Positions 1 to 64,000 of a stretch of DNA of 64,000 bases are shown piece by piece. How positions within the stretch are numbered: position 1 is the first letter of the stretch; every line of letters starts with the position of its first letter. Source of the DNA: Bradyrhizobium sp. G127 (GTDB taxonomy: Bacteria > Pseudomonadota > Alphaproteobacteria > Rhizobiales > Xanthobacteraceae); contig NZ_JAKFGN010000001.1 in NCBI RefSeq assembly GCF_021502575.1, forward strand, positions 992,001-1,056,000. The letters run 5' to 3'. The notes under the pieces are model-generated. The model made no database searches and had not been told where the DNA came from. It was given only the letters and a program-made list of their open reading frames with translations. The translations under genes were made by a program, and so were the position numbers.

Positions 1-355
1 GGTCGAAGCCGCGCGCCAGACAGTCGTCGGTCCCCTTGATGGTGAATTCCTTGTCGCGCGAACACATGAAGGCCTGCCCCGACCATTCACCGCCGCGGTC
101 ATAGTCGATGGCATAGATATAATAGTATCGTGCGACAAGCGTGCCACGCAGCAGGGTTTCGCAGGCGCGGGACGAGACGTTCCACCAGCCCTCCGTGACC
201 CAGCCTTCATTGTCCTTGTAACCCAGCGCGATGCCGACCCGGCTCGACGTATTGTTGCAGAGACGGAAATCCGCTGCGGCCGGATCGCTCCATGCGCACA
301 GCGCCATCAGCGCGACAAGCCCTGAGAGGGCGGCGGTGATGGTGCGACGGGACAT
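1..355 (-). CDS. DUF1036 family exported protein (3' end cut by window)
   Basis: Reading on the minus strand gives a protein that opens MSRRTITAALSGLVALMALC, a signal peptide with an Ala-rich cleavage region, followed by DFRLCNNTSSRVGIALGYKD and later GWWNVSSRACETLL and YYYIYAIDYDRGG. This pattern (FRLCNNT, paired Cys, GWW, RYYYIYA) is that of DUF1036 proteins, small predicted periplasmic proteins of unknown function common in alphaproteobacteria. The C terminus lies outside the window. An in-frame ATG at 382 would add nine residues; neither start has a clear ribosome binding site, so the shorter one that begins the signal peptide was chosen. No partner genes are visible on the left. Confidence 0.8.
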   Translation of the reverse strand, partial: MSRRTITAALSGLVALMALCAWSDPAAADFRLCNNTSSRVGIALGYKDNEGWVTEGWWNVSSRACETLLRGTLVARYYYIYAIDYDRGGEWSGQAFMCSRDKEFTIKGTDDCLARGFD

Positions 356-637
356 TGCGGTGCGGAAATTTCGGGCTGTCATCTATCGGGCTGTATCAAG
401 CGGGAAGGTTGTCGCGTAACACATTGAATATGATGGGCAAAAGTGAAAAACCCGTGTCCATCGGATCGGGTCGTGCGCAGTATAGAGGCGCTTGATGGTT
501 TCGCCAAACCTCACAGAGGCGTTAATAGCCCGGTCGCCGGGATCGCGGCGTCGCGGGCCGGCTTTTTTCACGATATGGAAAACGATGCGGCGTGATCCCA
601 TGTTAGAGGCCACAGCCTATCAAATGGAAAAGTGACC

Positions 638-940
638 ATGGCCATCGACGACAAGACCCGGACGGAATTGGAAGCGGCGGTCTTTCGCCGCCTGGTCGCG
701 CATTTGCGCGAACGGACCGACGTGCAGAACATCGATCTGATGAATCTCGCCGGCTTCTGCCGCAATTGCCTGTCGAACTGGCTGAAGGACGCGGCCGACG
801 AGAAGAGCGTGGCGCTCACCAAGGACGACAGCCGCGAGGCGGTCTATGGCATGCCTTATGAGACCTGGAAGGCGACATATCAGAGTGAGGCGACGCCGGA
901 CCAGCAGGCGGCGTTCAAGAAAAGCAACACGGGCCACTGA
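638..940 (+). CDS. DUF1244 domain protein
   Basis: A 100-residue soluble protein beginning MAIDDKTRTELEAAVFRRL, with a central block NLAGFCRNCLSNWL that carries two close cysteines, and a C-terminal block YGMPYETWKATYQ. This matches the DUF1244 family, found across alpha- and gammaproteobacteria and of unknown function. The ATG at 638 has GGAA about ten bases upstream; a GTG at 632 in the same frame is less likely. It stands alone, about 280 bp from the divergent DUF1036 gene and about 240 bp before gapR. The family call is confident; no biochemical role can be inferred. Confidence 0.85.
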   Translation: MAIDDKTRTELEAAVFRRLVAHLRERTDVQNIDLMNLAGFCRNCLSNWLKDAADEKSVALTKDDSREAVYGMPYETWKATYQSEATPDQQAAFKKSNTGH

Positions 941-1175
941 CAGGTTCCTCCGCGAGGCGCGCAGCGCCGCCCGCGAAGCGGTTCGCCGTTGTCTTCCGGC
1001 TACCAAAGGCAAGATAAATCCGCGCTTTCTCCGCGAGATGTCTTTCTTCTGTGGGTCACTGTGGATGACCCCTGCCGCTGCCTTGACGCAGCAGGCAGCA
1101 CTCTTGAGTGTGCCTCGCAAATGACGTGCCGCGCACGCCCCTTCAAGCCCCATACCGAGTTCAGGAGTATCTCCG

Positions 1176-1448
1176 ATGGCTATGCCTGCCGAGAAAGACA
1201 ACGACGACACCGCGCACTCATTCGCGAAGGGGCAGCTCAAGGCCATCATCGAGCGTATCGAGAAGCTCGAGGAAGAGAAGAAAGCCATCAGCGACGACAT
1301 CAAGGACGTCTACGGCGAAGCCAAGGGCAACGGTTTCGACGTCAAGGCGCTGCGCACGATCATCCGCATGCGCAAGCAGGACGCTGACGAGCGCCAGGAA
1401 CAGGAAACCATCCTGGAAACCTACATGCAGGCGCTCGGGATGCTCTGA
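1176..1448 (+). CDS. gapR: GapR-family nucleoid-associated protein (DUF2312)
   Basis: The 90-residue product contains [23 protein letters not shown] followed by [21 protein letters not shown] and [16 protein letters not shown]. This is the DUF2312/GapR family: a small, charged, mostly coiled-coil protein. In Caulobacter, GapR binds overtwisted AT-rich DNA ahead of replication and transcription forks, stimulates type II topoisomerases and is needed for normal chromosome replication. Length and motif order fit the family over the whole protein. The start is the first ATG of the frame; an ATG two codons later (MPAEKDN) is also possible. The gene appears monocistronic and is followed by a long gene-free interval. 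Confidence 0.92.
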
Positions 1449-1639
1449 GTTGCGGCGGCGGTAAAACGCCTCGCGCCCTCCACAACGTGGTTCCTGCGCG
1501 GGGACGACAACTGTGGGGTTGCGACAGAGTGGGTCACCTCTCGTTCCCGATTCAATTTTCAAACAGCCACGTTCATTCACGCACGCGCAATTGCTCTCGC
1601 GCATCGCGCGAGGTGAGCTTGTAGTTTCCCCCTCACATG

Positions 1640-2060
1640 CGCGCGCGGGGCCTGCCTCGTTCGCGCCCCTTAAAAAGGGAGGGGCATGGAGCGCCGCGAG
1701 GCGCACCTTGTCTTGTCTCGCTTCCGGCATCCGCTTGCGAGGCGGTATTTCTCCGGAAGCGCATCGCCTTGCGGCGCTCCATTCGCGGCGATTTGTGTCC
1801 GGGGGACCGTGCTTCCGGGACAGGACGAGCGCGTATCGCGCCTCCGATCCGGCAGGCTTTCGCCCGCCTTCATCCTGTCCGCGTCCAGCCATCGAAGGCA
1901 GAGCCACGTAGTTGGCCCGGACGGTGATCCCCGGCCTCCCGGACGTGTGGGTGCGAATCCACATCGCGCAGGCGCCGCATCCTGCTCCGCCTTCAAGACG
2001 CCTCTAGAAAGCGCCCCTCACGAGCAGGACGGGTCGAACTTAAGAGAGGTTTGAAGGGCG
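1640..2060. repeat. Large folded intergenic element, unknown family
   Basis: No convincing gene lies here, but the sequence is packed with nested inverted repeats. Arms of 12 bases at 1686-1697 and 1771-1782 are perfectly complementary and enclose a second stem (1719-1727 with 1753-1761) and a small one (1731-1734 with 1742-1745). Further stems are 1818-1825 with 1873-1880, 1980-1987 with 2022-2029, and 1990-1996 with 2051-2057. Small open frames on both strands have biased composition and no recognisable domain. I have the impression that nearly identical spurious ORFs recur in Bradyrhizobiaceae genomes, which would make this a dispersed repeat or a structured RNA; that is recall, not a search result. 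Confidence 0.55.
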
Positions 2061-2111
2061 GGGATTGGTATCCCCATCACGAAATGTTTCGGTGCTCGCT
2101 CGATATTATTG

Positions 2112-2280
2112 CCGTCATTCCGGGGCGCGAGCGCCTTCGCGAGCGAGCCCGGAATCCACCACCGCGGACCAAGCCTTAACAAGAGGACTGGATTCCGGGC
2201 CTGCGCGTGCAGAACGCGCATCCCGGAATGACAGGTTCAAGCATCCGGGCCCGCGTCTAGGAAGACGCGTCCCGGAATGA
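2112..2280. repeat. Cluster of three REP-like palindromes
   Basis: Three units share ATTCCGGG ... CCCGGAAT ends around GC-rich inner stems: about 2115-2157 (ends at 2117 and 2155), about 2190-2230 (2192-2199 with 2222-2229), and a partial unit at 2242-2280 with inner arms CGCGTCT/AGACGCG at 2252-2258 and 2263-2269. They lie between the convergent ends of gapR and the DUF882 gene. The type is a dispersed extragenic palindrome familiar from this bacterial family. No transposase is nearby. Confidence 0.7.
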
Positions 2281-2444
2281 CGAGTGCTCAAACCTGCATC
2301 GCGGGTGTCCCGGGCGCGATGCAGCGCGCCGCGCTGTCTCGCAGAACCGGGACCGTCACGGATCGGAATGCGTCCTGGCCCCGGCTCGGCCGCGCACGAC
2401 TGGCGCGATGCGCTGCGCCCAAGGCACGGTTCGTGGGAAGGCCG

Positions 2445-4082
2445 TCAGCGCAGCGAGGCGGTGCGCATCGCGAACGGCGTCGTCGTCAGCGTCGTGATCG
2501 CCGAGCCGGTGAATTTCTCGCAGACGATGCCCATCTGCGGATCTTCGGAGAACGTCATCGCCACCGCAGCATTCGGCTTGGCGAAATGAACGCGCATCAC
2601 CGTCATGTCCTGATCGCCGAGGATCGAAGCCGACAGCGACGTGCTGGCGCTCGGCGCGAGAATCATCGCGCGCATCCAGATGCTGTGGCTCTGGTCGGTT
2701 GTCTTGGTGCGAACCACGGCGGCCGTCGCGCCCTTCCGGGTCTTGGCGATCGCGGCTTCGGCCGTGTTGACGTCCCCGCCGGACATCGGAGCGAGCGAGG
2801 CGATGCGCGAACCGCGCGGGATCGGCGCGCTGGCAGCGACGATCTGGGCGCGTTCGAGCGGAGCGGGCGATGGCGCGTAGGCGAGCGCCTGGGAGACGTT
2901 CTGCGGCAGGCTGGCCGTGGATTGCGGATCGGCGGCGGAGACGGCGCCGCGGGCCTTGAGGGCGGCGATCTGGGCCTGCGTGGAGGGTTTCGGGGCGGGC
3001 TCGCTATCCCAGAAGCCGCGCGCGTTGATGATGTCGACCGGCGATTGCGGGGTATATTCGTCGGTGGGTATCGGCTTGAGCGCCGGCTGCGGCTTGGCGA
3101 GCGCAACCGTCCGGGAATCCGCCGAGGCGACCTGATAGCTCGCGGCGCCGGGAGGCTTGGCGCGCGGCAACGGCACGCGTTCAAGGACCTTCTCTGCGGC
3201 TGCGACCGTCGCCTGCGCGGCGTCCCTGGCCTTATCGGCCGCAGCGATGGCCACCTGCTTGACCTTGCCGCCGGCGGCGACGCTGTCGTTGCCGGCCTCT
3301 TCCTCGTCATCCGCCGACTTGCGGCCGAACAGCGAGGCCAGGAAGGTCTTCGACTTCGACGGGGCCGCGACGTCCTCGCCATTGCCGCGGCGCTGGATAT
3401 CGGCCAGCGCCAGCTCGTAGCCCTTCAGCGGCTTGCCGTCGGACGGTACGTGCACGGTGCGTCCGTCGGGGAACACGCGCGCAAGCTGATCGTGGGTCAT
3501 GCGTGGCCAGTGGCGGATGCTGCCGACGTCGAGATGCACAAACGGCGATCCGGAGGTGGGGTAGAAACCGACGCCGCCGCGCTGCAGGCGCAGTCCGGCG
3601 AAGCGAATCTGTTCGAGCGGCACGCCGGGGATGAAGAAATCCATCGCGTGGCCCTGCATGTGCTGGCTGTGGCGCGCCACGCCCGAGGAGCGGCGGCGAA
3701 GCATGGCGTTGGTGGCGGGCGAGCGATAGGCGGAGATGATCTTGATCGGCTGTTTGCCGTCGACGTCGCGGTAGACTTCCCAGACGATGTCGAACAGCCG
3801 GCGGTCCATCGTGGTCTGGTCCTGGCTGCGCCAGTCGCGGAGGAAATAATTGAGTTTCTTCAGCGCCGCCTCGTCGTAGCGGCCGTTGCGCTTGAAGGTG
3901 ACGGTGAGGTCTTCGTCGGAATGGGTGTGGTGGAAGGTGAGGGTGCGGGTGTCGCCATCGGCGGTGGCGTTATGGACGGAGCGGGCATTGGTCACGATCA
4001 GAAGCAACGAGGCGAGACCGACGCGCACACCGGTGCGCGAAAGCCATTCAAGCCCAGTGCTGCGTGGAAAGCCGCCCGCCAC
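2445..4082 (-). CDS. DUF882 / peptidase M15-like murein hydrolase
   Basis: A 545-residue protein with an N-terminal membrane or signal segment (VGLASLLLIVTNA) followed by a DUF882 domain. About residues 115-185 hold the zinc-site signature of the M15/YcbK fold: SQHMQGHAMDF supplies H and D, and FVHLDVG supplies the second H. This predicts a periplasmic zinc peptidase or peptidoglycan-binding protein. The C-terminal 300 residues are Ala/Pro-rich and low in complexity, ending with a more ordered segment (QSHSIWMRAMILAPS). A stop codon directly precedes the GTG at 4082, so this is the furthest possible start. It lies downstream of an L,D-transpeptidase on the same strand, separated by a terminator, consistent with wall remodelling. 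Confidence 0.82.
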   Translation of the reverse strand: MAGGFPRSTGLEWLSRTGVRVGLASLLLIVTNARSVHNATADGDTRTLTFHHTHSDEDLTVTFKRNGRYDEAALKKLNYFLRDWRSQDQTTMDRRLFDIVWEVYRDVDGKQPIKIISAYRSPATNAMLRRRSSGVARHSQHMQGHAMDFFIPGVPLEQIRFAGLRLQRGGVGFYPTSGSPFVHLDVGSIRHWPRMTHDQLARVFPDGRTVHVPSDGKPLKGYELALADIQRRGNGEDVAAPSKSKTFLASLFGRKSADDEEEAGNDSVAAGGKVKQVAIAAADKARDAAQATVAAAEKVLERVPLPRAKPPGAASYQVASADSRTVALAKPQPALKPIPTDEYTPQSPVDIINARGFWDSEPAPKPSTQAQIAALKARGAVSAADPQSTASLPQNVSQALAYAPSPAPLERAQIVAASAPIPRGSRIASLAPMSGGDVNTAEAAIAKTRKGATAAVVRTKTTDQSHSIWMRAMILAPSASTSLSASILGDQDMTVMRVHFAKPNAAVAMTFSEDPQMGIVCEKFTGSAITTLTTTPFAMRTASLR

Positions 4083-4389
4083 TCAGAATCCCGCTCGACG
4101 CAGTTCGACTTGCGTCTGTTGGTTTTGATGATCCCCCGCTACCCCACGCAACGGGAGAGGATGAACGTTGTCTAAAGGCTGAGAGTTAATCGAGATTTAC
4201 CCGCTCTAAGCTCTTTAGGTAATGTCCTCTTAATCAAGCTTCCCAAGTCTTCGATCGCCAACTGGAACTCACCGGCCCGGTCACAGGCCTGTGAACCGCC
4301 AGTATGCCCCCCGGAGTATGGCAAAAAAGGGCCGGTAGGCCGATCCGGGACGGAATGGTTTACGAATGCTTTCGGGGCGATGGTTAATG
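4083..4389. other. Gene-free interval upstream of the DUF882 gene
   Basis: No gene is evident. It must hold the promoter of the minus-strand DUF882 gene. A sequence TTAA-N7-TTAC at 4186-4200 is one base away from the CtrA consensus TTAA-N7-TTAA, which may be chance. No other structure stood out. Confidence 0.4.
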
Positions 4390-4416
4390 AAAAAGCCCCG
4401 CAGAGCGGGGCCTTTC
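4390..4416 (-). terminator. Rho-independent terminator of the L,D-transpeptidase gene
   Basis: The stem GCCCCGC/GCGGGGC closes on AGA and is flanked by an A-run on the plus strand, which gives a T-run after the hairpin when read on the minus strand. It lies about 55 bases past the stop codon of the minus-strand L,D-transpeptidase gene. Confidence 0.8.
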
Positions 4417-4471
4417 AAGCTGCGAGCCGGGGAAAACCGGTGTTCCCGGGTGTTCAGGCCGTCAACGAGCC

Positions 4472-6565
4472 TCAGCGAATGACCCGGCGCTGCCCGCGAA
4501 CCGCCGCTGGCGGCGGTGTCGGGGCGCCGAACAGCCGTTCGAAGAAGCTCGGGCCGTTGCTGGCGTAGCTGTCGCCCGGAATGTTGACGTTGGTCGGACG
4601 CACGTAGTTCGGCTGGGCATGGGACACCACGGTCTCCATGTCCTTGCCCTCGCTGCCCTTGAGCATCGCGATGATCCTGGCGTCGCGGCCATAGATGTCC
4701 TTGCGGAACTCCAGCTTGCCGGCATCGTCAACGAATGCGGTCTGATAGGTGATGTTGACCGGGATCGGCGTCGGGAAGTTGATGTTGAGTTCGCTGCGGC
4801 CGTACAGGCTTTTGATCTTCTCCGGCGTGTAGCCTTCCTTCGGCAGCGCGATGCTGAGCAGGTTCGCGGCGTACTGATCCGGATTCTGCACGCGCATGCA
4901 GCCGTGGCTGAAGGCCCGCTCTTCCTTGGCGAACAGATGCTTGTCCGGCGTGTCGTGCTGATAGACCAGGAACTTGTTCGGGAAGTTGAATCGGATGCGG
5001 CCAAGCGCATTGGCTTCGCCCGGCGGCTGCGAGATGCGCACGCTGCCGTCAGCGGCGCGCGCCAGCTTCAGGCCCATGCGGTCGAGCACGGTCGGGTCCT
5101 GCTGCAGGGCCGGCAGATATTCGTTGTAGATGATGGACGGCGGCACGTTCCACGTTGGGTTGACGGTGATGAACTTCATCGTCTCCGTCAGTTCCGGCGT
5201 TGCGTGCTTGCCAGGCTTGCCGACCACGACGCGCGTGGTCCAGGCCTGCTTGCCGTTGTGCATCAGCTTGAGCGTGTAGTCCGGAATGTTCAGGATCACG
5301 TAGGCATCGCCGAGCGCCTTCGCGCCCAGTTCGCGCGGCAGCCAGCGCCAGCGTTCCATGTTGGCGCGCACGATGTCGATCTGACGGTCGCTCTTGGGGC
5401 CGTTCAGCGCACGCACGGTGGCGTTGTCCAGAATGCCGGTCGCCTTGAGATCGTTGTTCGCCTGGAACTTGCGCACCGCGTCGGCGACCTTGGCATCGTA
5501 ATGCGTGTCGTCGGCGTGCTCGGTGATGTTGAGCTTGGCGCGCAGCGCGGGCACGCGCGGATCTTCCGCGACGGCCGGGTTCGGGTTCTTCTTGGTCGGC
5601 TTGACGAACTTCAGCGCGTCGCCTTCGGCGATCTGCTTGGAGGTGTCTTCGGTCACGCCGCGCAATGCCGCGAGCTTGGCCTTCAGCGCCTGATAGCCCT
5701 TGTGCGGCGGGTTGTAGCTGTCGAGCGCCGCGGACGCATCCTTGGCGGTCGAGATATTGACGAGGACCTCGACGGGATCGACCGGATGCTCGGGATAGGA
5801 AATATCCGCGCTCACCCGTGACCAGTGCATGCGGCCGCTCTGGGCGTGGCGCGCGTAGTCGAGCAGGCTTTCCGTCAGGCGCAATTCGGCCTCGGCCTGC
5901 GCATCCGGCCCGGCCGAAGCGGAGAAGTCGGGGATCGGATAGTCGGTGGGGTTGAGACCTTCGCTGCCCGCATCCTTCAGGCGCGCGATCACGCTCTTGG
6001 CGCGCGCCGTCACGGCGCCCGCGTCGCTCCAGAGCGGCGCGTAGTTGCGGTCCTTGTAGAAATTCTCGACGGCGGTGCGTTCGTTCTTGCGGTCGAAATA
6101 GCGCGCGCCCTTGGTGGCGATCAGATCGCGCAGCTTGTCGGCGACCGGCTGATCGGCGGCTGCGACGGCAGGAGCGGCTTTCGCGGGTTCGGTTTTCGGA
6201 GGCTCGGCAGCAGCGGCAGCCGGCGGAGTTGTTGCAGCCGGCGCGGTTGCAGTCGCGGCCGGAGGAACGGTTGCGGTGGTAGCCGGTGCGGCGGCTTCGT
6301 CTTTTTTCGCAGGTGCAGGCGTGACGGCAGCGGCGGTGTCAGGCTTCGCCGCATCGGGCTTGAAGTCGTTGACGGTCGGCGGCGGCACGTTGGCGGGTTC
6401 GGGAAGCGGGATGGCGGCATCAATGGCCAGATCCGCGGGGCTCTTCGCCGTGCTCTGGGCGATGGCGGACGTCGCAGCGAGAGAGAGGAAAGTGGCCGTC
6501 ACGGCCATCAGGACCCGGTCGAAGCCTGTTGGGCCCTTGCGGTGGCCGGTCGAAAAGTCGCGCAT
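4472..6565 (-). CDS. YcbB-type L,D-transpeptidase
   Basis: A 697-residue secreted enzyme. It has a signal peptide (VLMAVTATFLSLAATSAIAQ), an Ala/Pro-rich linker to about residue 145, a scaffold domain, a peptidoglycan-binding helical region (DAKVADAVRKFQANNDLKATGILD, about 355-385) and a YkuD catalytic domain with SHGCMRV at residues 553-559, where Cys556 is the predicted nucleophile and His554 its partner. Long YcbB-like (LdtD) enzymes make 3-3 peptide cross-links in the periplasm, which is a major cross-link type in Rhizobiales. It sits between a sigma-54 response regulator and a DUF882 protein, all on the minus strand. The start ATG matches the beginning of a normal n-region. Confidence 0.93.
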   Translation of the reverse strand: MRDFSTGHRKGPTGFDRVLMAVTATFLSLAATSAIAQSTAKSPADLAIDAAIPLPEPANVPPPTVNDFKPDAAKPDTAAAVTPAPAKKDEAAAPATTATVPPAATATAPAATTPPAAAAAEPPKTEPAKAAPAVAAADQPVADKLRDLIATKGARYFDRKNERTAVENFYKDRNYAPLWSDAGAVTARAKSVIARLKDAGSEGLNPTDYPIPDFSASAGPDAQAEAELRLTESLLDYARHAQSGRMHWSRVSADISYPEHPVDPVEVLVNISTAKDASAALDSYNPPHKGYQALKAKLAALRGVTEDTSKQIAEGDALKFVKPTKKNPNPAVAEDPRVPALRAKLNITEHADDTHYDAKVADAVRKFQANNDLKATGILDNATVRALNGPKSDRQIDIVRANMERWRWLPRELGAKALGDAYVILNIPDYTLKLMHNGKQAWTTRVVVGKPGKHATPELTETMKFITVNPTWNVPPSIIYNEYLPALQQDPTVLDRMGLKLARAADGSVRISQPPGEANALGRIRFNFPNKFLVYQHDTPDKHLFAKEERAFSHGCMRVQNPDQYAANLLSIALPKEGYTPEKIKSLYGRSELNINFPTPIPVNITYQTAFVDDAGKLEFRKDIYGRDARIIAMLKGSEGKDMETVVSHAQPNYVRPTNVNIPGDSYASNGPSFFERLFGAPTPPPAAVRGQRRVIR

Positions 6566-6896
6566 TCTCGCACCCCCTTGGGTGAAACTGCCCCGGCATG
6601 GAACAGCTCATGATGGTATCCGCCAGAACCTGAAGCAAAACCGCCGGCTCGATCGGAGTCTGCTACGCAATCCCGCACTAAAATACGGCGAGACGGTACA
6701 CGCGCCGGCCTGAAGCGGCCAGACGCCGCCGGATCAACTCGAAGTCATTGCAAAAGAAATGACTTCAAATCAGCATTTCTTGCAACGGTTTGCGCGCATT
6801 GCCGCGCGCTTTTCCTATGTCTGTCACCGGGCCGCAACGGTTCAACAAGAGAAGCGAAAAAGCCGCGTGTTCGTTCCATGCAGAAGTGATTCGATT
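6566..6896. other. Gene-free interval with a short palindrome
   Basis: Upstream region of the L,D-transpeptidase gene and downstream of the sigma-54 regulator. It contains GAAGTCATT at 6741-6749 and its complement AATGACTTC at 6758-6766, an 8-base-spaced inverted repeat in an AT-richer patch. This could be an operator or a weak terminator. No gene is supported here. Confidence 0.4.
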
Positions 6897-8405
6897 TTAG
6901 CGCGCCGGGTCGGATGGTTCAGCACCGGCGGCTTCATCCAGTTTGCGATAGAGGGTCGAGCGGCCGATCTTCAATCGCCGCGCCACCTCGGACATCTGGC
7001 CGCGGTAGTGGGCGATGGCGAAGCGGATGGTTTCCGCCTCCATGTCCTCAAGCGGCCGGACCTCGCCGTCCTCGCCGAGCATCGCAAGAGTGCCGTAGGC
7101 GGACGCAACTCTGGCCGGGGCGGCGACGGGCGCGATAGGTATTTCAATACCTGAAACCATTCTGGCCTGAGGCACCGGGTTTTCGAGCATCACCGGCTCG
7201 ACCCCCACCGGATCCGAATCCGGCAGGACTGCTCCCGTCTGCGGAAAATCCTGCGGCCCGAGCTGGCCGCCGTCGCTCATCACCACGGCGCGATAGACCG
7301 CGTTCTCAAGCTGGCGGACATTTCCCGGCCAGTTCATCTGACTGAGCATCGCCATGGCTTCGCCGCTGACCGACGTGGCGGGCCGGTTTTCCTCGGCGGC
7401 GATGCGCGCCATGAAATGCCGCACCAGATGCGGAATGTCCTCGCGGCGGGCGCGGAGCGGCGGAATCGTCAGCGGCAGCACATGCAGGCGGTAAAACAAA
7501 TCCTCGCGGAATGCGCCGGCCTTTACCTGGTTCAGCAGATTGCGGTTGGTCGCGGATACGATCCGCACGTCGACCTTGACCGGTTTGCGGCCGCCGACGG
7601 CTTCGACCTCGCCCTGTTGCAGGGCGCGCAGCAGTTTCACCTGCGCGGCCAGCGGCAACTCGCTGATCTCGTCGAGAAACAGCGTGCCGCCATTGGCTTC
7701 GACGAATTTACCGGCATGGCGTTCGGTGGCGCCGGTGAACGCGCCCTTCTCGTGGCCGAACAGCAGCGACTCCACGAGGTTGTCGGGAATCGCGCCGCAA
7801 TTGACGGTGATGAACGGCTTGGCGCTGCGCTCGCTGGAACCGTGGATGGCGCGGGCGATCAGCTCCTTGCCGACGCCGGATTCGCCTTCGATCAGCACCG
7901 GGATGGCGGATGCTGCGGCCTTCCTGCCCATGGCGATGACATGATTCATCGCCTCGGAGCGGGTGACGATGTCGGCGAAGGTGAGCTTGCCCTCGCGGCG
8001 GTGGCGGATGCGCTGGAGTTCGCCTTTCAGCGCGCTGGCGTTGAGGGCGTTGCGCAGCGAAACCTGCAGGCGTTCGATGCCGACCGGCTTCACCACGAAA
8101 TCCTGCGCTCCGGCGCGCATCGCGGACACCACATTGTCGATGCCGCCGTGGGCGGTCTGCACGATCACCGGCAGATCGAGGCCGAGGTCGCGGATTTTTT
8201 CCAGCACGCCCATGCCGTCGAGGCCGGGCATGACGAGATCGAGCACCAAGGCGTCGACGGGTTTCGTATCGGGATCGATCAGGTGGGCGAGGGCGGCGTC
8301 GCCGCTGTCGACCGTCACGGCCTCGTAACCGCAGCGCTGCACCATGTTCTCGACCAGACGGCGCTGAACGGCGTCGTCATCGGCAATCAGAATGGTCGCA
8401 ACCAT
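6897..8405 (-). CDS. Sigma-54-dependent Fis-family response regulator
   Basis: A 502-residue NtrC-type activator. Residues 1-120 form a receiver domain with acidic pocket D9-D11, phosphorylation site D56 (VLDLVMPG) and K106. A sigma-54 AAA+ domain follows, with Walker A GESGVGKE at about 173-180, the sigma-54 contact loop GAFTGA at 221-226 and the R-finger region [10 protein letters not shown] Fis-type helix-turn-helix lies near the C terminus ([16 protein letters not shown]). It should activate sigma-54 promoters when phosphorylated. No cognate kinase is adjacent. A perfect CtrA-type box lies about 70 bases upstream. The target genes are unknown; the neighbouring L,D-transpeptidase is a candidate. 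Confidence 0.93.
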
Positions 8406-8473
8406 GGCATTCCCCGCAACTCTGGACTATCTCAACAACATGTCTCGAATCGGGGCACTCTCGCCGAAGCCGA

Positions 8474-8488
8474 TTAACGACCTCTTAA
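8474..8488. promoter_or_regulatory. Candidate CtrA-binding box
   Basis: TTAA-N7-TTAA (TTAACGACCTCTTAA) matches the full CtrA recognition pattern known from Caulobacter and Rhizobiales. It lies in the divergent interval between the sigma-54 regulator (start 8405) and pepF (start 8569). In DNA this GC-rich such a match is uncommon, but binding is inferred. Confidence 0.5.
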
Positions 8489-8568
8489 GGGTTGAGATCA
8501 GGTTCGCGTTCTGTGGATAATGCCGCGTCAATCACGCCGGTCCGAAACGTCATTACAGGTTGAAAAGC

Positions 8569-10437
8569 ATGGCCTCGCGTTCATCTTCCGCTCTCCGCAA
8601 ATCCGCAAAGTCCAAACCTGCCGCGAAGGCAAAATCCGCCCGCAAGCCGGCGTCAGGTGCTGTCGGCAAATTGCCCGAGTGGAATCTCGCCGATCTTTAT
8701 CCGGCGATCGATGCGCCGGAAGTGGCCCGCGATCTCGACAAGCTCGATGCCGACTGCGCGGCATTCGAGACGGCCTACAAGGGCAAAATCGCGGAACAGG
8801 TGGCGATGCCCCATGGCGGCGAGTGGCTGGCCGAGGCGATCAGGAGCTATGAAGCGATCGATGATCTCGCTGGGCGGCTGGCATCGTTTGCGGGTCTCGC
8901 CCATGCCGGCAACACCGTCGACGCTGCAATCTCGAAATTCTACGGCGACGTCTCCGAGCGCATCACCGCGGCATCGACTCACTTGCTGTTCTTCGCGCTC
9001 GAACTCAACCGCGTCGATGACGGTGCGATCGAGCGCGCAATGGAAGCGCCGGCGCTCAATTATTATCGGCCGTGGCTCGAGGATCTGCGCAAGGACAAGC
9101 CTTACCAGCTCGAGGATCGCGTCGAGCAACTGTTCCACGAGAAATCCGTCAGCGGCTACGCCGCCTGGAACAGGCAGTTCGACCAGACCATCTCGGCCCT
9201 GCGTTTCAAGGTCGGCGGCAAGGAGCTTGCCATCGAACCGACGCTGACGCTGTTGCAGGATCGCGCGCCGGAAAAGCGCAAGGCAGCGGCGCAGGCGCTG
9301 GCAAAAACCTTCAAGGCCAACGAGCGCACCTTCGCGCTGATCACCAACACGCTGGCCAAGGACAAGGAAATCTCCGACCGCTGGCGCGGCTTTCAGGACA
9401 TCGCGGACTCACGGCATCTCGCGAACCGGGTCGAGCGCGAAGTGGTCGACGCGCTGGTGGCGTCGGTGCGCGCGGCCTATCCGCGGCTGTCTCACAGATA
9501 TTACAAGATGAAGGCGCGCTGGTTCAAAAAGAAGACGCTCGCCTACTGGGACCGCAATGCGCCGTTGCCCTTTGCCGCGACCGGCCAGATTCCCTGGAGC
9601 GACGCCAAAAGCACCATCCTGAAAGCCTATGGCGAGTTCTCGCCGCAGATGGCGAGCATCGCGGAGCGCTTCTTCACCGACCGCTGGATCGATGCGCCGG
9701 TGCGTCCCGGCAAGGCGCCGGGCGCGTTCTCGCATCCGACCACGCCGTCGGCGCATCCCTATGTGCTGATGAATTATCAGGGCAAGCCGCGCGACGTGAT
9801 GACGCTGGCTCACGAACTCGGTCACGGCGTGCATCAGGTGCTGGCTGCGAAAAACGGAGCGCTGATGGCGCCGACGCCGCTGACGCTGGCGGAAACCGCC
9901 AGCGTGTTCGGCGAGATGCTGACCTTCAAGCGGCTGCTGGCCCAGACCAAAAACGCGAAACAGCGTCAGGCGCTGCTGGCGGGCAAGGTCGAGGACATGA
10001 TCAACACCGTGGTGCGGCAGATCGCGTTCTATTCCTTCGAGCGCGCGATCCACACCGAACGCCGCAACGGTGAACTCACCGCCGAGCGGATCGGCGAAAT
10101 CTGGCTCAGCGTGCAGAGCGAGAGTCTCGGGCCGGCGATCGAGATCAAGCCGGGTTACGAGACCTACTGGATGTACATCCCGCACTTCATTCATTCGCCG
10201 TTCTATGTCTACGCCTATGCGTTCGGCGACTGCCTCGTGAACTCGCTCTACGCGGTCTACGAGAATGCCTCGGACGGGTTTGCGGAACGCTACCTCGCCA
10301 TGCTCTCGGCCGGCGGCACCAAGCACTATTCCGAATTGCTCCAGCCGTTCGGGTTGGACGCCAAGGACCCCAAATTCTGGGACGGCGGCCTGTCGGTGAT
10401 CGAGAACCTGATCGCCGAACTCGAGGCGATGGGGTAG
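8569..10437 (+). CDS. pepF: M3-family oligoendopeptidase F
   Basis: A 622-residue cytoplasmic zinc metallopeptidase. The thimet/PepF active site HELGH is at residues 415-419, preceded by YQGKPRDVMTLA, and the third ligand region is LAETASVFGEML, about 25 residues further on, as expected for family M3B. The C-terminal region (YWMYIPHFIHSPFYVYAYAFG) is typical of PepF. The enzyme cleaves short oligopeptides. The N-terminal 30 residues are Lys/Ala-rich and probably disordered. The ATG at 8569 was preferred over a TTG three codons earlier. The gene seems monocistronic. Confidence 0.93.
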   Translation: MASRSSSALRKSAKSKPAAKAKSARKPASGAVGKLPEWNLADLYPAIDAPEVARDLDKLDADCAAFETAYKGKIAEQVAMPHGGEWLAEAIRSYEAIDDLAGRLASFAGLAHAGNTVDAAISKFYGDVSERITAASTHLLFFALELNRVDDGAIERAMEAPALNYYRPWLEDLRKDKPYQLEDRVEQLFHEKSVSGYAAWNRQFDQTISALRFKVGGKELAIEPTLTLLQDRAPEKRKAAAQALAKTFKANERTFALITNTLAKDKEISDRWRGFQDIADSRHLANRVEREVVDALVASVRAAYPRLSHRYYKMKARWFKKKTLAYWDRNAPLPFAATGQIPWSDAKSTILKAYGEFSPQMASIAERFFTDRWIDAPVRPGKAPGAFSHPTTPSAHPYVLMNYQGKPRDVMTLAHELGHGVHQVLAAKNGALMAPTPLTLAETASVFGEMLTFKRLLAQTKNAKQRQALLAGKVEDMINTVVRQIAFYSFERAIHTERRNGELTAERIGEIWLSVQSESLGPAIEIKPGYETYWMYIPHFIHSPFYVYAYAFGDCLVNSLYAVYENASDGFAERYLAMLSAGGTKHYSELLQPFGLDAKDPKFWDGGLSVIENLIAELEAMG

Positions 10438-10645
10438 CGGACAACGGGGGCAGGGTTGAAAGCCCGGGATTTAAGCAGCCGCTCCGTTCCGCATCGTGAA
10501 AATCCCGTCGGCAAAGCGTTGCATGGCTTCCATGAGAACGGTTTAATCCGTGGTCAGAAAAGCGGCGGGCGTTGCCCTTGCACCGCATTTGGGCTAATTC
10601 GCGCTACCTTGTGAACGGTACTTGAGCCGGATTTTGGAGGGGACG

Positions 10646-10798
10646 ATGGCTGAGCATAATGAAGTCGCTTACACCACGGCGGATGGCATGGACTATCCGG
10701 CGCATGAGCAGACCTACGAAGGCTTCTTGCTGCTGACAAAGTGGGGCACGATTTCGGTCGTGGTCATCCTCGCCTTGATGGCGTTTTTTCTTCTCTGA
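10646..10798 (+). CDS. aa3-type cytochrome c oxidase subunit IV
   Basis: A 50-residue protein, MAEHNEVAYTTADGMDYPAH to WGTISVVVILALMAFFLL, with one C-terminal membrane helix and a short hydrophilic N terminus. This is the alphaproteobacterial COX4_pro_2 family, the single-helix fourth subunit seen in Paracoccus and Rhodobacter aa3 oxidase structures. GGAGGGG lies just upstream of the ATG. The main oxidase genes are not in the window; here it precedes the pnt operon, a placement I believe is common in this family of bacteria. It is easily missed by gene callers because of its length. Confidence 0.87.
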   Translation: MAEHNEVAYTTADGMDYPAHEQTYEGFLLLTKWGTISVVVILALMAFFLL

Positions 10799-10871
10799 TC
10801 GAATTTGGTTGTTCACCGGCAGAATTGCCGGTGGTTAAGTCATGCGCGGCCGAACGGCTGCGGGAGGCGTC

Positions 10872-11999
10872 ATGAAAATTGCGATTGCCAAGGAAGTCGA
10901 TGCGGCGGAGCCGCGCGTTGCGGCGACCCCCGACACAGTGAAAAAGTTCAAGGCGCTGGGCATCGATGTCGCCATCGAGCCGGGCGCCGGCATCAAGTCC
11001 GGTCTGCTGGATGCGGATTATGAAGCCGCGGGCGCTGTCGTCAGTGCCGATGCGGTGAAGGATGCCGACATCGTCATCAAGGTGAAGCGTCCGGAAGCCT
11101 CTGAACTCGGCGCGTATAAAAAGGGCGCGCTGGTCATCGCGATCATGGACCCCTATGGCAACGACGCCGCGCTGAAGGTGATGGCCGATGCCGGCGTGTC
11201 GGCCTTCGCCATGGAACTGATGCCGCGCATCACCCGCGCGCAGGTGATGGACGTGCTGTCGTCGCAGGCCAACCTCGCGGGCTATCGCGCGGTGATCGAA
11301 TCCGCTGAAGCCTTCGGCCGCGCCTTTCCGATGATGATGACGGCGGCCGGCACCGTACCCGCTGCGAAGGTCTTCGTGATGGGCGTCGGCGTTGCCGGAT
11401 TGCAGGCGATTGCCACCGCGCGCCGCCTCGGCGCTGTGGTGACCGCGACCGACGTGCGCCCCGCCACCAAGGAGCAGGTCGAAAGTCTCGGCGCCAAGTT
11501 CCTCGCCGTCGAGGACGAGGAATTTAAGAACGCGCAGACCGCCGGCGGCTACGCCAAGGAAATGTCGAAAGAGTATCAGGCCAAGCAGGCCGCGCTCACG
11601 GCAGAACACATCAAGAAGCAGGACATCGTCATCACTACAGCGCTGATCCCCGGCCGCCCCGCGCCGAAGCTCGTCACCGCCGAGATGGTGAAGTCGATGA
11701 AGCCCGGCTCCGTGCTGGTCGATCTTGCGGTCGAGCGCGGCGGCAACGTCGAGGGCGCGAAGGCCAATGAAGTGGCGGACGTGGGCGGCGTGAAGATCGT
11801 CGGCTACACCAACCTTGCCGGCAAGGTCGCAGCATCGGCCTCGAGCCTCTATGCCCGCAACCTCCTGTCATTCATCGAGACGCTTTACGACAAGGCCGCC
11901 AAGTCGCTCGCCGTGAAGTGGGACGACGAACTGGTGAAGGCGACCGCGCTGACCAAGGACGGCGCCGTGATCCATCCGAATTTTCAGCCGAAAGCATAA
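10872..11999 (+). CDS. pntAA: NAD(P) transhydrogenase subunit alpha part 1
   Basis: A 375-residue NAD(H)-binding component (domain I) of the proton-translocating transhydrogenase, which couples NADH-to-NADP+ hydride transfer to proton entry. It contains the family segments [16 protein letters not shown], a Rossmann motif [18 protein letters not shown] and the mobile-loop region, and ends without membrane helices, as in the split alpha subunit of Rhodospirillum rubrum. GGGAGG at 10862 fixes the ATG at 10872 rather than one ten codons earlier. It is the first gene of the pntAA-pntAB-pntB operon, with an 11-bp gap to pntAB. Confidence 0.96.
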
Positions 12000-12010
12000 G
12001 GAGAGCCGAC

Positions 12011-12331
12011 ATGCATGGAATTGAGGCTGTCGACCCGTTTGTGTTCCGGTTGTCGATTTTCGTTCTCGCGGTTTTCGTCGGCTATTTCGTTGTGTGGTCG
12101 GTGACCCCCGCGCTGCATACGCCGCTGATGTCTGTCACCAACGCCATTTCGTCGGTCATCGTGGTCGGCGCGCTGTTGGCGACCGGGGTTGCGCTGGTCG
12201 GTGACGACAACGGCCCGATCTGGGCGCGCGGTTTCGGTTTTGTCGCGCTCATCTTTGCGTGCATCAATATTTTTGGCGGTTTCCTTGTCACCCAGCGCAT
12301 GCTGGCGATGTACAAGAAGAAGCAGAAGTGA
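12011..12331 (+). CDS. pntAB: NAD(P) transhydrogenase subunit alpha part 2
   Basis: A 106-residue membrane protein with three to four hydrophobic helices, including the signature [20 protein letters not shown]. It forms part of the proton-conducting membrane domain II. It lies 11 bp after pntAA (AAGGAG precedes the ATG) and 13 bp before pntB, so the three genes form one transcription unit. Confidence 0.95.
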
Positions 12332-12344
12332 CGGGGCAGGGCAC

Positions 12345-13745
12345 ATGAACGCGAATCTCGCAGCGCTTCTCTACCTGGTCGCTGGCGTCCTTTTCATTCT
12401 CTCGCTGCGCGGTCTGTCGAGCCCGGCGTCATCCCGCCAGGGCAACTTCTTCGGCATGATCGGCATGGCCATCGCCATCGCCACCACACTGGCGGCGCAT
12501 CCGCCGACCAGCCCGACCGGCTGGATCCTTGTGATCCTCGGCATCGCCATCGGCGGCGGCATCGGCGCTGTGATCGCCCGCCGCGTGCCGATGACCTCGA
12601 TGCCGGAACTGGTCGCGGCCTTCCACTCGCTGGTCGGCATGGCCGCAGTGCTGGTGGCGGCCGGTGCCTTCTACGCGCCCGCCGCCTTCGACATCGGTGC
12701 GCGCGGCAGCATCCACGCCTCAAGCCTGATCGAAATGTCGCTCGGCGTCGCCATCGGCGCGCTGACCTTCACCGGCTCGGTGATCGCGTTCCTGAAGCTC
12801 TCCGGCCGCATGAGCGGCGCGCCGATCATTCTGCCGGCACGCCACATCATCAATATCGTGTTGGCGCTGGCGCTGGTGTTCTTCATCTACGGCCTTGTGG
12901 TCTCCCAGAGTTCGTTCGACTTCTGGATGATCACCATCATCGCGCTGGTGCTGGGTGCCCTGCTGATTATCCCGATCGGCGGCGCGGACATGCCGGTCGT
13001 GATCTCGATGCTGAACTCCTACTCCGGCTGGGCGGCGGCGGGCATCGGCTTCACGCTGGGCAATTCGGCGCTGATCATCACCGGCGCGTTGGTCGGCTCG
13101 TCGGGCGCGATCCTGTCCTACATCATGTGCCATGCGATGAACCGCTCCTTCATCTCGGTCATCCTCGGCGGTTTCGGCGGCGACAGCGGTGGTCCTGCCG
13201 CGGCAGGCACCGGCGAAGTCAAACCGGTCAAGCTGGGATCTGCGGACGATGCGGCCTTTATCATGAAGAACGCGCAGAAGGTCATCATCGTGCCGGGCTA
13301 CGGCATGGCGGTGGCGCAGGCACAACACGCCTTGAGAGAGATGGCGGACACGCTGAAGAAGGAAGGCGTCGAGGTGAAGTACGCGATTCATCCGGTCGCG
13401 GGCCGCATGCCCGGCCATATGAACGTGCTGCTGGCCGAAGCCAACGTGCCCTACGACGAGGTGTTCGAACTCGAGGACATCAACTCGGAATTCGCGCAGG
13501 CCGACGTCGCCTTCGTGATCGGCGCCAATGACGTGACCAATCCGGCGGCGGAAGAAGATCCGAAGTCGCCGATCTACGGCATGCCGGTGCTGCAGGTCTG
13601 GAAGGCGGGCACCGTGATGTTCATCAAGCGTTCGCTGGCCTCGGGCTATGCCGGCGTCGACAACCCGCTGTTCTATCGTGACAACACGATGATGCTGCTG
13701 GGCGACGCCAAGAAGATGACGGAAAACATCGTCAAGGCGATGTAG
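12345..13745 (+). CDS. pntB: NAD(P) transhydrogenase subunit beta
   Basis: A 466-residue subunit. About 270 residues of membrane helices include HSLVGMAAVLVA, SGRMSGAPIILPARH and MLNSYSGWAAAGIGFTL. The soluble NADP(H)-binding domain III follows, with PGYGMAVAQAQHALREM, HPVAGRMPGHMNVLLAEA, GANDVTNPAA and IKRSLASGYAG. All catalytic landmarks of the beta subunit are present. The enzyme supplies NADPH using the proton gradient. The ATG at 12345 was chosen because it follows the pntAB stop and begins the first helix. Confidence 0.96.
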   Translation: MNANLAALLYLVAGVLFILSLRGLSSPASSRQGNFFGMIGMAIAIATTLAAHPPTSPTGWILVILGIAIGGGIGAVIARRVPMTSMPELVAAFHSLVGMAAVLVAAGAFYAPAAFDIGARGSIHASSLIEMSLGVAIGALTFTGSVIAFLKLSGRMSGAPIILPARHIINIVLALALVFFIYGLVVSQSSFDFWMITIIALVLGALLIIPIGGADMPVVISMLNSYSGWAAAGIGFTLGNSALIITGALVGSSGAILSYIMCHAMNRSFISVILGGFGGDSGGPAAAGTGEVKPVKLGSADDAAFIMKNAQKVIIVPGYGMAVAQAQHALREMADTLKKEGVEVKYAIHPVAGRMPGHMNVLLAEANVPYDEVFELEDINSEFAQADVAFVIGANDVTNPAAEEDPKSPIYGMPVLQVWKAGTVMFIKRSLASGYAGVDNPLFYRDNTMMLLGDAKKMTENIVKAM

Positions 13746-13777
13746 CCTCGCGGACCCGTTCCGCCTACTGTGCGCGC

Positions 13778-14875
13778 ATGAGCGCACATGTACATGTTCC
13801 ACGGTCAGCATGGGTCTTTCCCTTGCTGGCCGTTTTGCTTTTCGCGGCAACCTCAATTCCGGGTATCGGCTTCAGCCATTCCGCCGGCGGTTATATCTTC
13901 GCAGTTGTTCTGCTGGTCGTCCTGTTCGGGACCGTGTTTGCGGCCGTTCACCACGCCGAGGTGATCGCGCACCGGATCGGAGAGCCCTACGGCACGCTGG
14001 TTCTGACGCTCTCGGTGACGATCATCGAGGTCGCGATGATCGCCAGCATCATGCTGGGCGAGAAGGCCGTGCCGACGCTCGCGCGCGATACGGTGTTCGC
14101 GGTGGTGATGATCGTCTGCAATGGCCTGATCGGCTGGGCTATCCTGGCCGGCGGCGTGCGCTTCCGGGAGCAGGAGTTTCAGATCACCGGCGTGAAGGTC
14201 TATCTCTGTGTTCTGATCGTGATCTCGACAATCACGCTGGTGCTTCCGAACTATACGCTGACCACGCCCGGGCCCTTTTTCGCGTCAAGCCAGCTCATCT
14301 TCATCGGCATCACGACGCTGCTGCTGTACTGCGTGTTCGTCTACACCCAGACCGTGCTGCATCGCGACTATTTCATTGTGGAAAGCGACGATGAGGGTGC
14401 CGATCATGCGGTGGCGTCCAGTGGCGTCATGATCATCAGCACGTTGCTGTTGCTGGTTTCGCTGGTCGCCGTGGTCCTGCTGGCCAAGAAATTCTCGCTC
14501 GTGGTGGATGCGGGTGCGGCCGCCATCGGCGCGCCGCCGGCCTTTGCAGGCGTTGTGGTCGCGCTGCTGATCCTGATGCCGGAAAGCGTGGCGGCGCTGG
14601 CCGCTGCGCGCAAGAACGACCTGCAGAAGAGTATCAACCTCGCGCTCGGCTCCTCGCTCGCGACCATCGGCCTGACCGTGCCCGTCGTCGCCGTCGCAGC
14701 CTTTGTGCTCAAGGAGAAGCTCGTTCTCGGGCTCGATCCCCGCGACATGGTGCTGCTGGCGATGACGCTGCTGGTCAGCATGATGACCTTCGCCACAGGC
14801 CGGACCAATGTCCTGTTCGGCCTCGTGCATCTGGTGATCTTCGCGGTCTATATTTTCTTTGTGCTGGTGCCTTAA
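13778..14875 (+). CDS. chaA: ChaA-like calcium/sodium:proton antiporter
   Basis: A 365-residue polytopic membrane protein with about eleven hydrophobic segments. The block HHAEVIAHRIGEPYGTLVLTLSVTIIEVAMI holds the glutamates of the Ca2+/cation antiporter alpha-1 repeat, and a second repeat carries LILMPESVAALAAARKNDLQKSINLALGSSLATIGLTVP. This pattern is that of E. coli ChaA. It exports Ca2+ or Na+ in exchange for protons. The gene lies 32 bp after pntB and ends 2 bp from the convergent VWA gene. The ion specificity in this organism is not shown by sequence. Confidence 0.88.
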   Translation: MSAHVHVPRSAWVFPLLAVLLFAATSIPGIGFSHSAGGYIFAVVLLVVLFGTVFAAVHHAEVIAHRIGEPYGTLVLTLSVTIIEVAMIASIMLGEKAVPTLARDTVFAVVMIVCNGLIGWAILAGGVRFREQEFQITGVKVYLCVLIVISTITLVLPNYTLTTPGPFFASSQLIFIGITTLLLYCVFVYTQTVLHRDYFIVESDDEGADHAVASSGVMIISTLLLLVSLVAVVLLAKKFSLVVDAGAAAIGAPPAFAGVVVALLILMPESVAALAAARKNDLQKSINLALGSSLATIGLTVPVVAVAAFVLKEKLVLGLDPRDMVLLAMTLLVSMMTFATGRTNVLFGLVHLVIFAVYIFFVLVP

Positions 14876-14877
14876 TT

Positions 14878-16257
14878 CTATTGATACGCCGCGACAATAT
14901 CGGTGATGGCGCGCTCGAGCTGCTTGGCGGTGGAGCACTGGCGCACGGCGCTGCAAAAGGTGGCATAGCGCGGCATCTCGGAATCGCCCCAGCCCCACGC
15001 CATGCGGCCTTCGGGATTGAGCCAGACCAGCCGCTTGGAGCGCTCCGAGATACGGCGCAGGATGTCGGCGCGCGGATCGAGATTGTTGGTCCGTGCGTCG
15101 CCGAGCACGATTACGGTGGTCTGCGGCGTCACCGCGCTCAGCGCAAGCTTCTCGAAATCGGCGAGGGATTTGCCGTAGTCGGACGAGCCGAAGCCGACCT
15201 TGGCCATGATCTCTTTCATGGCTTCGTTGGCGTCCTTCCCGTCGAGAATGTCGCTGACTTCGATGAGATGACTGGAGAATGCGAAGGAGCGCACGTCCGA
15301 GACCACCTCGTGCAGGCTGTAGATCAGCAGCAGGAAGAAGTCCGAGACCCGCGCGACCGATCCGCTGACGTCGCAGATCGCGATGATCCGCGGCTTGTCG
15401 CGGTGGCGGCGCTTCCAGGTGGTGAGAAACGGCACGCCGCCCCACGCGGCGTTGCGCCGGATCGTGCGGCGCACGTCGAGATGGCCTCGGCGCTGGCGCT
15501 TGCGCGGCTTGCTATAACGCTCGCGCAGCCGCCGGGCGATCTGTCGGATCAGCGCGCGCATCTGTTCGATCTGCCGATGGTCGAGTTGCGACATCGGCGC
15601 GTTGCGCAGCACTTCGTTGCGCAGGTTCTCGCTTTCTTCGCGGCCATAAAGCAGCAGCGCCTGCGAGACCGTGTCGCGGACGGTGTCGCGCAAAGCCTCG
15701 GTGGCGGCCGCGAGCCGTTCGGCCAGCGCCGGATTGGTCGCGGTCAACGTATCCAGATCGTCTCGCAGTTGGGCGATGCCGAGCTGTTCGAGCAACCGGC
15801 TCGAATAGATGCCGCGCTGGGTGAAAAACCGGATCTCGGAAAGCTGCGCGGCCTCCGCGGCATTGGCGATCGCGGCGGCGAGGGCATTGCGGTCCTGTGA
15901 CATGAGCATCTGGGCGAGGGGGCCGAGGCCGGATGGCGCACCGGCCGCGCCGTCGCCGGAGGGCGGCTGGGCATCGCCGTTGTCTTCAGGCTGTGTTTCC
16001 GGCTCCTGGGGCTGATTGTCCTGCGTCGCGGGAGCCTGGATTTCAGGCTGCTGGAAGAACAGATCGAAACACTCGGCAAGCGATCGTTTGTCGTCCTCCG
16101 ATTTGGCCAGCGTCAGGAGGAAGGTGTCGCGCAGCACGTCCCGGTCGGCAAAGCCGATATCGGCGACCGCTCGCATGGCGTCGATGCTTTCGGAGGGCGA
16201 AATCCGCACCCCGGCCCCGCGGGCCGCCCGAAAGAATCGATGCAGATTTTCTCGCAT
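14878..16257 (-). CDS. CoxE-like VWA domain protein
   Basis: A 459-residue cytoplasmic protein. The N-terminal part has GVRISPSESIDAMRA, an acidic Pro/Gln-rich linker lies at about residues 70-110, and a C-terminal von Willebrand A domain has the MIDAS motif D296-V-S298-G-S300 and VIVLGDARTNN. CoxE-type proteins act with a MoxR AAA+ ATPase (CoxD) as a chaperone pair for metal-cofactor insertion, best known for CO dehydrogenase. Here no molybdenum enzyme is adjacent, so the client is unknown. The ATG at 16257 lies three bases after the moxR stop codon, indicating coupling. Confidence 0.88.
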   Translation of the reverse strand: MRENLHRFFRAARGAGVRISPSESIDAMRAVADIGFADRDVLRDTFLLTLAKSEDDKRSLAECFDLFFQQPEIQAPATQDNQPQEPETQPEDNGDAQPPSGDGAAGAPSGLGPLAQMLMSQDRNALAAAIANAAEAAQLSEIRFFTQRGIYSSRLLEQLGIAQLRDDLDTLTATNPALAERLAAATEALRDTVRDTVSQALLLYGREESENLRNEVLRNAPMSQLDHRQIEQMRALIRQIARRLRERYSKPRKRQRRGHLDVRRTIRRNAAWGGVPFLTTWKRRHRDKPRIIAICDVSGSVARVSDFFLLLIYSLHEVVSDVRSFAFSSHLIEVSDILDGKDANEAMKEIMAKVGFGSSDYGKSLADFEKLALSAVTPQTTVIVLGDARTNNLDPRADILRRISERSKRLVWLNPEGRMAWGWGDSEMPRYATFCSAVRQCSTAKQLERAITDIVAAYQ

Positions 16258-16260
16258 CAA

Positions 16261-17208
16261 TTATCCGAACACATTCTCGCGGCGGGTCTTGCCGATGAAG
16301 GTGGTGACTTGCGGCATCGTGGTCTCGATGTCGGCTTCGTATTTCAGCAGGACGTTGAGCGTGTCCTTGACCATCTGCTGATCCAGCTCGCTGGCTTGCA
16401 ACAGCACGAGCACGCGCGCCCAGTCGATCGCCTCGGAGACCGACGGCAGTTTCTTCAGGTCGAGCGTGCGCACGTCATTGATGAAGCTGACGACCTGCCG
16501 CCGCAGCGATTGCGAAATGCCCGGCACGCGGCTCTCGACGATGCGCTCCTCCAGCTTCTGTTCGGGGAAGCCGATGTGCAGATGCAGGCAGCGCCGCTTC
16601 AGCGCGTCGCCGAGATCGCGCTCGCTGTTGGAGGTCAGGATCACCGTCGGCGGCGCAATCGCCGAGATGGTGCCGAGTTCGGGCAGCGTGACCTGAAAGT
16701 CGGACAGGATTTCCAGCAAAAGCGATTCGAATTCGGCGTCCGACTTGTCGATCTCGTCGATCAGCAGCACGCAGCCCTTCGGCTGTTCGAGCGCTTGCAG
16801 CAGCGGCCGCGGCTCGACGAATTCCTTGGAGAAAAACACGTCGCCGAAATCATGCAGCTTGTTGAGCGCCGCCGGAAGCGTCTCTGCGTCGCCGAGCACT
16901 TCGCCGAGCTTGTCCTTCAGGATCTGGGTGTAGAGCAGCTGCTTGGCGTACTTCCACTCGTACAGCGCTTTGGCTTCGTCGAGGCCTTCGTAGCATTGCA
17001 GGCGGATCAGCTTGAGACCGCGCCATGCCGCGATCGCCTTGGCGAGTTCGGTCTTGCCGACGCCGGCCGGCCCTTCCACCAGGATGGGCTTTTCGATCCG
17101 CTCCGCCAGATAGACCGCGGTCGCGATCTGGCGATTGGCGATGTAGCCCGCCGACGCCAGGCCTTGTTCGACCGCGTCAATGGAAGCTGTCGGCTGATGT
17201 TCGGTCAC
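16261..17208 (-). CDS. MoxR-family AAA+ ATPase
   Basis: A 315-residue ATPase with Walker A GPAGVGKT (46-53), Walker B CVLLIDEID (about 146-154), sensor TSNSERDL and an arginine region DALKRRCLHLHIGFP. This is the MoxR/CoxD group. It is the upstream gene of a two-gene unit with the VWA protein. The GTG at 17208 has GGAG nine bases upstream and starts right at the conserved region; a TTG start 25 codons earlier would add an unconserved Arg-rich tail. The substrate is not identifiable from context. Confidence 0.9.
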   Translation of the reverse strand: MTEHQPTASIDAVEQGLASAGYIANRQIATAVYLAERIEKPILVEGPAGVGKTELAKAIAAWRGLKLIRLQCYEGLDEAKALYEWKYAKQLLYTQILKDKLGEVLGDAETLPAALNKLHDFGDVFFSKEFVEPRPLLQALEQPKGCVLLIDEIDKSDAEFESLLLEILSDFQVTLPELGTISAIAPPTVILTSNSERDLGDALKRRCLHLHIGFPEQKLEERIVESRVPGISQSLRRQVVSFINDVRTLDLKKLPSVSEAIDWARVLVLLQASELDQQMVKDTLNVLLKYEADIETTMPQVTTFIGKTRRENVFG

Positions 17209-17497
17209 GATCGTAAACTCCAAAAGGCTTGGCTGGCCGGCCAGAGAATGCCGCCGGTTCCGGAGCGGCACAGACGCCGGCAAACCGGTATCTTGCTACG
17301 ATGCTCTGAGGCATTCGTCCATATCGCGCCCGCTATGCGTCCGCGCCAGCCTCCGCCTGCGGACCCGCTGTGCGAAATAAGGCAGGGCCGCGTCCGTCTG
17401 CGCAAATAATGAACGTGCCGTTGCCTTGCGCATGCTGTGGCCGGCGGGTATTTTGCGCCAGGGAGGCCGTTGGACAGACGGTCGTTGAAATTTTCAT

Positions 17498-17968
17498 ATG
17501 CTGACACGACTGACCAGAGCGACACGATTGAAGGCCGCGCGCATGCTCATCGCGCTGTATGCCTTTTGCGTTGTTTTCCCGGTCGCGGGTTTTGCTTTCA
17601 GCAACACCGCCGCCGTGCCGCATTGTCTGACCGGCGCGGTGCAGGCCGAGCCCGTTGTGCATCGGCATGGCGAAGGTCAGGGCCACGCTCACCACGGCGA
17701 TGCTCATCAGGGTCATGATCACGGCTCCGTGGCCGTCGCCGACGACAGCGGCCTGAACGACCACGGCGGCATGACTCACTCCGGCGGCAAGTCGACCGTG
17801 CCGGCCTGTTGCGGCGTGATGTGCGTCAGCGCGCTTCCCGCCAGCCTGTTCGAACTCGCGCCGCGGACAATGCATCACCTGTCGGTGATTGCATTCTCCG
17901 ATGCCGGCATTCCCGGCGAGGCGCCTGATCGCCTTTACCGCCCGCCCATCGTCCTCCTGTCGCTGTGA
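17498..17968 (+). CDS. His-rich exported protein of the copper cluster
   Basis: A 156-residue protein with an N-terminal hydrophobic segment (MLIALYAFCVVFPVAGFAF) and a histidine-rich stretch at about residues 54-75 with ten histidines in HxH spacing (HRHGEGQGHAHHG and following). A paired-Cys motif CCGVMC follows, with a C-terminal DRLYRPPI tail. Similar short proteins head copper-resistance operons in Bradyrhizobiaceae; a relation to the DUF2946 group is likely but unproven. It probably binds copper in the periplasm. It is the first of six close, same-strand genes. A downstream ATG at 17543 is an alternative start. Confidence 0.7.
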   Translation: MLTRLTRATRLKAARMLIALYAFCVVFPVAGFAFSNTAAVPHCLTGAVQAEPVVHRHGEGQGHAHHGDAHQGHDHGSVAVADDSGLNDHGGMTHSGGKSTVPACCGVMCVSALPASLFELAPRTMHHLSVIAFSDAGIPGEAPDRLYRPPIVLLSL

Positions 17969-18029
17969 TCGCCGGCGTCGCGGCCGAGTAGCTGCGCGCC
18001 TCCGAAACCGTTCGACATTCGAGGATATG

Positions 18030-18320
18030 ATGCTCGCGCAAAATCCGGCGAGGCGTGCTGCCGTAGGTTCGACGGTGGCGGTACGCGTGCCACGACGATT
18101 CAAAACGCCATTCCTGCTCACGGCCATGCTGGCCCTCGCAGGCTGCGCCGCACAGCCTTCGGCTTCGCCAGCGCCCGATCCGTCCGATCCGGGCGCGCGG
18201 ACGCCGCGCGCCGACTATCGCTCCGCGATCGGCAATTATACACGCCAGCGGCCGGTGGCGCCCTCGGCGTGGCAGAAGCAGAACGAGCAGGTGACCCCCG
18301 CTCCGAAATCCAGCGAGTAG
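18030..18320 (+). CDS. Small lipoprotein of the copper cluster
   Basis: About 96 residues with a lipobox LALAGC, giving a mature lipoprotein that starts at the Cys and continues AAQPSASPAPDPSDPG, a Pro-rich segment of low complexity. It ends five bases before the next ATG. No domain is recognised. GAGG at 18021 fits the ATG at 18030 better than the overlapping ATG at 18027. Being placed directly before a TolC-type lipoprotein, it may help assemble or anchor that component, but this is guesswork. Confidence 0.6.
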   Translation: MLAQNPARRAAVGSTVAVRVPRRFKTPFLLTAMLALAGCAAQPSASPAPDPSDPGARTPRADYRSAIGNYTRQRPVAPSAWQKQNEQVTPAPKSSE

Positions 18321-18325
18321 GCGCG

Positions 18326-19804
18326 ATGCCAATTCCGGATTTCAGGACCTTCATTCCTTTTGGGCCGACGGCCCAGAGTCATGCCCGTCGTCTCGGGCGA
18401 TGGATGGCCGCGGCAAGTGCCGTCCTGCTATCGGGCTGCGCGTCGTTCTCGCCGGACGGCGGGATGGGCGTTGTCACGGCCACGGTCTCGCAGGACCTCG
18501 GCAAGGAGGCGGTCGCGCTGCGCACGCCGGAGGACACCGTGTTCGCCCGCGCTGCGACGGTGCGCCTGCTGTCCAGACCATTGTCGGCGGATGCAGCGGT
18601 CCAGATCGCGCTTCTCAATAATCGCGGACTGCAGGCCGCCTACAACGAACTCGCCATCGCGGAGGCACGGGCGGTGGAGGGAAGCCTGCCGCCGAATCCG
18701 TCGCTTTCGCTGACGCGGATTGCAGGCTCCGTGGAAATCGAGGTCGAGCGCAAGATCATCGCCAATGTGCTGGCGCTGGCGACCCTGCCGGTTCGCTCGG
18801 AAATCGCCGCCGCGCGCTTCCGGCAGGCGCAGATCGTGGCTTTGAGTGAAACGCTGCGCATCGCAGCGGACACGCGGCGCGCTTACTACCGCGCCGTCGC
18901 CGCACGCGAACTGGCCGGCTTTCTGGCGCAGGCCCAGACCGGCGCCGAGACCGCGGCCAAGCTCGCTACTCGCTTGGGCGAGAGCGGCGGGATGAACAAA
19001 CTGGATCAGGCGCGGGAGCAGGTATTCTACGCGGACATCACGGCGCAACTCGCCACAACGCGGCAGCGCGCCGACAGCGAGCGGGAAGCGCTGATCCGCG
19101 CCATGGGCCTGTGGGGTGATGACCTTGGATTCAAGACGGCTGGCGCATTGCCGCCGCTGCCCTCGCGGCCGCAGTCGCTGCCCGGCATCGAGGCGGAAGC
19201 GGTTCGGCGTCATGTTGATTTGCAGATCGGACGGATCGAACTCGATGCACTTGCGAAGGCTTACGGGCTGACGCAGGCGACGCGCTTTATCAACATCCTT
19301 GATGCGGGATTTGCCGCGAAGGACATTAAAGACAAGGCGACGGGAGAGAAAATCCGTGAGCGGGGCTTCGATGTCGAACTGCAGATTCCGATTTTCGATT
19401 TCGGTGAGGTGCGCGTCAGGGAAGCCGAGGCCACCTACATGCAGGCGGTCAACCGCCTGACGGAGCGGGCGGTCAATGTCCGCTCCGAGGCGCGCGACGC
19501 CTATCGCAGCTATCGGTCGGCTTACGACATCGCGGCGCACTACCAGCGCGAGGTGTTGCCGCTGCGCAAGATCATCTCCGACGAAACGCTGCTTCGCTAC
19601 AACGGCATGCTGATCGACGTGTTCGCGCTGCTGGCGGAGGCGCGCCAGCGCATCGCCGCCACCACGGCGGCAATCGAAGCGAAACGTGATTTCTGGCTGG
19701 CCGCCACCGATCTCAATACGGCGGTGATGGGCGGCGGCGTCGCGGGCCGGGGCAACACCGCACGATCGCTGTCCGGCATATCCGCCGATCAACCTCAGCA
19801 TTGA
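18326..19804 (+). CDS. TolC/CusC-type outer membrane protein
   Basis: A 492-residue lipoprotein (signal ending AVLLSGC). Two OEP repeats are visible: one near LSADAAVQIALLNNRGLQAAYNELAIAEA with SLPPNPSLSL, the other near AVRRHVDLQIGRIELDALAKAYG, each followed by long coiled-coil helices (AEATYMQAVNRLTERAVNVRSEARDA). This is the fold of trimeric outer-membrane channels used by RND pumps such as CusCBA. No inner-membrane pump or adaptor gene is adjacent, which is unusual. It probably serves copper export or periplasmic copper detoxification with the multicopper oxidase encoded next. Confidence 0.85.
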   Translation: MPIPDFRTFIPFGPTAQSHARRLGRWMAAASAVLLSGCASFSPDGGMGVVTATVSQDLGKEAVALRTPEDTVFARAATVRLLSRPLSADAAVQIALLNNRGLQAAYNELAIAEARAVEGSLPPNPSLSLTRIAGSVEIEVERKIIANVLALATLPVRSEIAAARFRQAQIVALSETLRIAADTRRAYYRAVAARELAGFLAQAQTGAETAAKLATRLGESGGMNKLDQAREQVFYADITAQLATTRQRADSEREALIRAMGLWGDDLGFKTAGALPPLPSRPQSLPGIEAEAVRRHVDLQIGRIELDALAKAYGLTQATRFINILDAGFAAKDIKDKATGEKIRERGFDVELQIPIFDFGEVRVREAEATYMQAVNRLTERAVNVRSEARDAYRSYRSAYDIAAHYQREVLPLRKIISDETLLRYNGMLIDVFALLAEARQRIAATTAAIEAKRDFWLAATDLNTAVMGGGVAGRGNTARSLSGISADQPQH

Positions 19805-19818
19805 ATGGAGAACGAGCG

Positions 19819-21201
19819 ATGATCTCTCGCAGAGCAATTCTCGGGTCGGCCGCGGTGCTGGCGGGCGCGGGTGTCGTCAGCGGACGGGTGCAGGCCGCAA
19901 GCATTCCTGAAGCGGCGACTTCGAAAGTCACCACGATGCAGCCGCCGCTGTTTCCCGCCAGCGGTCCCGACTACCAGCCCGTGGTGACGCTGAACGGCTG
20001 GACACTGCCGTGGCGCATGAATGGCGACTGGAAGGAATTCCATCTCGTCGCCGAACCGGTGCAACGCGAATTCGCGCCGGGCATGGTCGTCAATCTGTGG
20101 GGTTACAACGGCCAGTCGCCGGGCCCCACCATCGAAGCCGTGGAAGGCGACAAGGTCCGCATCTTCGTCACCAACAAGTTGCCCGAGCACACCACCGTGC
20201 ACTGGCACGGCATGATCCTGCCGAACGGCATGGACGGGGTCGGCGGCCTGACCCAGCCGCATATCAAGCCGGGCAAGACCTTCGTCTACGAGTTCGTGCT
20301 GAAGCGGAGCGGGACGTTCATGTACCACCCGCATTCCGACGAGATGGTTCAGGTCGCGATGGGCATGATGGGTTCTTTCGTCGTGCATCCGCGCGACCGC
20401 AAGGTCATGCCGGTCGACCGCGATTTTGTTTTTCTGGTCAGCGCCTTTGCCGTCGAGCCCGGCTCGTACCTTCCAAAGGTGTCGGAGATGACCGACTTCA
20501 ACATGTGGGCCTGGAACAGCCGGGTGTTTCCCGGCATCGACACCATGCCGGTGCGGCTCGGCGATCGCGTGCGGGTGCGGATGGGCAATCTCACCATGAC
20601 CAATCATCCGCTGCATCTTCACGGTCACGTCTTCTCCGTCACGGGCACCGAAGGCGGCTGGATTCCGGAAAGCGCGCGCTGGCCGGAAGTCACGGTCGAT
20701 CTGCCCGTCGGCGGCATGCGCGCCGTTGAGTTCGTCGCGGATGCACCGGGCGACTGGGCGTTCCATTGCCACAAGAGCCATCACACCATGAACGCCATGG
20801 GCCACAACGTCCGCAACTTTGTCGGGACGAAAAAAAGCGACCTGGTGAAATCCGTCCGCAAGCTGGTGCCGGACTACATGCCGATGGGCACTGCCGGCAT
20901 GGCGGATATGGGCGAAATGGAAATGCCGCTGCCGGACAACACGCTGCCGATGATGACCGGCTTCGGTCCGTTCGGCCCGCTGGAAATGGGCGGCATGTTC
21001 ACGACCGTGAAAGTTCGCGAAGGATTGGCGGCCAACGACTACGCCGATCCGCCCGCCTATCAGCATCCCGCCGGAACGGTGGCCTACGAGGTCGCGAGCG
21101 CCACCGCTCCTTCGCCGGCGAAATCGGCGTCGCCGCCACCCGCGCAGTCTGCAACCGGCATGAAAGTCATCAAACCTTCCATGAACCACAAAGGGCACTG
21201 A
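19819..21201 (+). CDS. Multicopper oxidase (CopA/CueO-like)
   Basis: A 460-residue exported oxidase. The N terminus SRRAILGSAAVLAGAG is a twin-arginine signal, as expected for a protein folded with copper in the cytoplasm. All four copper-ligand motifs are visible: HWHG, HPHS, HPLHLHGH and FHCHKSHHTM, the last giving the Cys-His and Met of the type 1 site. A methionine-rich stretch (MGTAGMADMGEMEMPLPDNTLPMM) near the C terminus resembles the copper-binding insert of CueO/CopA. The likely role is oxidation of Cu(I) in the periplasm. The stop is one base before the next ATG. Confidence 0.92.
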   Translation: MISRRAILGSAAVLAGAGVVSGRVQAASIPEAATSKVTTMQPPLFPASGPDYQPVVTLNGWTLPWRMNGDWKEFHLVAEPVQREFAPGMVVNLWGYNGQSPGPTIEAVEGDKVRIFVTNKLPEHTTVHWHGMILPNGMDGVGGLTQPHIKPGKTFVYEFVLKRSGTFMYHPHSDEMVQVAMGMMGSFVVHPRDRKVMPVDRDFVFLVSAFAVEPGSYLPKVSEMTDFNMWAWNSRVFPGIDTMPVRLGDRVRVRMGNLTMTNHPLHLHGHVFSVTGTEGGWIPESARWPEVTVDLPVGGMRAVEFVADAPGDWAFHCHKSHHTMNAMGHNVRNFVGTKKSDLVKSVRKLVPDYMPMGTAGMADMGEMEMPLPDNTLPMMTGFGPFGPLEMGGMFTTVKVREGLAANDYADPPAYQHPAGTVAYEVASATAPSPAKSASPPPAQSATGMKVIKPSMNHKGH

Positions 21202-21202
21202 G

Positions 21203-21670
21203 ATGCGCATTTTGCGAAAATCTCTCATTATCATGACGGCGGCCGCACTGTTGCTGCCGATCTCGCTAAACTGTGCGCGGGCGCATGAAAGCCACGCGTC
21301 TTACGCCGCCGGAGAGCCTGGCGATCCGAAAAAACCTTCGCGCGACATTGTCATCGAGATGGGGGATCGCTTTTATCAGCCGATGAAAATCGAGGTGAAG
21401 CGCGGCGAACAGGTGAGATTCGTGCTGCGCAATGGCGGCCATGAAGATCACGAATTTCTGCTGGCCACGACCGAAGCCAATCTCAAGCATGCCGAGGCGA
21501 TGCGGAAAAATCCCGGCATGGAACATGACGAGCCGAACGGCATTCAACTCGCGCCGCAAAAATCCGGTGAGATCGTCTGGAAATTCACCAAGGCGGGGAC
21601 GTTTGAATTTTCATGCCTGATCGCCGGTCATCGCGAGGACGGCATGACCGGCACGGTCGTGGTGAAATGA
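21203..21670 (+). CDS. Periplasmic cupredoxin-like copper protein
   Basis: A 155-residue protein with a signal peptide (IIMTAAALLLPISLNCARA) and a cupredoxin fold signature: FRLRNGG-like FVLRNGGHEDHEF supplies one His, and GTFEFSCLIAGHREDGM supplies Cys, His and Met of a type 1 copper site. It starts one base after the multicopper oxidase stop, so the two are probably co-translated and may exchange electrons or copper. The predicted ligand set is complete. Confidence 0.88.
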   Translation: MRILRKSLIIMTAAALLLPISLNCARAHESHASYAAGEPGDPKKPSRDIVIEMGDRFYQPMKIEVKRGEQVRFVLRNGGHEDHEFLLATTEANLKHAEAMRKNPGMEHDEPNGIQLAPQKSGEIVWKFTKAGTFEFSCLIAGHREDGMTGTVVVK

Positions 21671-21696
21671 TCTACCTAGCAGCCAAAGGAAGAAAC

Positions 21697-22002
21697 ATGC
21701 GGAAATTCATTCTCGCTCTGTCCCTTATTATCGCGCTGTCCGGCGCTATGGTCCCGACGCAGGTCCATGCCCAGGCGCTGCCGGTGTCCGGAACCGTTAC
21801 CAAGATCGACGAGGCCGCCGGAAAGATCACCCTCAAACATGGTCCGATCAAAAAGCTCGATATGGACGAAGGAATGACCATGGTCTTCAAGGCCGGAACG
21901 CCCGAGATGCTCAAGCAGGTGAAGGCCGGGGACAAGGTCAGGTTCGACGCCGACAAGGTTAACGGCCAGCTCACAGTTACCAGGATCGAGAAGGCGAAAT
22001 AG
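21697..22002 (+). CDS. CusF-like periplasmic copper-binding protein
   Basis: A 101-residue protein with a signal peptide ending VHAQA and one CusF domain: VSGTVTKIDEAAGKITLKHGPI with a candidate ligand His, then MDEGMTMVFKAG with the Met-x-Met pair. E. coli CusF binds Cu(I) with His36, Met47, Met49 and a capping Trp44; here the position of the Trp appears to be Met, a variant known to be possible in the family. AAAGGAAGAAAC precedes the ATG. It is the last gene of the copper cluster. Confidence 0.87.
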   Translation: MRKFILALSLIIALSGAMVPTQVHAQALPVSGTVTKIDEAAGKITLKHGPIKKLDMDEGMTMVFKAGTPEMLKQVKAGDKVRFDADKVNGQLTVTRIEKAK

Positions 22003-22158
22003 CCGTTCGGCGGCAGCGGCCAAGCGTCTGGGTAACGCCTGAAACTGCTGACAAAGGCGTGACCCGCCGGTTTTCCGCCGCCTGCCACCGATCCGTCGCA
22101 GTTGATCCCTCAATCGGCCCTAAAGTTCCCGCAAGCAATGGCCGCGTGGGGAGTAGCG

Positions 22159-23067
22159 ATGATCAAGAAGTTTCTGTCGAAATATATTCTGGAGGTGATC
22201 CCGTCGATCGTGGCGACGGTGGTCGGGGCGTACATCGTCACGCACTACATCAACTCCAAGCCGGAGGCTGACAAGCCCAAGGCGGGAATCTCCGCCCCCG
22301 CGGAAACCTCGAAGGATGCTGCACCACAAGCGCTGAAAGCTGACGAGGCCGGCGATAAGGCCTTCAAAGAGACCCCGAAAGCCGAGGCTGCCAGACTCAA
22401 GGCGGAAAAGCTCGCCGCCGAAAAGGCCGCCGCGGAGCGGGCCGCTGTCGATCGGGCGGAGAACGCGAAGAGGGCTGCCGAAAAACTTGCAGCCGAGAAA
22501 GCCGCTGCCGAAAAGGCCGCGGCCGAGAAGCTTGCCAGCGAGAAGGCTGCTTCCGACAAGCGGGACCGTGAACGGACCGTCGCGAAATCTGCGCCGGTTG
22601 CGTCGCCGTCTGCCGAGGCGAATGGTGGGTCTGAGCGCGATGCCAACGATCTGGCGCGGGCTGCGATCGAGCGGCTGCGCAAATCCTCCGATCCGCGTTC
22701 GTCCGAAACGCCGCGTGCGCCGGAAGCTGCCCGCGCCGAGGAGCCTGCGAAGCCGCAGCCCGAGCGCGCGAAAGTCAACAGCGTGGTCTATGCCCCAGCC
22801 GCGCCGCAGCCGTCCGTCCAGCCGCTGCCGCCCGCCGTCAACGTCGCACCGGCGCCGCCTGAAGTTGCGATCATCACGCCGCCCGCGCCATTCCCAAAGC
22901 CTGTGGACGAGGCGCGCGGGGATGATTCATCGCGGCTATCCCCGCCTGCGGACATTCCGTCGCGGCCGCTCGACCTTCGCGCACGTGAGAAGGATCGCTC
23001 CGTTGCTGAAGGCGTGGTCTCGGCGGCGCGATCGGTGTTTGAAGCCGTCTTGCCGGAACGCAACTAG
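22159..23067 (+). CDS. Membrane-anchored Ala/Lys-rich coiled-coil protein, unknown
   Basis: About 302 residues. One N-terminal transmembrane helix (EVIPSIVATVVGAYIVTHYI) is followed by roughly 110 residues dominated by repeats such as AEKLAAEKAAAEKAAAEK, predicted as a long helix or coiled coil, then a Pro/Ala-rich linker and a final helical segment (AEGVVSAARSVFEAVLP). No domain is recognised. GGGGAG upstream supports the ATG at 22159; earlier in-frame starts are poorer. Its composition resembles TolA-like periplasmic spacers, but homology cannot be claimed. Its stop overlaps the stop of the convergent regulator gene in a shared CTAG. Confidence 0.65.
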   Translation: MIKKFLSKYILEVIPSIVATVVGAYIVTHYINSKPEADKPKAGISAPAETSKDAAPQALKADEAGDKAFKETPKAEAARLKAEKLAAEKAAAERAAVDRAENAKRAAEKLAAEKAAAEKAAAEKLASEKAASDKRDRERTVAKSAPVASPSAEANGGSERDANDLARAAIERLRKSSDPRSSETPRAPEAARAEEPAKPQPERAKVNSVVYAPAAPQPSVQPLPPAVNVAPAPPEVAIITPPAPFPKPVDEARGDDSSRLSPPADIPSRPLDLRAREKDRSVAEGVVSAARSVFEAVLPERN

Positions 23068-24239
23068 GCCTTTTGTTTCCGGGTTTTCCGTTTCGCAACG
23101 CGCTTCGCCGTCGCCAGCCTTGTCTGCCCGGTTTGGGTGTCTCCGGCTTCTGCCGTCGTCCCGGCATCGACGATTTCCAGAAATTCCCTGACCGTGCTCA
23201 CCGCGCCCGGGCTCGCCGCGACATAGCCGGGAAGCTGTGCGATCGCATCGTGAAAGGCATGGCCCTTCATGATGTCGAGCACACGCCGCATGGGCTCGGT
23301 ATCGAGAAACGCTCTCCGGCAGACGAAGAAATAATCCTCCGTCAGCAGCCGCACGAAATCGAGCCCGAACTGTCTGGCCGCTGCTTCGACGCCGAATGCT
23401 GCGTCCGCCATGCCGCTGGCGACATAGGCCGCGACCGCTGCGTGGGTGAATTCCATCTGCTGCGCGCCGCTGATTTTCGCTTCATCGATTTTATGGAGCG
23501 CGAGCAGCTGGTCGAACAACGTCCGGGTGCCGGAATCGTGGTCGCGGTTGACGAAGCGGGCTTTGGTGGCGACGAGATCTTTCAGCGATCCGATGTTGAG
23601 CGGATTGCCCTTCTTCACCATCAGCCCCATTTCGCGGGTCACGAAACTGATAACGCGGTCTTCGCGCGGATCGAGCCAGTCGCGGCACGCCTTGATGGCC
23701 TGCACGCGCAGTTCACCGCGCGGGATGTGGACGCCGGAGAGATCGCAGGCGCCCTGCGCCAGCGACACCAGTGAATTCTGGTTGCTGACATAGCGCAGGT
23801 CGACGCCGATGCCGGGCTCGCGGTCGAGCAACTCGCGCAGCTTTGAAACCGCGAAGCCGTGGCTGGCGTGAACGCGGATCACCGACGGGCGCTGATGCAG
23901 GAACGGTTTGATTTCGGTCGCGAGTTCCTGCGCAAGGTTCTCAAGCTGCGGGCCGAGGCGCGCCTGCATGCGCTGCCCGGCCCACACCAGTTTCTCGCCG
24001 AACGCCGTCAGTCTGGTCCCTTTGCCGCGCTGGGTTTCCACCAGCAGAACGCCAAAGAAGTCTGACCATTGCTCGACGAGATTCCAGACGTGCCGGTAGG
24101 ACAGGTGCGCATGTTCCGCGGCGCTGGTGAGTTTTCCGGTTTCGCGGATTCGGTTGAGGACTCCGAGCATGACCACTGCGGTCTGCGGGCTGCCTTCCTT
24201 GTGAAAGCGCCAGACCGGCTCGATCTCGATGTGCAGCAT
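23064..24239 (-). CDS. ModE/LysR-like HTH regulator with periplasmic-binding-protein domain
   Basis: A 391-residue one-component regulator. Residues 1-110 form a ModE-like winged helix (RIRETGKLTSAAEHAHLSYRHVWNLVEQW, TQRGKGTRLTAFGEKLV). Residues 125-360 resemble a type 2 substrate-binding domain of the molybdate/tungstate-like PBP group (IRVHASHGFAVSKL, QGACDLSGVHIPRGEL, RFVNRDHDSGTRTLFDQLL). Such fusions control transport or metabolism of a small ligand. It is divergent from an aldehyde dehydrogenase gene, with an 18-bp palindrome between them, so it probably controls that gene. The Lys/Arg-rich C-terminal tail is unusual. Confidence 0.83.
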   Translation of the reverse strand: MLHIEIEPVWRFHKEGSPQTAVVMLGVLNRIRETGKLTSAAEHAHLSYRHVWNLVEQWSDFFGVLLVETQRGKGTRLTAFGEKLVWAGQRMQARLGPQLENLAQELATEIKPFLHQRPSVIRVHASHGFAVSKLRELLDREPGIGVDLRYVSNQNSLVSLAQGACDLSGVHIPRGELRVQAIKACRDWLDPREDRVISFVTREMGLMVKKGNPLNIGSLKDLVATKARFVNRDHDSGTRTLFDQLLALHKIDEAKISGAQQMEFTHAAVAAYVASGMADAAFGVEAAARQFGLDFVRLLTEDYFFVCRRAFLDTEPMRRVLDIMKGHAFHDAIAQLPGYVAASPGAVSTVREFLEIVDAGTTAEAGDTQTGQTRLATAKRVAKRKTRKQKA

Positions 24240-24250
24240 CGTGACCCTCT

Positions 24251-24268
24251 TATGAAATTGATTTCATA
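24251..24268. promoter_or_regulatory. Palindromic operator candidate between regulator and aldehyde dehydrogenase
   Basis: TATGAAATTGATTTCATA is a perfect inverted repeat with 8-base arms and a 2-base centre, starting 12 bases upstream of the regulator's start codon and about 85 bases upstream of the aldehyde dehydrogenase start. Position and symmetry suit binding of the divergent regulator. Confidence 0.55.
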
Positions 24269-24352
24269 TCATCGTGAGGCATTGGCACATCTTATCATAT
24301 TTACTCTGGCATTTTGAATACACAAACTAGCGGAAACAATAGGAGTAATATG

Positions 24353-25837
24353 ATGTCGATTGCATATGATAACTCCCTGGGGAGTCCGCACGCGCCGGGC
24401 GTCCTCCGCAAGCAGCTTTTGATCGACGGCCAGCATGTCGAGTCGGTATCGGGGCGGACCTTCAACACGCTCAATCCCGCGACCGGGCAGGTCATCGCGA
24501 CCATTTCGGAAGGCAACGAAGCCGATGTGGAGCGCGCCGTCGCCGCCGCCCGCCGCGCATTCGAGGGCGTCTGGAGCGCCATGCGCCCTGCAGAGCGCGG
24601 CCACATCCTGTTCAGGTTCGCCGAACTGATCAAACAGCACGGCGATGAACTTGCCGAACTGGAAAGCCGCGATGCCGGCAAGCCGATCTCGGCGGTGTTG
24701 CGGCAGGATCTTCCCGCCGCCATCGACACGCTGACCTATTACGCCGGCTGGGCCGACAAGATTCACGGCGATACGGTGCCGACGCGCAGCGATGCGCTGA
24801 CCTATACGGTGCGCGAGCCGGTCGGCGTGGTCGCTGTGATCGTGCCGTGGAATTTCCCGTTGATGATCGGCATGTGGAAGCTGGCACCGGCGCTGGCCTG
24901 CGGCTGCACCATCGTGATGAAACCTGCGGAGCTGACGTCATTGTCGGCACTCCGCCTTGGTGAACTTGCGCTCGAAGCCGGACTGCCGCCGGGCGTGCTC
25001 AACATCGTGCCCGGACCCGGCCGCGTGGTCGGCGACGCGCTGGTCAACCATCCCGGCGTGGACAAGGTGACGTTCACCGGATCGCCCGGCGTCGGCCGCG
25101 GCATTCTTCGCGGCGCGGCGGGTAACTTCAAGCGTGTGTCGCTCGAGCTCGGCGGCAAGTCGGCCAACGTGATCTATGACGATGCCAATCTCGATGCCGC
25201 GACCAAGGCCGCCGCCGCGGGCATCTTCTTCAATGCCGGGCAGGTGTGTTCGGCGGGTTCGCGCGTGCTGGCTCATGAGAAGGTCTATGACGAAGTGGTC
25301 GAGCGGCTGACGGCGCGCGCCGAGGCGCTGCGCATGGGCGACACTGCCGACAAGGCGACGGCGCTGGGTCCGGTGATTTCCGAACGGCAGATGAAGACGA
25401 TACTCGACTACGTCGACATTGGTGAGAAGGAAGGTGCGACGCTGGTCACCGGCGGCCGGCATGTCGGCGACCGCGGCTACTACATCAGCCCCGCGGTGTT
25501 CGCGAACGTCAAACACGAGATGCGGATTTCGCAGGAGGAAATCTTCGGCCCCGTCGTCAGCGTCATCAAGTTCAAGGACGAGGCTGATGCGTTGCGGATC
25601 GCCAACGGCACCGCGTTCAGCCTCGCTGCAGGCGTGTGGAGCCGCGATATCGGACGGGTGCAGCGGTTCGCCAAGAAAGCGAAGGCGGGAACGGTCTGGA
25701 TCAACACCTATGGTTATACGGACGTGCGGCTGCCGTGGGGTGGTGCGGGCGATTCGGGTTTCGGCCGAGAACACGGCACGGAAGCGCTGGCGAATTTCAC
25801 CGAGCCGAAAGCGGTCTGGATGAATCTGAACGTCTGA
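24353..25837 (+). CDS. NAD(P)-dependent aldehyde dehydrogenase
   Basis: A 494-residue ALDH-superfamily enzyme. It shows the N-terminal NPATGQVIATI, cofactor-binding PWNFPLMIGMWKLAPALA, FTGSPGVGRGI, general base ELGGKSAN (Glu) and catalytic Cys in FFNAGQVCSAGSR, plus EEIFGPVVSV near the C terminus. Full length with all catalytic residues. The substrate cannot be assigned; overall similarity suggests the betaine/phenylacetaldehyde/gamma-aminobutyraldehyde group. AGGAG at 24341 suits the ATG at 24353. A terminator hairpin shared with rpsU follows. Confidence 0.9.
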   Translation: MSIAYDNSLGSPHAPGVLRKQLLIDGQHVESVSGRTFNTLNPATGQVIATISEGNEADVERAVAAARRAFEGVWSAMRPAERGHILFRFAELIKQHGDELAELESRDAGKPISAVLRQDLPAAIDTLTYYAGWADKIHGDTVPTRSDALTYTVREPVGVVAVIVPWNFPLMIGMWKLAPALACGCTIVMKPAELTSLSALRLGELALEAGLPPGVLNIVPGPGRVVGDALVNHPGVDKVTFTGSPGVGRGILRGAAGNFKRVSLELGGKSANVIYDDANLDAATKAAAAGIFFNAGQVCSAGSRVLAHEKVYDEVVERLTARAEALRMGDTADKATALGPVISERQMKTILDYVDIGEKEGATLVTGGRHVGDRGYYISPAVFANVKHEMRISQEEIFGPVVSVIKFKDEADALRIANGTAFSLAAGVWSRDIGRVQRFAKKAKAGTVWINTYGYTDVRLPWGGAGDSGFGREHGTEALANFTEPKAVWMNLNV

Positions 25838-25845
25838 GGATTGCT

Positions 25846-25868
25846 CTCTCCCCGTAAACGGGGAGAGG
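25846..25868. repeat. Short palindrome after the aldehyde dehydrogenase gene
   Basis: CTCTCCCCGT-AAA-CGGGGAGAG forms a perfect short hairpin. It resembles the CTCCCC-type dispersed repeats also present at 38215-38330. No T-run follows, so it is probably not the terminator. Confidence 0.5.
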
Positions 25869-25890
25869 TGAAGAAACACACAGCTCAAAC

Positions 25891-25920
25891 AAAAACGCGG
25901 GCCACAAGGCCCGCGTTTTT
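25891..25920. terminator. Bidirectional terminator between aldehyde dehydrogenase and rpsU
   Basis: The stem AACGCGGGCC/GGCCCGCGTT closes on ACAA and is flanked by A-runs and T-runs on both sides, so it can end transcription of the converging aldehyde dehydrogenase and rpsU genes. Confidence 0.88.
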
Positions 25921-25943
25921 ATATCCAAATACGATTGAAGCGC

Positions 25944-26246
25944 TCAGCGCGGTCCGCGCGGAGCACCTGCGCCGCCACGGCCGCCGCCAGCACCACGGTC
26001 CGCGCCGGGGCCAGCGCCGAACACCGGCTTCGGCTTCATCGGCAACAGGCCTTCGCGCTGCAGCTTCTTGCGCGCCAGCTTGCGTGCGCGACGAACGGCT
26101 TCCGCCTTTTCGCGGGCCTTCTTCTCGGAGGGCTTTTCGTAATGGCCGCGAAGCTTCATCTCGCGGAAAATGCCCTCGCGCTGCATCTTTTTCTTCAGCG
26201 CCTTGAGAGCCTGGTCGACATTGTTATCGCGGACGAGAACCTGCAC
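25944..26246 (-). CDS. rpsU: 30S ribosomal protein S21 with Gly/Arg-rich tail
   Basis: A 100-residue protein. Starting from a GTG codon it reads [43 protein letters not shown], the standard S21 core, then a basic helix ([22 protein letters not shown]), followed by an alphaproteobacterial extension PKPVFGAG... rich in Gly and Arg. Typical S21 is about 70 residues. GAGGA lies just upstream of the GTG; no in-frame ATG precedes the conserved core closely. S21 takes part in initiation on the small subunit. The gene is single and ends at a strong terminator. Confidence 0.93.
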
Positions 26247-26517
26247 GCGGCATCCTCTTTGTGTTTCAATCGAAAATTCAGGAGACGACGAAGGGCCGAC
26301 AAAGGCCACGCCCTTCTCATCGAAGGCGCGGATGTACCAGATCAAACCGGGAATGTCCACCTGTGGACAGCCTTTTTCCGGGACGGCAAAGCCACTTTTC
26401 CGGGGCAAGTTCAGGGGGCGGGGCCGCGATTCGGGGAGTTCAGGAAGGCTTAAGACTCCGATTTCTAAAGTTCCCGCTGTTGAGGTGATTCAACACCGCA
26501 TTCAGGGGAGACGTAAC

Positions 26518-27234
26518 GTGAACGCGAAGAAATATGCTGCCGAGGCCATCGGCACGTTCTGGCTGACATTCGCAGGCTGCGGCAGTGCCGTCATTGCCGC
26601 CGCTTTTCCTCAGGTCGGTATCGGCCTGCTCGGTGTCTCGTTCGCGTTCGGTCTGAGCGTCGTCACCATGGCCTTCGCTATCGGCCATATTTCCGGCTGC
26701 CATCTCAATCCCGCCGTGACGGTCGGGCTTGCCGCGGGCGGCCGCTTTCCGGCGGGGCAGATCGTGCCCTATGTGATCGCCCAGGTGGTCGGCGCGATTG
26801 CCGCCGCGGCGCTGCTGTACGTGATCGCCAGCGGCAAGGCGGGTTTCGATCTCGCCGGCGGCTTTGCCTCCAACGGCTATGAAGATCATTCACCGGGCAA
26901 GTACAGCCTCGTTGCCTGCCTCCTCATGGAGGTGACGATGACGGCGGTATTCCTTTTCGTCATCATGGGTGCGACCCACGGCAAGGCGCCGGCTGGTTTC
27001 GCGCCGCTGGCGATCGGTCTTGCACTGGTGCTGATCCATCTTGTCAGCATCCCCGTCACCAACACGTCGGTGAACCCGGCGCGCAGCACCGGTCCGGCAC
27101 TATTCGTCGGCGGCTGGGCATTGCAGCAGTTGTGGCTGTTCTGGCTCGCGCCGCTGGTCGGCGGTGTCATCGGCGGCGTGGTCTATCGCTGGCTGAGCGA
27201 TGAGCCGGAGGGAATCGTGGCGGGGACCAAATAA
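26518..27234 (+). CDS. aqpZ: Aquaporin Z
   Basis: A 238-residue MIP-family channel of six membrane helices with two half-helix NPA motifs: [12 protein letters not shown] and [15 protein letters not shown]. The selectivity-filter region ([18 protein letters not shown], and Arg after the second NPA) is that of AqpZ water channels. The GTG at 26518 is preceded by AGGGGAG with a 7-base gap and begins [15 protein letters not shown]. It is divergent from rpsU and followed by a strong terminator shared with purK. Confidence 0.95.
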
Positions 27235-27254
27235 ACTCCAACACCGGACTCGGG

Positions 27255-27295
27255 GAAGGCTGTCGCGGAGTCGCCGCGGCAGCCTTTTGTTTTAT
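27255..27295. terminator. Terminator between aqpZ and purK
   Basis: The arms AAGGCTGTCGCGG and CCGCGGCAGCCTT (one G-U type mismatch) form a long stem followed by TTTTGTTTTATTTTT on the plus strand. It ends aqpZ and probably also stops reading from the convergent purK. Confidence 0.88.
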
Positions 27296-28392
27296 TTTTG
27301 CGAAACTTTGACCTCGGTGACATGGCCCATCTTGCGGCCGGGCCGGGGAGCGCCCTTGCCGTAAAGATGCACGGTCGCGCCGGGCCTGGTCAGCCACTTG
27401 CCGTAATCGAGAATGTCGTCGCCGATCAGGTTGGTCATGGTGACATCGCCGTGGCGGACCGGATGGGCCAGCGGCCATCCGGCGATGGCGCGAATATGCT
27501 GCTCGAACTGCGACACCGACGCGCCATCCAGCGTCCAGTGTCCCGAGTTGTGAACGCGAGGCGCGATCTCGTTGACCAGCAGAGTGGGACCATCCTTGCC
27601 CGGCACCACGAACAGTTCCACCGCCAGCACGCCCACATAATCCAGCGCGGCGGCGATCTTCTCCGCAATGGTGCGGGCCTGTGCCGCGAGGTCATCGGAG
27701 ATGCGCGCAGGCGCATGCGAGAATTTCAGGATGTGATCGCGATGCTCGTTTTCGGTGACGTCGTAGCAAACCACTTCGCCGCTGGTGCTGCGCGCGGCGA
27801 TGACTGAAATCTCGCGTTCGAACGGCACGAACGCTTCGAGGATTGCCGAGCGCGTTTCGAGGTCGGCCCACACCGCTTCCGGGTCGTCGCCCTCGCGCAC
27901 CACCACCTGTCCCTTGCCGTCGTAGCCGAAGCGCCGGGTCTTGAGCACAGCGGGCAGGCCGATCTGGCCAATGGCGGCTTTCAGGTCCTGTGCGGAGGAG
28001 ACATCGGCGTAGCGCGCGGTGGCGATACCAAGCTTGGTGATGAAGTTCTTTTCCGCGAACCGGTCCTGTGTGGTTTCCAGGATCTTCGGGTCTGGCAGCA
28101 CCGGACGGCGCGCGGCGAGGATCATCGCGGTGGAGGACGGGATATTCTCGAATTCGTAGGTGATGACGCCGACATCCGACGCGAACAGTTCCAGCGCCTC
28201 GACGTCGGCATATTCGGCGCAAGTCGCGTTCTGCACCACGTCGAAAGCCGGAGAATCCGGATCGGGTGAGAACACCTGCGCCTTGAGGCCGAGCCGTGCC
28301 GCGGCGAGCGCAAGCATTCGTCCCAACTGGCCGCCGCCGAGAATTCCGATGGTGTCGCCCGGTTTCAGCGTCACCCGACTTGAAGATGTCAC
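27292..28392 (-). CDS. purK: 5-(carboxyamino)imidazole ribonucleotide synthase
   Basis: A 366-residue ATP-grasp enzyme: [24 protein letters not shown] at the N terminus, [12 protein letters not shown] in the ATP-grasp domain, and [17 protein letters not shown] near the active site. It makes N5-CAIR from AIR, ATP and bicarbonate in purine synthesis, working with PurE. The GTG start overlaps the purE stop codon (GTGA), so translation is coupled to purE. Complete length. Confidence 0.96.
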
Positions 28393-28880
28393 TTAGGTTC
28401 GTCCTCTGGGCGCTCGCTTACCGCCTCGGTCTGTTGCTGGCGCCATGTGGCAAGCCGGGTTGCAAGACCGTCATCGTTGAGGGCCAGCACGCTCGCAGCG
28501 AGTAGGGCGGCATTGATAGCGCCTGCCTTCCCGATCGCCAAGGTGCCGACCGGAATTCCGGCGGGCATTTGCACAATGGAATACAGCGAATCCACGCCTG
28601 CCAGCGTCTTGGATTCCACCGGCACGCCGAACACCGGAAGTTCCGTCAGCGACGCCGCCATACCGGGCAGATGCGCGGCACCGCCAGCGCCAGCGATGAT
28701 GACCTTGAAACCGGCGGCCTTGGCCCCCTTGGCGAAAGCATAGAGCCGCTCGGGGGTCCGGTGCGCAGAGACGATCCGCGCCTCATGCTGGATGCCGAGT
28801 GCGGTGAGGGTCTCTGCGGCGTGGCGCATGGTGGCCCAGTCGGACTGGCTTCCCATGATGATGGCGACGGGGGTTGTCAT
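28389..28880 (-). CDS. purE: N5-CAIR mutase
   Basis: A 163-residue enzyme with the class I PurE signature: [29 protein letters not shown] and [16 protein letters not shown], containing the active-site Ser, Asp and His residues. It converts N5-CAIR to CAIR. First gene of the purEK operon, divergent from a GGDEF gene whose start is about 90 bp away. Confidence 0.96.
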
Positions 28881-28969
28881 TCGGAATCTTTAAAAGGGGC
28901 CGAAAAAAGAGGGCGGATTATAGAGTTGCGCCCTTGCGTGGCAAGCCAGCGCGAATCCGTTATGCTTTC

Positions 28970-29701
28970 ATGGTCAACGCGCGGGGCGGAAATTTGAAGA
29001 AACCGGGCAAGAAAGTGCCATCGCGGCGCCCTGCGGCAAAGCGTCTGCCCGCGGGCGCCGGGGCGTCGGGTCGCAAACAGGGCGCCAAGGCGTCCGTTAA
29101 ACCCAAGGGCAAACCGATGGCGGCTCCGCTGAAGAAGGCGCGGCGGCAGATCTTGGCGCTGAAAGCGGAACTTGGCGCGGCGCAGGCCCGGATCGACGAA
29201 CTTCAGGCCTGGGCTGACACCGACTTCCTGCTGAATATCTACAACCGCCGCGGCTTCGAGCGGGAACTCGACCGGTCGATCGCCTACATCCGGCGCTACA
29301 AGGCGACCGGCGCGCTGATCGTGCTCGACGTCGATCGCCTGAAGCCCATCAACGACACGTTCGGCCATGCGGCAGGCGATGTGGTGCTGAAAGGGGTGGT
29401 CGCGGTGCTGATGCGCCATGTCCGGTCGTCGGATGTGGTGGGGCGGCTCGGCGGCGACGAGTTCGGATTGCTGCTGTGGAATCTCACGGAGGCCGACGCC
29501 CTGGCGAAGGCGGCGGCGCTGGAAGAGGCAATCGACCGGCTGACCTTTGTGTTCAAGGGCCGTCCCGTGGTCGCGGGTGCATCGGCCGGCATCGCGCTGA
29601 TCGGCGCAACCGACCAGGCTGCTGCGGCGATGGAAGCGGCGGATCGCGCCATGTATGCGCGCAAGGCGGTGCGCCGGGGACGCGTGCTGACCGCGCTTTG
29701 A
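28970..29701 (+). CDS. GGDEF-domain diguanylate cyclase
   Basis: A 243-residue protein: about 60 residues rich in Lys, Ala and Pro, a short coiled coil (ALKAELGAAQARIDELQAW) and one GGDEF domain. The active site is intact, GGDEF at 161-165, with D and N motifs (DTDFLLNIYNRRGFERELD, LDVDRLKPINDTFGHAAGD). The inhibitory I-site RSSD sits at 152-155, five residues before GGDEF, so feedback inhibition by c-di-GMP is likely. No sensory domain is recognisable. The ATG at 28970 was preferred to an upstream in-frame start that overlaps the purE 5' end. Confidence 0.88.
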   Translation: MVNARGGNLKKPGKKVPSRRPAAKRLPAGAGASGRKQGAKASVKPKGKPMAAPLKKARRQILALKAELGAAQARIDELQAWADTDFLLNIYNRRGFERELDRSIAYIRRYKATGALIVLDVDRLKPINDTFGHAAGDVVLKGVVAVLMRHVRSSDVVGRLGGDEFGLLLWNLTEADALAKAAALEEAIDRLTFVFKGRPVVAGASAGIALIGATDQAAAAMEAADRAMYARKAVRRGRVLTAL

Positions 29702-29731
29702 GGCTCGACCGGCGCGGCGTCTTGCCGCAAG

Positions 29732-29938
29732 TCAGGCAATAATATCAGGTGTGATCTGGTCTTCGATGAACGCGATGCGGTCGCGCAATTGCAGCTTGCG
29801 TTTTTTCAGCCGCTGCAACCTCAGGAGGTCGGGCGCCGGCGACAGATGCAACGCCTCGATGGCGGCATCGAGGTCGCGATGCTCCTGCTGCAACCGCGCC
29901 AATTCCAGAGCGAATTCGTTGTTGTCCTGATCTACCAT
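29732..29938 (-). CDS. DUF465 / YdcH-family small protein
   Basis: A 68-residue helical protein (LELARLQQEHRDLDAAIEAL, LLRLQRLKKRKLQLRDRIAFIED), matching the DUF465 (YdcH) family pattern of heptad helices ending in a K-K-x-K-L-x-L-K/R-D motif. Function is unknown; the fold is a helical hairpin. It is divergent from a second DUF465 gene 420 bp away, and two large hairpins lie between them. Confidence 0.85.
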   Translation of the reverse strand: MVDQDNNEFALELARLQQEHRDLDAAIEALHLSPAPDLLRLQRLKKRKLQLRDRIAFIEDQITPDIIA

Positions 29939-30002
29939 AACCGTCGATGACTAGATTGCGTCAGACTTCACTTAAGTCTTCCGTCTTCCCGGATGTGCCC
30001 TG

Positions 30003-30080
30003 CCAGTGGAGTGGATTTGACATTCGCACTCTCCCAGCCGGGAGTCCGCAAAGCGAATGTCAAATCCAGAACTCCACTGG
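30003..30080. repeat. Paired-hairpin element, copy 1 of pair 1
   Basis: A 78-base hairpin. The outer stem is 10 bp (30003-30012 with 30071-30080), the 3-base bulge AGA is at 30068-30070, the inner stem is 15 bp (30013-30027 with 30053-30067) and ends TTCGC at the loop, and the loop of 25 bases contains its own small hairpin CTCCC/GGGAG. All pairs are canonical. Confidence 0.8.
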
Positions 30081-30092
30081 AAACTTATATTT

Positions 30093-30169
30093 TCCAATGG
30101 TCCTTTGTTTCCAACATTCGCAAGAATGCCTGACGAAACGGGTGCGAATGTTGGAATCGGACCATTGGA
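30093..30169. repeat. Paired-hairpin element, copy 2 of pair 1
   Basis: A 77-base hairpin 12 bases after the first. The outer stem is 11 bp (30093-30103 with 30159-30169), an asymmetric internal loop has 5 bases against 2 (net 3), the inner stem is 14 bp (30109-30122 with 30143-30156) with ACATTCGCA next to the loop, and the loop is 20 bases. Stem sequences differ from copy 1 except for ACATTCGC. Confidence 0.8.
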
Positions 30170-30355
30170 CGGTCATTGCAGAAAAACGTTACCACTTCCA
30201 GCAGACGGTATCGTGAGGCGGGTTCCGTCACAATTCGTTTCCATCGTTATAAAATTTACATAGGCGATTTCATTCGGCTGTCGACAGATGCCTCCGCTCA
30301 TGTACACTTACTCGTCCAGATCCGATCTGAGGTCCACTCACAAAGGAGACTTCTT

Positions 30356-30532
30356 ATGGCGATTCAGGCGCATCTCGTTGAACTGGAACGAAAACACGAA
30401 GTTCTGGAAAACGAATTGCACGATGCTCTCCAGCATCTTTCCACCGACGACCTCCAGATCATTGAGCTGAAGCGCCGCAAGCTGGTGCTCAAGGACCAGA
30501 TCGAACGCATCAAGCTTGCTACGGTCCACTGA
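30356..30532 (+). CDS. DUF465 / YdcH-family small protein
   Basis: A 58-residue protein: MAIQAHLVELERKHEVLENELHDAL, then LQIIELKRRKLVLKDQIERIK, the full DUF465 pattern. AAAGGAG stands eight bases before the ATG, a strong ribosome binding site, whereas the longer upstream frame has no support. It is a paralogue of the divergent gene at 29732-29938. Function is unknown. Confidence 0.87.
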   Translation: MAIQAHLVELERKHEVLENELHDALQHLSTDDLQIIELKRRKLVLKDQIERIKLATVH

Positions 30533-30620
30533 CTCTCTCGGAAATCGACGCCTCCCGAAAATCCTTTCATCGGTTCGACACGATGTTCGTAACGGCTGTT
30601 TGGCCGTTGCGGGGTTGTGA

Positions 30621-31730
30621 TCAGTCCTGCGCGGATGCGAGGCGAGCCACTTCGTCCGCGATGGCGAGGGATGAGGTCAGGCCGGGCGATTCAATCCCGA
30701 ACAGGTTGATCAGACCTGCGAGGCCGTGGTCCTGTGTTCCCTGGATGACGAAATCCTGCTTGGCCACCGCAGGTGGAACGATCTTGGGCCGGATTCCGGA
30801 ATAGCTCGGTGTCAGCGCGCCGTCCGGCAACCCCGGCCAATAGCGGCGGATTGCGGGATAGAACCGCTCGGCCCGCGCCGGGTCCACCGCGTAATCAATC
30901 TTCTCGATCCACTCCACGTCGGGTCCGAATTTCGCCTGTCCGCCGAGATCGATGGTCAGGTGCACGCCGAGGCCGCCTGGCTCCGGCGTGGGATAGATCA
31001 GCCGGGAAAACGGCGCGCGCGTGCTGCAACTGAAGTAGTTGCCTTTGGCGTAATAGATGTTTGGGACGCGATCGGCGGGCATGGCGTCGATCGTGCGGGC
31101 AATCGCCGGGGCCGAGAGCCCGGCCGAGTTGATCAGCAGCCGGCATTGCAGCGTCATCGGGCTGTCGCCGCCGATCTCCACCTCGAAGCCGCCTGCGACG
31201 GCTTTGGCGCTCCGCAGCGGTGCATGAAATGCAAGCGCGCCGCCCGCGTCCTCGATTTCGCCGCGCAGCGCCAGCATGTAGGCATGACTGTCGAGGATGC
31301 CGGTGGACGGCGACAGCAATGCGCCGGTGCAGTTCAGCGCGGGCTCCAGCGCGCGTGCTTCATCGGCGGACAGCATCCGAAGATCATCGACGCCGTTGGC
31401 CTCGGCATGCGACCGGATCGACGCCAGCTTCTCGTCCTCGTTGTTCGCCGTCGCCACGATCAGCTTGCCGCAACGCCGGTACGGCACGCCATGGTCGTCG
31501 CAATAGCTGTAGAGCATCTGCTTTCCGGTGACGCACATCCGCGCCATCAGGCTTCCGGACGGATAGTAAATTCCGGCGTGGATCACCTCGCTGTTGCGCG
31601 ACGATGTTCCGGTGCCGATGTCTCCGGCGGATTCGACGACCACAACCTCGAGACCGGATCGCGCCAGATGTCGCGCAACGGCAAGACCAACGACGCCTGC
31701 GCCGACGACGACACACTCAATCCTGTCCAT
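30621..31730 (-). CDS. FAD-dependent L-2-hydroxyglutarate oxidase-like enzyme
   Basis: A 369-residue DAO-family flavoprotein. The N-terminal Rossmann motif [19 protein letters not shown], then [18 protein letters not shown] and [11 protein letters not shown], and a C-terminal YSGIRPKI and [15 protein letters not shown] are the pattern of L-2-hydroxyglutarate dehydrogenases/oxidases (LhgO). These recycle L-2-hydroxyglutarate to 2-oxoglutarate with electrons passing to the quinone pool or oxygen. A glycine-oxidase-like function is less likely. The gene stands alone, convergent with the small DUF465 gene. Confidence 0.85.
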
Positions 31731-31807
31731 TGATGCCCCGTTTTGCTGGATAGGTTCTTTGCATGCTCATTTTATGCACAGCATGGTGCGATGCGAGGCG
31801 TTCGGCA

Positions 31808-31822
31808 TTAGGGGATGGTTAA
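31808..31822. promoter_or_regulatory. Degenerate CtrA-like box
   Basis: TTAG-N7-TTAA (one mismatch to TTAA-N7-TTAA), about 115 bases upstream of the PAS-GGDEF-EAL gene. One-mismatch boxes are expected a few times by chance in a window this size. Confidence 0.3.
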
Positions 31823-31938
31823 GCATAGACGGCCAATTGCCCGCATTTAAGTCACATTCTGTTCGCTGGGAAGATCGCGTTTACCCGATTCAAAGGGGTG
31901 CAACCAGAGAGTGTTCGCGAAGAATTCGCGGATCGGTA

Positions 31939-34653
31939 ATGACGGGCTGGCAGAAGCAAGCGCACACAACCACAGTGAGCCTGGGAAGGATCGCTGGGAG
32001 CTTCTGCGTCTCGGCGATGGCATGCGGAAGCGCAAGCGCGCAGATTATCGCCAATCCCGATGGCACCTTTTCGGCCCTGTCAAGCGACAGCGCGCATACG
32101 GCCCTGATGTGGCAGGTGGCGATTGGCGGGTTTGTGGTCATCGCGTTCCTCGCGGCGATGGTCCTGTGGATTTCGACGGCCTTGCGGCGCGCGCGCCATG
32201 CCAATATCCGGCGCGCCGCCTTTGTCTCCAGCGCCCTCAACAATCTGGCCAACGGGATCGTGATGGTCGATGCGCGCAAGCGCATGGTGTTTTGCAACGA
32301 CCGTTATCTGGAGATGTATGGGCTGGACCGTTTCGACCTGTTCCCCGGAATGACGGGACGCGACCTTCTGGAGTTGCGCAAGCAGCGCGGCACGATCTCC
32401 GGAGAGATCGATGACTATTTTTGCAATGTCCAGCATCCGGACGGCTACGTCTGCGAACTCAAGGATGGCCGCTCGATCCTCATCAAGCATCGCAAGCTCG
32501 CCAACGGCGGGATTGTGTCAACCCACGAGGATTGCACCGAGCAGCGTTCGCTGTCCAAGGAATTGGCCAAGAACAAGAACTTCCTGGAATCGGTGATCGA
32601 CAACATTCCGGTCTGCGTTGCCGCCAAGAGCATCGAAGACGGCAAGTACATTCTGGCCAATCGTGCATTCGAACAGTTTGCCGGGATCAGCCGCGATCAG
32701 ATCATCGGTAAAACGGCTCACAGCGTCTATTCGCCCGAAGCAGCCCAAGCCGTCGTGGATATGGATCGGGACGCGGTCGTTTCGCCGACGGGTCAGACGC
32801 GCACCGAACTGCTCATCGATCACCGTGGCGGCAAACGCCTTGTGGCATGCAACCGCGTCATCGCGCGCAATGAAAAGAACGAGCCTGAATTCCTGGTCGC
32901 GCTATTCGAGGATGTGACCGATCGCAGGTCGCTGTCGCGCGAAATCCAGAGCGCCAAGAAATTCCTGGAACTGGTGGTCGACAACATTCCCGTCGCGCTG
33001 GTGGTCAAGCGGCTGAGCGACGGTCAGTATGTGCTTGCCAACCGCACTGCCGAGGTGACGCTGGGTCGCCGCCGCGAAGAGGTGGTCGGCAGCACACTTG
33101 AGGACATTTACAACCCGGCCGATGTGAAATTCATCCTCAAGCGGGATGAAGATGCCGTCCGCAAGCAGGGCGTCGTTACCGAAGAGCACCCGATCCAGAC
33201 TCCCAACGGATTGCGCCTGTTCCTGACGCGGCGCGTGACCGTTCTCGACGAGAACGGCGAGCCGCAATATCTCATCAAGACCAATGAAGACGTCACGGAT
33301 CGCCGCGAGACGGAATCGCGCATGGCCCATATGGCCTATCACGATTCACTTACCGATCTGCCGAACCGCGCGGCCTTCCTGAAGGCCCTGTCGCAGATGA
33401 TCGAGGCCTGCAAGGACACCACCGAGGAATTCGCGGTGCTGTCGATCGATCTCGACCGCCTCAAGGAAATCAACGACGTATTCGGCCACGAGGTCGGCGA
33501 CAAGCTCCTGATCGAGGTGTCGCGCCGTCTGGAGACGGCCGTGCAGGGCGGTGTTGTTGCGCGCCTGAGCGGCGACGAATTCGGACTGATCATCGACGGC
33601 GTGCAGCCCGATGCGGCGCTGGAGCTTGCGAACCGCCTGATTGAAACCATGCGCGACGAAATCGTGATCGAAGGCCGCTCGCTCCGCATGGGGCTGACGA
33701 CCGGCATCTCGATCTTCCCGCGCAATGGCGGCACCGCCGCGGAATTGCTCGCCAATGCCGACGCGGCGCTGTTCCGGGCCAAGGCGAAATCGCGCGGCTC
33801 CGTCAGCTTCTTTGCGGCTGAAATGGACCAGCAGGTTCGCGACCGCCGTGCGCTGCATCAGGATCTCTCGACCGCGATCAGGAACGGCGAATTGTCTTTG
33901 CACTATCAGCCGCAGGCACGGGCGCGGCACAAGATCAACGCCGACCACGTGCTTGGTTTCGAGGCACTGGCGCGCTGGGTCCATCCGGTGCGCGGCTTCG
34001 TTCCGCCGAGCGATTTCATCCCGCTGGCGGAAGAAAGCGGCCTGATTGTCGAAATGGGCGAATGGATTCTGCGCGAGGCCTGCCGCGAGGCGGCGTCGTG
34101 GCCGAAGGATTTGCAGATTTCCGTCAACCTGTCGCCCGCCCAGTTCATGCACGGCGATCTTGTTGGTCTTGTTCACTCCATCCTGATCGAAACGGGACTG
34201 GCACCGGGCCGGCTGGAGCTCGAAATCACCGAGGGCGTACTGATCGAGGACTTTGACCGCGGATTGTCGCTGCTGCGGCGGCTGAAAGCGCTTGGCGTGC
34301 GGATCGCGATGGACGATTTCGGCAGCGGATACTCCTCGCTGACCTATCTGCAATCGTTCCCGTTCGACAAGATCAAGATCGACCGCGCTTTCGTGATGAA
34401 TCTCGGCCGTAACACCCAGTCCGCCGCGATCATTCGCGCCATGATCGGGCTCGGCCACGGCCTCAACATTTCCATCGTCGCCGAAGGCGTCGAAACCCAG
34501 GAACAGCTCAGCTTCCTGGCGGACGAGGCCTGCGATCAGGTGCAGGGCTATTTCCTGGGCAAGCCCGCGCCGATCGACCACTACGCCGACTGGATCGGCC
34601 GCGACAAGCGCGTCGCAAGCATTCCGCGCAAGGTTGTCTCGACCCGCGCATAG
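31939..34653 (+). CDS. PAS-GGDEF-EAL c-di-GMP signalling protein
   Basis: A 904-residue protein. An N-terminal signal-like segment (GSFCVSAMACGSASA) and one membrane helix (MWQVAIGGFVVIAFLAAMVLWI, about 55-80) precede three PAS domains (starting near 100, 215 and 340). A GGDEF domain carries SGDEF at 544-548 with no I-site, and an EAL domain has E675-A-L and MDDFGSGYSSL, DKIKIDRAF and AEGVE. The EAL motifs are complete, so phosphodiesterase activity is likely; SGDEF may be active, weak or regulatory. The ATG at 31939 begins the signal segment and was preferred to an upstream extension. Confidence 0.88.
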   Translation: MTGWQKQAHTTTVSLGRIAGSFCVSAMACGSASAQIIANPDGTFSALSSDSAHTALMWQVAIGGFVVIAFLAAMVLWISTALRRARHANIRRAAFVSSALNNLANGIVMVDARKRMVFCNDRYLEMYGLDRFDLFPGMTGRDLLELRKQRGTISGEIDDYFCNVQHPDGYVCELKDGRSILIKHRKLANGGIVSTHEDCTEQRSLSKELAKNKNFLESVIDNIPVCVAAKSIEDGKYILANRAFEQFAGISRDQIIGKTAHSVYSPEAAQAVVDMDRDAVVSPTGQTRTELLIDHRGGKRLVACNRVIARNEKNEPEFLVALFEDVTDRRSLSREIQSAKKFLELVVDNIPVALVVKRLSDGQYVLANRTAEVTLGRRREEVVGSTLEDIYNPADVKFILKRDEDAVRKQGVVTEEHPIQTPNGLRLFLTRRVTVLDENGEPQYLIKTNEDVTDRRETESRMAHMAYHDSLTDLPNRAAFLKALSQMIEACKDTTEEFAVLSIDLDRLKEINDVFGHEVGDKLLIEVSRRLETAVQGGVVARLSGDEFGLIIDGVQPDAALELANRLIETMRDEIVIEGRSLRMGLTTGISIFPRNGGTAAELLANADAALFRAKAKSRGSVSFFAAEMDQQVRDRRALHQDLSTAIRNGELSLHYQPQARARHKINADHVLGFEALARWVHPVRGFVPPSDFIPLAEESGLIVEMGEWILREACREAASWPKDLQISVNLSPAQFMHGDLVGLVHSILIETGLAPGRLELEITEGVLIEDFDRGLSLLRRLKALGVRIAMDDFGSGYSSLTYLQSFPFDKIKIDRAFVMNLGRNTQSAAIIRAMIGLGHGLNISIVAEGVETQEQLSFLADEACDQVQGYFLGKPAPIDHYADWIGRDKRVASIPRKVVSTRA

Positions 34654-34720
34654 TCCGGAATCCGCAGGAAAAATTCGCAACACTTGACTCGCGATGGTGG
34701 TCGTCGGAGATCATCGCGGC

Positions 34721-36178
34721 ATGGCTGATGTCGACATCGCGATCATCGGGGGCGGCCTCAACGGTGTGAGCATCGCGCGTGATGCCGCCGGTCGCGGCCT
34801 GAAGGTCGCGTTGTTCGAGCAGAATGACCTCGGCGGCGGTGCCGCGGCGGCATCGCCCCATCTGATGCACGGCAATTTCATCGATCTCGAACGCGGTCAT
34901 GCGCTGCGGGTCCGCCGTGCCCTCGTTGAGCGGGACATCGCGCTGCGCACCGCGCCGCATCTGGTGCGCCCGGCGCGTTTCGTGCTGCCCGTTCATGCCG
35001 ACGAGCGGCCGCCGGCGATGCTGCGTGCGGGCCTCTATGCCTACGACCGCCTTGCACCGCGAGGCAGCCTTCTCCATTCCGAGGCGCTCGACCTCACGAT
35101 CCACGCAGCCGGTCATCCGCTCAAGCGCTCGCTCGGGCTGGCGCTGGCCTGGTCAGATTGCACTGTGGATGAATCGCGGCTGGTCGTTCTCACTGCGATG
35201 GATGCCGCCGCGCATGGCGCTGCCATCCGGACCGGGGCGCGTTGTGCGTGGGCGGATCGCTCCGGAGAATGGCGGCTGACCATCGTCAACCGCGGAGAGC
35301 GCGAGACCGTCAGGGCGCGCGCGCTGGTGAACGCAAGCGGCGCGTGGACAAGCGCGGTGGCCGAAACCGTCTTGCATTTGCCTGCCGTTCAAGCGAGCCT
35401 CGGGAAAATCAGCCAGATCGTCGTCAAGCGCCTGTTCGATCGTGACGATGTCTACGTGCTTCAGAACGACGACCGCCGGATGATCTACGCCATTCCTTAT
35501 CATCGCGATTTTACCTTGATCGGCGCGTCCGAGCGCGGCTTCGCCGGCGATCCGGCCGTGATGTCGGCAGGGGCGGATGACGTCGCTTATCTTTGCGCGG
35601 CCGCCAGCCGCTATTTTCGCGAGCGGATCGAGCCGGCCGATGTGGTTCATGCCGTGGCCGGCGGTTATCTGGCTTCGGGCCAGGACGGACTCATGAAGCT
35701 CGACCGCAAGCCGGGCACCGCGCCGTTGCTGACGATCATCGGGGGCGTCACGACCAGCGCCCGGCGGCGCGCCGAAATCGCGCTGGCGCGGCTCGGCTCG
35801 TTCTTCAAGGCGTCGCCGAAGTCGATGTCAGCGTGGACCGCTGATGCGCCGCTGCCGGGAGGCGATTTTTCCTTCGATGCGCTGGACAATCAGGTCGAAG
35901 ATGCGCGCAATCGCTGGGCTTTTCTGACCGAGCCCCACGCGCGAAGGCTGGTGGAGGCCTATGGCACGCGCATCGATCGCGTGCTGGGTGCGGCAAAAAG
36001 CATGGATGACCTCGGGCAACGGTTCGGCGATGACCTCACCGCTTCGGAGGTGCGCTATCTGATGAAAGAAGAATTCGCCCGCTTCGCCGACGACATTCTG
36101 TGGCGGCGGTCCAAGCTCGGCCTGACGATGCCGCGGCCGGATCGTGACGCACTCCAAGCGTTCATGGCGACGGCATGA
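34721..36178 (+). CDS. GlpD-like FAD-dependent oxidoreductase with altered active site
   Basis: A 485-residue homologue of aerobic glycerol-3-phosphate dehydrogenase: ADVDIAIIGGGLNGVSIARDAAGRGLKVAL, ALVERDIALRTAPHLVRPARFVLPVH, SDCTVDESRLVVL and ALVNASGAWT are all GlpD-like. Yet aligned against E. coli GlpD from memory, the phosphate-binding residues Arg54/Tyr55 (HGGLRYLE) are Ile54/Asp55 (HGNFIDLE), Arg317 is Tyr, and Lys354 is Val (GGVTTSAR). FAD binding should be kept; the substrate may not be glycerol 3-phosphate. The stop overlaps the start of an ABC ATPase gene (ATGA), which ties it to the transporter. The gene was left unnamed for this reason. Confidence 0.82.
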   Translation: MADVDIAIIGGGLNGVSIARDAAGRGLKVALFEQNDLGGGAAAASPHLMHGNFIDLERGHALRVRRALVERDIALRTAPHLVRPARFVLPVHADERPPAMLRAGLYAYDRLAPRGSLLHSEALDLTIHAAGHPLKRSLGLALAWSDCTVDESRLVVLTAMDAAAHGAAIRTGARCAWADRSGEWRLTIVNRGERETVRARALVNASGAWTSAVAETVLHLPAVQASLGKISQIVVKRLFDRDDVYVLQNDDRRMIYAIPYHRDFTLIGASERGFAGDPAVMSAGADDVAYLCAAASRYFRERIEPADVVHAVAGGYLASGQDGLMKLDRKPGTAPLLTIIGGVTTSARRRAEIALARLGSFFKASPKSMSAWTADAPLPGGDFSFDALDNQVEDARNRWAFLTEPHARRLVEAYGTRIDRVLGAAKSMDDLGQRFGDDLTASEVRYLMKEEFARFADDILWRRSKLGLTMPRPDRDALQAFMATA

Positions 36179-37275
36179 CGGCGGGTCCGGCTCCCTTGCT
36201 GCGGATCGCATCGGTGGTGAAGCGCTTCGGCGGCTTCACTGCGGTCGACGACCTGTCGCTCGACATCGCCGCCGGCGAATTTTTCGCGCTGCTTGGCCCG
36301 AGCGGCTGCGGCAAGACCACGCTGTTGCGCATGCTGGCCGGATTCGAGACGCCCGATGCCGGCGCGATCCATCTCAATGGCGCCGACATCGCGCATGTGC
36401 TGCCCCACGAGCGGCCCGTGAACATGATGTTCCAGAATTACGCGCTGTTTCCGCATCTGAGCGTCGAGGGCAATATCGCGTTCGGTCTCAAACGCGCTGG
36501 CCTGCCGAAAGACCAGATCGCTTCGCGCGTCGCCGAGATGATCGCGCTGGTGCGTCTCGACGGATTACAGGCACGTCGTCCGGATCAACTGTCCGGCGGC
36601 CAGCGCCAGCGCGTGGCGCTGGCGCGCTCGCTGGCGCGGCGCCCAAAGGTGCTGCTGCTCGACGAGCCGTTGGCTGCGCTGGACAAGAAACTGCGCGAAA
36701 GCACGCAGGCCGAACTGATGGAGGTGCAGCGCCGCCTCGGCATGACATTTGTCATCGTCACCCACGATCAGGAAGAGGCAATGACGGTCGCGGACCGTAT
36801 CGGCGTGATGGACAAGGGCCGCCTGGTGCAGGTCGCGCCGCCGCGCGAATTGTACGAAGCACCGAACTCGCGCTGGATCGCGGGTTTCGTCGGCGACATC
36901 AATCTGATCGAGGGGCAGGTGGCGGCGCGCCAGTCCGGCCATTTCAGCATTGTAACGCAGGATGCGGGAACCATTATCGCGGCGCATGTGCCTTCGTCCG
37001 CGACGAGCAGCGTCTGCGTCGCAATCCGTCCGGAAAAAATCCGGCTGTCGCTTCCGGCGCAGGATGCAGCCGCCGCCGTCAATACATTCACGGGCGTTCT
37101 GGCCTCCGCCGGATTTCTCGGCGGCGTGTCGGTCTACAGCGTGAAGCTCGATCGCGGCGCGGTGCTGCGTGTCGCGCTGGCCAACGCCACGCGTACGGCA
37201 GCGGATGGCCTTGCAGTCGGGCAGCGCGTTAGTCTGTCAGTCGCGCCCGACGATGTCGTGGTGCTGGACCGATGA
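36175..37275 (+). CDS. PotA-type ABC transporter ATPase
   Basis: A 366-residue ATPase with Walker A GPSGCGKT, Q-loop MFQNYALFPHLSV, signature LSGGQRQRVALARSL, Walker B LLLDEPLAALD, His switch VTHDQEEAM, and a C-terminal TOBE-like regulatory domain (SSVCVAIRPEKIRLS). This is the spermidine/putrescine/Fe/2-aminoethylphosphonate class. It overlaps the GlpD-like gene and the next permease by four bases each (ATGA), so the three are translationally coupled. Substrate unknown because no binding protein is adjacent. Confidence 0.92.
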   Translation: MTAGPAPLLRIASVVKRFGGFTAVDDLSLDIAAGEFFALLGPSGCGKTTLLRMLAGFETPDAGAIHLNGADIAHVLPHERPVNMMFQNYALFPHLSVEGNIAFGLKRAGLPKDQIASRVAEMIALVRLDGLQARRPDQLSGGQRQRVALARSLARRPKVLLLDEPLAALDKKLRESTQAELMEVQRRLGMTFVIVTHDQEEAMTVADRIGVMDKGRLVQVAPPRELYEAPNSRWIAGFVGDINLIEGQVAARQSGHFSIVTQDAGTIIAAHVPSSATSSVCVAIRPEKIRLSLPAQDAAAAVNTFTGVLASAGFLGGVSVYSVKLDRGAVLRVALANATRTAADGLAVGQRVSLSVAPDDVVVLDR

Positions 37276-38183
37276 GCGGACGCCGCATCTTCACCCGGCC
37301 GGCGCGGCTCGCGGCGATTGCGCCCTATCTCTGGATGGCGCTGTTCTTCCTGGTGCCGTTCGGCTTCGTGCTCAAGATCGCGCTGTCGCAGACCGCCATC
37401 GCGCAGCCACCCTATGTGCCGGTGTTCGATCTTTCGGCCGGGTGGGGCGCGCTCAAGGCGGCGCTGTCCGCGCTGTCGTTTGACAACTTCAAGCTGCTGG
37501 CATCGGACGACCTCTATATCTTCTCATATATCCGAAGTCTCGTTGTGGCGATTACATCGACGGCCATCCTGCTGCTGATCGGCTATCCGGTGGCTTACGG
37601 CATGTCGCGCCTGCCGCAGCGCTGGCAGCCGGTGGCGATGATGCTGGTCATCGTGCCGTTCTGGACCTCGTTTCTCATTCGCATTTATGCCTGGATCAAC
37701 GTGCTTCAGCACGACGGCCTGCTCAACAAGGTGCTGATCGCGCTCGGTATCGTCGACAGGCCGCTGGTGTGGCTGGCGACCGATTCCGCGATGTATCTTG
37801 GCATGGTCTATTCCTATTTCCCGTTCATGATCCTGCCGCTTTACGCAACCTTGTCGAAGATGGATGAGGTTCTGCTGGAGGCCGCCGCCGATCTCGGCTG
37901 CTCACGCGTCAAGGCGTTCTGGCTGGTGACGCTGCCGCTGTCGCTGCCGGGCATCGGCGCGGGCGTGCTGCTGTGCTTCATTCCCATCCTCGGCGAATTC
38001 GTGATCCCCGATTTGCTCGCGGGTTCCGACCGCATGATGATCGGCCAGACGCTGTGGCTGGAGTTCTTCACCAACAAGGATTGGCCGGTGGCGTCCGCCA
38101 TCGCGGTCGTCTTGCTTGTGTTGCTGCTGGTGCCGTTACTCGTCTACGAGAAGCTGCAGCGCCGCCATCTGGAGTGGCATTGA
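37272..38183 (+). CDS. PotB-type ABC transporter permease
   Basis: A 303-residue inner-membrane permease with about six helices and the EAA loop (EVLLEAAADLGCSRVKAFWLVTLPLSLPGIGAG) that contacts the ATPase. Related to PotB/PotH. The N-terminal periplasmic loop is long (SQTAIAQPPYVPVFDL). It begins within the preceding gene's stop and ends 157 bp before the second permease, from which it is separated by a repeat. Confidence 0.92.
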   Translation: MSGRRIFTRPARLAAIAPYLWMALFFLVPFGFVLKIALSQTAIAQPPYVPVFDLSAGWGALKAALSALSFDNFKLLASDDLYIFSYIRSLVVAITSTAILLLIGYPVAYGMSRLPQRWQPVAMMLVIVPFWTSFLIRIYAWINVLQHDGLLNKVLIALGIVDRPLVWLATDSAMYLGMVYSYFPFMILPLYATLSKMDEVLLEAAADLGCSRVKAFWLVTLPLSLPGIGAGVLLCFIPILGEFVIPDLLAGSDRMMIGQTLWLEFFTNKDWPVASAIAVVLLVLLLVPLLVYEKLQRRHLEWH

Positions 38184-38340
38184 TGATCATTGTTGTTGCT
38201 GCCAGGCGCACGGTGCGCTCCCTCCCCCCTTGCGGGGGAGGGTTGGGAAGGGGGGCCTGTCGTCGGCGCGGCCTCGTTCTGTTGTTACCCCCACCCCCGA
38301 CCCCTCCCCGCAAGGGGGAGGGGAGAGGAGGGCGGCGATC
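38184..38340. repeat. Inverted repeat inserted between the two permease genes
   Basis: Two inverted copies of a CCCTCCCCCTTGCGGGGGAG-like block, about 38217-38256 and 38287-38330, each itself nearly palindromic, sit in the otherwise tightly packed operon. This is a dispersed repeat type, often seen in Bradyrhizobiaceae intergenic DNA. It breaks the four-base overlaps seen between the other genes of the operon. Confidence 0.75.
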
Positions 38341-39141
38341 ATGAGGCTGTCGCGCTTCAATATCGCGGCGCTCGCGCTCGGACTGGCGTTTCTGTATCTG
38401 CCGATTGCGATCCTGGTGATCTATTCCTTCAACGCCTCGCGCCTTGTCACGGTGTGGGGCGGCTGGTCGCTGCGCTGGTACACCGAGTTCTTCAACGACG
38501 AGGCGATGCTGTCGGCGGCGTGGATGAGCCTGCGCGTGGCATTCTGCTCGGCGACGGCGGCGACGGTGCTCGGCACGCTGGCGGCGGTGGCGCTGTCGCG
38601 CGGCGAGCGTTTCCGGGGGCGCACGCTTTTCTCGGGCATGCTCTATGCGCCGCTGGTGATGCCGGAAGTGATTACCGGGTTGTCGTTGTTGTTGTTGTTC
38701 GTCGCCATCGACGCCGGGCGCGGCTTCTGGACGGTCACGATTGCGCACACCACGCTGACCATGTGCTTCGTGGCGGTGGTGGTGCAGTCGCGGCTCGGCG
38801 CGCTGGACCGCAGCCTCGAGGAAGCCGCGATGGATCTCGGCTGTGCGCCGGTGCAGGCCTTCATCGCGGTGACGCTGCCGCTGATCCTGCCGTCGATTGC
38901 CGCCGGCTGGATGCTGGCTTTCACGCTGTCGCTGGACGATCTGGTGATCGCGAGCTTCACCACCGGGCCGGGCTCGGCGACGCTGCCGATCCGGATTTAC
39001 TCGGAAGTGCGCCTCGGCGTGAAGCCCGAGATCAACGCGGTCTGCACCCTGGTGATCGGAGCCGTGGCTCTGGTGATCGTTGCGGCGTCGCTGGCGTCGA
39101 AACTCACCAGCGAGCAAGGCGAAAGCGCCGCGCCGCTTTAA
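38341..39141 (+). CDS. PotC-type ABC transporter permease
   Basis: A 266-residue inner-membrane permease with about six helices and the EAA loop (SLEEAAMDLGCAPVQAFIAVTLPLILPSIAAG). Related to PotC/PotI. The ATG at 38341 directly follows the repeat and GGAGAGGAGGGCGGC, giving a good ribosome binding site that the repeat itself supplies in part. Its stop codon overlaps the stop of the convergent AsmA-like gene (TTAA). No substrate-binding protein gene follows. Confidence 0.92.
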   Translation: MRLSRFNIAALALGLAFLYLPIAILVIYSFNASRLVTVWGGWSLRWYTEFFNDEAMLSAAWMSLRVAFCSATAATVLGTLAAVALSRGERFRGRTLFSGMLYAPLVMPEVITGLSLLLLFVAIDAGRGFWTVTIAHTTLTMCFVAVVVQSRLGALDRSLEEAAMDLGCAPVQAFIAVTLPLILPSIAAGWMLAFTLSLDDLVIASFTTGPGSATLPIRIYSEVRLGVKPEINAVCTLVIGAVALVIVAASLASKLTSEQGESAAPL

Positions 39142-41288
39142 TCCGCTTTTTCGGGAGTGGATTCGGCGGCGACCGGGGGCTGTATGTTTGCCGGTGCATC
39201 GGGAACCGGTGCGGACGGGCCGGAGGGCGTTGTTTCAGCACCAGGTGAAGCCGGAGTTGCCGCAGCCGGTGCAGGCGTGTCGGCTGGCGCCGGGGCTGCA
39301 GCGGGGATGGCAGGCGCAACGGGCGGAGGCAGCACGGGTTGAGGGATCGCAGCTTGCGGCTGTGCGGTTGGTTCAACAGCGGGCTTTTTGCCGCCGCCGG
39401 TGAAGCGGTCGATCACCGATTTCACCGCGTCGCGGGTCTTGCGATCCTTCAGCGAGTCCAGCAGCGGCGCGGAGGCCGGGGAGCGGCGGATCAGCGAATC
39501 CGAGTCCGGGAAGATCAGCGGATCGTCCCACGGACCCTGCACCACGAACGGCAACTGGAACGCCGGCGGCGCGTCGCTGGCAACCACAAGGCTGGCGACG
39601 CCTTTCAGATCGTATTCGCGCGATGGTACCGAGGCCGTGCCGGTGAGCATGATGCGCGTGGTCGCGCCCTCGAGTTGGGCATCCTCGGCGGTGGCGACGC
39701 CGTCCCGGAATCGAATGGCGATGCTCAGCGTGTTGAACGGCGTCGAGCCGGTGCGGAAGTTGCCCGCGCCTGACAGCGGACGGCGCTCCAGCCGTCTCAA
39801 CAACTGTTCGATATTCAGTCCGCCGATGGCGCCGTCGCGTCCGGTCAGTGTCGCGGTGCCGTCGAGGGATTGCGCCAGCGCGAACGGGCTGGCGCCGGTG
39901 GCCTCCAGCGCGAAGCTGAGATTGCCGCGTCCGGTCAGCCGGCTGACGCCGAACAGTTCGCTGGCGCAGCTTGCCAGATCTACATCGGTGAACTGGAACT
40001 GGGCTTTGACATCGGCATCGGTGTCCGCACGAGTGATGCCGAACGATCCCTTGAGAATGCCGCCATAGATCTGCGCTTCGCCGATGCTCAGCGCCAGCGT
40101 GCCGCTGCGCAGATTGGCGCCGAGCGCTGTGCGTCCAAGTTTGGAGGGGCCGATGGTCACCTTCGCGGCCGACAGGCGCATGTCGAGATCGGTGGCGGAG
40201 AGGCCGCGCAGATCGAACAATTGTCGGTTCCAGTCGCGCGCGCCGCTGGCGAGCAGGCGCACGGTGTCGATATAGGGCGTGAAGTCGAGCGCGTCGGCGG
40301 CCAGCGTGGCCTGCACGGTCTGGCGGTCGTTGTTGCTGTAGGTGATGACGCCTTCGGCGGTGTTGCCGTCGAGTTCGAGATTGACGTTGGTCAGCGCGAT
40401 CGACTCGCCCACCACATTGGTGCGCGCCTTGAGCGAAAACCGTCCCAGTCCGCCGGTGCCGGGCGCGGGTTGACCGGTCCAGCGCAGCGCGTTGCGCAGC
40501 GACGGGCTGTCGGCGGCGAGCGTGCCTTCCATCAGCAGGCTGGTGCGGTTGGCGACTGCCCCGTCGAAGGCGAATTTCAGCGGCGCGCTGGCGACACGGA
40601 CTTTGATGCCGGAGCGGTCGCCGGACAATGCTGCGATGAAATCCGCGATGCTGAGGCTGCCGTCGACGCGCTCGCCCCGCCAGTCGAACTGGCCGGTGGC
40701 GGCGAAGGAGCGCGAGATCGACGGCCATGCCAGCGACAGATCGATGCCGTCGAGGGTTTCGTCGATGCTACGAGCATCGTTCTGATAGGTGAGGACGCCG
40801 TCCTTGATGAGGATTTCGGAGAACGACACCGGGCTGTCGATGCCGGGCTTGATGGTGCGCGCCAAGGTCTCGATGATGCCCGACCAGTTGCTGCGGCCGT
40901 CGGCGGCGCGCTTCACGTTGATGCGGGGCCGCTCCAGCGTGACATCGGCGATTTCGTAGCGCCGCATCAGCAGCGGCAGCAGGCGCAGGTTGGCGGTCAG
41001 CTGATCGACAGTGAGCGGTTCATCGCCGCCGCCGCGCGAGCCCGCGCCTTTCAGCCCGACCTGCCGCAAGGTGATGGAACTGCCCGGAAACACCGACACG
41101 CGGACATCGCCGTCGACCTTGAGGTCGAGGCCGGTGACGGCGCGAATCTGCCGCTCCACGGACAGCCGCACCGCGTTCTGGTCGATCATCCATGAAATGG
41201 CGATCAGGCCGATCAGCGCGGCAGCAAGCAATGCCGCAACCGGCATCGCCAGGCGCTTTATCCCTTGGGCCATCGTCAATGAGTTCAT
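39138..41288 (-). CDS. AsmA-family membrane protein
   Basis: A 716-residue protein with one N-terminal membrane helix (PVAALLAAALIGLIAISWMI) and the AsmA start pattern (VRLSVERQIRAVTGLDLKVDGDVRVSVFPGSSITLRQVGL). The remaining periplasmic body is rich in beta strands, with the AsmA_2 C-terminal domain (GRGNLSFALEATGASPFALAQSLDGTATLTGRDGAIGGLNIEQLL). AsmA-like proteins are thought to be bridge-like lipid carriers between membranes. The last 80 residues are Pro/Ala-rich and disordered. The ATG at 41288 was chosen over a far upstream start with an unrelated basic leader. Confidence 0.87.
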   Translation of the reverse strand: MNSLTMAQGIKRLAMPVAALLAAALIGLIAISWMIDQNAVRLSVERQIRAVTGLDLKVDGDVRVSVFPGSSITLRQVGLKGAGSRGGGDEPLTVDQLTANLRLLPLLMRRYEIADVTLERPRINVKRAADGRSNWSGIIETLARTIKPGIDSPVSFSEILIKDGVLTYQNDARSIDETLDGIDLSLAWPSISRSFAATGQFDWRGERVDGSLSIADFIAALSGDRSGIKVRVASAPLKFAFDGAVANRTSLLMEGTLAADSPSLRNALRWTGQPAPGTGGLGRFSLKARTNVVGESIALTNVNLELDGNTAEGVITYSNNDRQTVQATLAADALDFTPYIDTVRLLASGARDWNRQLFDLRGLSATDLDMRLSAAKVTIGPSKLGRTALGANLRSGTLALSIGEAQIYGGILKGSFGITRADTDADVKAQFQFTDVDLASCASELFGVSRLTGRGNLSFALEATGASPFALAQSLDGTATLTGRDGAIGGLNIEQLLRRLERRPLSGAGNFRTGSTPFNTLSIAIRFRDGVATAEDAQLEGATTRIMLTGTASVPSREYDLKGVASLVVASDAPPAFQLPFVVQGPWDDPLIFPDSDSLIRRSPASAPLLDSLKDRKTRDAVKSVIDRFTGGGKKPAVEPTAQPQAAIPQPVLPPPVAPAIPAAAPAPADTPAPAAATPASPGAETTPSGPSAPVPDAPANIQPPVAAESTPEKAD

Positions 41289-41564
41289 CCGGCTGGTTTG
41301 CGGTGTGGAGCATCGGCGGGTGTCCCGCCGCAGCGCAGGCTGCAACTTGATTGCTTTTCTTGACGCTTTCAAGGCCATCCGTGGCTTAAAGCCCTCTATC
41401 CAGACCACAATTCCAGAGGATGCCGCGGGAGAGGGATTGCGCGAGGCTGTGGCAAAACCGCCGGGGTGGGGTTCGGCGGCGTGATTGACGCGCCTTGAAG
41501 ATTCCGCCTAATAATCGCCCACAAGCCCAATGGCCCGCCTATTCTCCCATCAGGTTGCAGCATC

Positions 41565-42266
41565 ATGAACAAGGTTTTCCCCGACGCGAAATCCGCGCTC
41601 GATGGCGTTCTCAAAGACGGCATGACCATCATGTCAGGCGGTTTCGGGCTTTGCGGTATCGCGGAGACGCTGTCCGATGCGCTGCGCGAGGCGGGCGTCA
41701 AGAACCTGACGGTGATCTCCAACAACGCCGGCGTCGATGGCATCGGTCTCAGTCGCTTGCTCGAGACCCGGCAGATCAAGAAGATGATCTCGTCCTATGT
41801 CGGCGAGAACAAGCTGTTCGCGCAGCAGTATCTCGCGGGCGAGCTCGAGCTTGAATTCAATCCGCAGGGCACGCTGGCCGAGCGCATCCGCGCCGGCGGC
41901 GCCGGCATTCCAGCCTTCTACACCAAGACCGGCGTCGGCACGCTGATCGCCGAAGGCAAGGAAGTGAAGGAATTCGATGGCGAGAAATACATCATGGAGC
42001 GATCGCTGTTCGCTGATCTCGCTATTGTCCACGCCTGGAAGGGCGACACTGCGGGCAATCTCGTCTACCGGAAGACCGCGCGCAATTTCAATCCGATGAT
42101 GGCGACGGCGGCGAAGGTGACGGTCGCGGAAGTCGAGCATCTGGTGCCTGCGGGCGAGATCGATCCCGATCACATTCACACCCCCGGCATTTTCGTGAAG
42201 CGCATCATCGCAGTCGATCCCGCCTTGAAGCGGATCGAGCAGCGCACCACGCGCAAGCGCGCATAA
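41565..42266 (+). CDS. scoA: 3-oxoacid CoA-transferase subunit A
   Basis: A 233-residue family I CoA-transferase subunit with the SGGFGLCGIAETL loop, SNNAGVDGIGLSRLL and GTLAERIRAGGAGIPAFYTKTGVGT, as in succinyl-CoA:3-ketoacid CoA-transferase. It activates acetoacetate with CoA from succinyl-CoA for ketone-body/PHB breakdown. It is followed by subunit B after 21 bp with AGGAGG, an operon. Confidence 0.94.
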   Translation: MNKVFPDAKSALDGVLKDGMTIMSGGFGLCGIAETLSDALREAGVKNLTVISNNAGVDGIGLSRLLETRQIKKMISSYVGENKLFAQQYLAGELELEFNPQGTLAERIRAGGAGIPAFYTKTGVGTLIAEGKEVKEFDGEKYIMERSLFADLAIVHAWKGDTAGNLVYRKTARNFNPMMATAAKVTVAEVEHLVPAGEIDPDHIHTPGIFVKRIIAVDPALKRIEQRTTRKRA

Positions 42267-42287
42267 CTCATCTCAGGAGGACGCCTT

Positions 42288-42938
42288 ATGGCCTGGACCC
42301 GTGAACAGATGGCTGCCCGCGCTGCGAAGGAATTGCGCGACGGCTACTACGTCAACCTCGGCATCGGCATTCCGACGCTGGTCTCGAACTACATCCCCGA
42401 CGGCGTCGATGTCGCACTTCAGAGCGAAAACGGCATGCTCGGCATGGGGCCGTTCCCCTATGAGGGCGAGGAAGATCCCGACCTCATCAACGCCGGCAAG
42501 CAGACGGTGACCGAGCTTCCGATCACCAGTTACTTCTCCAGCGCGGATTCGTTCGCGATGGTGCGCGGCGGGCATATCGATCTCTCGATTCTCGGCGCGA
42601 TGCAGGTGGCGGAGAACGGCGATCTCGCCAACTGGATGATCCCCGGCAAGATGGTCAAGGGTATGGGCGGCGCGATGGACCTCGTTGCGGGCGTCAAGCG
42701 CGTGGTCGTGGTGATGGAGCATTCGGCCAAGGACGGCCCGAAGCTGCTGCACCGCTGCAACCTGCCGCTGACCGGCGAGCGCGTGGTGGACATGGTCGTC
42801 ACCGATCTGGCGGTGTTCACCATCGACAAGCACGGCAAGGACGGCATGGCGCTGATCGAGCTTGCGGACGGTGTTACGCTCGACGAGGTGAAGGCCAATA
42901 CCGAAGCCAGCTTCCGCGTGGCGCTGAAGAACGCGTGA
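42288..42938 (+). CDS. scoB: 3-oxoacid CoA-transferase subunit B
   Basis: A 216-residue partner subunit carrying the catalytic glutamate in [12 protein letters not shown] and the motifs [32 protein letters not shown] and [18 protein letters not shown]. The pairing with subunit A and the phasin genes 6 kb away fit a carbon-storage physiology (PHB). Complete length. A repeat follows its stop codon. Confidence 0.95.
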
Positions 42939-42947
42939 TCTCTAATG

Positions 42948-43055
42948 CGTCATCCTGAGGTGCGCGCTCTTTCTTGCGCGCCCCGAAGGATGACGACACA
43001 ACGCGCCGCCATCCTTCGAGGCTCGCCAAAGGTGGCTCGCACCTCAGGATGACGA
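42948..43055. repeat. Nested dispersed palindrome after scoB
   Basis: An A-B-B'-A' layout: GTCATCCTGAGGTGCG near 42948 pairs with CACCTCAGGATGACG near 43040, and CGAAGGATG near 42983 pairs with CATCCTTCG near 43010. This motif (CATCCTGAGGTGC...) is a common intergenic repeat of this bacterial family. It may also end the converging scoB and iron-permease transcripts. Confidence 0.75.
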
Positions 43056-43063
43056 AATCGTGC

Positions 43064-44707
43064 TCACGCCGGTCCCTGCGGAATATCCGAGAACCGCGTC
43101 AGCCATGCCACCGGGCCGATGCTCGCCGCCACGATCAGCAGCGCCGCGAGTGCGCCGTCCTCGAAACTGCCGCGGCTGGCATACTGATAGATCGAGGTCG
43201 CCAGCGTCTCGACGTTCATGGGCCGCAGCAGCAGCGTCGCCGGCAATTCCTTCAGGCAATCGACGAACACGACGATGGCGGCGCCAAGCAGCGCGGGGCG
43301 CAGCAGCGGCAGGTGGATGCGCCGCATGGCGGTCATCTCGCTTGCGCCGGCGCTGCGGGCGCTGTCGTCGTAGTCGCGCGGAATCCGCTCGAAACCTGCC
43401 CGGATGAATCCCGTCGGCACCGCGAGAAAACGGATCACGTAAGCGGTGACAACCGCCGCGCCAGATCCCATCAGCACGAGACCGGGCAGCGACAGCCCAA
43501 GCGCGGCCGCAAGCGTGTTCAGTCCATTGTCGATCGCAAGCACGGGGGCGAGCAGGCCGAGCGCCAGCACCAGCCCCGGCAGTGCGTAGCCCATTTGCGC
43601 GATATTCGCGGTGACGGACTTCCATGCCGCCGGCCGCCAGCGGATCGCAAGAATCGTCGCAAAGCCAAGACCCAGCGCAACGAGCGTGGCGAGTGCGGCG
43701 AACGTCACCGAGTTGAACGCGTCGCGCCAGATGGCTGCATCAACCGTCAGCAACGAGCGGCGCACACTCTGGTGCAGAAGAAACAGCAGCGGCACGATGA
43801 AGCCGAGCAGAGCGGGCAACGCGCAGGCGGCGAACGTCAGCCAGCCCTTCATGCCGCCGAGTTCAGCGCGCTCGGTGAGCCGCGGACTTTCCGAGGAAAA
43901 TTCCGTGACCGCGTTGCGGCGGCCATAGCGCTCCATCGCGATCAGACCTGCGACGATGACCAGCACCAGGCAGGACAGTTGCGCCGCACCGGCGAGGCTG
44001 CCGCGATTGAGCCAGGTCGTGAAGATCGACACGGTCAGCGTACGGATGCCGAGATATTCGCTGGCGCCGATGTCGTTCAGCGTTTCGAGTGCGACGAGGG
44101 CGAGACCGACCGCGAGCGCCGGGCGCGCCATCGGCAGCGAGATGCGGCGAAACACGTTCCAGCGGTTCGCGCCCAAGGTGCGCGCGGCCTCGGCGAATTC
44201 CGCGCTCTGCAACTGGAACGTCGCCCGCGCCGAGAGATAGACGTAAGGATAAAGCACGAGGCCGATGATGAGGATCGCGCCCGGCAGGGAACGCAGATTG
44301 GGCAGAAGCACCAGCGCGTCGCGCGTCGGAAGCCACAGCGTCAGCATGCGATGCAGAAGACCGAGCGGCTCGAACAGATCGACATAGACATAGGCTGCGA
44401 TGTAGGTCGGGATCGCCAGCGGCAGTGGCAGCAGCCAGAGCAGCAACCCGCGCCCGGGAAAATCATACAGCGAAATCAGCCATGCACTGCCTGCGCCGGC
44501 ACCGAGTGCGACCAGCCCAACGCCGAACAGCAGCAAAGCGGTATCGCGCAGCGCGAGCGGCAGCACGTAGTCGATGAGGTGTTGCCAGACGTTGGGCGCG
44601 GGCTGGGCCGCAAGCACGACAATGGCGAGCACCGGCATCGCCACAAGCGCCGCGGTGAACACCGCGAGCGCCGAGACGGCGGGCTGTGCGAGGCGGGTGG
44701 TGGTCAC
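43064..44707 (-). CDS. FbpB-type iron(III) ABC transporter permease
   Basis: A 547-residue permease with about twelve helices and two EAA loops (EFAEAARTLGANRWNVFRRISLPMARPALA and DYDDSARSAGASEMTAMRRIHLPLLRPALL), i.e. a fused dimer as in FbpB/SfuB. It would carry Fe(III) across the inner membrane with the binding protein encoded 40 bp upstream. Start is a GTG (TTTRLAQPAVSAL) with no better in-frame alternative. No ATPase gene (FbpC) is adjacent. Confidence 0.9.
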   Translation of the reverse strand: MTTTRLAQPAVSALAVFTAALVAMPVLAIVVLAAQPAPNVWQHLIDYVLPLALRDTALLLFGVGLVALGAGAGSAWLISLYDFPGRGLLLWLLPLPLAIPTYIAAYVYVDLFEPLGLLHRMLTLWLPTRDALVLLPNLRSLPGAILIIGLVLYPYVYLSARATFQLQSAEFAEAARTLGANRWNVFRRISLPMARPALAVGLALVALETLNDIGASEYLGIRTLTVSIFTTWLNRGSLAGAAQLSCLVLVIVAGLIAMERYGRRNAVTEFSSESPRLTERAELGGMKGWLTFAACALPALLGFIVPLLFLLHQSVRRSLLTVDAAIWRDAFNSVTFAALATLVALGLGFATILAIRWRPAAWKSVTANIAQMGYALPGLVLALGLLAPVLAIDNGLNTLAAALGLSLPGLVLMGSGAAVVTAYVIRFLAVPTGFIRAGFERIPRDYDDSARSAGASEMTAMRRIHLPLLRPALLGAAIVVFVDCLKELPATLLLRPMNVETLATSIYQYASRGSFEDGALAALLIVAASIGPVAWLTRFSDIPQGPA

Positions 44708-44747
44708 GCCGGCATCACGTCGGGAGCAATCGCAACCGGCTTATCCC

Positions 44748-45770
44748 TCAATTATCAAACCCGACCTTGTCGACCAGCGCCGAGGCTGCCTTGCGGCGGG
44801 CGCCGATCTTGGCGATAGGAAGGGTGTCGGCATTCAGTTTGCCGTAACCGGCGATGGTCGGGTTGACGGCGACGCCGGCGCGGATCGGATACTCGTAGTT
44901 GGCATCGGCATAGAGCTGTTGCGCCTTTTCGCCGGCGAGCCATTCGATCAGCTTGACGGCGTTCGCCTTGTTGGGCGCGTTCTTCGCCAGCAGCACGCCG
45001 GATAGGTTCACATGAGTGCCGCCGCCCGCGAAGGTCGGCAGGATCACTTTGGTGGCTTCCGCCCAAGGCTTCTTGTCGGCATCGTGGTTCATCATCAGCG
45101 CCCAGTAGTAGGTGTTGCCGATGCCGATGTCGCATTTGCCGGCTGCAACATCGCGCGCGGTTTCGCGGTCGCCGCCCGACGGCTTCTGCGCCAGATTGGC
45201 TTTCACGCCGCGCAGCCATTCTTCGGCCTTCGCCTCGCCGTGATGCGCGACGTAGGCCGCGAACAGCGCGTTGTTGTAGATATGCTGGCCGGAGCGGATG
45301 CAGATCTTGCCCTTCCATTTCGGATCGGCGAGTTCCTCATAGGTGATCGCGTCCTGCTTCACCCGGTCCTTCGAGGCGTAGATCACCCGCGCGCGCATTG
45401 CGATGCCAGCCCAGTGTCCGTCGGGGTCGCGGTATTGCGCAGGCACGATCTTGTCGATCACCTCGGACTTGATCGGCTGGGTCACACCGGCCTGCACGGC
45501 TTCATCGAGGCGGCCGATGTCCACCGTCAGCAGCACGTCCGCGGGGCTGTTGGCTCCCTCCGCCTTGATGCGCTGCTCGAGGCCCGAACTCGCCGAGACG
45601 ATATTGACCTTGATGCCGGTCTCCCGGGTAAAGGTATCGATCAGCGGCTGCACCAGTTTGTTTTCGCGATAGCTGTACACATTCACTTCGCCGGACTGAG
45701 CGACTGCGGCATTCCATGTGATCGCCGATGCGACGGCGGTTGCGGCGGCGAGAATGCGGGTTCGTAACAT
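44748..45770 (-). CDS. FbpA-type iron(III)-binding periplasmic protein
   Basis: A 340-residue binding protein with a signal peptide (AATAVASAITWNAAVAQ) and EVNVYSYRENKLVQPLIDTFTRETGI at the mature N terminus, plus DIGIGNTYYWALM, where the paired tyrosines are the expected iron ligands of FbpA. Other landmarks are YEELADPKWKGKICIRSG and LIEWLAGEKAQQLYADANYEYP. GGAG lies nine bases before the ATG at 45770. It is the first gene of a two-gene unit with the permease. Confidence 0.92.
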   Translation of the reverse strand: MLRTRILAAATAVASAITWNAAVAQSGEVNVYSYRENKLVQPLIDTFTRETGIKVNIVSASSGLEQRIKAEGANSPADVLLTVDIGRLDEAVQAGVTQPIKSEVIDKIVPAQYRDPDGHWAGIAMRARVIYASKDRVKQDAITYEELADPKWKGKICIRSGQHIYNNALFAAYVAHHGEAKAEEWLRGVKANLAQKPSGGDRETARDVAAGKCDIGIGNTYYWALMMNHDADKKPWAEATKVILPTFAGGGTHVNLSGVLLAKNAPNKANAVKLIEWLAGEKAQQLYADANYEYPIRAGVAVNPTIAGYGKLNADTLPIAKIGARRKAASALVDKVGFDN

Positions 45771-45893
45771 GATTGATGCTCCGGCTTTGACGTGCGTTGC
45801 AGCGCGTGTGCCGGTGTCTGTAGCGCACAGAGCGAGCGTATTCACGCGGCGCTATGTCGCGAGATCGCGGATTTAGAGAGATTCCAGATTGCT

Positions 45894-48863
45894 CTACGCA
45901 ATCGCGCTGGCGTGGGAGAACACCACCTCGATCAGCGTGCCGGAATGCGGCGCGGTCTTGATGTGGAACTGCGCGCGGTTGGCTTCCACAAGCGCCTTGG
46001 TCAGCGACAGGTTGACCGCAGAGCTGTCCGCGGTCTGATCCGAGGCGCCCGTCGTGCGGAACGGCGCCATTGCGGCGGCGATCTCGTTGTCATTGAGGCC
46101 AGGGCCGGTGTCGCGGACCCGCAGCACGATGTCGCCGAAATCGGTGGTCGCTGTCGAGACGATGACCTGTCCGCCGGCGTTGGCGAGATGGATCGAGTTG
46201 CCGATCAGGTTCAGCGCGATCTGGCGCAGCGCGCGGGCATCGGCCTTCACGGTCGGCAGCGAGTGGGCCAGCGAGGTGCGGATGATGATGCGTTCCCGGT
46301 TGGCCTGCGGCTGCATCACCGCAACGCATTGCTCAACCATGCTGTTGAGATCCTGGTTTGCGAACGACAGATCCATCTTGCCGGATTCGATGCGCGTGAG
46401 ATCGAGCAGGTCGTCGATGATCGCCATCACCCGCTGGCCGGAAGCGCGGATGTCCTTCATGTATTCGACATAGCGCTCGTTGCCGAGCGCGCCGAAGCGC
46501 TCGTCGATCATCACGTCGGAGAAGCCGATGATGGCGTTGAGCGGCATGCGGACCTCGTGGCTGATCCGCGCCAGAATGTCGGCCTTCGCCGTCATCGCGC
46601 GCTCGGCCTGCCGCCGCGCCTGTATCAATTCGCCTTCGTTCTTCTTCGCCTGCGACAGATCGCGGAAGATCGCAAAAAAGCGCGCGCTGCCCGGCCGCGT
46701 CCGGCCGATGGTCATCGACAGCGGGATCGTGCCGCCGTCGCGCACGCGGCCCAGCATGTCGCGGCCGTGATCGAGCAGGCTTGCAACGCTGGTGGTCTTG
46801 ATGCTTTCCACATAGTCCAGCACCGCGCGCTGGCTTTCCGGCGCGAACAGGTCGGTGAGATTGAGCCCGGCGATCTCGGCGTCGTTGCGGCCGAACAGCG
46901 CCTCGGCGCTGCGATTGCATGACAGCAGGCGGCCTTCATCGTCGAAGATCACGACGCCTTCGGCGGTGGTGTCGAGGATGGTGGCGAGCTCCTCGGCCTG
47001 TGTGTTGGCTTTCGTCTGTATGTCCTGGGTCTGAACAGCCGCCGCTGCGATCACAGCTGCGGGTTCGGCGCGTTGCTCGGAACGCGGCTCGCTGCGCGGG
47101 CCGGAAAACACCAATGCGTGCGCCGGTTCATTGTCCCATGTGATGGCGAACAGCCGTGCGTCGGCTGGCTGGCCCTTTTCGGGACCGCTCTCGCTGGTTG
47201 CCGCAATCACGACGGGCGTGCCTGTCTCCGATGTGCTGCTCGCCGAGCCGGCACCGGCTTCAACGGTTAGCGCATCGAGGCCGCCGGCCTCGGCGACCGC
47301 ATGCAGGCTGTCATAGCCGGTTGAATTGAGGAACGCACTGTTGGCGTAGATCAGCCGGTCGAGCCGGTAGACCAGCACGCCAACCGGCAGACGATCGAGC
47401 AGCAGCGTATCCTGCGCGGAATTCGCGCGCGGCAGCGCAGGCTCGCGCGGCGTGAATGCCGCGGGATATTCGGTCTCCATTCGGGATGGAGCCTCGATTT
47501 CCGGAATCGCGGCATCGGCCGCGTGCGAATCCGCCGACACGTTGTCCGGCGCAGCTTGGTTTGCGAGGTCGGCTTCGAGGCGCGCCGAGAGCTGCCGCGC
47601 CAGCTCGTCGAATGCGTTGCTCTCGACCGGCGTCAGGGTCGGCGATTTCGGCTCGGCGACGGGAAACGGTACGACGTTCTGCGGAATGTCCACGGGCTTG
47701 GCCTGTTGTTGCGGAAAATCGTCTTTCGGGGCGCTGTCTTGCGCATCGCCGGGGGGCTGCAGCGTATCGTGCGGTCGCGCGGCGGGCGGTTGCTCGTCGA
47801 TATTATCCTGCACGATGTCCTGGAGCGTTTCCGGGATGCTCTCTTGTAGAGTTTCTTCGATGGCGGTCTGCGCGGCTGCGTCGTCAGTGAACTCTTCGGA
47901 CTGGGTCGTCGTCTCGAAGGGTTCCTGATCAGCAGAGTCCGGCGCGGGCGCTTCATCGAACGCTGATTCGAACACATCGACCGGCATCACGTCGCCGGGT
48001 TGCTCCGCCGATCGCTTCTCCGCCACGTCATCAATGGGTGCGTCGGCGCTCGGTTCGCTCGCAGATTCGATCGGAGAAGGTTCTGGCGCCGATACCGCAA
48101 CGGCCTCTGTAACCGGCGCAGCATGTTCAACTTCAGGCTCGCTGACCGGTGCGGTCTCGACATCCGGGGCGACAATCACGGGCACAGGCCTCGGTATCGG
48201 CTTGGGCACGCTCACGGCGCCGATCAGGGCGACCAGCACTGTTGTGTCCGCAGTGCCGACGCGATGCACCCCGACCCGGCCAATGTTCATTTGCATTGCC
48301 GACTGTCCGTCACGGAGCGCGATGCTGCGTGCGTCGTCGAAGCCGGGCCCGGTGAGATCGGTGAGCAGCGGGGTGAAGCGCTTCGCAGTTTCGTTGACTG
48401 CCGCCAGCGCGCCGTTCGGCGTGAAGATCATGGCTGGCATCGTGACACTGTCGGCCAGATTGGCAACGCGCTCGGTGAGCGGCATCGGACGCCCGACAGG
48501 CTCGGCGGCGGCGATGAGAAGCCCACTGCTTCCGTCGGGAAAAACCAGCCGCACGCATGCGCATGTCAGCAGGCGGCCGAGCGGTGCGCCGAAACCGCGC
48601 AGCCGTTCAAGCCGCGCCGGGCCGGATGGCGAGAGTCGTGCCGCGAGCTGGGCGGCCTGGCGGCGACGCGGGTCCGCGGGACCGATGGTTCGCTCCGCAA
48701 GAATTGCGGCGTTGCGCGCGCCGAACAGGCGTGCACCTGCGGCATTGGCCCACAGAATATGTGCGCCATCGAGCGACCAGACCCATGCCGGCATGGTGCT
48801 CGTCGCGTGAACCGCAAGGCGCGGATCGCGGATCCCATGAAGCTGGAAATCGGCTTCGCTCAT
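45894..48863 (-). CDS. PdhS-like PAS histidine kinase with degenerate ATP lid
   Basis: A 989-residue protein with no clear membrane helix. It has two PAS-like regions in the first 250 residues, an acidic Pro/Glu-rich spacer (about 240-430), two PAS domains (about 480-540 and 640-700), then a HisKA domain with His769 in ISHEVRMPLNAIIGFSDVM, and an HATPase domain. The C-terminal part follows the PleC/DivJ/PdhS/CbrA family closely (FGALGNERYVEYMKDI, LTKALVEANRA). The N box (NLIGNSI) and G1 box (DTGPG, about 918) are present, but the G2 box expected as GTGLGLPLTKAL reads SSAVNLSLTKAL (about 947-958). It may be impaired as a kinase. ATG at 48863 preferred to an upstream TTG. Confidence 0.87.
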   Translation of the reverse strand: MSEADFQLHGIRDPRLAVHATSTMPAWVWSLDGAHILWANAAGARLFGARNAAILAERTIGPADPRRRQAAQLAARLSPSGPARLERLRGFGAPLGRLLTCACVRLVFPDGSSGLLIAAAEPVGRPMPLTERVANLADSVTMPAMIFTPNGALAAVNETAKRFTPLLTDLTGPGFDDARSIALRDGQSAMQMNIGRVGVHRVGTADTTVLVALIGAVSVPKPIPRPVPVIVAPDVETAPVSEPEVEHAAPVTEAVAVSAPEPSPIESASEPSADAPIDDVAEKRSAEQPGDVMPVDVFESAFDEAPAPDSADQEPFETTTQSEEFTDDAAAQTAIEETLQESIPETLQDIVQDNIDEQPPAARPHDTLQPPGDAQDSAPKDDFPQQQAKPVDIPQNVVPFPVAEPKSPTLTPVESNAFDELARQLSARLEADLANQAAPDNVSADSHAADAAIPEIEAPSRMETEYPAAFTPREPALPRANSAQDTLLLDRLPVGVLVYRLDRLIYANSAFLNSTGYDSLHAVAEAGGLDALTVEAGAGSASSTSETGTPVVIAATSESGPEKGQPADARLFAITWDNEPAHALVFSGPRSEPRSEQRAEPAAVIAAAAVQTQDIQTKANTQAEELATILDTTAEGVVIFDDEGRLLSCNRSAEALFGRNDAEIAGLNLTDLFAPESQRAVLDYVESIKTTSVASLLDHGRDMLGRVRDGGTIPLSMTIGRTRPGSARFFAIFRDLSQAKKNEGELIQARRQAERAMTAKADILARISHEVRMPLNAIIGFSDVMIDERFGALGNERYVEYMKDIRASGQRVMAIIDDLLDLTRIESGKMDLSFANQDLNSMVEQCVAVMQPQANRERIIIRTSLAHSLPTVKADARALRQIALNLIGNSIHLANAGGQVIVSTATTDFGDIVLRVRDTGPGLNDNEIAAAMAPFRTTGASDQTADSSAVNLSLTKALVEANRAQFHIKTAPHSGTLIEVVFSHASAIA

Positions 48864-49201
48864 GTTGAACAACCCGGCAATGCTTATGCGTCTCGCTGTT
48901 GCGACGCCGGTTTCGGCGTCTGGGGCGGATCGGACAGCCTTAACAAATGATTAGTATGGCGTGGCTGCCGCGAGGTCCATCGGTGCGGTGCGACACTAAC
49001 CCGCCAAACCCGCGATAACGTTAATCGGGGCGCGAACCCCGGCGCTGTCGGGGCGTTGAGGTGTTGCAAAAGATATTCAAACGGTCACGATAGATAGAAG
49101 CCGTCGCTGCGCTGCGTCATATGCGCGATGTCGCTTGGCGATAAATTTGCAGGACACCCGGAAGCCAGCCAATGGTTCCGGCATGCACAGGAGGATGCGA
49201 C
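48864..49201. other. Gene-free interval between the histidine kinase and the first phasin
   Basis: It must hold the divergent promoters of the kinase and phasin genes. It contains TTAA-N7-TTAG at 48940-48954, one base off a CtrA box, about 77-91 bases upstream of the kinase start. AGGAGG precedes the phasin ATG. No gene is supported. Confidence 0.4.
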
Positions 49202-49576
49202 ATGTCAGGCGATCGTTTCGAAATTCCGAAGGAAATGCGCTCGATGGCGGAAACCAGCCTCGATCAGGCCCGCAAGGCGTTCGAATCCTTCATCAGTACC
49301 GCCCAGCAGACGGCGGCGGCTTTTGGCGGCCCGTCGATGGGCGCTCCCGGCGCCGCAGCCAAGGACATCAGCGCCAAGGCCATCGCCTTTGCGGAAAAGA
49401 ACGTGCAGGCCTCGCTGGCCTATGCGCAGCAGCTCATCCACGCCAAGGATCTCACCGAGGTGATGCGCCTCCACACTGAGTACGTGCAGGCCCAGATGCG
49501 CGTTCTGGCCGAGCAGGCCAGCGAAATGGGCCAGACCGTGACCCGTGCAGCGATGGACGCCGCCAAACCCAAATAA
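49202..49576 (+). CDS. Phasin-family protein
   Basis: A 124-residue helical protein: KEMRSMAETSLDQARKAFESFISTAQQTAAAF, then AIAFAEKNVQASLAYAQQLIHAKDLTEVMRLHTEYVQAQMRVLAEQASEMGQ, the Phasin_2 pattern. Phasins coat polyhydroxyalkanoate granules. AGGAGG precedes the ATG. A second phasin gene follows on the same strand 204 bp on. Confidence 0.88.
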   Translation: MSGDRFEIPKEMRSMAETSLDQARKAFESFISTAQQTAAAFGGPSMGAPGAAAKDISAKAIAFAEKNVQASLAYAQQLIHAKDLTEVMRLHTEYVQAQMRVLAEQASEMGQTVTRAAMDAAKPK

Positions 49577-49780
49577 GGCCCCTCGCAAGGCCTGTGCCGT
49601 TAACCGCATCCCGACCCGGCGGCCGCGCCGGATCAGGGATGCAGGCGATGTTATTGCAATGCACAAGACCGGCCATATAGTGCAACATAATGCCGATCTC
49701 CTGCAGGCCACGCGCCCGCGATGACGGCTTTGCCGCTCGCCTTCGGCGCGCGGCCCGAATTCCAGCACAAGGACGTTTCC

Positions 49781-50209
49781 ATGAGCGCGCACGATCCGTT
49801 TTCGAATGTCACCCCGTTTCAGGTTCCGGAGCAGGTTCGCGCGTTCGCCGAGCAGGGCGTTTCGCAGGCCCGCGAGGGCTATCAGAAGCTCAAGGAAGCG
49901 GCTGAATCCAGCAATGGTGCCATGGAAGCGGTCTACGCATCGGCCACCAAGGGCGCGGGCGATTTCACTGCGAAGGTGATCGACATCGCCCGAACCAACA
50001 CCGAGTCGGCGTTCGATTTCGCCCAGAGCCTGCTTGGCGTGAAGTCGCTGCCGGAAGCGTTCGAACTGGTGAATGCCCACGCGCGCAAGCAATTCGAGGT
50101 GCTGACCGCCCAGTCCCAGGACCTTGCGGCGCTGACCCAGAAGGTCGCGACCGATGCCGTCGAGCCGATCAAGACCGGCGCGGCGAAAGCCTTCAAGACC
50201 GGCGTCTAA
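49781..50209 (+). CDS. Phasin-family protein
   Basis: A 142-residue helical protein: FQVPEQVRAFAEQGVSQAREGYQKLKEAAESSNGAMEAVYASATKGAGDFTAKVIDIARTNTESAFDFAQSLLGVKSLPEAFELVNAHARKQFEVLTAQSQDL, a full Phasin_2 domain. It is longer and more typical of PhaP than the preceding gene, and probably the main granule coat protein. The ATG begins at the conserved N terminus; a longer frame upstream is not supported. Confidence 0.9.
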   Translation: MSAHDPFSNVTPFQVPEQVRAFAEQGVSQAREGYQKLKEAAESSNGAMEAVYASATKGAGDFTAKVIDIARTNTESAFDFAQSLLGVKSLPEAFELVNAHARKQFEVLTAQSQDLAALTQKVATDAVEPIKTGAAKAFKTGV

Positions 50210-50443
50210 ACGCAGGGCGGGGTTGAGGCGCGATCCGCAAGGCGCGCCGTTTTCCTGTTCTTTCCCCAGCAGATCGGGCGGCGCGGCTGAACCCGTTCAG
50301 TCCTGGCACTCACCAATAGCCGGGTTTTTATGGTGCGGTCAGGCCGCCGAAGCGTCTTGCCAAAGCGCGGCGTTGCACCTAGTTTCCCGCGAAATCGCCG
50401 CCTCGGGCAGGGCAGACGTTTGGCTGCCGTGCGATTTGAAAAT

Positions 50444-50520
50444 GCAGTTGTAGCTCAGCTGGTTAGAGCGCCGGATTGTGGATCCGGAGGTCGGTGGTTC
50501 GATCCCACCCAACTGTACCA
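50444..50520 (+). tRNA. tRNA-His (GTG anticodon)
   Basis: A complete cloverleaf: acceptor GCAGTTG pairs with CAACTGT, D arm GCTC...GAGC, anticodon arm CCGGA-TTGTGGA-TCCGG with anticodon GTG, T arm GGTGG-TTCGATC-CCACC, and an encoded CCA. The first acceptor pair is G1-U72, the discriminator is A73 and the base before G1 is T, so no G-1 is encoded. This matches the exceptional tRNA-His class described for many alphaproteobacteria. Confidence 0.96.
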
Positions 50521-50643
50521 CTCCTTCCTCCCCCGACAGTCTTCATGAGTTCGTGTGACCGCCGTTCCGGCGGCGGGTGACCGGTTGCGGGTGCCGTGCG
50601 TATGGCTGGTTTGCGCAGACGCCGCGGGCGCAAAACCGGCTTG

Positions 50644-50663
50644 ATATTTCACATGTGAAATAT
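50644..50663. promoter_or_regulatory. Palindromic operator upstream of the MarR gene
   Basis: ATATTTCACATGTGAAATAT is a perfect 20-bp palindrome ending 14 bases before the MarR-family start codon. Size and symmetry suit a MarR dimer; autoregulation and control of the downstream hydratase gene are likely. Confidence 0.65.
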
Positions 50664-50677
50664 ATACGGGGCTCATC

Positions 50678-51112
50678 ATGCAGCCCGACCGCCGATTGAT
50701 TTACCTGATGAGCGTTGGCTTCCGCCGGCTGCAGCGAGGCATGGAGCAGCAAAGCCTGTCAGCGGCGCAGGCGGGCGTACTCTTCGTTCTGGGGCAGAAG
50801 GACGGCGCTTTGATCGGCGAGGTCGCCGACACGCTCGACCTGGTTCCGTCGGCCATGACCGGCCTTGCGACCCGCATGGAGCGCGCGGGATTCATCCGGC
50901 GCCAGCGCGACGACCAGGACAGCCGTGCGCTGCGGCTCTACCTCACGCCGGCTGGACGTGATGCGCGCAAACATGCAACGGCGCGTGCGCAGGGGCTGAA
51001 TGCCAAGCTTATCGAAGGTTTTTCGGAAGCGGAGATCGATGTGGTCTCACGCTGGCTGACCAGCCTTCAGCGCAAGTTTCCCAAGGACACCGAACAATCT
51101 CAAACCGAGTAA
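50678..51112 (+). CDS. MarR-family transcriptional regulator
   Basis: A 144-residue winged-helix regulator: LSAAQAGVLFVLGQKDGALIGEVADTLDLVPSAMTGLATRMERAGFIRRQRDDQDSRALRLYLTPAGRD contains the recognition helix and the beta-wing (DDQDSRALRLYLT) of the family. The downstream enoyl-CoA hydratase gene starts 10 bp after its stop, so it probably controls that gene in response to an acyl-CoA or aromatic ligand, as in many MarR/hydratase pairs. Confidence 0.9.
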   Translation: MQPDRRLIYLMSVGFRRLQRGMEQQSLSAAQAGVLFVLGQKDGALIGEVADTLDLVPSAMTGLATRMERAGFIRRQRDDQDSRALRLYLTPAGRDARKHATARAQGLNAKLIEGFSEAEIDVVSRWLTSLQRKFPKDTEQSQTE

Positions 51113-51122
51113 GGAGGATGCG

Positions 51123-51893
51123 ATGACCGATCACGTCAAGGTGGAATTCGATTCAGGGGTGCTCACCGTCACCATGGCGCGCCCTGACAAGAAGAACGCG
51201 ATCACGAACGCCATGTACGGCGCGATGGCCGATGCGCTGGAACGCGCCGAGACCGATCCCGCCATTCGCGCGGTGGTGTTTCAGGGCGATGGCGACAGTT
51301 TCACCGCCGGCAACGACATGGCCGACTTTGCCGCGCAGTCGAAATCCCAAGGAGGCGTGCTGCATGTCGGCCGCTTTCTGAAGAACATCTCCTCGGCGAC
51401 AAAGCCGATCATTGCCGCCGTGCAGGGCAACGCCGTCGGCATCGGCACCACCATGCTGCTGCATTGCGATCTCGTCTATGTCGCGCCGACCGCGCGGCTG
51501 ATTACCCCGTTCGTCAACATCGCGCTGGTGCCCGAAGCGGCATCGACCCATCTGCTTCCGGCCCGCGTCGGCTACGCCAAGGCCTTCGAGATGTTCGCCT
51601 TCGGCGAACCGGTGGATGCCGCCACTGCCGTCGCGATCGGTCTTGCCAATGCGCAGGTGCCGCTCGAGGAGTTGCGCGGCAAGGCGCGGAACGCAGCGCT
51701 TGCGCTGGTCAAGCGTCCGGCCGGTTCGCTGGCGCAGACCAAGGCGCTGATGCGCGACGTCGGCTCCCTGCAGGCGCAGATGGAGCGCGAGGGCGACATC
51801 CTGCGGGCGCGGCTGAAGGGACCGGAGGCGCGCGAGGCGCTCATGGCCTTTGCCGAGCGCCGCCCACCGGATTTTTCCAAGATCAGTGCATGA
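51123..51893 (+). CDS. Enoyl-CoA hydratase/isomerase
   Basis: A 256-residue crotonase-fold protein. It has the CoA-binding TMARPDKKNAITNAMYGAMADAL, the oxyanion-hole regions GDSFTAGNDMADF and VQGNAVGIGTTMLLHCDL, and the second acid NIALVPEAASTHLLPARVG. In rat crotonase two glutamates (144 and 164) catalyse hydration; here the first position appears to be Thr and only the second Glu is kept, as in many delta3-delta2-enoyl-CoA isomerases. Isomerase is therefore as likely as hydratase. It is the second gene after marR and ends at a terminator. Confidence 0.88.
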   Translation: MTDHVKVEFDSGVLTVTMARPDKKNAITNAMYGAMADALERAETDPAIRAVVFQGDGDSFTAGNDMADFAAQSKSQGGVLHVGRFLKNISSATKPIIAAVQGNAVGIGTTMLLHCDLVYVAPTARLITPFVNIALVPEAASTHLLPARVGYAKAFEMFAFGEPVDAATAVAIGLANAQVPLEELRGKARNAALALVKRPAGSLAQTKALMRDVGSLQAQMEREGDILRARLKGPEAREALMAFAERRPPDFSKISA

Positions 51894-51897
51894 GCGA

Positions 51898-51925
51898 AAG
51901 CCGGTCATCTGACCGGCTTTTTCTT
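51898..51925 (+). terminator. Terminator of the marR-hydratase unit
   Basis: The perfect stem AAAGCCGGTCA/TGACCGGCTTT with a TC loop is followed by TTTTTC, 5 bases after the stop codon. It may also stop the convergent csoR transcript. Confidence 0.88.
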
Positions 51926-51937
51926 TCGCTGGATGTG

Positions 51938-52213
51938 TCAGCGATCAGCCCGGCTCACCACGTCCATCAGTTCCGCGATCTTGCGGCGCTGGTCCGCCTT
52001 GTCGCCGGACGCGATCGCATGCTCCACGCAATGCGCGACATGGTCGCGCAGGATTTCCTCCTCGACTCGCCGCAGGGCGGCGCGGGCGGCTGCGATCTGC
52101 GTGACGATGTCGATGCAATAGCGATCTTCTTCGACCATTCCCGCGAGACCGCGAACCTGCCCTTCGATCCGTTTCAGCCTTTTCAGGCAGGACGACTTGA
52201 TTTCCTTGCGCAT
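51938..52213 (-). CDS. csoR: CsoR-family copper-sensing repressor
   Basis: A 91-residue helical repressor with the Cu(I)-binding set Cys33, His58 and Cys62 in the same spacing as Mycobacterium CsoR (C36, H61, C65), in RYCIDIVTQ and RDHVAHC. N-terminal [19 protein letters not shown] is typical of the family. It represses copper efflux genes in the absence of copper. It is divergent from the copA gene, and a GTATxxCC-type operator lies between them. Confidence 0.92.
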
Positions 52214-52223
52214 GCTATACTAT

Positions 52224-52240
52224 ATACCCCTAGCGGGTAT
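52224..52240. promoter_or_regulatory. CsoR operator between csoR and copA
   Basis: ATACCCCTAGCGGGTAT is an inverted repeat with CCC/GGG core and TA ends, like known CsoR operators (TACCCx...xGGGTA). It lies 11 bases from the csoR start and 23 bases before the copA start, so one site could control both. Confidence 0.75.
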
Positions 52241-52262
52241 TTATTGCAAGCGGGTGTGGGTC

Positions 52263-54728
52263 ATGGGATCAGCCGGACAACGGGACAAAGGCGAGGGCGG
52301 CTGCTGCGGCTGCTGCGGCTCTGGCGGTCATGCTCACGACCATTACAAGCACGATCACTCCCATGCGCATCATGGGGCGCACGATCATTCGCATGCCGGG
52401 GGGGGCGGGTGCGTTGACCGGGATCAAACCGGGTCGACCAAGGCGGTCGATCCGGTCTGCGGCATGAGCGTCGATCCGGCGACGGCGAAACATCGCTTTG
52501 CCTATAAAGGGCAGGATTATTTCTTCTGTTCTGCAGGCTGCCGTACGAAATTCGAGGCTGATCCGGAAAAGTATCTGGCCTCGAAACCCTCCGCGCCCAA
52601 AGAAAAACTGCCGGAAGGCACGATTTACACCTGCCCGATGCACCCGGAAATTCGCCAGGTCGGGCCCGGAAGCTGCCCGATCTGCGGCATGGCGCTCGAA
52701 CCCGAAACCGTGTCGCTCGACGATAAACCCGATCCCGAACTGATCGACATGACGCGGCGGTTCTGGATCGGACTCGTCCTGACGCTGCCGGTGTTCGTCA
52801 TGGATATGACCGTGCATCTCGCCGGCATCCACCTGCTGCCGGGGCAAACATCCAACTGGATATCGTTCGTGCTGGCGACGCCGGTGGTATTGTGGGCGGG
52901 CTGGCCGTTCTTCGAGCGCGGCTGGCGCTCGGTCGTCACCCGCAATCTCAACATGTTCACCCTGATCGCCATGGGCACCGGCGTCGCTTATGTCTACAGC
53001 GTCGTCGCGACCTTGGTGCCGCAGGTGTTCCCGGACGCGTTCCGCGATATGCATGGCGCAGTCTCAGTGTATTTTGAGGCCGCCGCCGTCATCACCGTGC
53101 TGGTGCTGCTGGGACAGGTGCTGGAGCTGCGCGCCCGCGCCCAGACCTCCGGCGCGATCCGCGCGCTGCTCGGCCTCGCACCGAAGACGGCTCGGCGCAT
53201 TGGCGCGCATGGCGATGAAGACATCGACATTGATGTCATCACGGTGGGTGACCTGCTGCGGGTGCGGCCGGGCGAGAAGATTCCGATCGACGGCGTCGTC
53301 ACCGACGGATCGTCGCTGGTGGATGAATCCCTCGTCACCGGCGAATCCATGCCGGTGAAAAAGAGCGAAGGCGCAAAAGTGATCGGCGGCACCGTCAACC
53401 AGAGCGGCGGCCTCGTAATCCGCGCCGAGAAGATCGGCCGCGACACCATGCTGGCGCGGATCGTCGATCTGGTGGCGCGGGCGCAGCGTTCACGTGCGCC
53501 GGTGCAGCGGCTGGCGGATCAGGTCGCAGGCTGGTTCGTGCCGGTGGTGATCGCTGCGGCTCTGGTGGCGTTCGCCGCCTGGACGGTATTCGGTCCGGAG
53601 CCGCGCTTTACTTACGCGCTGGTCGCGGCGGTGACGGTGCTGATCATCGCGTGTCCCTGCGCGCTCGGTCTGGCGACGCCGATGTCGATCATGGTCGGCG
53701 TCGGCCGCGGTGCGCGGTCCGGCATTCTGATCCGGGATGCGGAAGCGCTGGAGCGGATGGAGAAGGTCGACACGCTGGTGATCGACAAGACTGGCACGCT
53801 CACCGAAGGCAAACCGAAGGTGGTGGCTATTGTCGCGGCCGATGGCTTCGAACGCGACGCGTTGCTGCGGCTGGCCGCCAGCGTCGAGCGAGGCAGCGAG
53901 CATCCGCTGGCCTTTGCGATCCTGAACGCGGCGAAGGAGCAGGGCCTTGCGCTTGCCGAGGTTCAGAACTTCGACTCGCCCGCGGGCAAGGGCGCCAGCG
54001 GCACCGTCGATGGCCGCAAGGTCGTGCTCGGCAATGCTTCAATCATGCAAGTGTCGAACGTCGATACCCGGGCGCTGGAGAAGGACGCGCTGGAGCAGCG
54101 CGAACGCGGCGCGACCGCGATCTATGTCGCGGTCGACGGCCGCGCCGCCGGCGTCATCGCCGTCGCCGATCCGATCAAGCTGAGCGCACCGGAGGCGCTG
54201 AGGCAGTTGCGCGCGAACGGTCTGCGCATCGTCATGCTTACCGGTGACAATGTGACGACAGCGCAAGCGGTGGCGAAAACGCTCGGCATTGCCGAGGTCG
54301 AGGCCGACGTTCTGCCGGAACGAAAGAGCGATGTGGTCACGCGGCTGCGCGGCGAGGGCCGGGTGGTGGCGATGGCCGGCGACGGCATCAACGATGCGCC
54401 TGCGCTCGCCGCGGCGGATGTTGGCATCGCCATGGGTAGCGGCACCGACGTGGCGATCGAAAGTTCAGGCATCACCTTGCTGCGCGGCGACCTGATGGGC
54501 CTGGTGGAAGCGCGCCGGCTGTCGCAGGCCACCATGAGCAACATCCGCCAGAATCTGGTGTTCGCTTTTCTCTATAATGCAGCGGGTGTTCCGATTGCAG
54601 CGGGCGCGCTCTATCCGGTGTTCGGGATCCTGCTGTCGCCGATGCTGGGCGCCGCGGCCATGGCGCTGTCGTCCGTCAGTGTGATCGGCAATGCGCTGCG
54701 GTTGTCGCGCGCGAAGCTTCATTCGTGA
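52263..54728 (+). CDS. copA: Copper-translocating P1B-type ATPase
   Basis: An 821-residue copper exporter. The N terminus has a Cys cluster (CCGCCG at 14-19) and a His-rich tract (about 23-45), a YHS domain (62-105, VDPVCGM...FFCSAGC) and a heavy-metal-binding motif (YTCPMHPEI to [11 protein letters not shown], 122-147). Eight membrane helices follow with ion-site C464-P465-C466, phosphorylation site D508 (DKTGTLTEG), HP motif (GSEHPLAFA), nucleotide region ([11 protein letters not shown]) and the Cu-specific [14 protein letters not shown] and [15 protein letters not shown]. It exports Cu(I) from the cytoplasm. There is no classical GMTCxxC domain; the YHS/His-rich segment replaces it. Confidence 0.95.
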
Positions 54729-55031
54729 TTTTCAAGACGCGCGCGCGCGTAGATTTTTGACCTGCGCCATGTGCGTCAATGGAAATTTAGTGCAGAAAAA
54801 AGGCCGGGCTAAAGAGCCCGGCCTGTTTAGTTTTGGCCACGTGAGGCCGACACAATCACCTTCCAAGAGGGATAACTGAATGCGCGCGCCCGCTGGAGGA
54901 GGGGGACAATGTGCAAACGCGCTCACTCAGTGTGGAGAGAGTATGGTCCTCGACTTCCGGTGCGGACAACTCCGATCCCGGTATGTCAGTCATGCTCAGG
55001 ATGGGAGGCTCAAACGTCCGTTTGAACCGGC
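54729..55031. other. Gene-free interval between copA and lysR
   Basis: No gene is supported. It holds the copA terminator at 54802 and, near 55005, a small CAAACG/CGTTTG hairpin at the end of the convergent lysR gene. A minus-strand 62-codon frame here has no ribosome binding site or family. Confidence 0.4.
54797..54835 (+). terminator. Terminator of copA
   Basis: The perfect stem GGCCGGGCT/AGCCCGGCC with loop AAAG (54802-54823) is followed by TGTTTAGTTTT and preceded by an A-run on the plus strand, so it can act in both directions. Confidence 0.85.
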
Positions 55032-55955
55032 TTAACCCGGCCAACGCTGGGCTTTACTGACGATAAAGTCGCGGAAAACCTGCACGCGCGCCACCGACTT
55101 CAATTCTTCGGGATAGACGAAATAAGTATCCAATTGGATTGAATCGGCTTCGCCGAAAAGCTGCACCAGCCGGTTGTTATCCTCCACCAGATAGTCCGGC
55201 AGCGCCGCGATCCCGAGGCCCTGCTGGCAGGCACGCACCAGGCCGAGGATGTTGTTGACCCGGAAGACCGGCTCGCGCGGGCCGGAGCCGTTGCGGTTGG
55301 CTTCCACCAGCCAGTTTCTGTTTTGCAGGTGCTGCGGCACGTTCTGGTCGCTCAGCATGATGATCCGGTGCGCATCGAGTTCGTCGAGCGTACGCGGCGT
55401 GCCGTAGCGCTTGACGTATTCCGGCGAGCAATAGGCGTGAAAGCCCATCGAGAACAGTTTGCGCTGAATGAGATCGGGCTGGGTCGGCTTGCGGGTGCGG
55501 ATCGCGACGTCGGCCTCGCGCATCGACAGGTCGAGTTCCTCGTCGGTGACGATCAGCGAGATACGGATCTCGGGATACAGCGCGGTGAATTCGCCGAGCC
55601 GCGGAATCAGCCAGTTGATGCCGACACCCGGTGTTGTCGTGACCTTGAGGTCGCCGCTCGGCCGTTCGCGGCTATCGGTGAGCTTGGCGCGCGCCGCCTG
55701 CAACTGCATGAACACGTCATGCGCGGTGCGAAACAGCAGGTCGCCCTGTTCGGTCAGGATCAGCCCGCGCGCGTGGCGGTGAAACAGCGACACCGATAGT
55801 TCCTGCTCCAGCGCGCTGACCTGTCGGGAGACCGCCGATTGCGACAGTCCGAGCTGCTCGCCGGCATGGGTGAAACTGCCCGCTTCCGCAGCCGCGTGAA
55901 ATACCTTTAACTTGTCCCAATCCATATCGCTCAATCCGTCGCGTGTTCGAGGCAT
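55032..55955 (-). CDS. LysR-family transcriptional regulator
   Basis: A 307-residue regulator: HTH FHAAAEAGSFTHAGEQLGLSQSAVSRQVSALEQELSVSLFHRH, then the substrate-binding domain with GDLKVTTTPGVGINWLIPRLGEFTALYPEIRISLIVTDEELDLS. It starts two bases after the trxB stop codon, with GGAG close to the ATG at 55955. An ATG at 55925 (MDWDKLKVF) is the more usual N terminus but has a poorer binding site. It is probably cotranscribed with trxB. Similar trxB-lysR pairs occur in other alphaproteobacteria. Ligand unknown. Confidence 0.9.
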   Translation of the reverse strand: MPRTRDGLSDMDWDKLKVFHAAAEAGSFTHAGEQLGLSQSAVSRQVSALEQELSVSLFHRHARGLILTEQGDLLFRTAHDVFMQLQAARAKLTDSRERPSGDLKVTTTPGVGINWLIPRLGEFTALYPEIRISLIVTDEELDLSMREADVAIRTRKPTQPDLIQRKLFSMGFHAYCSPEYVKRYGTPRTLDELDAHRIIMLSDQNVPQHLQNRNWLVEANRNGSGPREPVFRVNNILGLVRACQQGLGIAALPDYLVEDNNRLVQLFGEADSIQLDTYFVYPEELKSVARVQVFRDFIVSKAQRWPG

Positions 55956-55957
55956 GG

Positions 55958-56923
55958 TTACTCCGCCGCTGCGCGTTCTGTCGCGCTGTGAGCCAGGAAA
56001 CGTTCCGCTTCAAGTGCCGCCATACATCCGAGGCCGGCCGCTGTGACGGCCTGGCGATAGGTTTCATCCGCGACGTCGCCCGCCGCGAACACGCCGGGCA
56101 CTGAAGTGGCGGTGGAATGCGGTGCGATCTCGACGTAACCGGAGGGTTTCAGTTTCAACTGCCCGGTGACGAGTTCGGTCGCCGGCGCATGGCCGATGGC
56201 GATGAAAACGCCGTCGGTGGCGTGTTCGGTCACAGTGCCGCTCTTGAGATTTTTCAGGCGTATATGGGTGACCTTCGCCGGATTTTCGGCGCCGCGGATT
56301 TCTTCGATCTCGCTGTCCCAGATCACCTTGATCTTGGGGTGCTTGAACAGGCGATCCTGCAGAATGCGCTCGGCGCGCAGGCTGTCGCGGCGATGGACCA
56401 GCGTGACGCTGGAGGCGAAGTTGGTCAGGAACAGCGCTTCCTCGACAGCGGTGTTGCCACCGCCAATCACGAAGACGTCCTTGTTGCGATAGAAGAAGCC
56501 GTCGCAGGTGGCGCAGGCCGAGACGCCGAAGCCCTTGAATTTCTCTTCCGAGGGAATGCCAAGCCAGCGCGCCTGCGCGCCGGTGGACAGGATCACGGCG
56601 TCGGCCAGATACACGTCGCCGCTGTCGGTGGTGATGCGGAACGGGCGCTGGCTCAGTTCGAGCTTGTTGACGTGATCGGTGACGATCTTGGTGCCGACAT
56701 GGGCCGCCTGCTTCTCCATCTGCTCCATCAGCCAAGGGCCCTGGATGACGTCGGCAAAGCCCGGATAGTTCTCGACGTCGGTGGTGATGGTGAGCTGGCC
56801 GCCAGGCTGGATGCCCTGAATCAGCACGGGCTCAAGCATCGCGCGCGCGGCGTAGATGGCGGCGGTGTAGCCGGCAGGCCCTGACCCGATGATGACGACC
56901 TTGGCATGAATGGGAGCGGCCAT
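55958..56923 (-). CDS. trxB: Thioredoxin reductase
   Basis: A 321-residue low-molecular-weight enzyme: FAD motif GSGPAGYTAAIYAARA, NADPH motif GGGNTAVEEALFL, redox centre Cys137-Ala-Thr-Cys140 (SACATCDGFF) and C-terminal GVFAAGDVADETYRQAVTAAGLGCMAA. It reduces thioredoxin using NADPH. The ATG at 56923 (MAAPIHAKVVIIGSG) has GAGGG upstream; a longer frame has no conservation. lysR follows two bases after its stop. Confidence 0.96.
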   Translation of the reverse strand: MAAPIHAKVVIIGSGPAGYTAAIYAARAMLEPVLIQGIQPGGQLTITTDVENYPGFADVIQGPWLMEQMEKQAAHVGTKIVTDHVNKLELSQRPFRITTDSGDVYLADAVILSTGAQARWLGIPSEEKFKGFGVSACATCDGFFYRNKDVFVIGGGNTAVEEALFLTNFASSVTLVHRRDSLRAERILQDRLFKHPKIKVIWDSEIEEIRGAENPAKVTHIRLKNLKSGTVTEHATDGVFIAIGHAPATELVTGQLKLKPSGYVEIAPHSTATSVPGVFAAGDVADETYRQAVTAAGLGCMAALEAERFLAHSATERAAAE

Positions 56924-57191
56924 AACGCGACCCTCAATAGCTTTGTTGCATGGATTGGCCAGCGAAGAGGCGGGAAATGCCCGCAAAGGCTTCGCTGCGG
57001 CGTCGAAAGTGCCAATTCCAAATGTAGGCTTTCCTGTGAGCTATGCAAGATATGCAACCCATATCCTGCAATTTTCCCCAGCTCCGCATGACCTGTCGCA
57101 ATGACGAAATAAAATTGCGCGAACCGCGCCGGCTGGCTAGAACTGTGCCGGAATCGCCTGGAAGTGACGGGCGTCCAGAAACCGGGACAGC

Positions 57192-57263
57192 GGCGTGGTG
57201 GTTCGCAGTCCGTATCATACCCGCTGCGCGCTCGGATACGGACCTGCGGACCAAAACCACACC
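57192..57263. repeat. Paired-hairpin element, copy 1 of pair 2
   Basis: Outer stem of 8 positions with one mismatch (57192-57199 with 57256-57263), 3-base bulge AAA at 57253-57255, inner stem of 17 pairs with one G-T and one bulged base (57200-57216 with 57235-57252), and a loop of 18 bases. The geometry matches the pair at 30003-30169. Confidence 0.7.
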
Positions 57264-57277
57264 GGAATCCATAATTT

Positions 57278-57352
57278 CTAGTGTCCTTTCGTATCCGGCG
57301 TTCGCACGGAAGGCGCTGCAAAATGAAGCGAACGCCGGATACGGGACACTAG
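57278..57352. repeat. Paired-hairpin element, copy 2 of pair 2, touching the lrp start codon
   Basis: Outer stem of 9 bp (57278-57286 with 57344-57352), 3-base bulge TTT at 57287-57289, inner stem of 16 bp (57290-57305 with 57328-57343) with TTCGC next to the loop, loop of 22 bases. All stem pairs are canonical. Base 57352, the last paired base, is the first base of the Lrp gene's GTG codon. Confidence 0.82.
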
Positions 57353-57834
57353 TGTCAAAGAGCCTCGACGAAATCGATCTGAAAATCCTCAGTGAAATTC
57401 AGGCCGACGGCCGGATCACCAATGTCGAACTGGCCAAGCGGGTCGGCATTTCGCCGCCGCCCTGCCTGCGCCGGGTCCGCACGCTGGAGGAGGAGGGCTA
57501 CATCCGCGGTTACCGCGGCCTGCTCGATCCGCCGTCGCTCGGCTTCGATGTCACCGTGTTCGCGTCGGTGCATCTGTCGAGTCAGGCCGACGCCGACCTG
57601 CGCGCCTTCGAGGACTTCGTTCGCAAGGAGCCGTTGGTCCGCGAATGCTGGATGCTGTCGGGCGACGTCGATTTCATTCTCAAATGCGTCGCGCCGGACA
57701 TGGCGACCTTCCAGAACTTCGTCTCGCATCTCACCGCCGCGCCTCACGTGCGCAACGTGCGGACCTCGCTGGTGCTGCACAATTCCAAGGACGCGCCGGA
57801 CGTGCCGCTCGAACTGAAAGTCGCACAGGCCTGA
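57352..57834 (+). CDS. Lrp/AsnC-family regulator
   Basis: A 160-residue protein: LDEIDLKILSEIQADGRITNVELAKRVGISPPPCLRRVRTLEEEGYIRGYRGLLDP is the N-terminal HTH, followed by the RAM ligand-binding domain (VTVFASVHLSSQADADLRAFEDFV, CWMLSGDVDFILKCVAPDM, TSLVLHNSKDAPDVPLEL). It is Lrp-like and likely responds to an amino acid. The GTG at 57352 gives the family's usual N terminus; a longer frame upstream is composed of hairpin sequence. No good ribosome binding site precedes it because the stem occupies that place. Confidence 0.9.
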   Translation: MSKSLDEIDLKILSEIQADGRITNVELAKRVGISPPPCLRRVRTLEEEGYIRGYRGLLDPPSLGFDVTVFASVHLSSQADADLRAFEDFVRKEPLVRECWMLSGDVDFILKCVAPDMATFQNFVSHLTAAPHVRNVRTSLVLHNSKDAPDVPLELKVAQA

Positions 57835-58005
57835 TTGCGCGTCACTGCCGGCCGGCACCGGCTTGACTGCTGGAATGACTGGACAAAAGCCGCGTTCCCA
57901 CATGGCCTCCCTTCGAGGGGCGACGTTCTCCTTCCCGATCCGATGAGCTAGAAGCGCGCTGCCGGGCGCTTCCCTCGCGCCCATTTGCGTGAAGGGGGCT
58001 GACGT

Positions 58006-58761
58006 TTGACTCTGTTCCAGATCTTCGTGCTGGCGGTGGCAGGATTCACCGCGGGCACCATGAATGCCATTGCCGGCGGCGGCACCTTCGTCACCTTCGC
58101 GGCGCTTGTCGTCAGCGGATTGCCGACGCTCGATGCCAACGCCACCAGCGCGGTTGCGCTGACCCCCGCCAATCTCGCCAGCGTCGCGGCCTATCGCTCC
58201 GAGGTGCGCGCGCATTTCCGCGAGATGATTCCGTTCGCGATCATCGGCCTGATCGGCGGCGGCGTCGGCGCGTTACTGCTGATCTGGCTCGGCGACGGCG
58301 GCTTCCGCCCGCTGGTGCCCTGGCTGCTCCTGCTGGCGACGCTGATGTTCGCGTTCAGCAGGCAGATTCGCCTGTTCGTCGCGCGCTGGTCGCAGGGCCA
58401 GCACACCGTTGCGAAGCTCGTCGCCTATGTGGTGATGATGATCGTCGCGATCTATGGCGGCTTCTTCGGCGCGGGCGTGGGCATCATGATGCTCGCAGCG
58501 TTGTCGATCATCGAGAGCGGTGACTTTCACAAGGCCAACGCGACCAAGATTCTCGTCGCGTTCCTGATCCAGGTAGTCTCGGCGGCATTGCTGATCGCGG
58601 GCGGTCTGGTGCATTGGCCGCAGGCGCTGGTCACGATCGCATCGTCGGCGCTCGGCGGCTACTATGGTGTCAGTCTCGCGCGCATCGTGCCGGAAAAAAT
58701 AATCCGCGCCGCGGTGGTGGCCGTCGGCGCGGGGTTAACTACCGTGTTCTTCCTGAGATAA
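58006..58761 (+). CDS. TauE/SafE-family membrane permease
   Basis: A 251-residue membrane protein of about eight helices. The N-terminal AGFTAGTMNAIAGGGTFVTFAALVVSGLPTLDANATSAVALTPANLASVAAYRSE and the second repeat IYGGFFGAGVGIMMLAALSII with ANATKILVAFLIQVVSAALL are the TauE/SafE signature. Family members export or import sulfite, sulfoacetate or other organic anions. The start is a TTG preceded by AAGGGGG; no other start fits the first helix. Substrate unknown. Confidence 0.87.
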   Translation: MTLFQIFVLAVAGFTAGTMNAIAGGGTFVTFAALVVSGLPTLDANATSAVALTPANLASVAAYRSEVRAHFREMIPFAIIGLIGGGVGALLLIWLGDGGFRPLVPWLLLLATLMFAFSRQIRLFVARWSQGQHTVAKLVAYVVMMIVAIYGGFFGAGVGIMMLAALSIIESGDFHKANATKILVAFLIQVVSAALLIAGGLVHWPQALVTIASSALGGYYGVSLARIVPEKIIRAAVVAVGAGLTTVFFLR

Positions 58762-58781
58762 AGCTCAGTTATTTAGCAGGA

Positions 58782-59186
58782 TCAGGACTTGCCGCGCGAC
58801 GCGTCGATGCTCCATGGGCCTGCGCCGGCGCTCGCCAGATAAAGGCAGACGAAGCAGAACAAGGCGGCTCCGGTGCCGCCGTTGTTCAGCGGATGCCAGA
58901 CCGGTTCGCCGGTCTTGAACATGTGCCCCATGAAGTAGGCGAACGCCATTTCACCGGAAAGGATAAAGGCGGAGAGGCGCGTGAACAATCCGACGATCAG
59001 TAGCGCGCCGAGCACGAGTTCGAGGGTGCCGGCCGCCACGATCAGTGGCGGGATGTTGGCGAAATACGGCAGCACCGGAAACTTGAAAAGTTTGGCGACG
59101 CCGTACTGAAACAGCAGCAGGCCGGTGATGATGCGAAGCACGCTGAGAAGCTGCGGTCGGTACGGTGCGAGAAATTCGAATTGCAT
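58782..59186 (-). CDS. DoxX-family membrane protein
   Basis: A 134-residue protein with four helices: LLSVLRIITGLLLFQYGVAKLF, LIVAAGTLELVLGALLIVGLF, LSAFILSGEMAFAYFMGHM and TGAALFCFVCLYLASAGAG. This is the DoxX/DoxD fold, whose function in bacteria is mostly unknown, with some members linked to thiosulfate:quinone oxidoreductase or oxidative stress. AGGGGG precedes the ATG at 59186. Confidence 0.86.
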   Translation of the reverse strand: MQFEFLAPYRPQLLSVLRIITGLLLFQYGVAKLFKFPVLPYFANIPPLIVAAGTLELVLGALLIVGLFTRLSAFILSGEMAFAYFMGHMFKTGEPVWHPLNNGGTGAALFCFVCLYLASAGAGPWSIDASRGKS

Positions 59187-59351
59187 GGACAACCCCCTGT
59201 TTGATTCCACACACTTTGTTATCGCGCCGAAGGCGGAATCGAAAGCGCGCTGCGTCCCGGAACCGATGACGATTTCGTGGGGCGAACTGGAATAATCCGA
59301 CAGAGACAGTGTTACGCGTGTGCCCCGGTTTCCGCTTTGATACCGGCTCCG

Positions 59352-59633
59352 CTATTTTTTCTGCGGTTCGCCCTGCGGAATATCTGCGCCGATGCAGCGG
59401 ATGGCCTTCGGCTGACACGCAAGGCCGATGTTCGAACAGACCGGCGCTTGACCGTCCGGGCCGCGCGCGCAGTTCACGCAGTCATCGGTCCAGCGCGTGC
59501 AGTTCGGCTGGTTGACGTAAACCGACAGCTCTTTTGGTTTAAGCGGCGGAGGGACGTCGATCTCGGCGGCGTGCGCAAGCGGGGCGGCCATCAACGTTAC
59601 CGCCAGCGTTACGATCAGATGGAATGTCCGCAT
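59352..59633 (-). CDS. Small exported Cys-rich protein, unknown
   Basis: A 93-residue protein with a clear signal peptide (FHLIVTLAVTLMAAPLAHAAE) and six cysteines in the mature part (NCTRWTDDCVNCARGPDGQAPVCSNIGLACQPKAIRCIG), spaced to allow three disulfides. No family recognised. It stands alone between doxX and greA. The ATG at 59633 begins the signal. Confidence 0.65.
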   Translation of the reverse strand: MRTFHLIVTLAVTLMAAPLAHAAEIDVPPPLKPKELSVYVNQPNCTRWTDDCVNCARGPDGQAPVCSNIGLACQPKAIRCIGADIPQGEPQKK

Positions 59634-59671
59634 CGTTCAAAATCCATCCCGAATGCTGCCGATCCTAAAGC

Positions 59672-59697
59672 AAATGGCCGGGATGTCCCGGCCATTT
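59672..59697. terminator. Terminator of greA
   Basis: The perfect stem AAATGGCCGGGA/TCCCGGCCATTT with a 2-base loop, 35 bases after the greA stop on the minus strand. T-rich sequence follows on both strands, so it can also shield the small Cys-rich gene. Confidence 0.75.
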
Positions 59698-59731
59698 TCA
59701 TTGCACCGCTCCGCAGAGGGCGTCCGACCGG

Positions 59732-60208
59732 CTACTTCCAGTCGACCTTGGTGATCTCGTAAGCCTTGGCGCCGCCCGGCGCGACGACTTCCACCGACGC
59801 GCCCTTCTTCTTGCCGATCAGCGCGCGCGCGAGCGGCGAGGTGATCGAGATGCGGCCTTTCTTGGCGTCGGCCTCGGGCTCGCCGACGATCTGCCAGACG
59901 GCTTTTTTCTCGGTGTCTTCGTCCACCAGGGTGACGGTCGCGCCGAACTTGATGGTGTCGCCGGACAGTTTCGACACATCGATGATGTCGGCGCGCGCCA
60001 GCTTGTCCTCGAGTTCCGCGATGCGGCCCTCGTTATGCGACTGCGCTTCCTTTGCAGCATGGTACTCGGCGTTTTCCGACAGGTCGCCGTGCGAGCGCGC
60101 TTCCGCAATCGCCTCGACGATGCGCGGACGCTCCACCGACTGGCGCTGCTTCAATTCAACTTCCAGCGCGGCGTAACCGCCCTGGGTCATCGGTACCTTT
60201 TCAACCAT
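59732..60208 (-). CDS. greA: Transcription elongation factor GreA
   Basis: A 158-residue protein: [77 protein letters not shown] is the N-terminal coiled coil with the acidic tip (DLSENAEY), then the C-terminal FKBP-like domain ([37 protein letters not shown]). It rescues backtracked RNA polymerase by stimulating cleavage. AAGGA precedes the ATG at 60208; a 35-codon upstream extension is not conserved. It lies downstream of carB. Confidence 0.96.
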
Positions 60209-60386
60209 TTCGTCGTCGTCCTTGAACTTCGTGCGGCGACCATTTGCAGGCACGAAACGTCTTGATGTGAGCCCTTTGGCATTGGGCCGCCGCAGGGGAA
60301 CAAAAGAGAACATCGCCGCGGCCGGGCGGTTCCCGCCATTGGTTCCGCTTTATAGCACGCCGGCCGCGGAGACCGGCCCGACAAAT

Positions 60387-63851
<3,465 letters not shown>

Positions 63852-63890
63852 TAAGTCTCACGGCAGGAGATCGAAGCTGGAAACTGGGCA

Positions 63891-63920
63891 TAAAAAAAGG
63901 GCGCGCGTCCGCGCGTCCTT
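63891..63920 (-). terminator. Terminator upstream of carB
   Basis: The stem AAGGGCGCGC/GCGCGTCCTT with one mismatch has an A-run before it on the plus strand, i.e. a T-run after it on the minus strand. It can end a minus-strand gene that lies beyond the right edge of the window, so carB probably has its own promoter in the 40-100 bases before its start. Confidence 0.65.
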
Positions 63921-64000
63921 TGAACCCGGCGCTTGGGGGTAGCCATGCGCGCGGGGGTGTCTTTAGACCAGATTCCAGAGCGGTGAAAGGCCTTTAAAGC

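Follow-up and report, generated by a model that had tools for sequence, protein, structure and literature searches.

A dispersed double-hairpin repeat of Bradyrhizobium is probably a miniature element with IS630-type ends

Among described bacterial repeats, those nearest to the one reported here include RUP of Streptococcus pneumoniae and CIR of alphaproteobacteria. The available part of a 2007 review presents RUP as a 107-bp repeat with a 9-bp end stem, which forms a stem-loop by pairing of its 5' and 3' ends and for which IS630-Spn1, acting at TA, is the presumed mover (PMC2229807). IS630-type elements themselves insert into TA and duplicate this dinucleotide, according to the accessible portion of another paper (PMC2170065). 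CIR repeats, found in Caulobacter, Brucella and relatives, consist of two inverted-repeat arms joined by a linker and have TA at their termini, and their mobility is left open in the part of the review at hand (PMC2229807); Bru-RS is named in a further article (PMC2267715).

We analyzed a 64,000-nucleotide stretch of Bradyrhizobium sp. G127 DNA, hereafter the window, in which a tandem pair of large hairpins had been predicted at 30003-30169 together with a second pair of matched architecture at about 57192-57352. Both pairs were found, and their parts are as follows.

30003 to 30080, + strand: hairpin 1, class Y; its 5' arm spans 30003-30027, its loop has 25 bases and its 3' arm carries a 3-nt bulge
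30081 to 30093, no strand: A/T-rich spacer of 13 nt (AAACTTATATTTT) between the hairpins of the first pair
30094 to 30168, - strand: hairpin 2, class X, oppositely oriented; its outer arm, at 30144-30168, reads on the - strand
57190 to 57265, + strand: hairpin 1 of the second pair, class W, with a decayed outer stem
57266 to 57277, no strand: spacer of the second pair (AATCCATAATTT)
57278 to 57352, - strand: hairpin 2 of the second pair, belonging to Z, the class with an arm identical to an IS630 end

The second hairpin of the first pair ends one base before the reported end. Folded as single-stranded DNA, 30003-30080 and 30094-30168 gave z scores of -9.4 and -6.9 (0/200 shuffles fold as well). 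The second pair follows the same plan, with its first hairpin decayed, and the corresponding scores against shuffles were -4.1 for 57190-57265 and -7.6 for 57278-57352. A structural scan of the window, set to 25 bp with at most 4 mismatches and a bulge allowed, recovered three of the four hairpins and none in one base-shuffled copy of the window. In the first hairpin the 3' arm carries the 3-nt asymmetry, and in the second the 5' arm does, so that the two are in opposite orientation, with their bulge sides facing the 13-nt spacer. Once oriented, the arms of both hairpins share ACATTCGC plus a common start, CCARTGG; the stems do differ while pairing is kept, as the original prediction had it, but ACATTCGC is not the only stretch that they share. 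The two hairpins are oppositely oriented halves of one repeat of about 166 bp. The first pair lies between two divergent small DUF465 genes, at 29738-29938 (- strand) and 30356-30529 (+ strand). At the second pair, the last G of the terminal CTAG opens a GTG in frame with an Lrp/AsnC-type gene (window 57349-57354), and for this reason the element may provide the start codon of that gene.

A search of related genomes with a covariance model had been suggested, and the model, built from 11 hairpins, located hairpins at 56 distinct places of the genome itself, which measures 4.76 Mb (87 rows, many of them being one place read on both strands). Model matches and their close-range partners were laid out as 27 pairs, each with a + hairpin followed by a - hairpin and measuring 143-167 bp, and beyond these the genome holds some lone hairpins, few in number, and a fused one. 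The latter (L010, 1483-1551) is a lone bulge-less hairpin with one Y arm and one X arm, as if a deletion had joined both loops. BLAST of the region showed that the pair recurs as a block of about 163 bp at many sites in congeners; the dispersed unit is the whole pair of about 165 bp. In named genomes, at least 120 stretches match the X-type pattern, and the matches listed include Afipia, Bradyrhizobium, Nitrobacter, Rhodoplanes, Mesorhizobium and Phyllobacterium, while a class-wide pattern had matches in 11 of 385 genomes, belonging to 10 genera. In all, 549 distinct hairpins were compared; their stems differ and pairing is kept, which is neither the lack of further copies nor the sequence identity that would have spoken against the prediction.

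Out of 275 pairs, 266 could be classed (nine could not), and 259 of these join unlike arm classes whereas seven join like ones, with the qualification that the loci from named genomes were chosen by the X-type pattern and the class counts therefore lean to X-Y. All seven like-class pairs are in genome G701 and consist of two Z-like stems each. The idea that pairs always join unlike classes, drawn from a smaller set in which 0/216 were alike, was corrected by these seven. Elements are also nested, being inserted at CTAG inside other elements. Two particular arrangements were seen: at L120 (1369-1862) three near-identical X-Y elements lie in tandem and neighbours share a tetranucleotide, and at L104 (3340-3531) a different palindromic repeat of the CGTCATTCCGGGG type lies inside a pair, at the spacer. 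GANTC, a CcrM methylation site, is present at least twice in 130/152 X hairpins and 70/127 Z hairpins, and in 0/148 Y hairpins.

A linked transposase had been proposed as something to look for, and this search led to IS630-family ends. When plasmids were searched with palindromes built from single arms, that of the Z arm hit transposases of the IS630 family, and those of the X, Y and W arms yielded no insertion sequence. Z, the commonest arm class, matches the right end of an IS630 element of Roseomonas mucosa at 25/25 bases; this element was found via the Z arm itself, and protein similarity served to select another 12 IS630 loci (12 of 40 listed matches; 681 records had a match). A CTAGT end was present at one or both ends in 14/14 IS630 loci and at both ends in 9/14; no opposite end could be located in L423 and L442. 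In R. mucosa and Komagataeibacter oboediens the transposase gene extends into the right end, where the TAG of CTAG serves as its stop codon, and the probe proteins from both species score above the NCBIfam IS630 cut-off. One end of the B. barranii IS630 element is Z-like and the other W-like, the combination also present in W-Z pairs, and G701 carries, in addition to seven similar pairs, an IS630 remnant with the same end (24/25). When the arms were compared with 22 of the 29 IS630 ends (seven being unresolved or out of register), all arm classes did better than shuffled arms, with at most 4 of 2000 shuffles as good, and the X, Y, V and U arms matched in part (18-19/25). As for the transposase itself, the probe IS630 protein, which represents the probe branch only, had a match in G701 and G049 and none in the G127 genome, G013, G455, G646 or G472. 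A preference of IS630 for CTAG has reportedly been the subject of one study.

The borders and empty sites of the elements were then compared. CTAG is found at 311/432 outer borders, and TA is present at both borders of 136/216 elements and at neither border of 23/216. In the window CTAG occurs 12 times, against 215 predicted from base composition, and two of the 12 belong to the second pair. At the locus of the first pair, four aligned relatives (G002, G005, G009 and G011) have no pair, their exact join being unreadable, and G018 has another pair about 35 bp to the right. Another 12 sites, belonging to the sister genomes G013 and G018, were examined in six congeners (one of the 13 planned sites, L246, was left out). 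The search for insertion and empty-site pairs, also part of the original prediction, was successful: sister species lack pairs at tested sites, and three clean sites, s1, s2 (three genomes) and s6, have a single CTAG in the empty genome. The empty genome at s4 reads CTAG too but misses 21 flanking bases; the empty genomes lack CTAG at s8 and s9; s3, s7, s10, s11 and s13 were too diverged for reading and s12 gave no joined row. One further site, occupied in G018 and empty in G013, has CCAG to the left of the element, CTAG to its right and CCAG in the empty genome, and fits a TA target only if the site has since changed or the empty one is a secondary loss. Insertion without any duplication was first drawn from this site and is weakened by a scar or remnant found there in G002 and G015; the empty G013 site may therefore be a secondary loss. 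The three clean sites are consistent with insertion at TA, and because the target is CTAG, duplication of TA cannot be told from duplication of CTAG or from one shared CTAG.

Since the dispersed unit is the pair of about 165 bp, its outermost 25 nt match IS630-family ends and its clean empty sites are a single CTAG, the pair is probably a non-autonomous miniature element (MITE) with IS630/Tc1-mariner-type ends. It has several features of an IS630-family MITE, being short (143-167 bp), free of a transposase gene, dispersed in many copies (56 places) and homologous at its ends to IS630-family ends. An IS630-family transposase acting in trans would bind the outer arms, cut out the double-stranded element and paste it at the TA inside CTAG, duplicating TA. 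The inner inverted copy of the arm would be a doubled transposon end, and the match between the arms would since have been maintained in the DNA itself, through slow correction templated by the hairpin, through selection for symmetry or through both. Against the MITE reading stands the absence of a probe-like IS630 gene from the G127 genome and from four of the six others searched, and the mover was not seen at work; the elements of this genome look like old residents without a close transposase. Further points against it are the partial matches of the X, Y and V arms, the plasmid searches with the X, Y and W palindromes, the G018/G013 site with CCAG, the sites s8 and s9 and the 23 elements with TA at neither border.

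Other explanations were considered for the hairpin pairs, and the way in which their arms vary bears on one of them. Covariation, for which a test had been suggested, is real: the first 11 hairpins have 47 two-sided cells against 17.1 in shuffles (0/500 as high), further pair types not being raised (18 against 20.5). In the full set of 549, Watson-Crick changes on both sides were counted 603 times and one-sided cells 354 times, these cells not being independent events. If the host kept the pairs as RNA or terminator structures, this covariation would be selection on RNA folding, and the very stable predicted RNA folds and the position of the first pair between divergent genes agree with such a role. 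Selection on RNA pairing would favour G-U. Yet G-T accounts for 106 and A-C for 138 of the 376 mismatches in 13,725 pair cells, so that G-T is not preferred (the class comparisons covered bulged hairpins within 6 mismatches of a class, and the scan itself tolerates up to 4 mismatches). Relatives moreover lack the pair at the first locus, and an Rfam search of the window returned one tRNA alone and no family at the hairpin pair; neither a known RNA family nor G-U tolerant covariation was found. We regard upkeep of the pairs as RNA or terminator structures as highly improbable, and it is possible that single copies are used by the host. The selection on structure that the original prediction had put forward is accordingly unsupported for RNA and possible for DNA symmetry. 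Movement by an HUH/Y1 transposase (IS200/IS605 or REP-associated), which would recognise bulged hairpins and insert 3' of CYAG without duplication, is improbable as well, though a little less so. It would account for a hairpin with a conserved bulge at each end and for CTAG at the right end, and two IS200-type tnpA genes in two genomes have a hairpin pair directly at one side, with unrelated flanks (L205, 1185-2016; L206, 1187-2016). However, other copies of this tnpA, at L252, L253 and L255, have no pair beside them, and Y1_Tnp is absent from the G127 genome and above cut-off in 3/21, 9/25 and 4/10 genomes, most of them pair-bearing, which is not the co-occurrence of an IS200/IS605-derived or REP/RAYT element. 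No orientation bias by replichore was evident among 64 pairs, as judged without a statistic. The notion that the inner tetranucleotide guides insertion by pairing with its target was also dropped, 6/7 G701 copies having an inner CGAG and yet standing at CTAG. Poor co-occurrence and arms that match IS630 ends led us to set aside Y1 mobilisation. In genome G319, 13 IS200-type copies (L254, L259, L263 and ten other loci) start with CTAA in 12 cases and GTAA in one.

The arms co-vary without a G-T preference, which argues for upkeep at the DNA level and not for selection on RNA. We compared similar copies within G701, G455 and G646 (7, 5 and 3 copies), leaving out one pair (L417) and two regions without a scanned pair (L405 and L413). 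Each of the 15 stem pairs that vary is changed on a single side, and an A.G mismatch is common to 6/7 similar copies. This indicates that transposition does not rebuild the palindrome and that matching arises slowly; the copying step that had been thought to regenerate the palindrome, if placed at each jump, is thus unsupported. Among 18 orthologous elements of G013 and G018 (place L302 was left out as a duplicate), nine two-sided changes, all complementary and two of them transversions, were counted against 31 one-sided ones; re-dealing the partners gave a mean of 1.6 and a maximum of 5, and 0/2000 were as high as nine. Mismatches were 10 G-T, 9 A-C and 11 other, again without a G-T excess of note for RNA folding. 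Divergence between the two genomes was 8.3% in loops and spacer, 4.2% in flanks and 2.7% in stems. Such changes, and the missing wobble preference, would be produced by quasipalindrome correction, a repair process in which template switching lets one arm be rewritten in place from the other, irrespective of what the element does. It also agrees with the joint change of the outer flank and inner partner tetranucleotides, the inner one being complementary in 69/121 ends with a changed outer one. The one-sided changes in similar copies speak against it. So does the finding that in 11 hairpins another copy is the nearest relative, and these hold six of the nine two-sided changes and 8 one-sided ones, for which reason exchange between copies or renewed insertion may explain these six. 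The other 25 hairpins are closest to their orthologue and are left with 3 two-sided and 23 one-sided changes, where 0.34 two-sided are expected. Weak selection for symmetry is a competing possibility, and we hold in-place correction to be a reasonable candidate that is somewhat more likely wrong than right. What keeps the arms matched may be a slow correction of one arm by the other within the element, or else selection for symmetric DNA. More tentative still is the combined proposal that these are hairpin transposon ends kept palindromic at the DNA level by in-place arm-to-arm copying and not by transposition, that their hundreds of copies record bacterial palindrome correction and that the doubled-end design may explain CIR repeats.

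With the MITE reading, hairpin repeats that are widely spread in alphaproteobacteria gain a likely origin in IS630-type ends and a testable mover, and orthologous copies in sister species offer a natural gauge of how palindromes are kept up, one in which RNA selection can be told apart. MITEs of the IS630 type are a kind already known, the variant proposed here being one with doubled, hairpin ends; no description of these double-hairpin elements was found in a literature search that reached few subscription papers.

Compared with known systems, the CTAG-flanked IS630 insertion sequences (Tc1/mariner superfamily) of alphaproteobacterial and Cupriavidus plasmids share with the pair their 25-nt ends, which match the hairpin arms, and their CTAG borders. 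They are about 1.16-1.2 kb long and carry a transposase gene, which the pair lacks, and their ends were not seen doubled into hairpins. RUP is likewise a short repeat with IS630-type ends but, in the available description, forms one end-pairing stem-loop in 107 bp, whereas the pair has two hairpins in 143-167 bp. REP/BIME, GTAG and CGTC repeats and Br-REP1/2 of Bradyrhizobium resemble the pair in being palindromic, in some cases inverted pairs, and in occurring in the same bacterial groups; as far as the accessible parts of the sources go, REP/BIME-type units are 20-40 bp with GTAG or CGTC tags and the printed Br-REP consensus sequences are unlike the hairpin arms (PMC3733652, PMC5082802). The pair is larger and has no Y1 link. 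The closest published architecture appears to be that of CIR of Caulobacter and Brucella, likened here by description and not by sequence. Judged from the portion of the review available, both have two hairpin arms joined by a linker, TA termini and an alphaproteobacterial host, with a length of about 110 bp for CIR against 143-167 bp here, and with GANTC at the terminal loop in CIR but located in stems here, in X and many Z hairpins. The two-hairpin plan of the pair suggests a possible, testable mechanism for CIR repeats.
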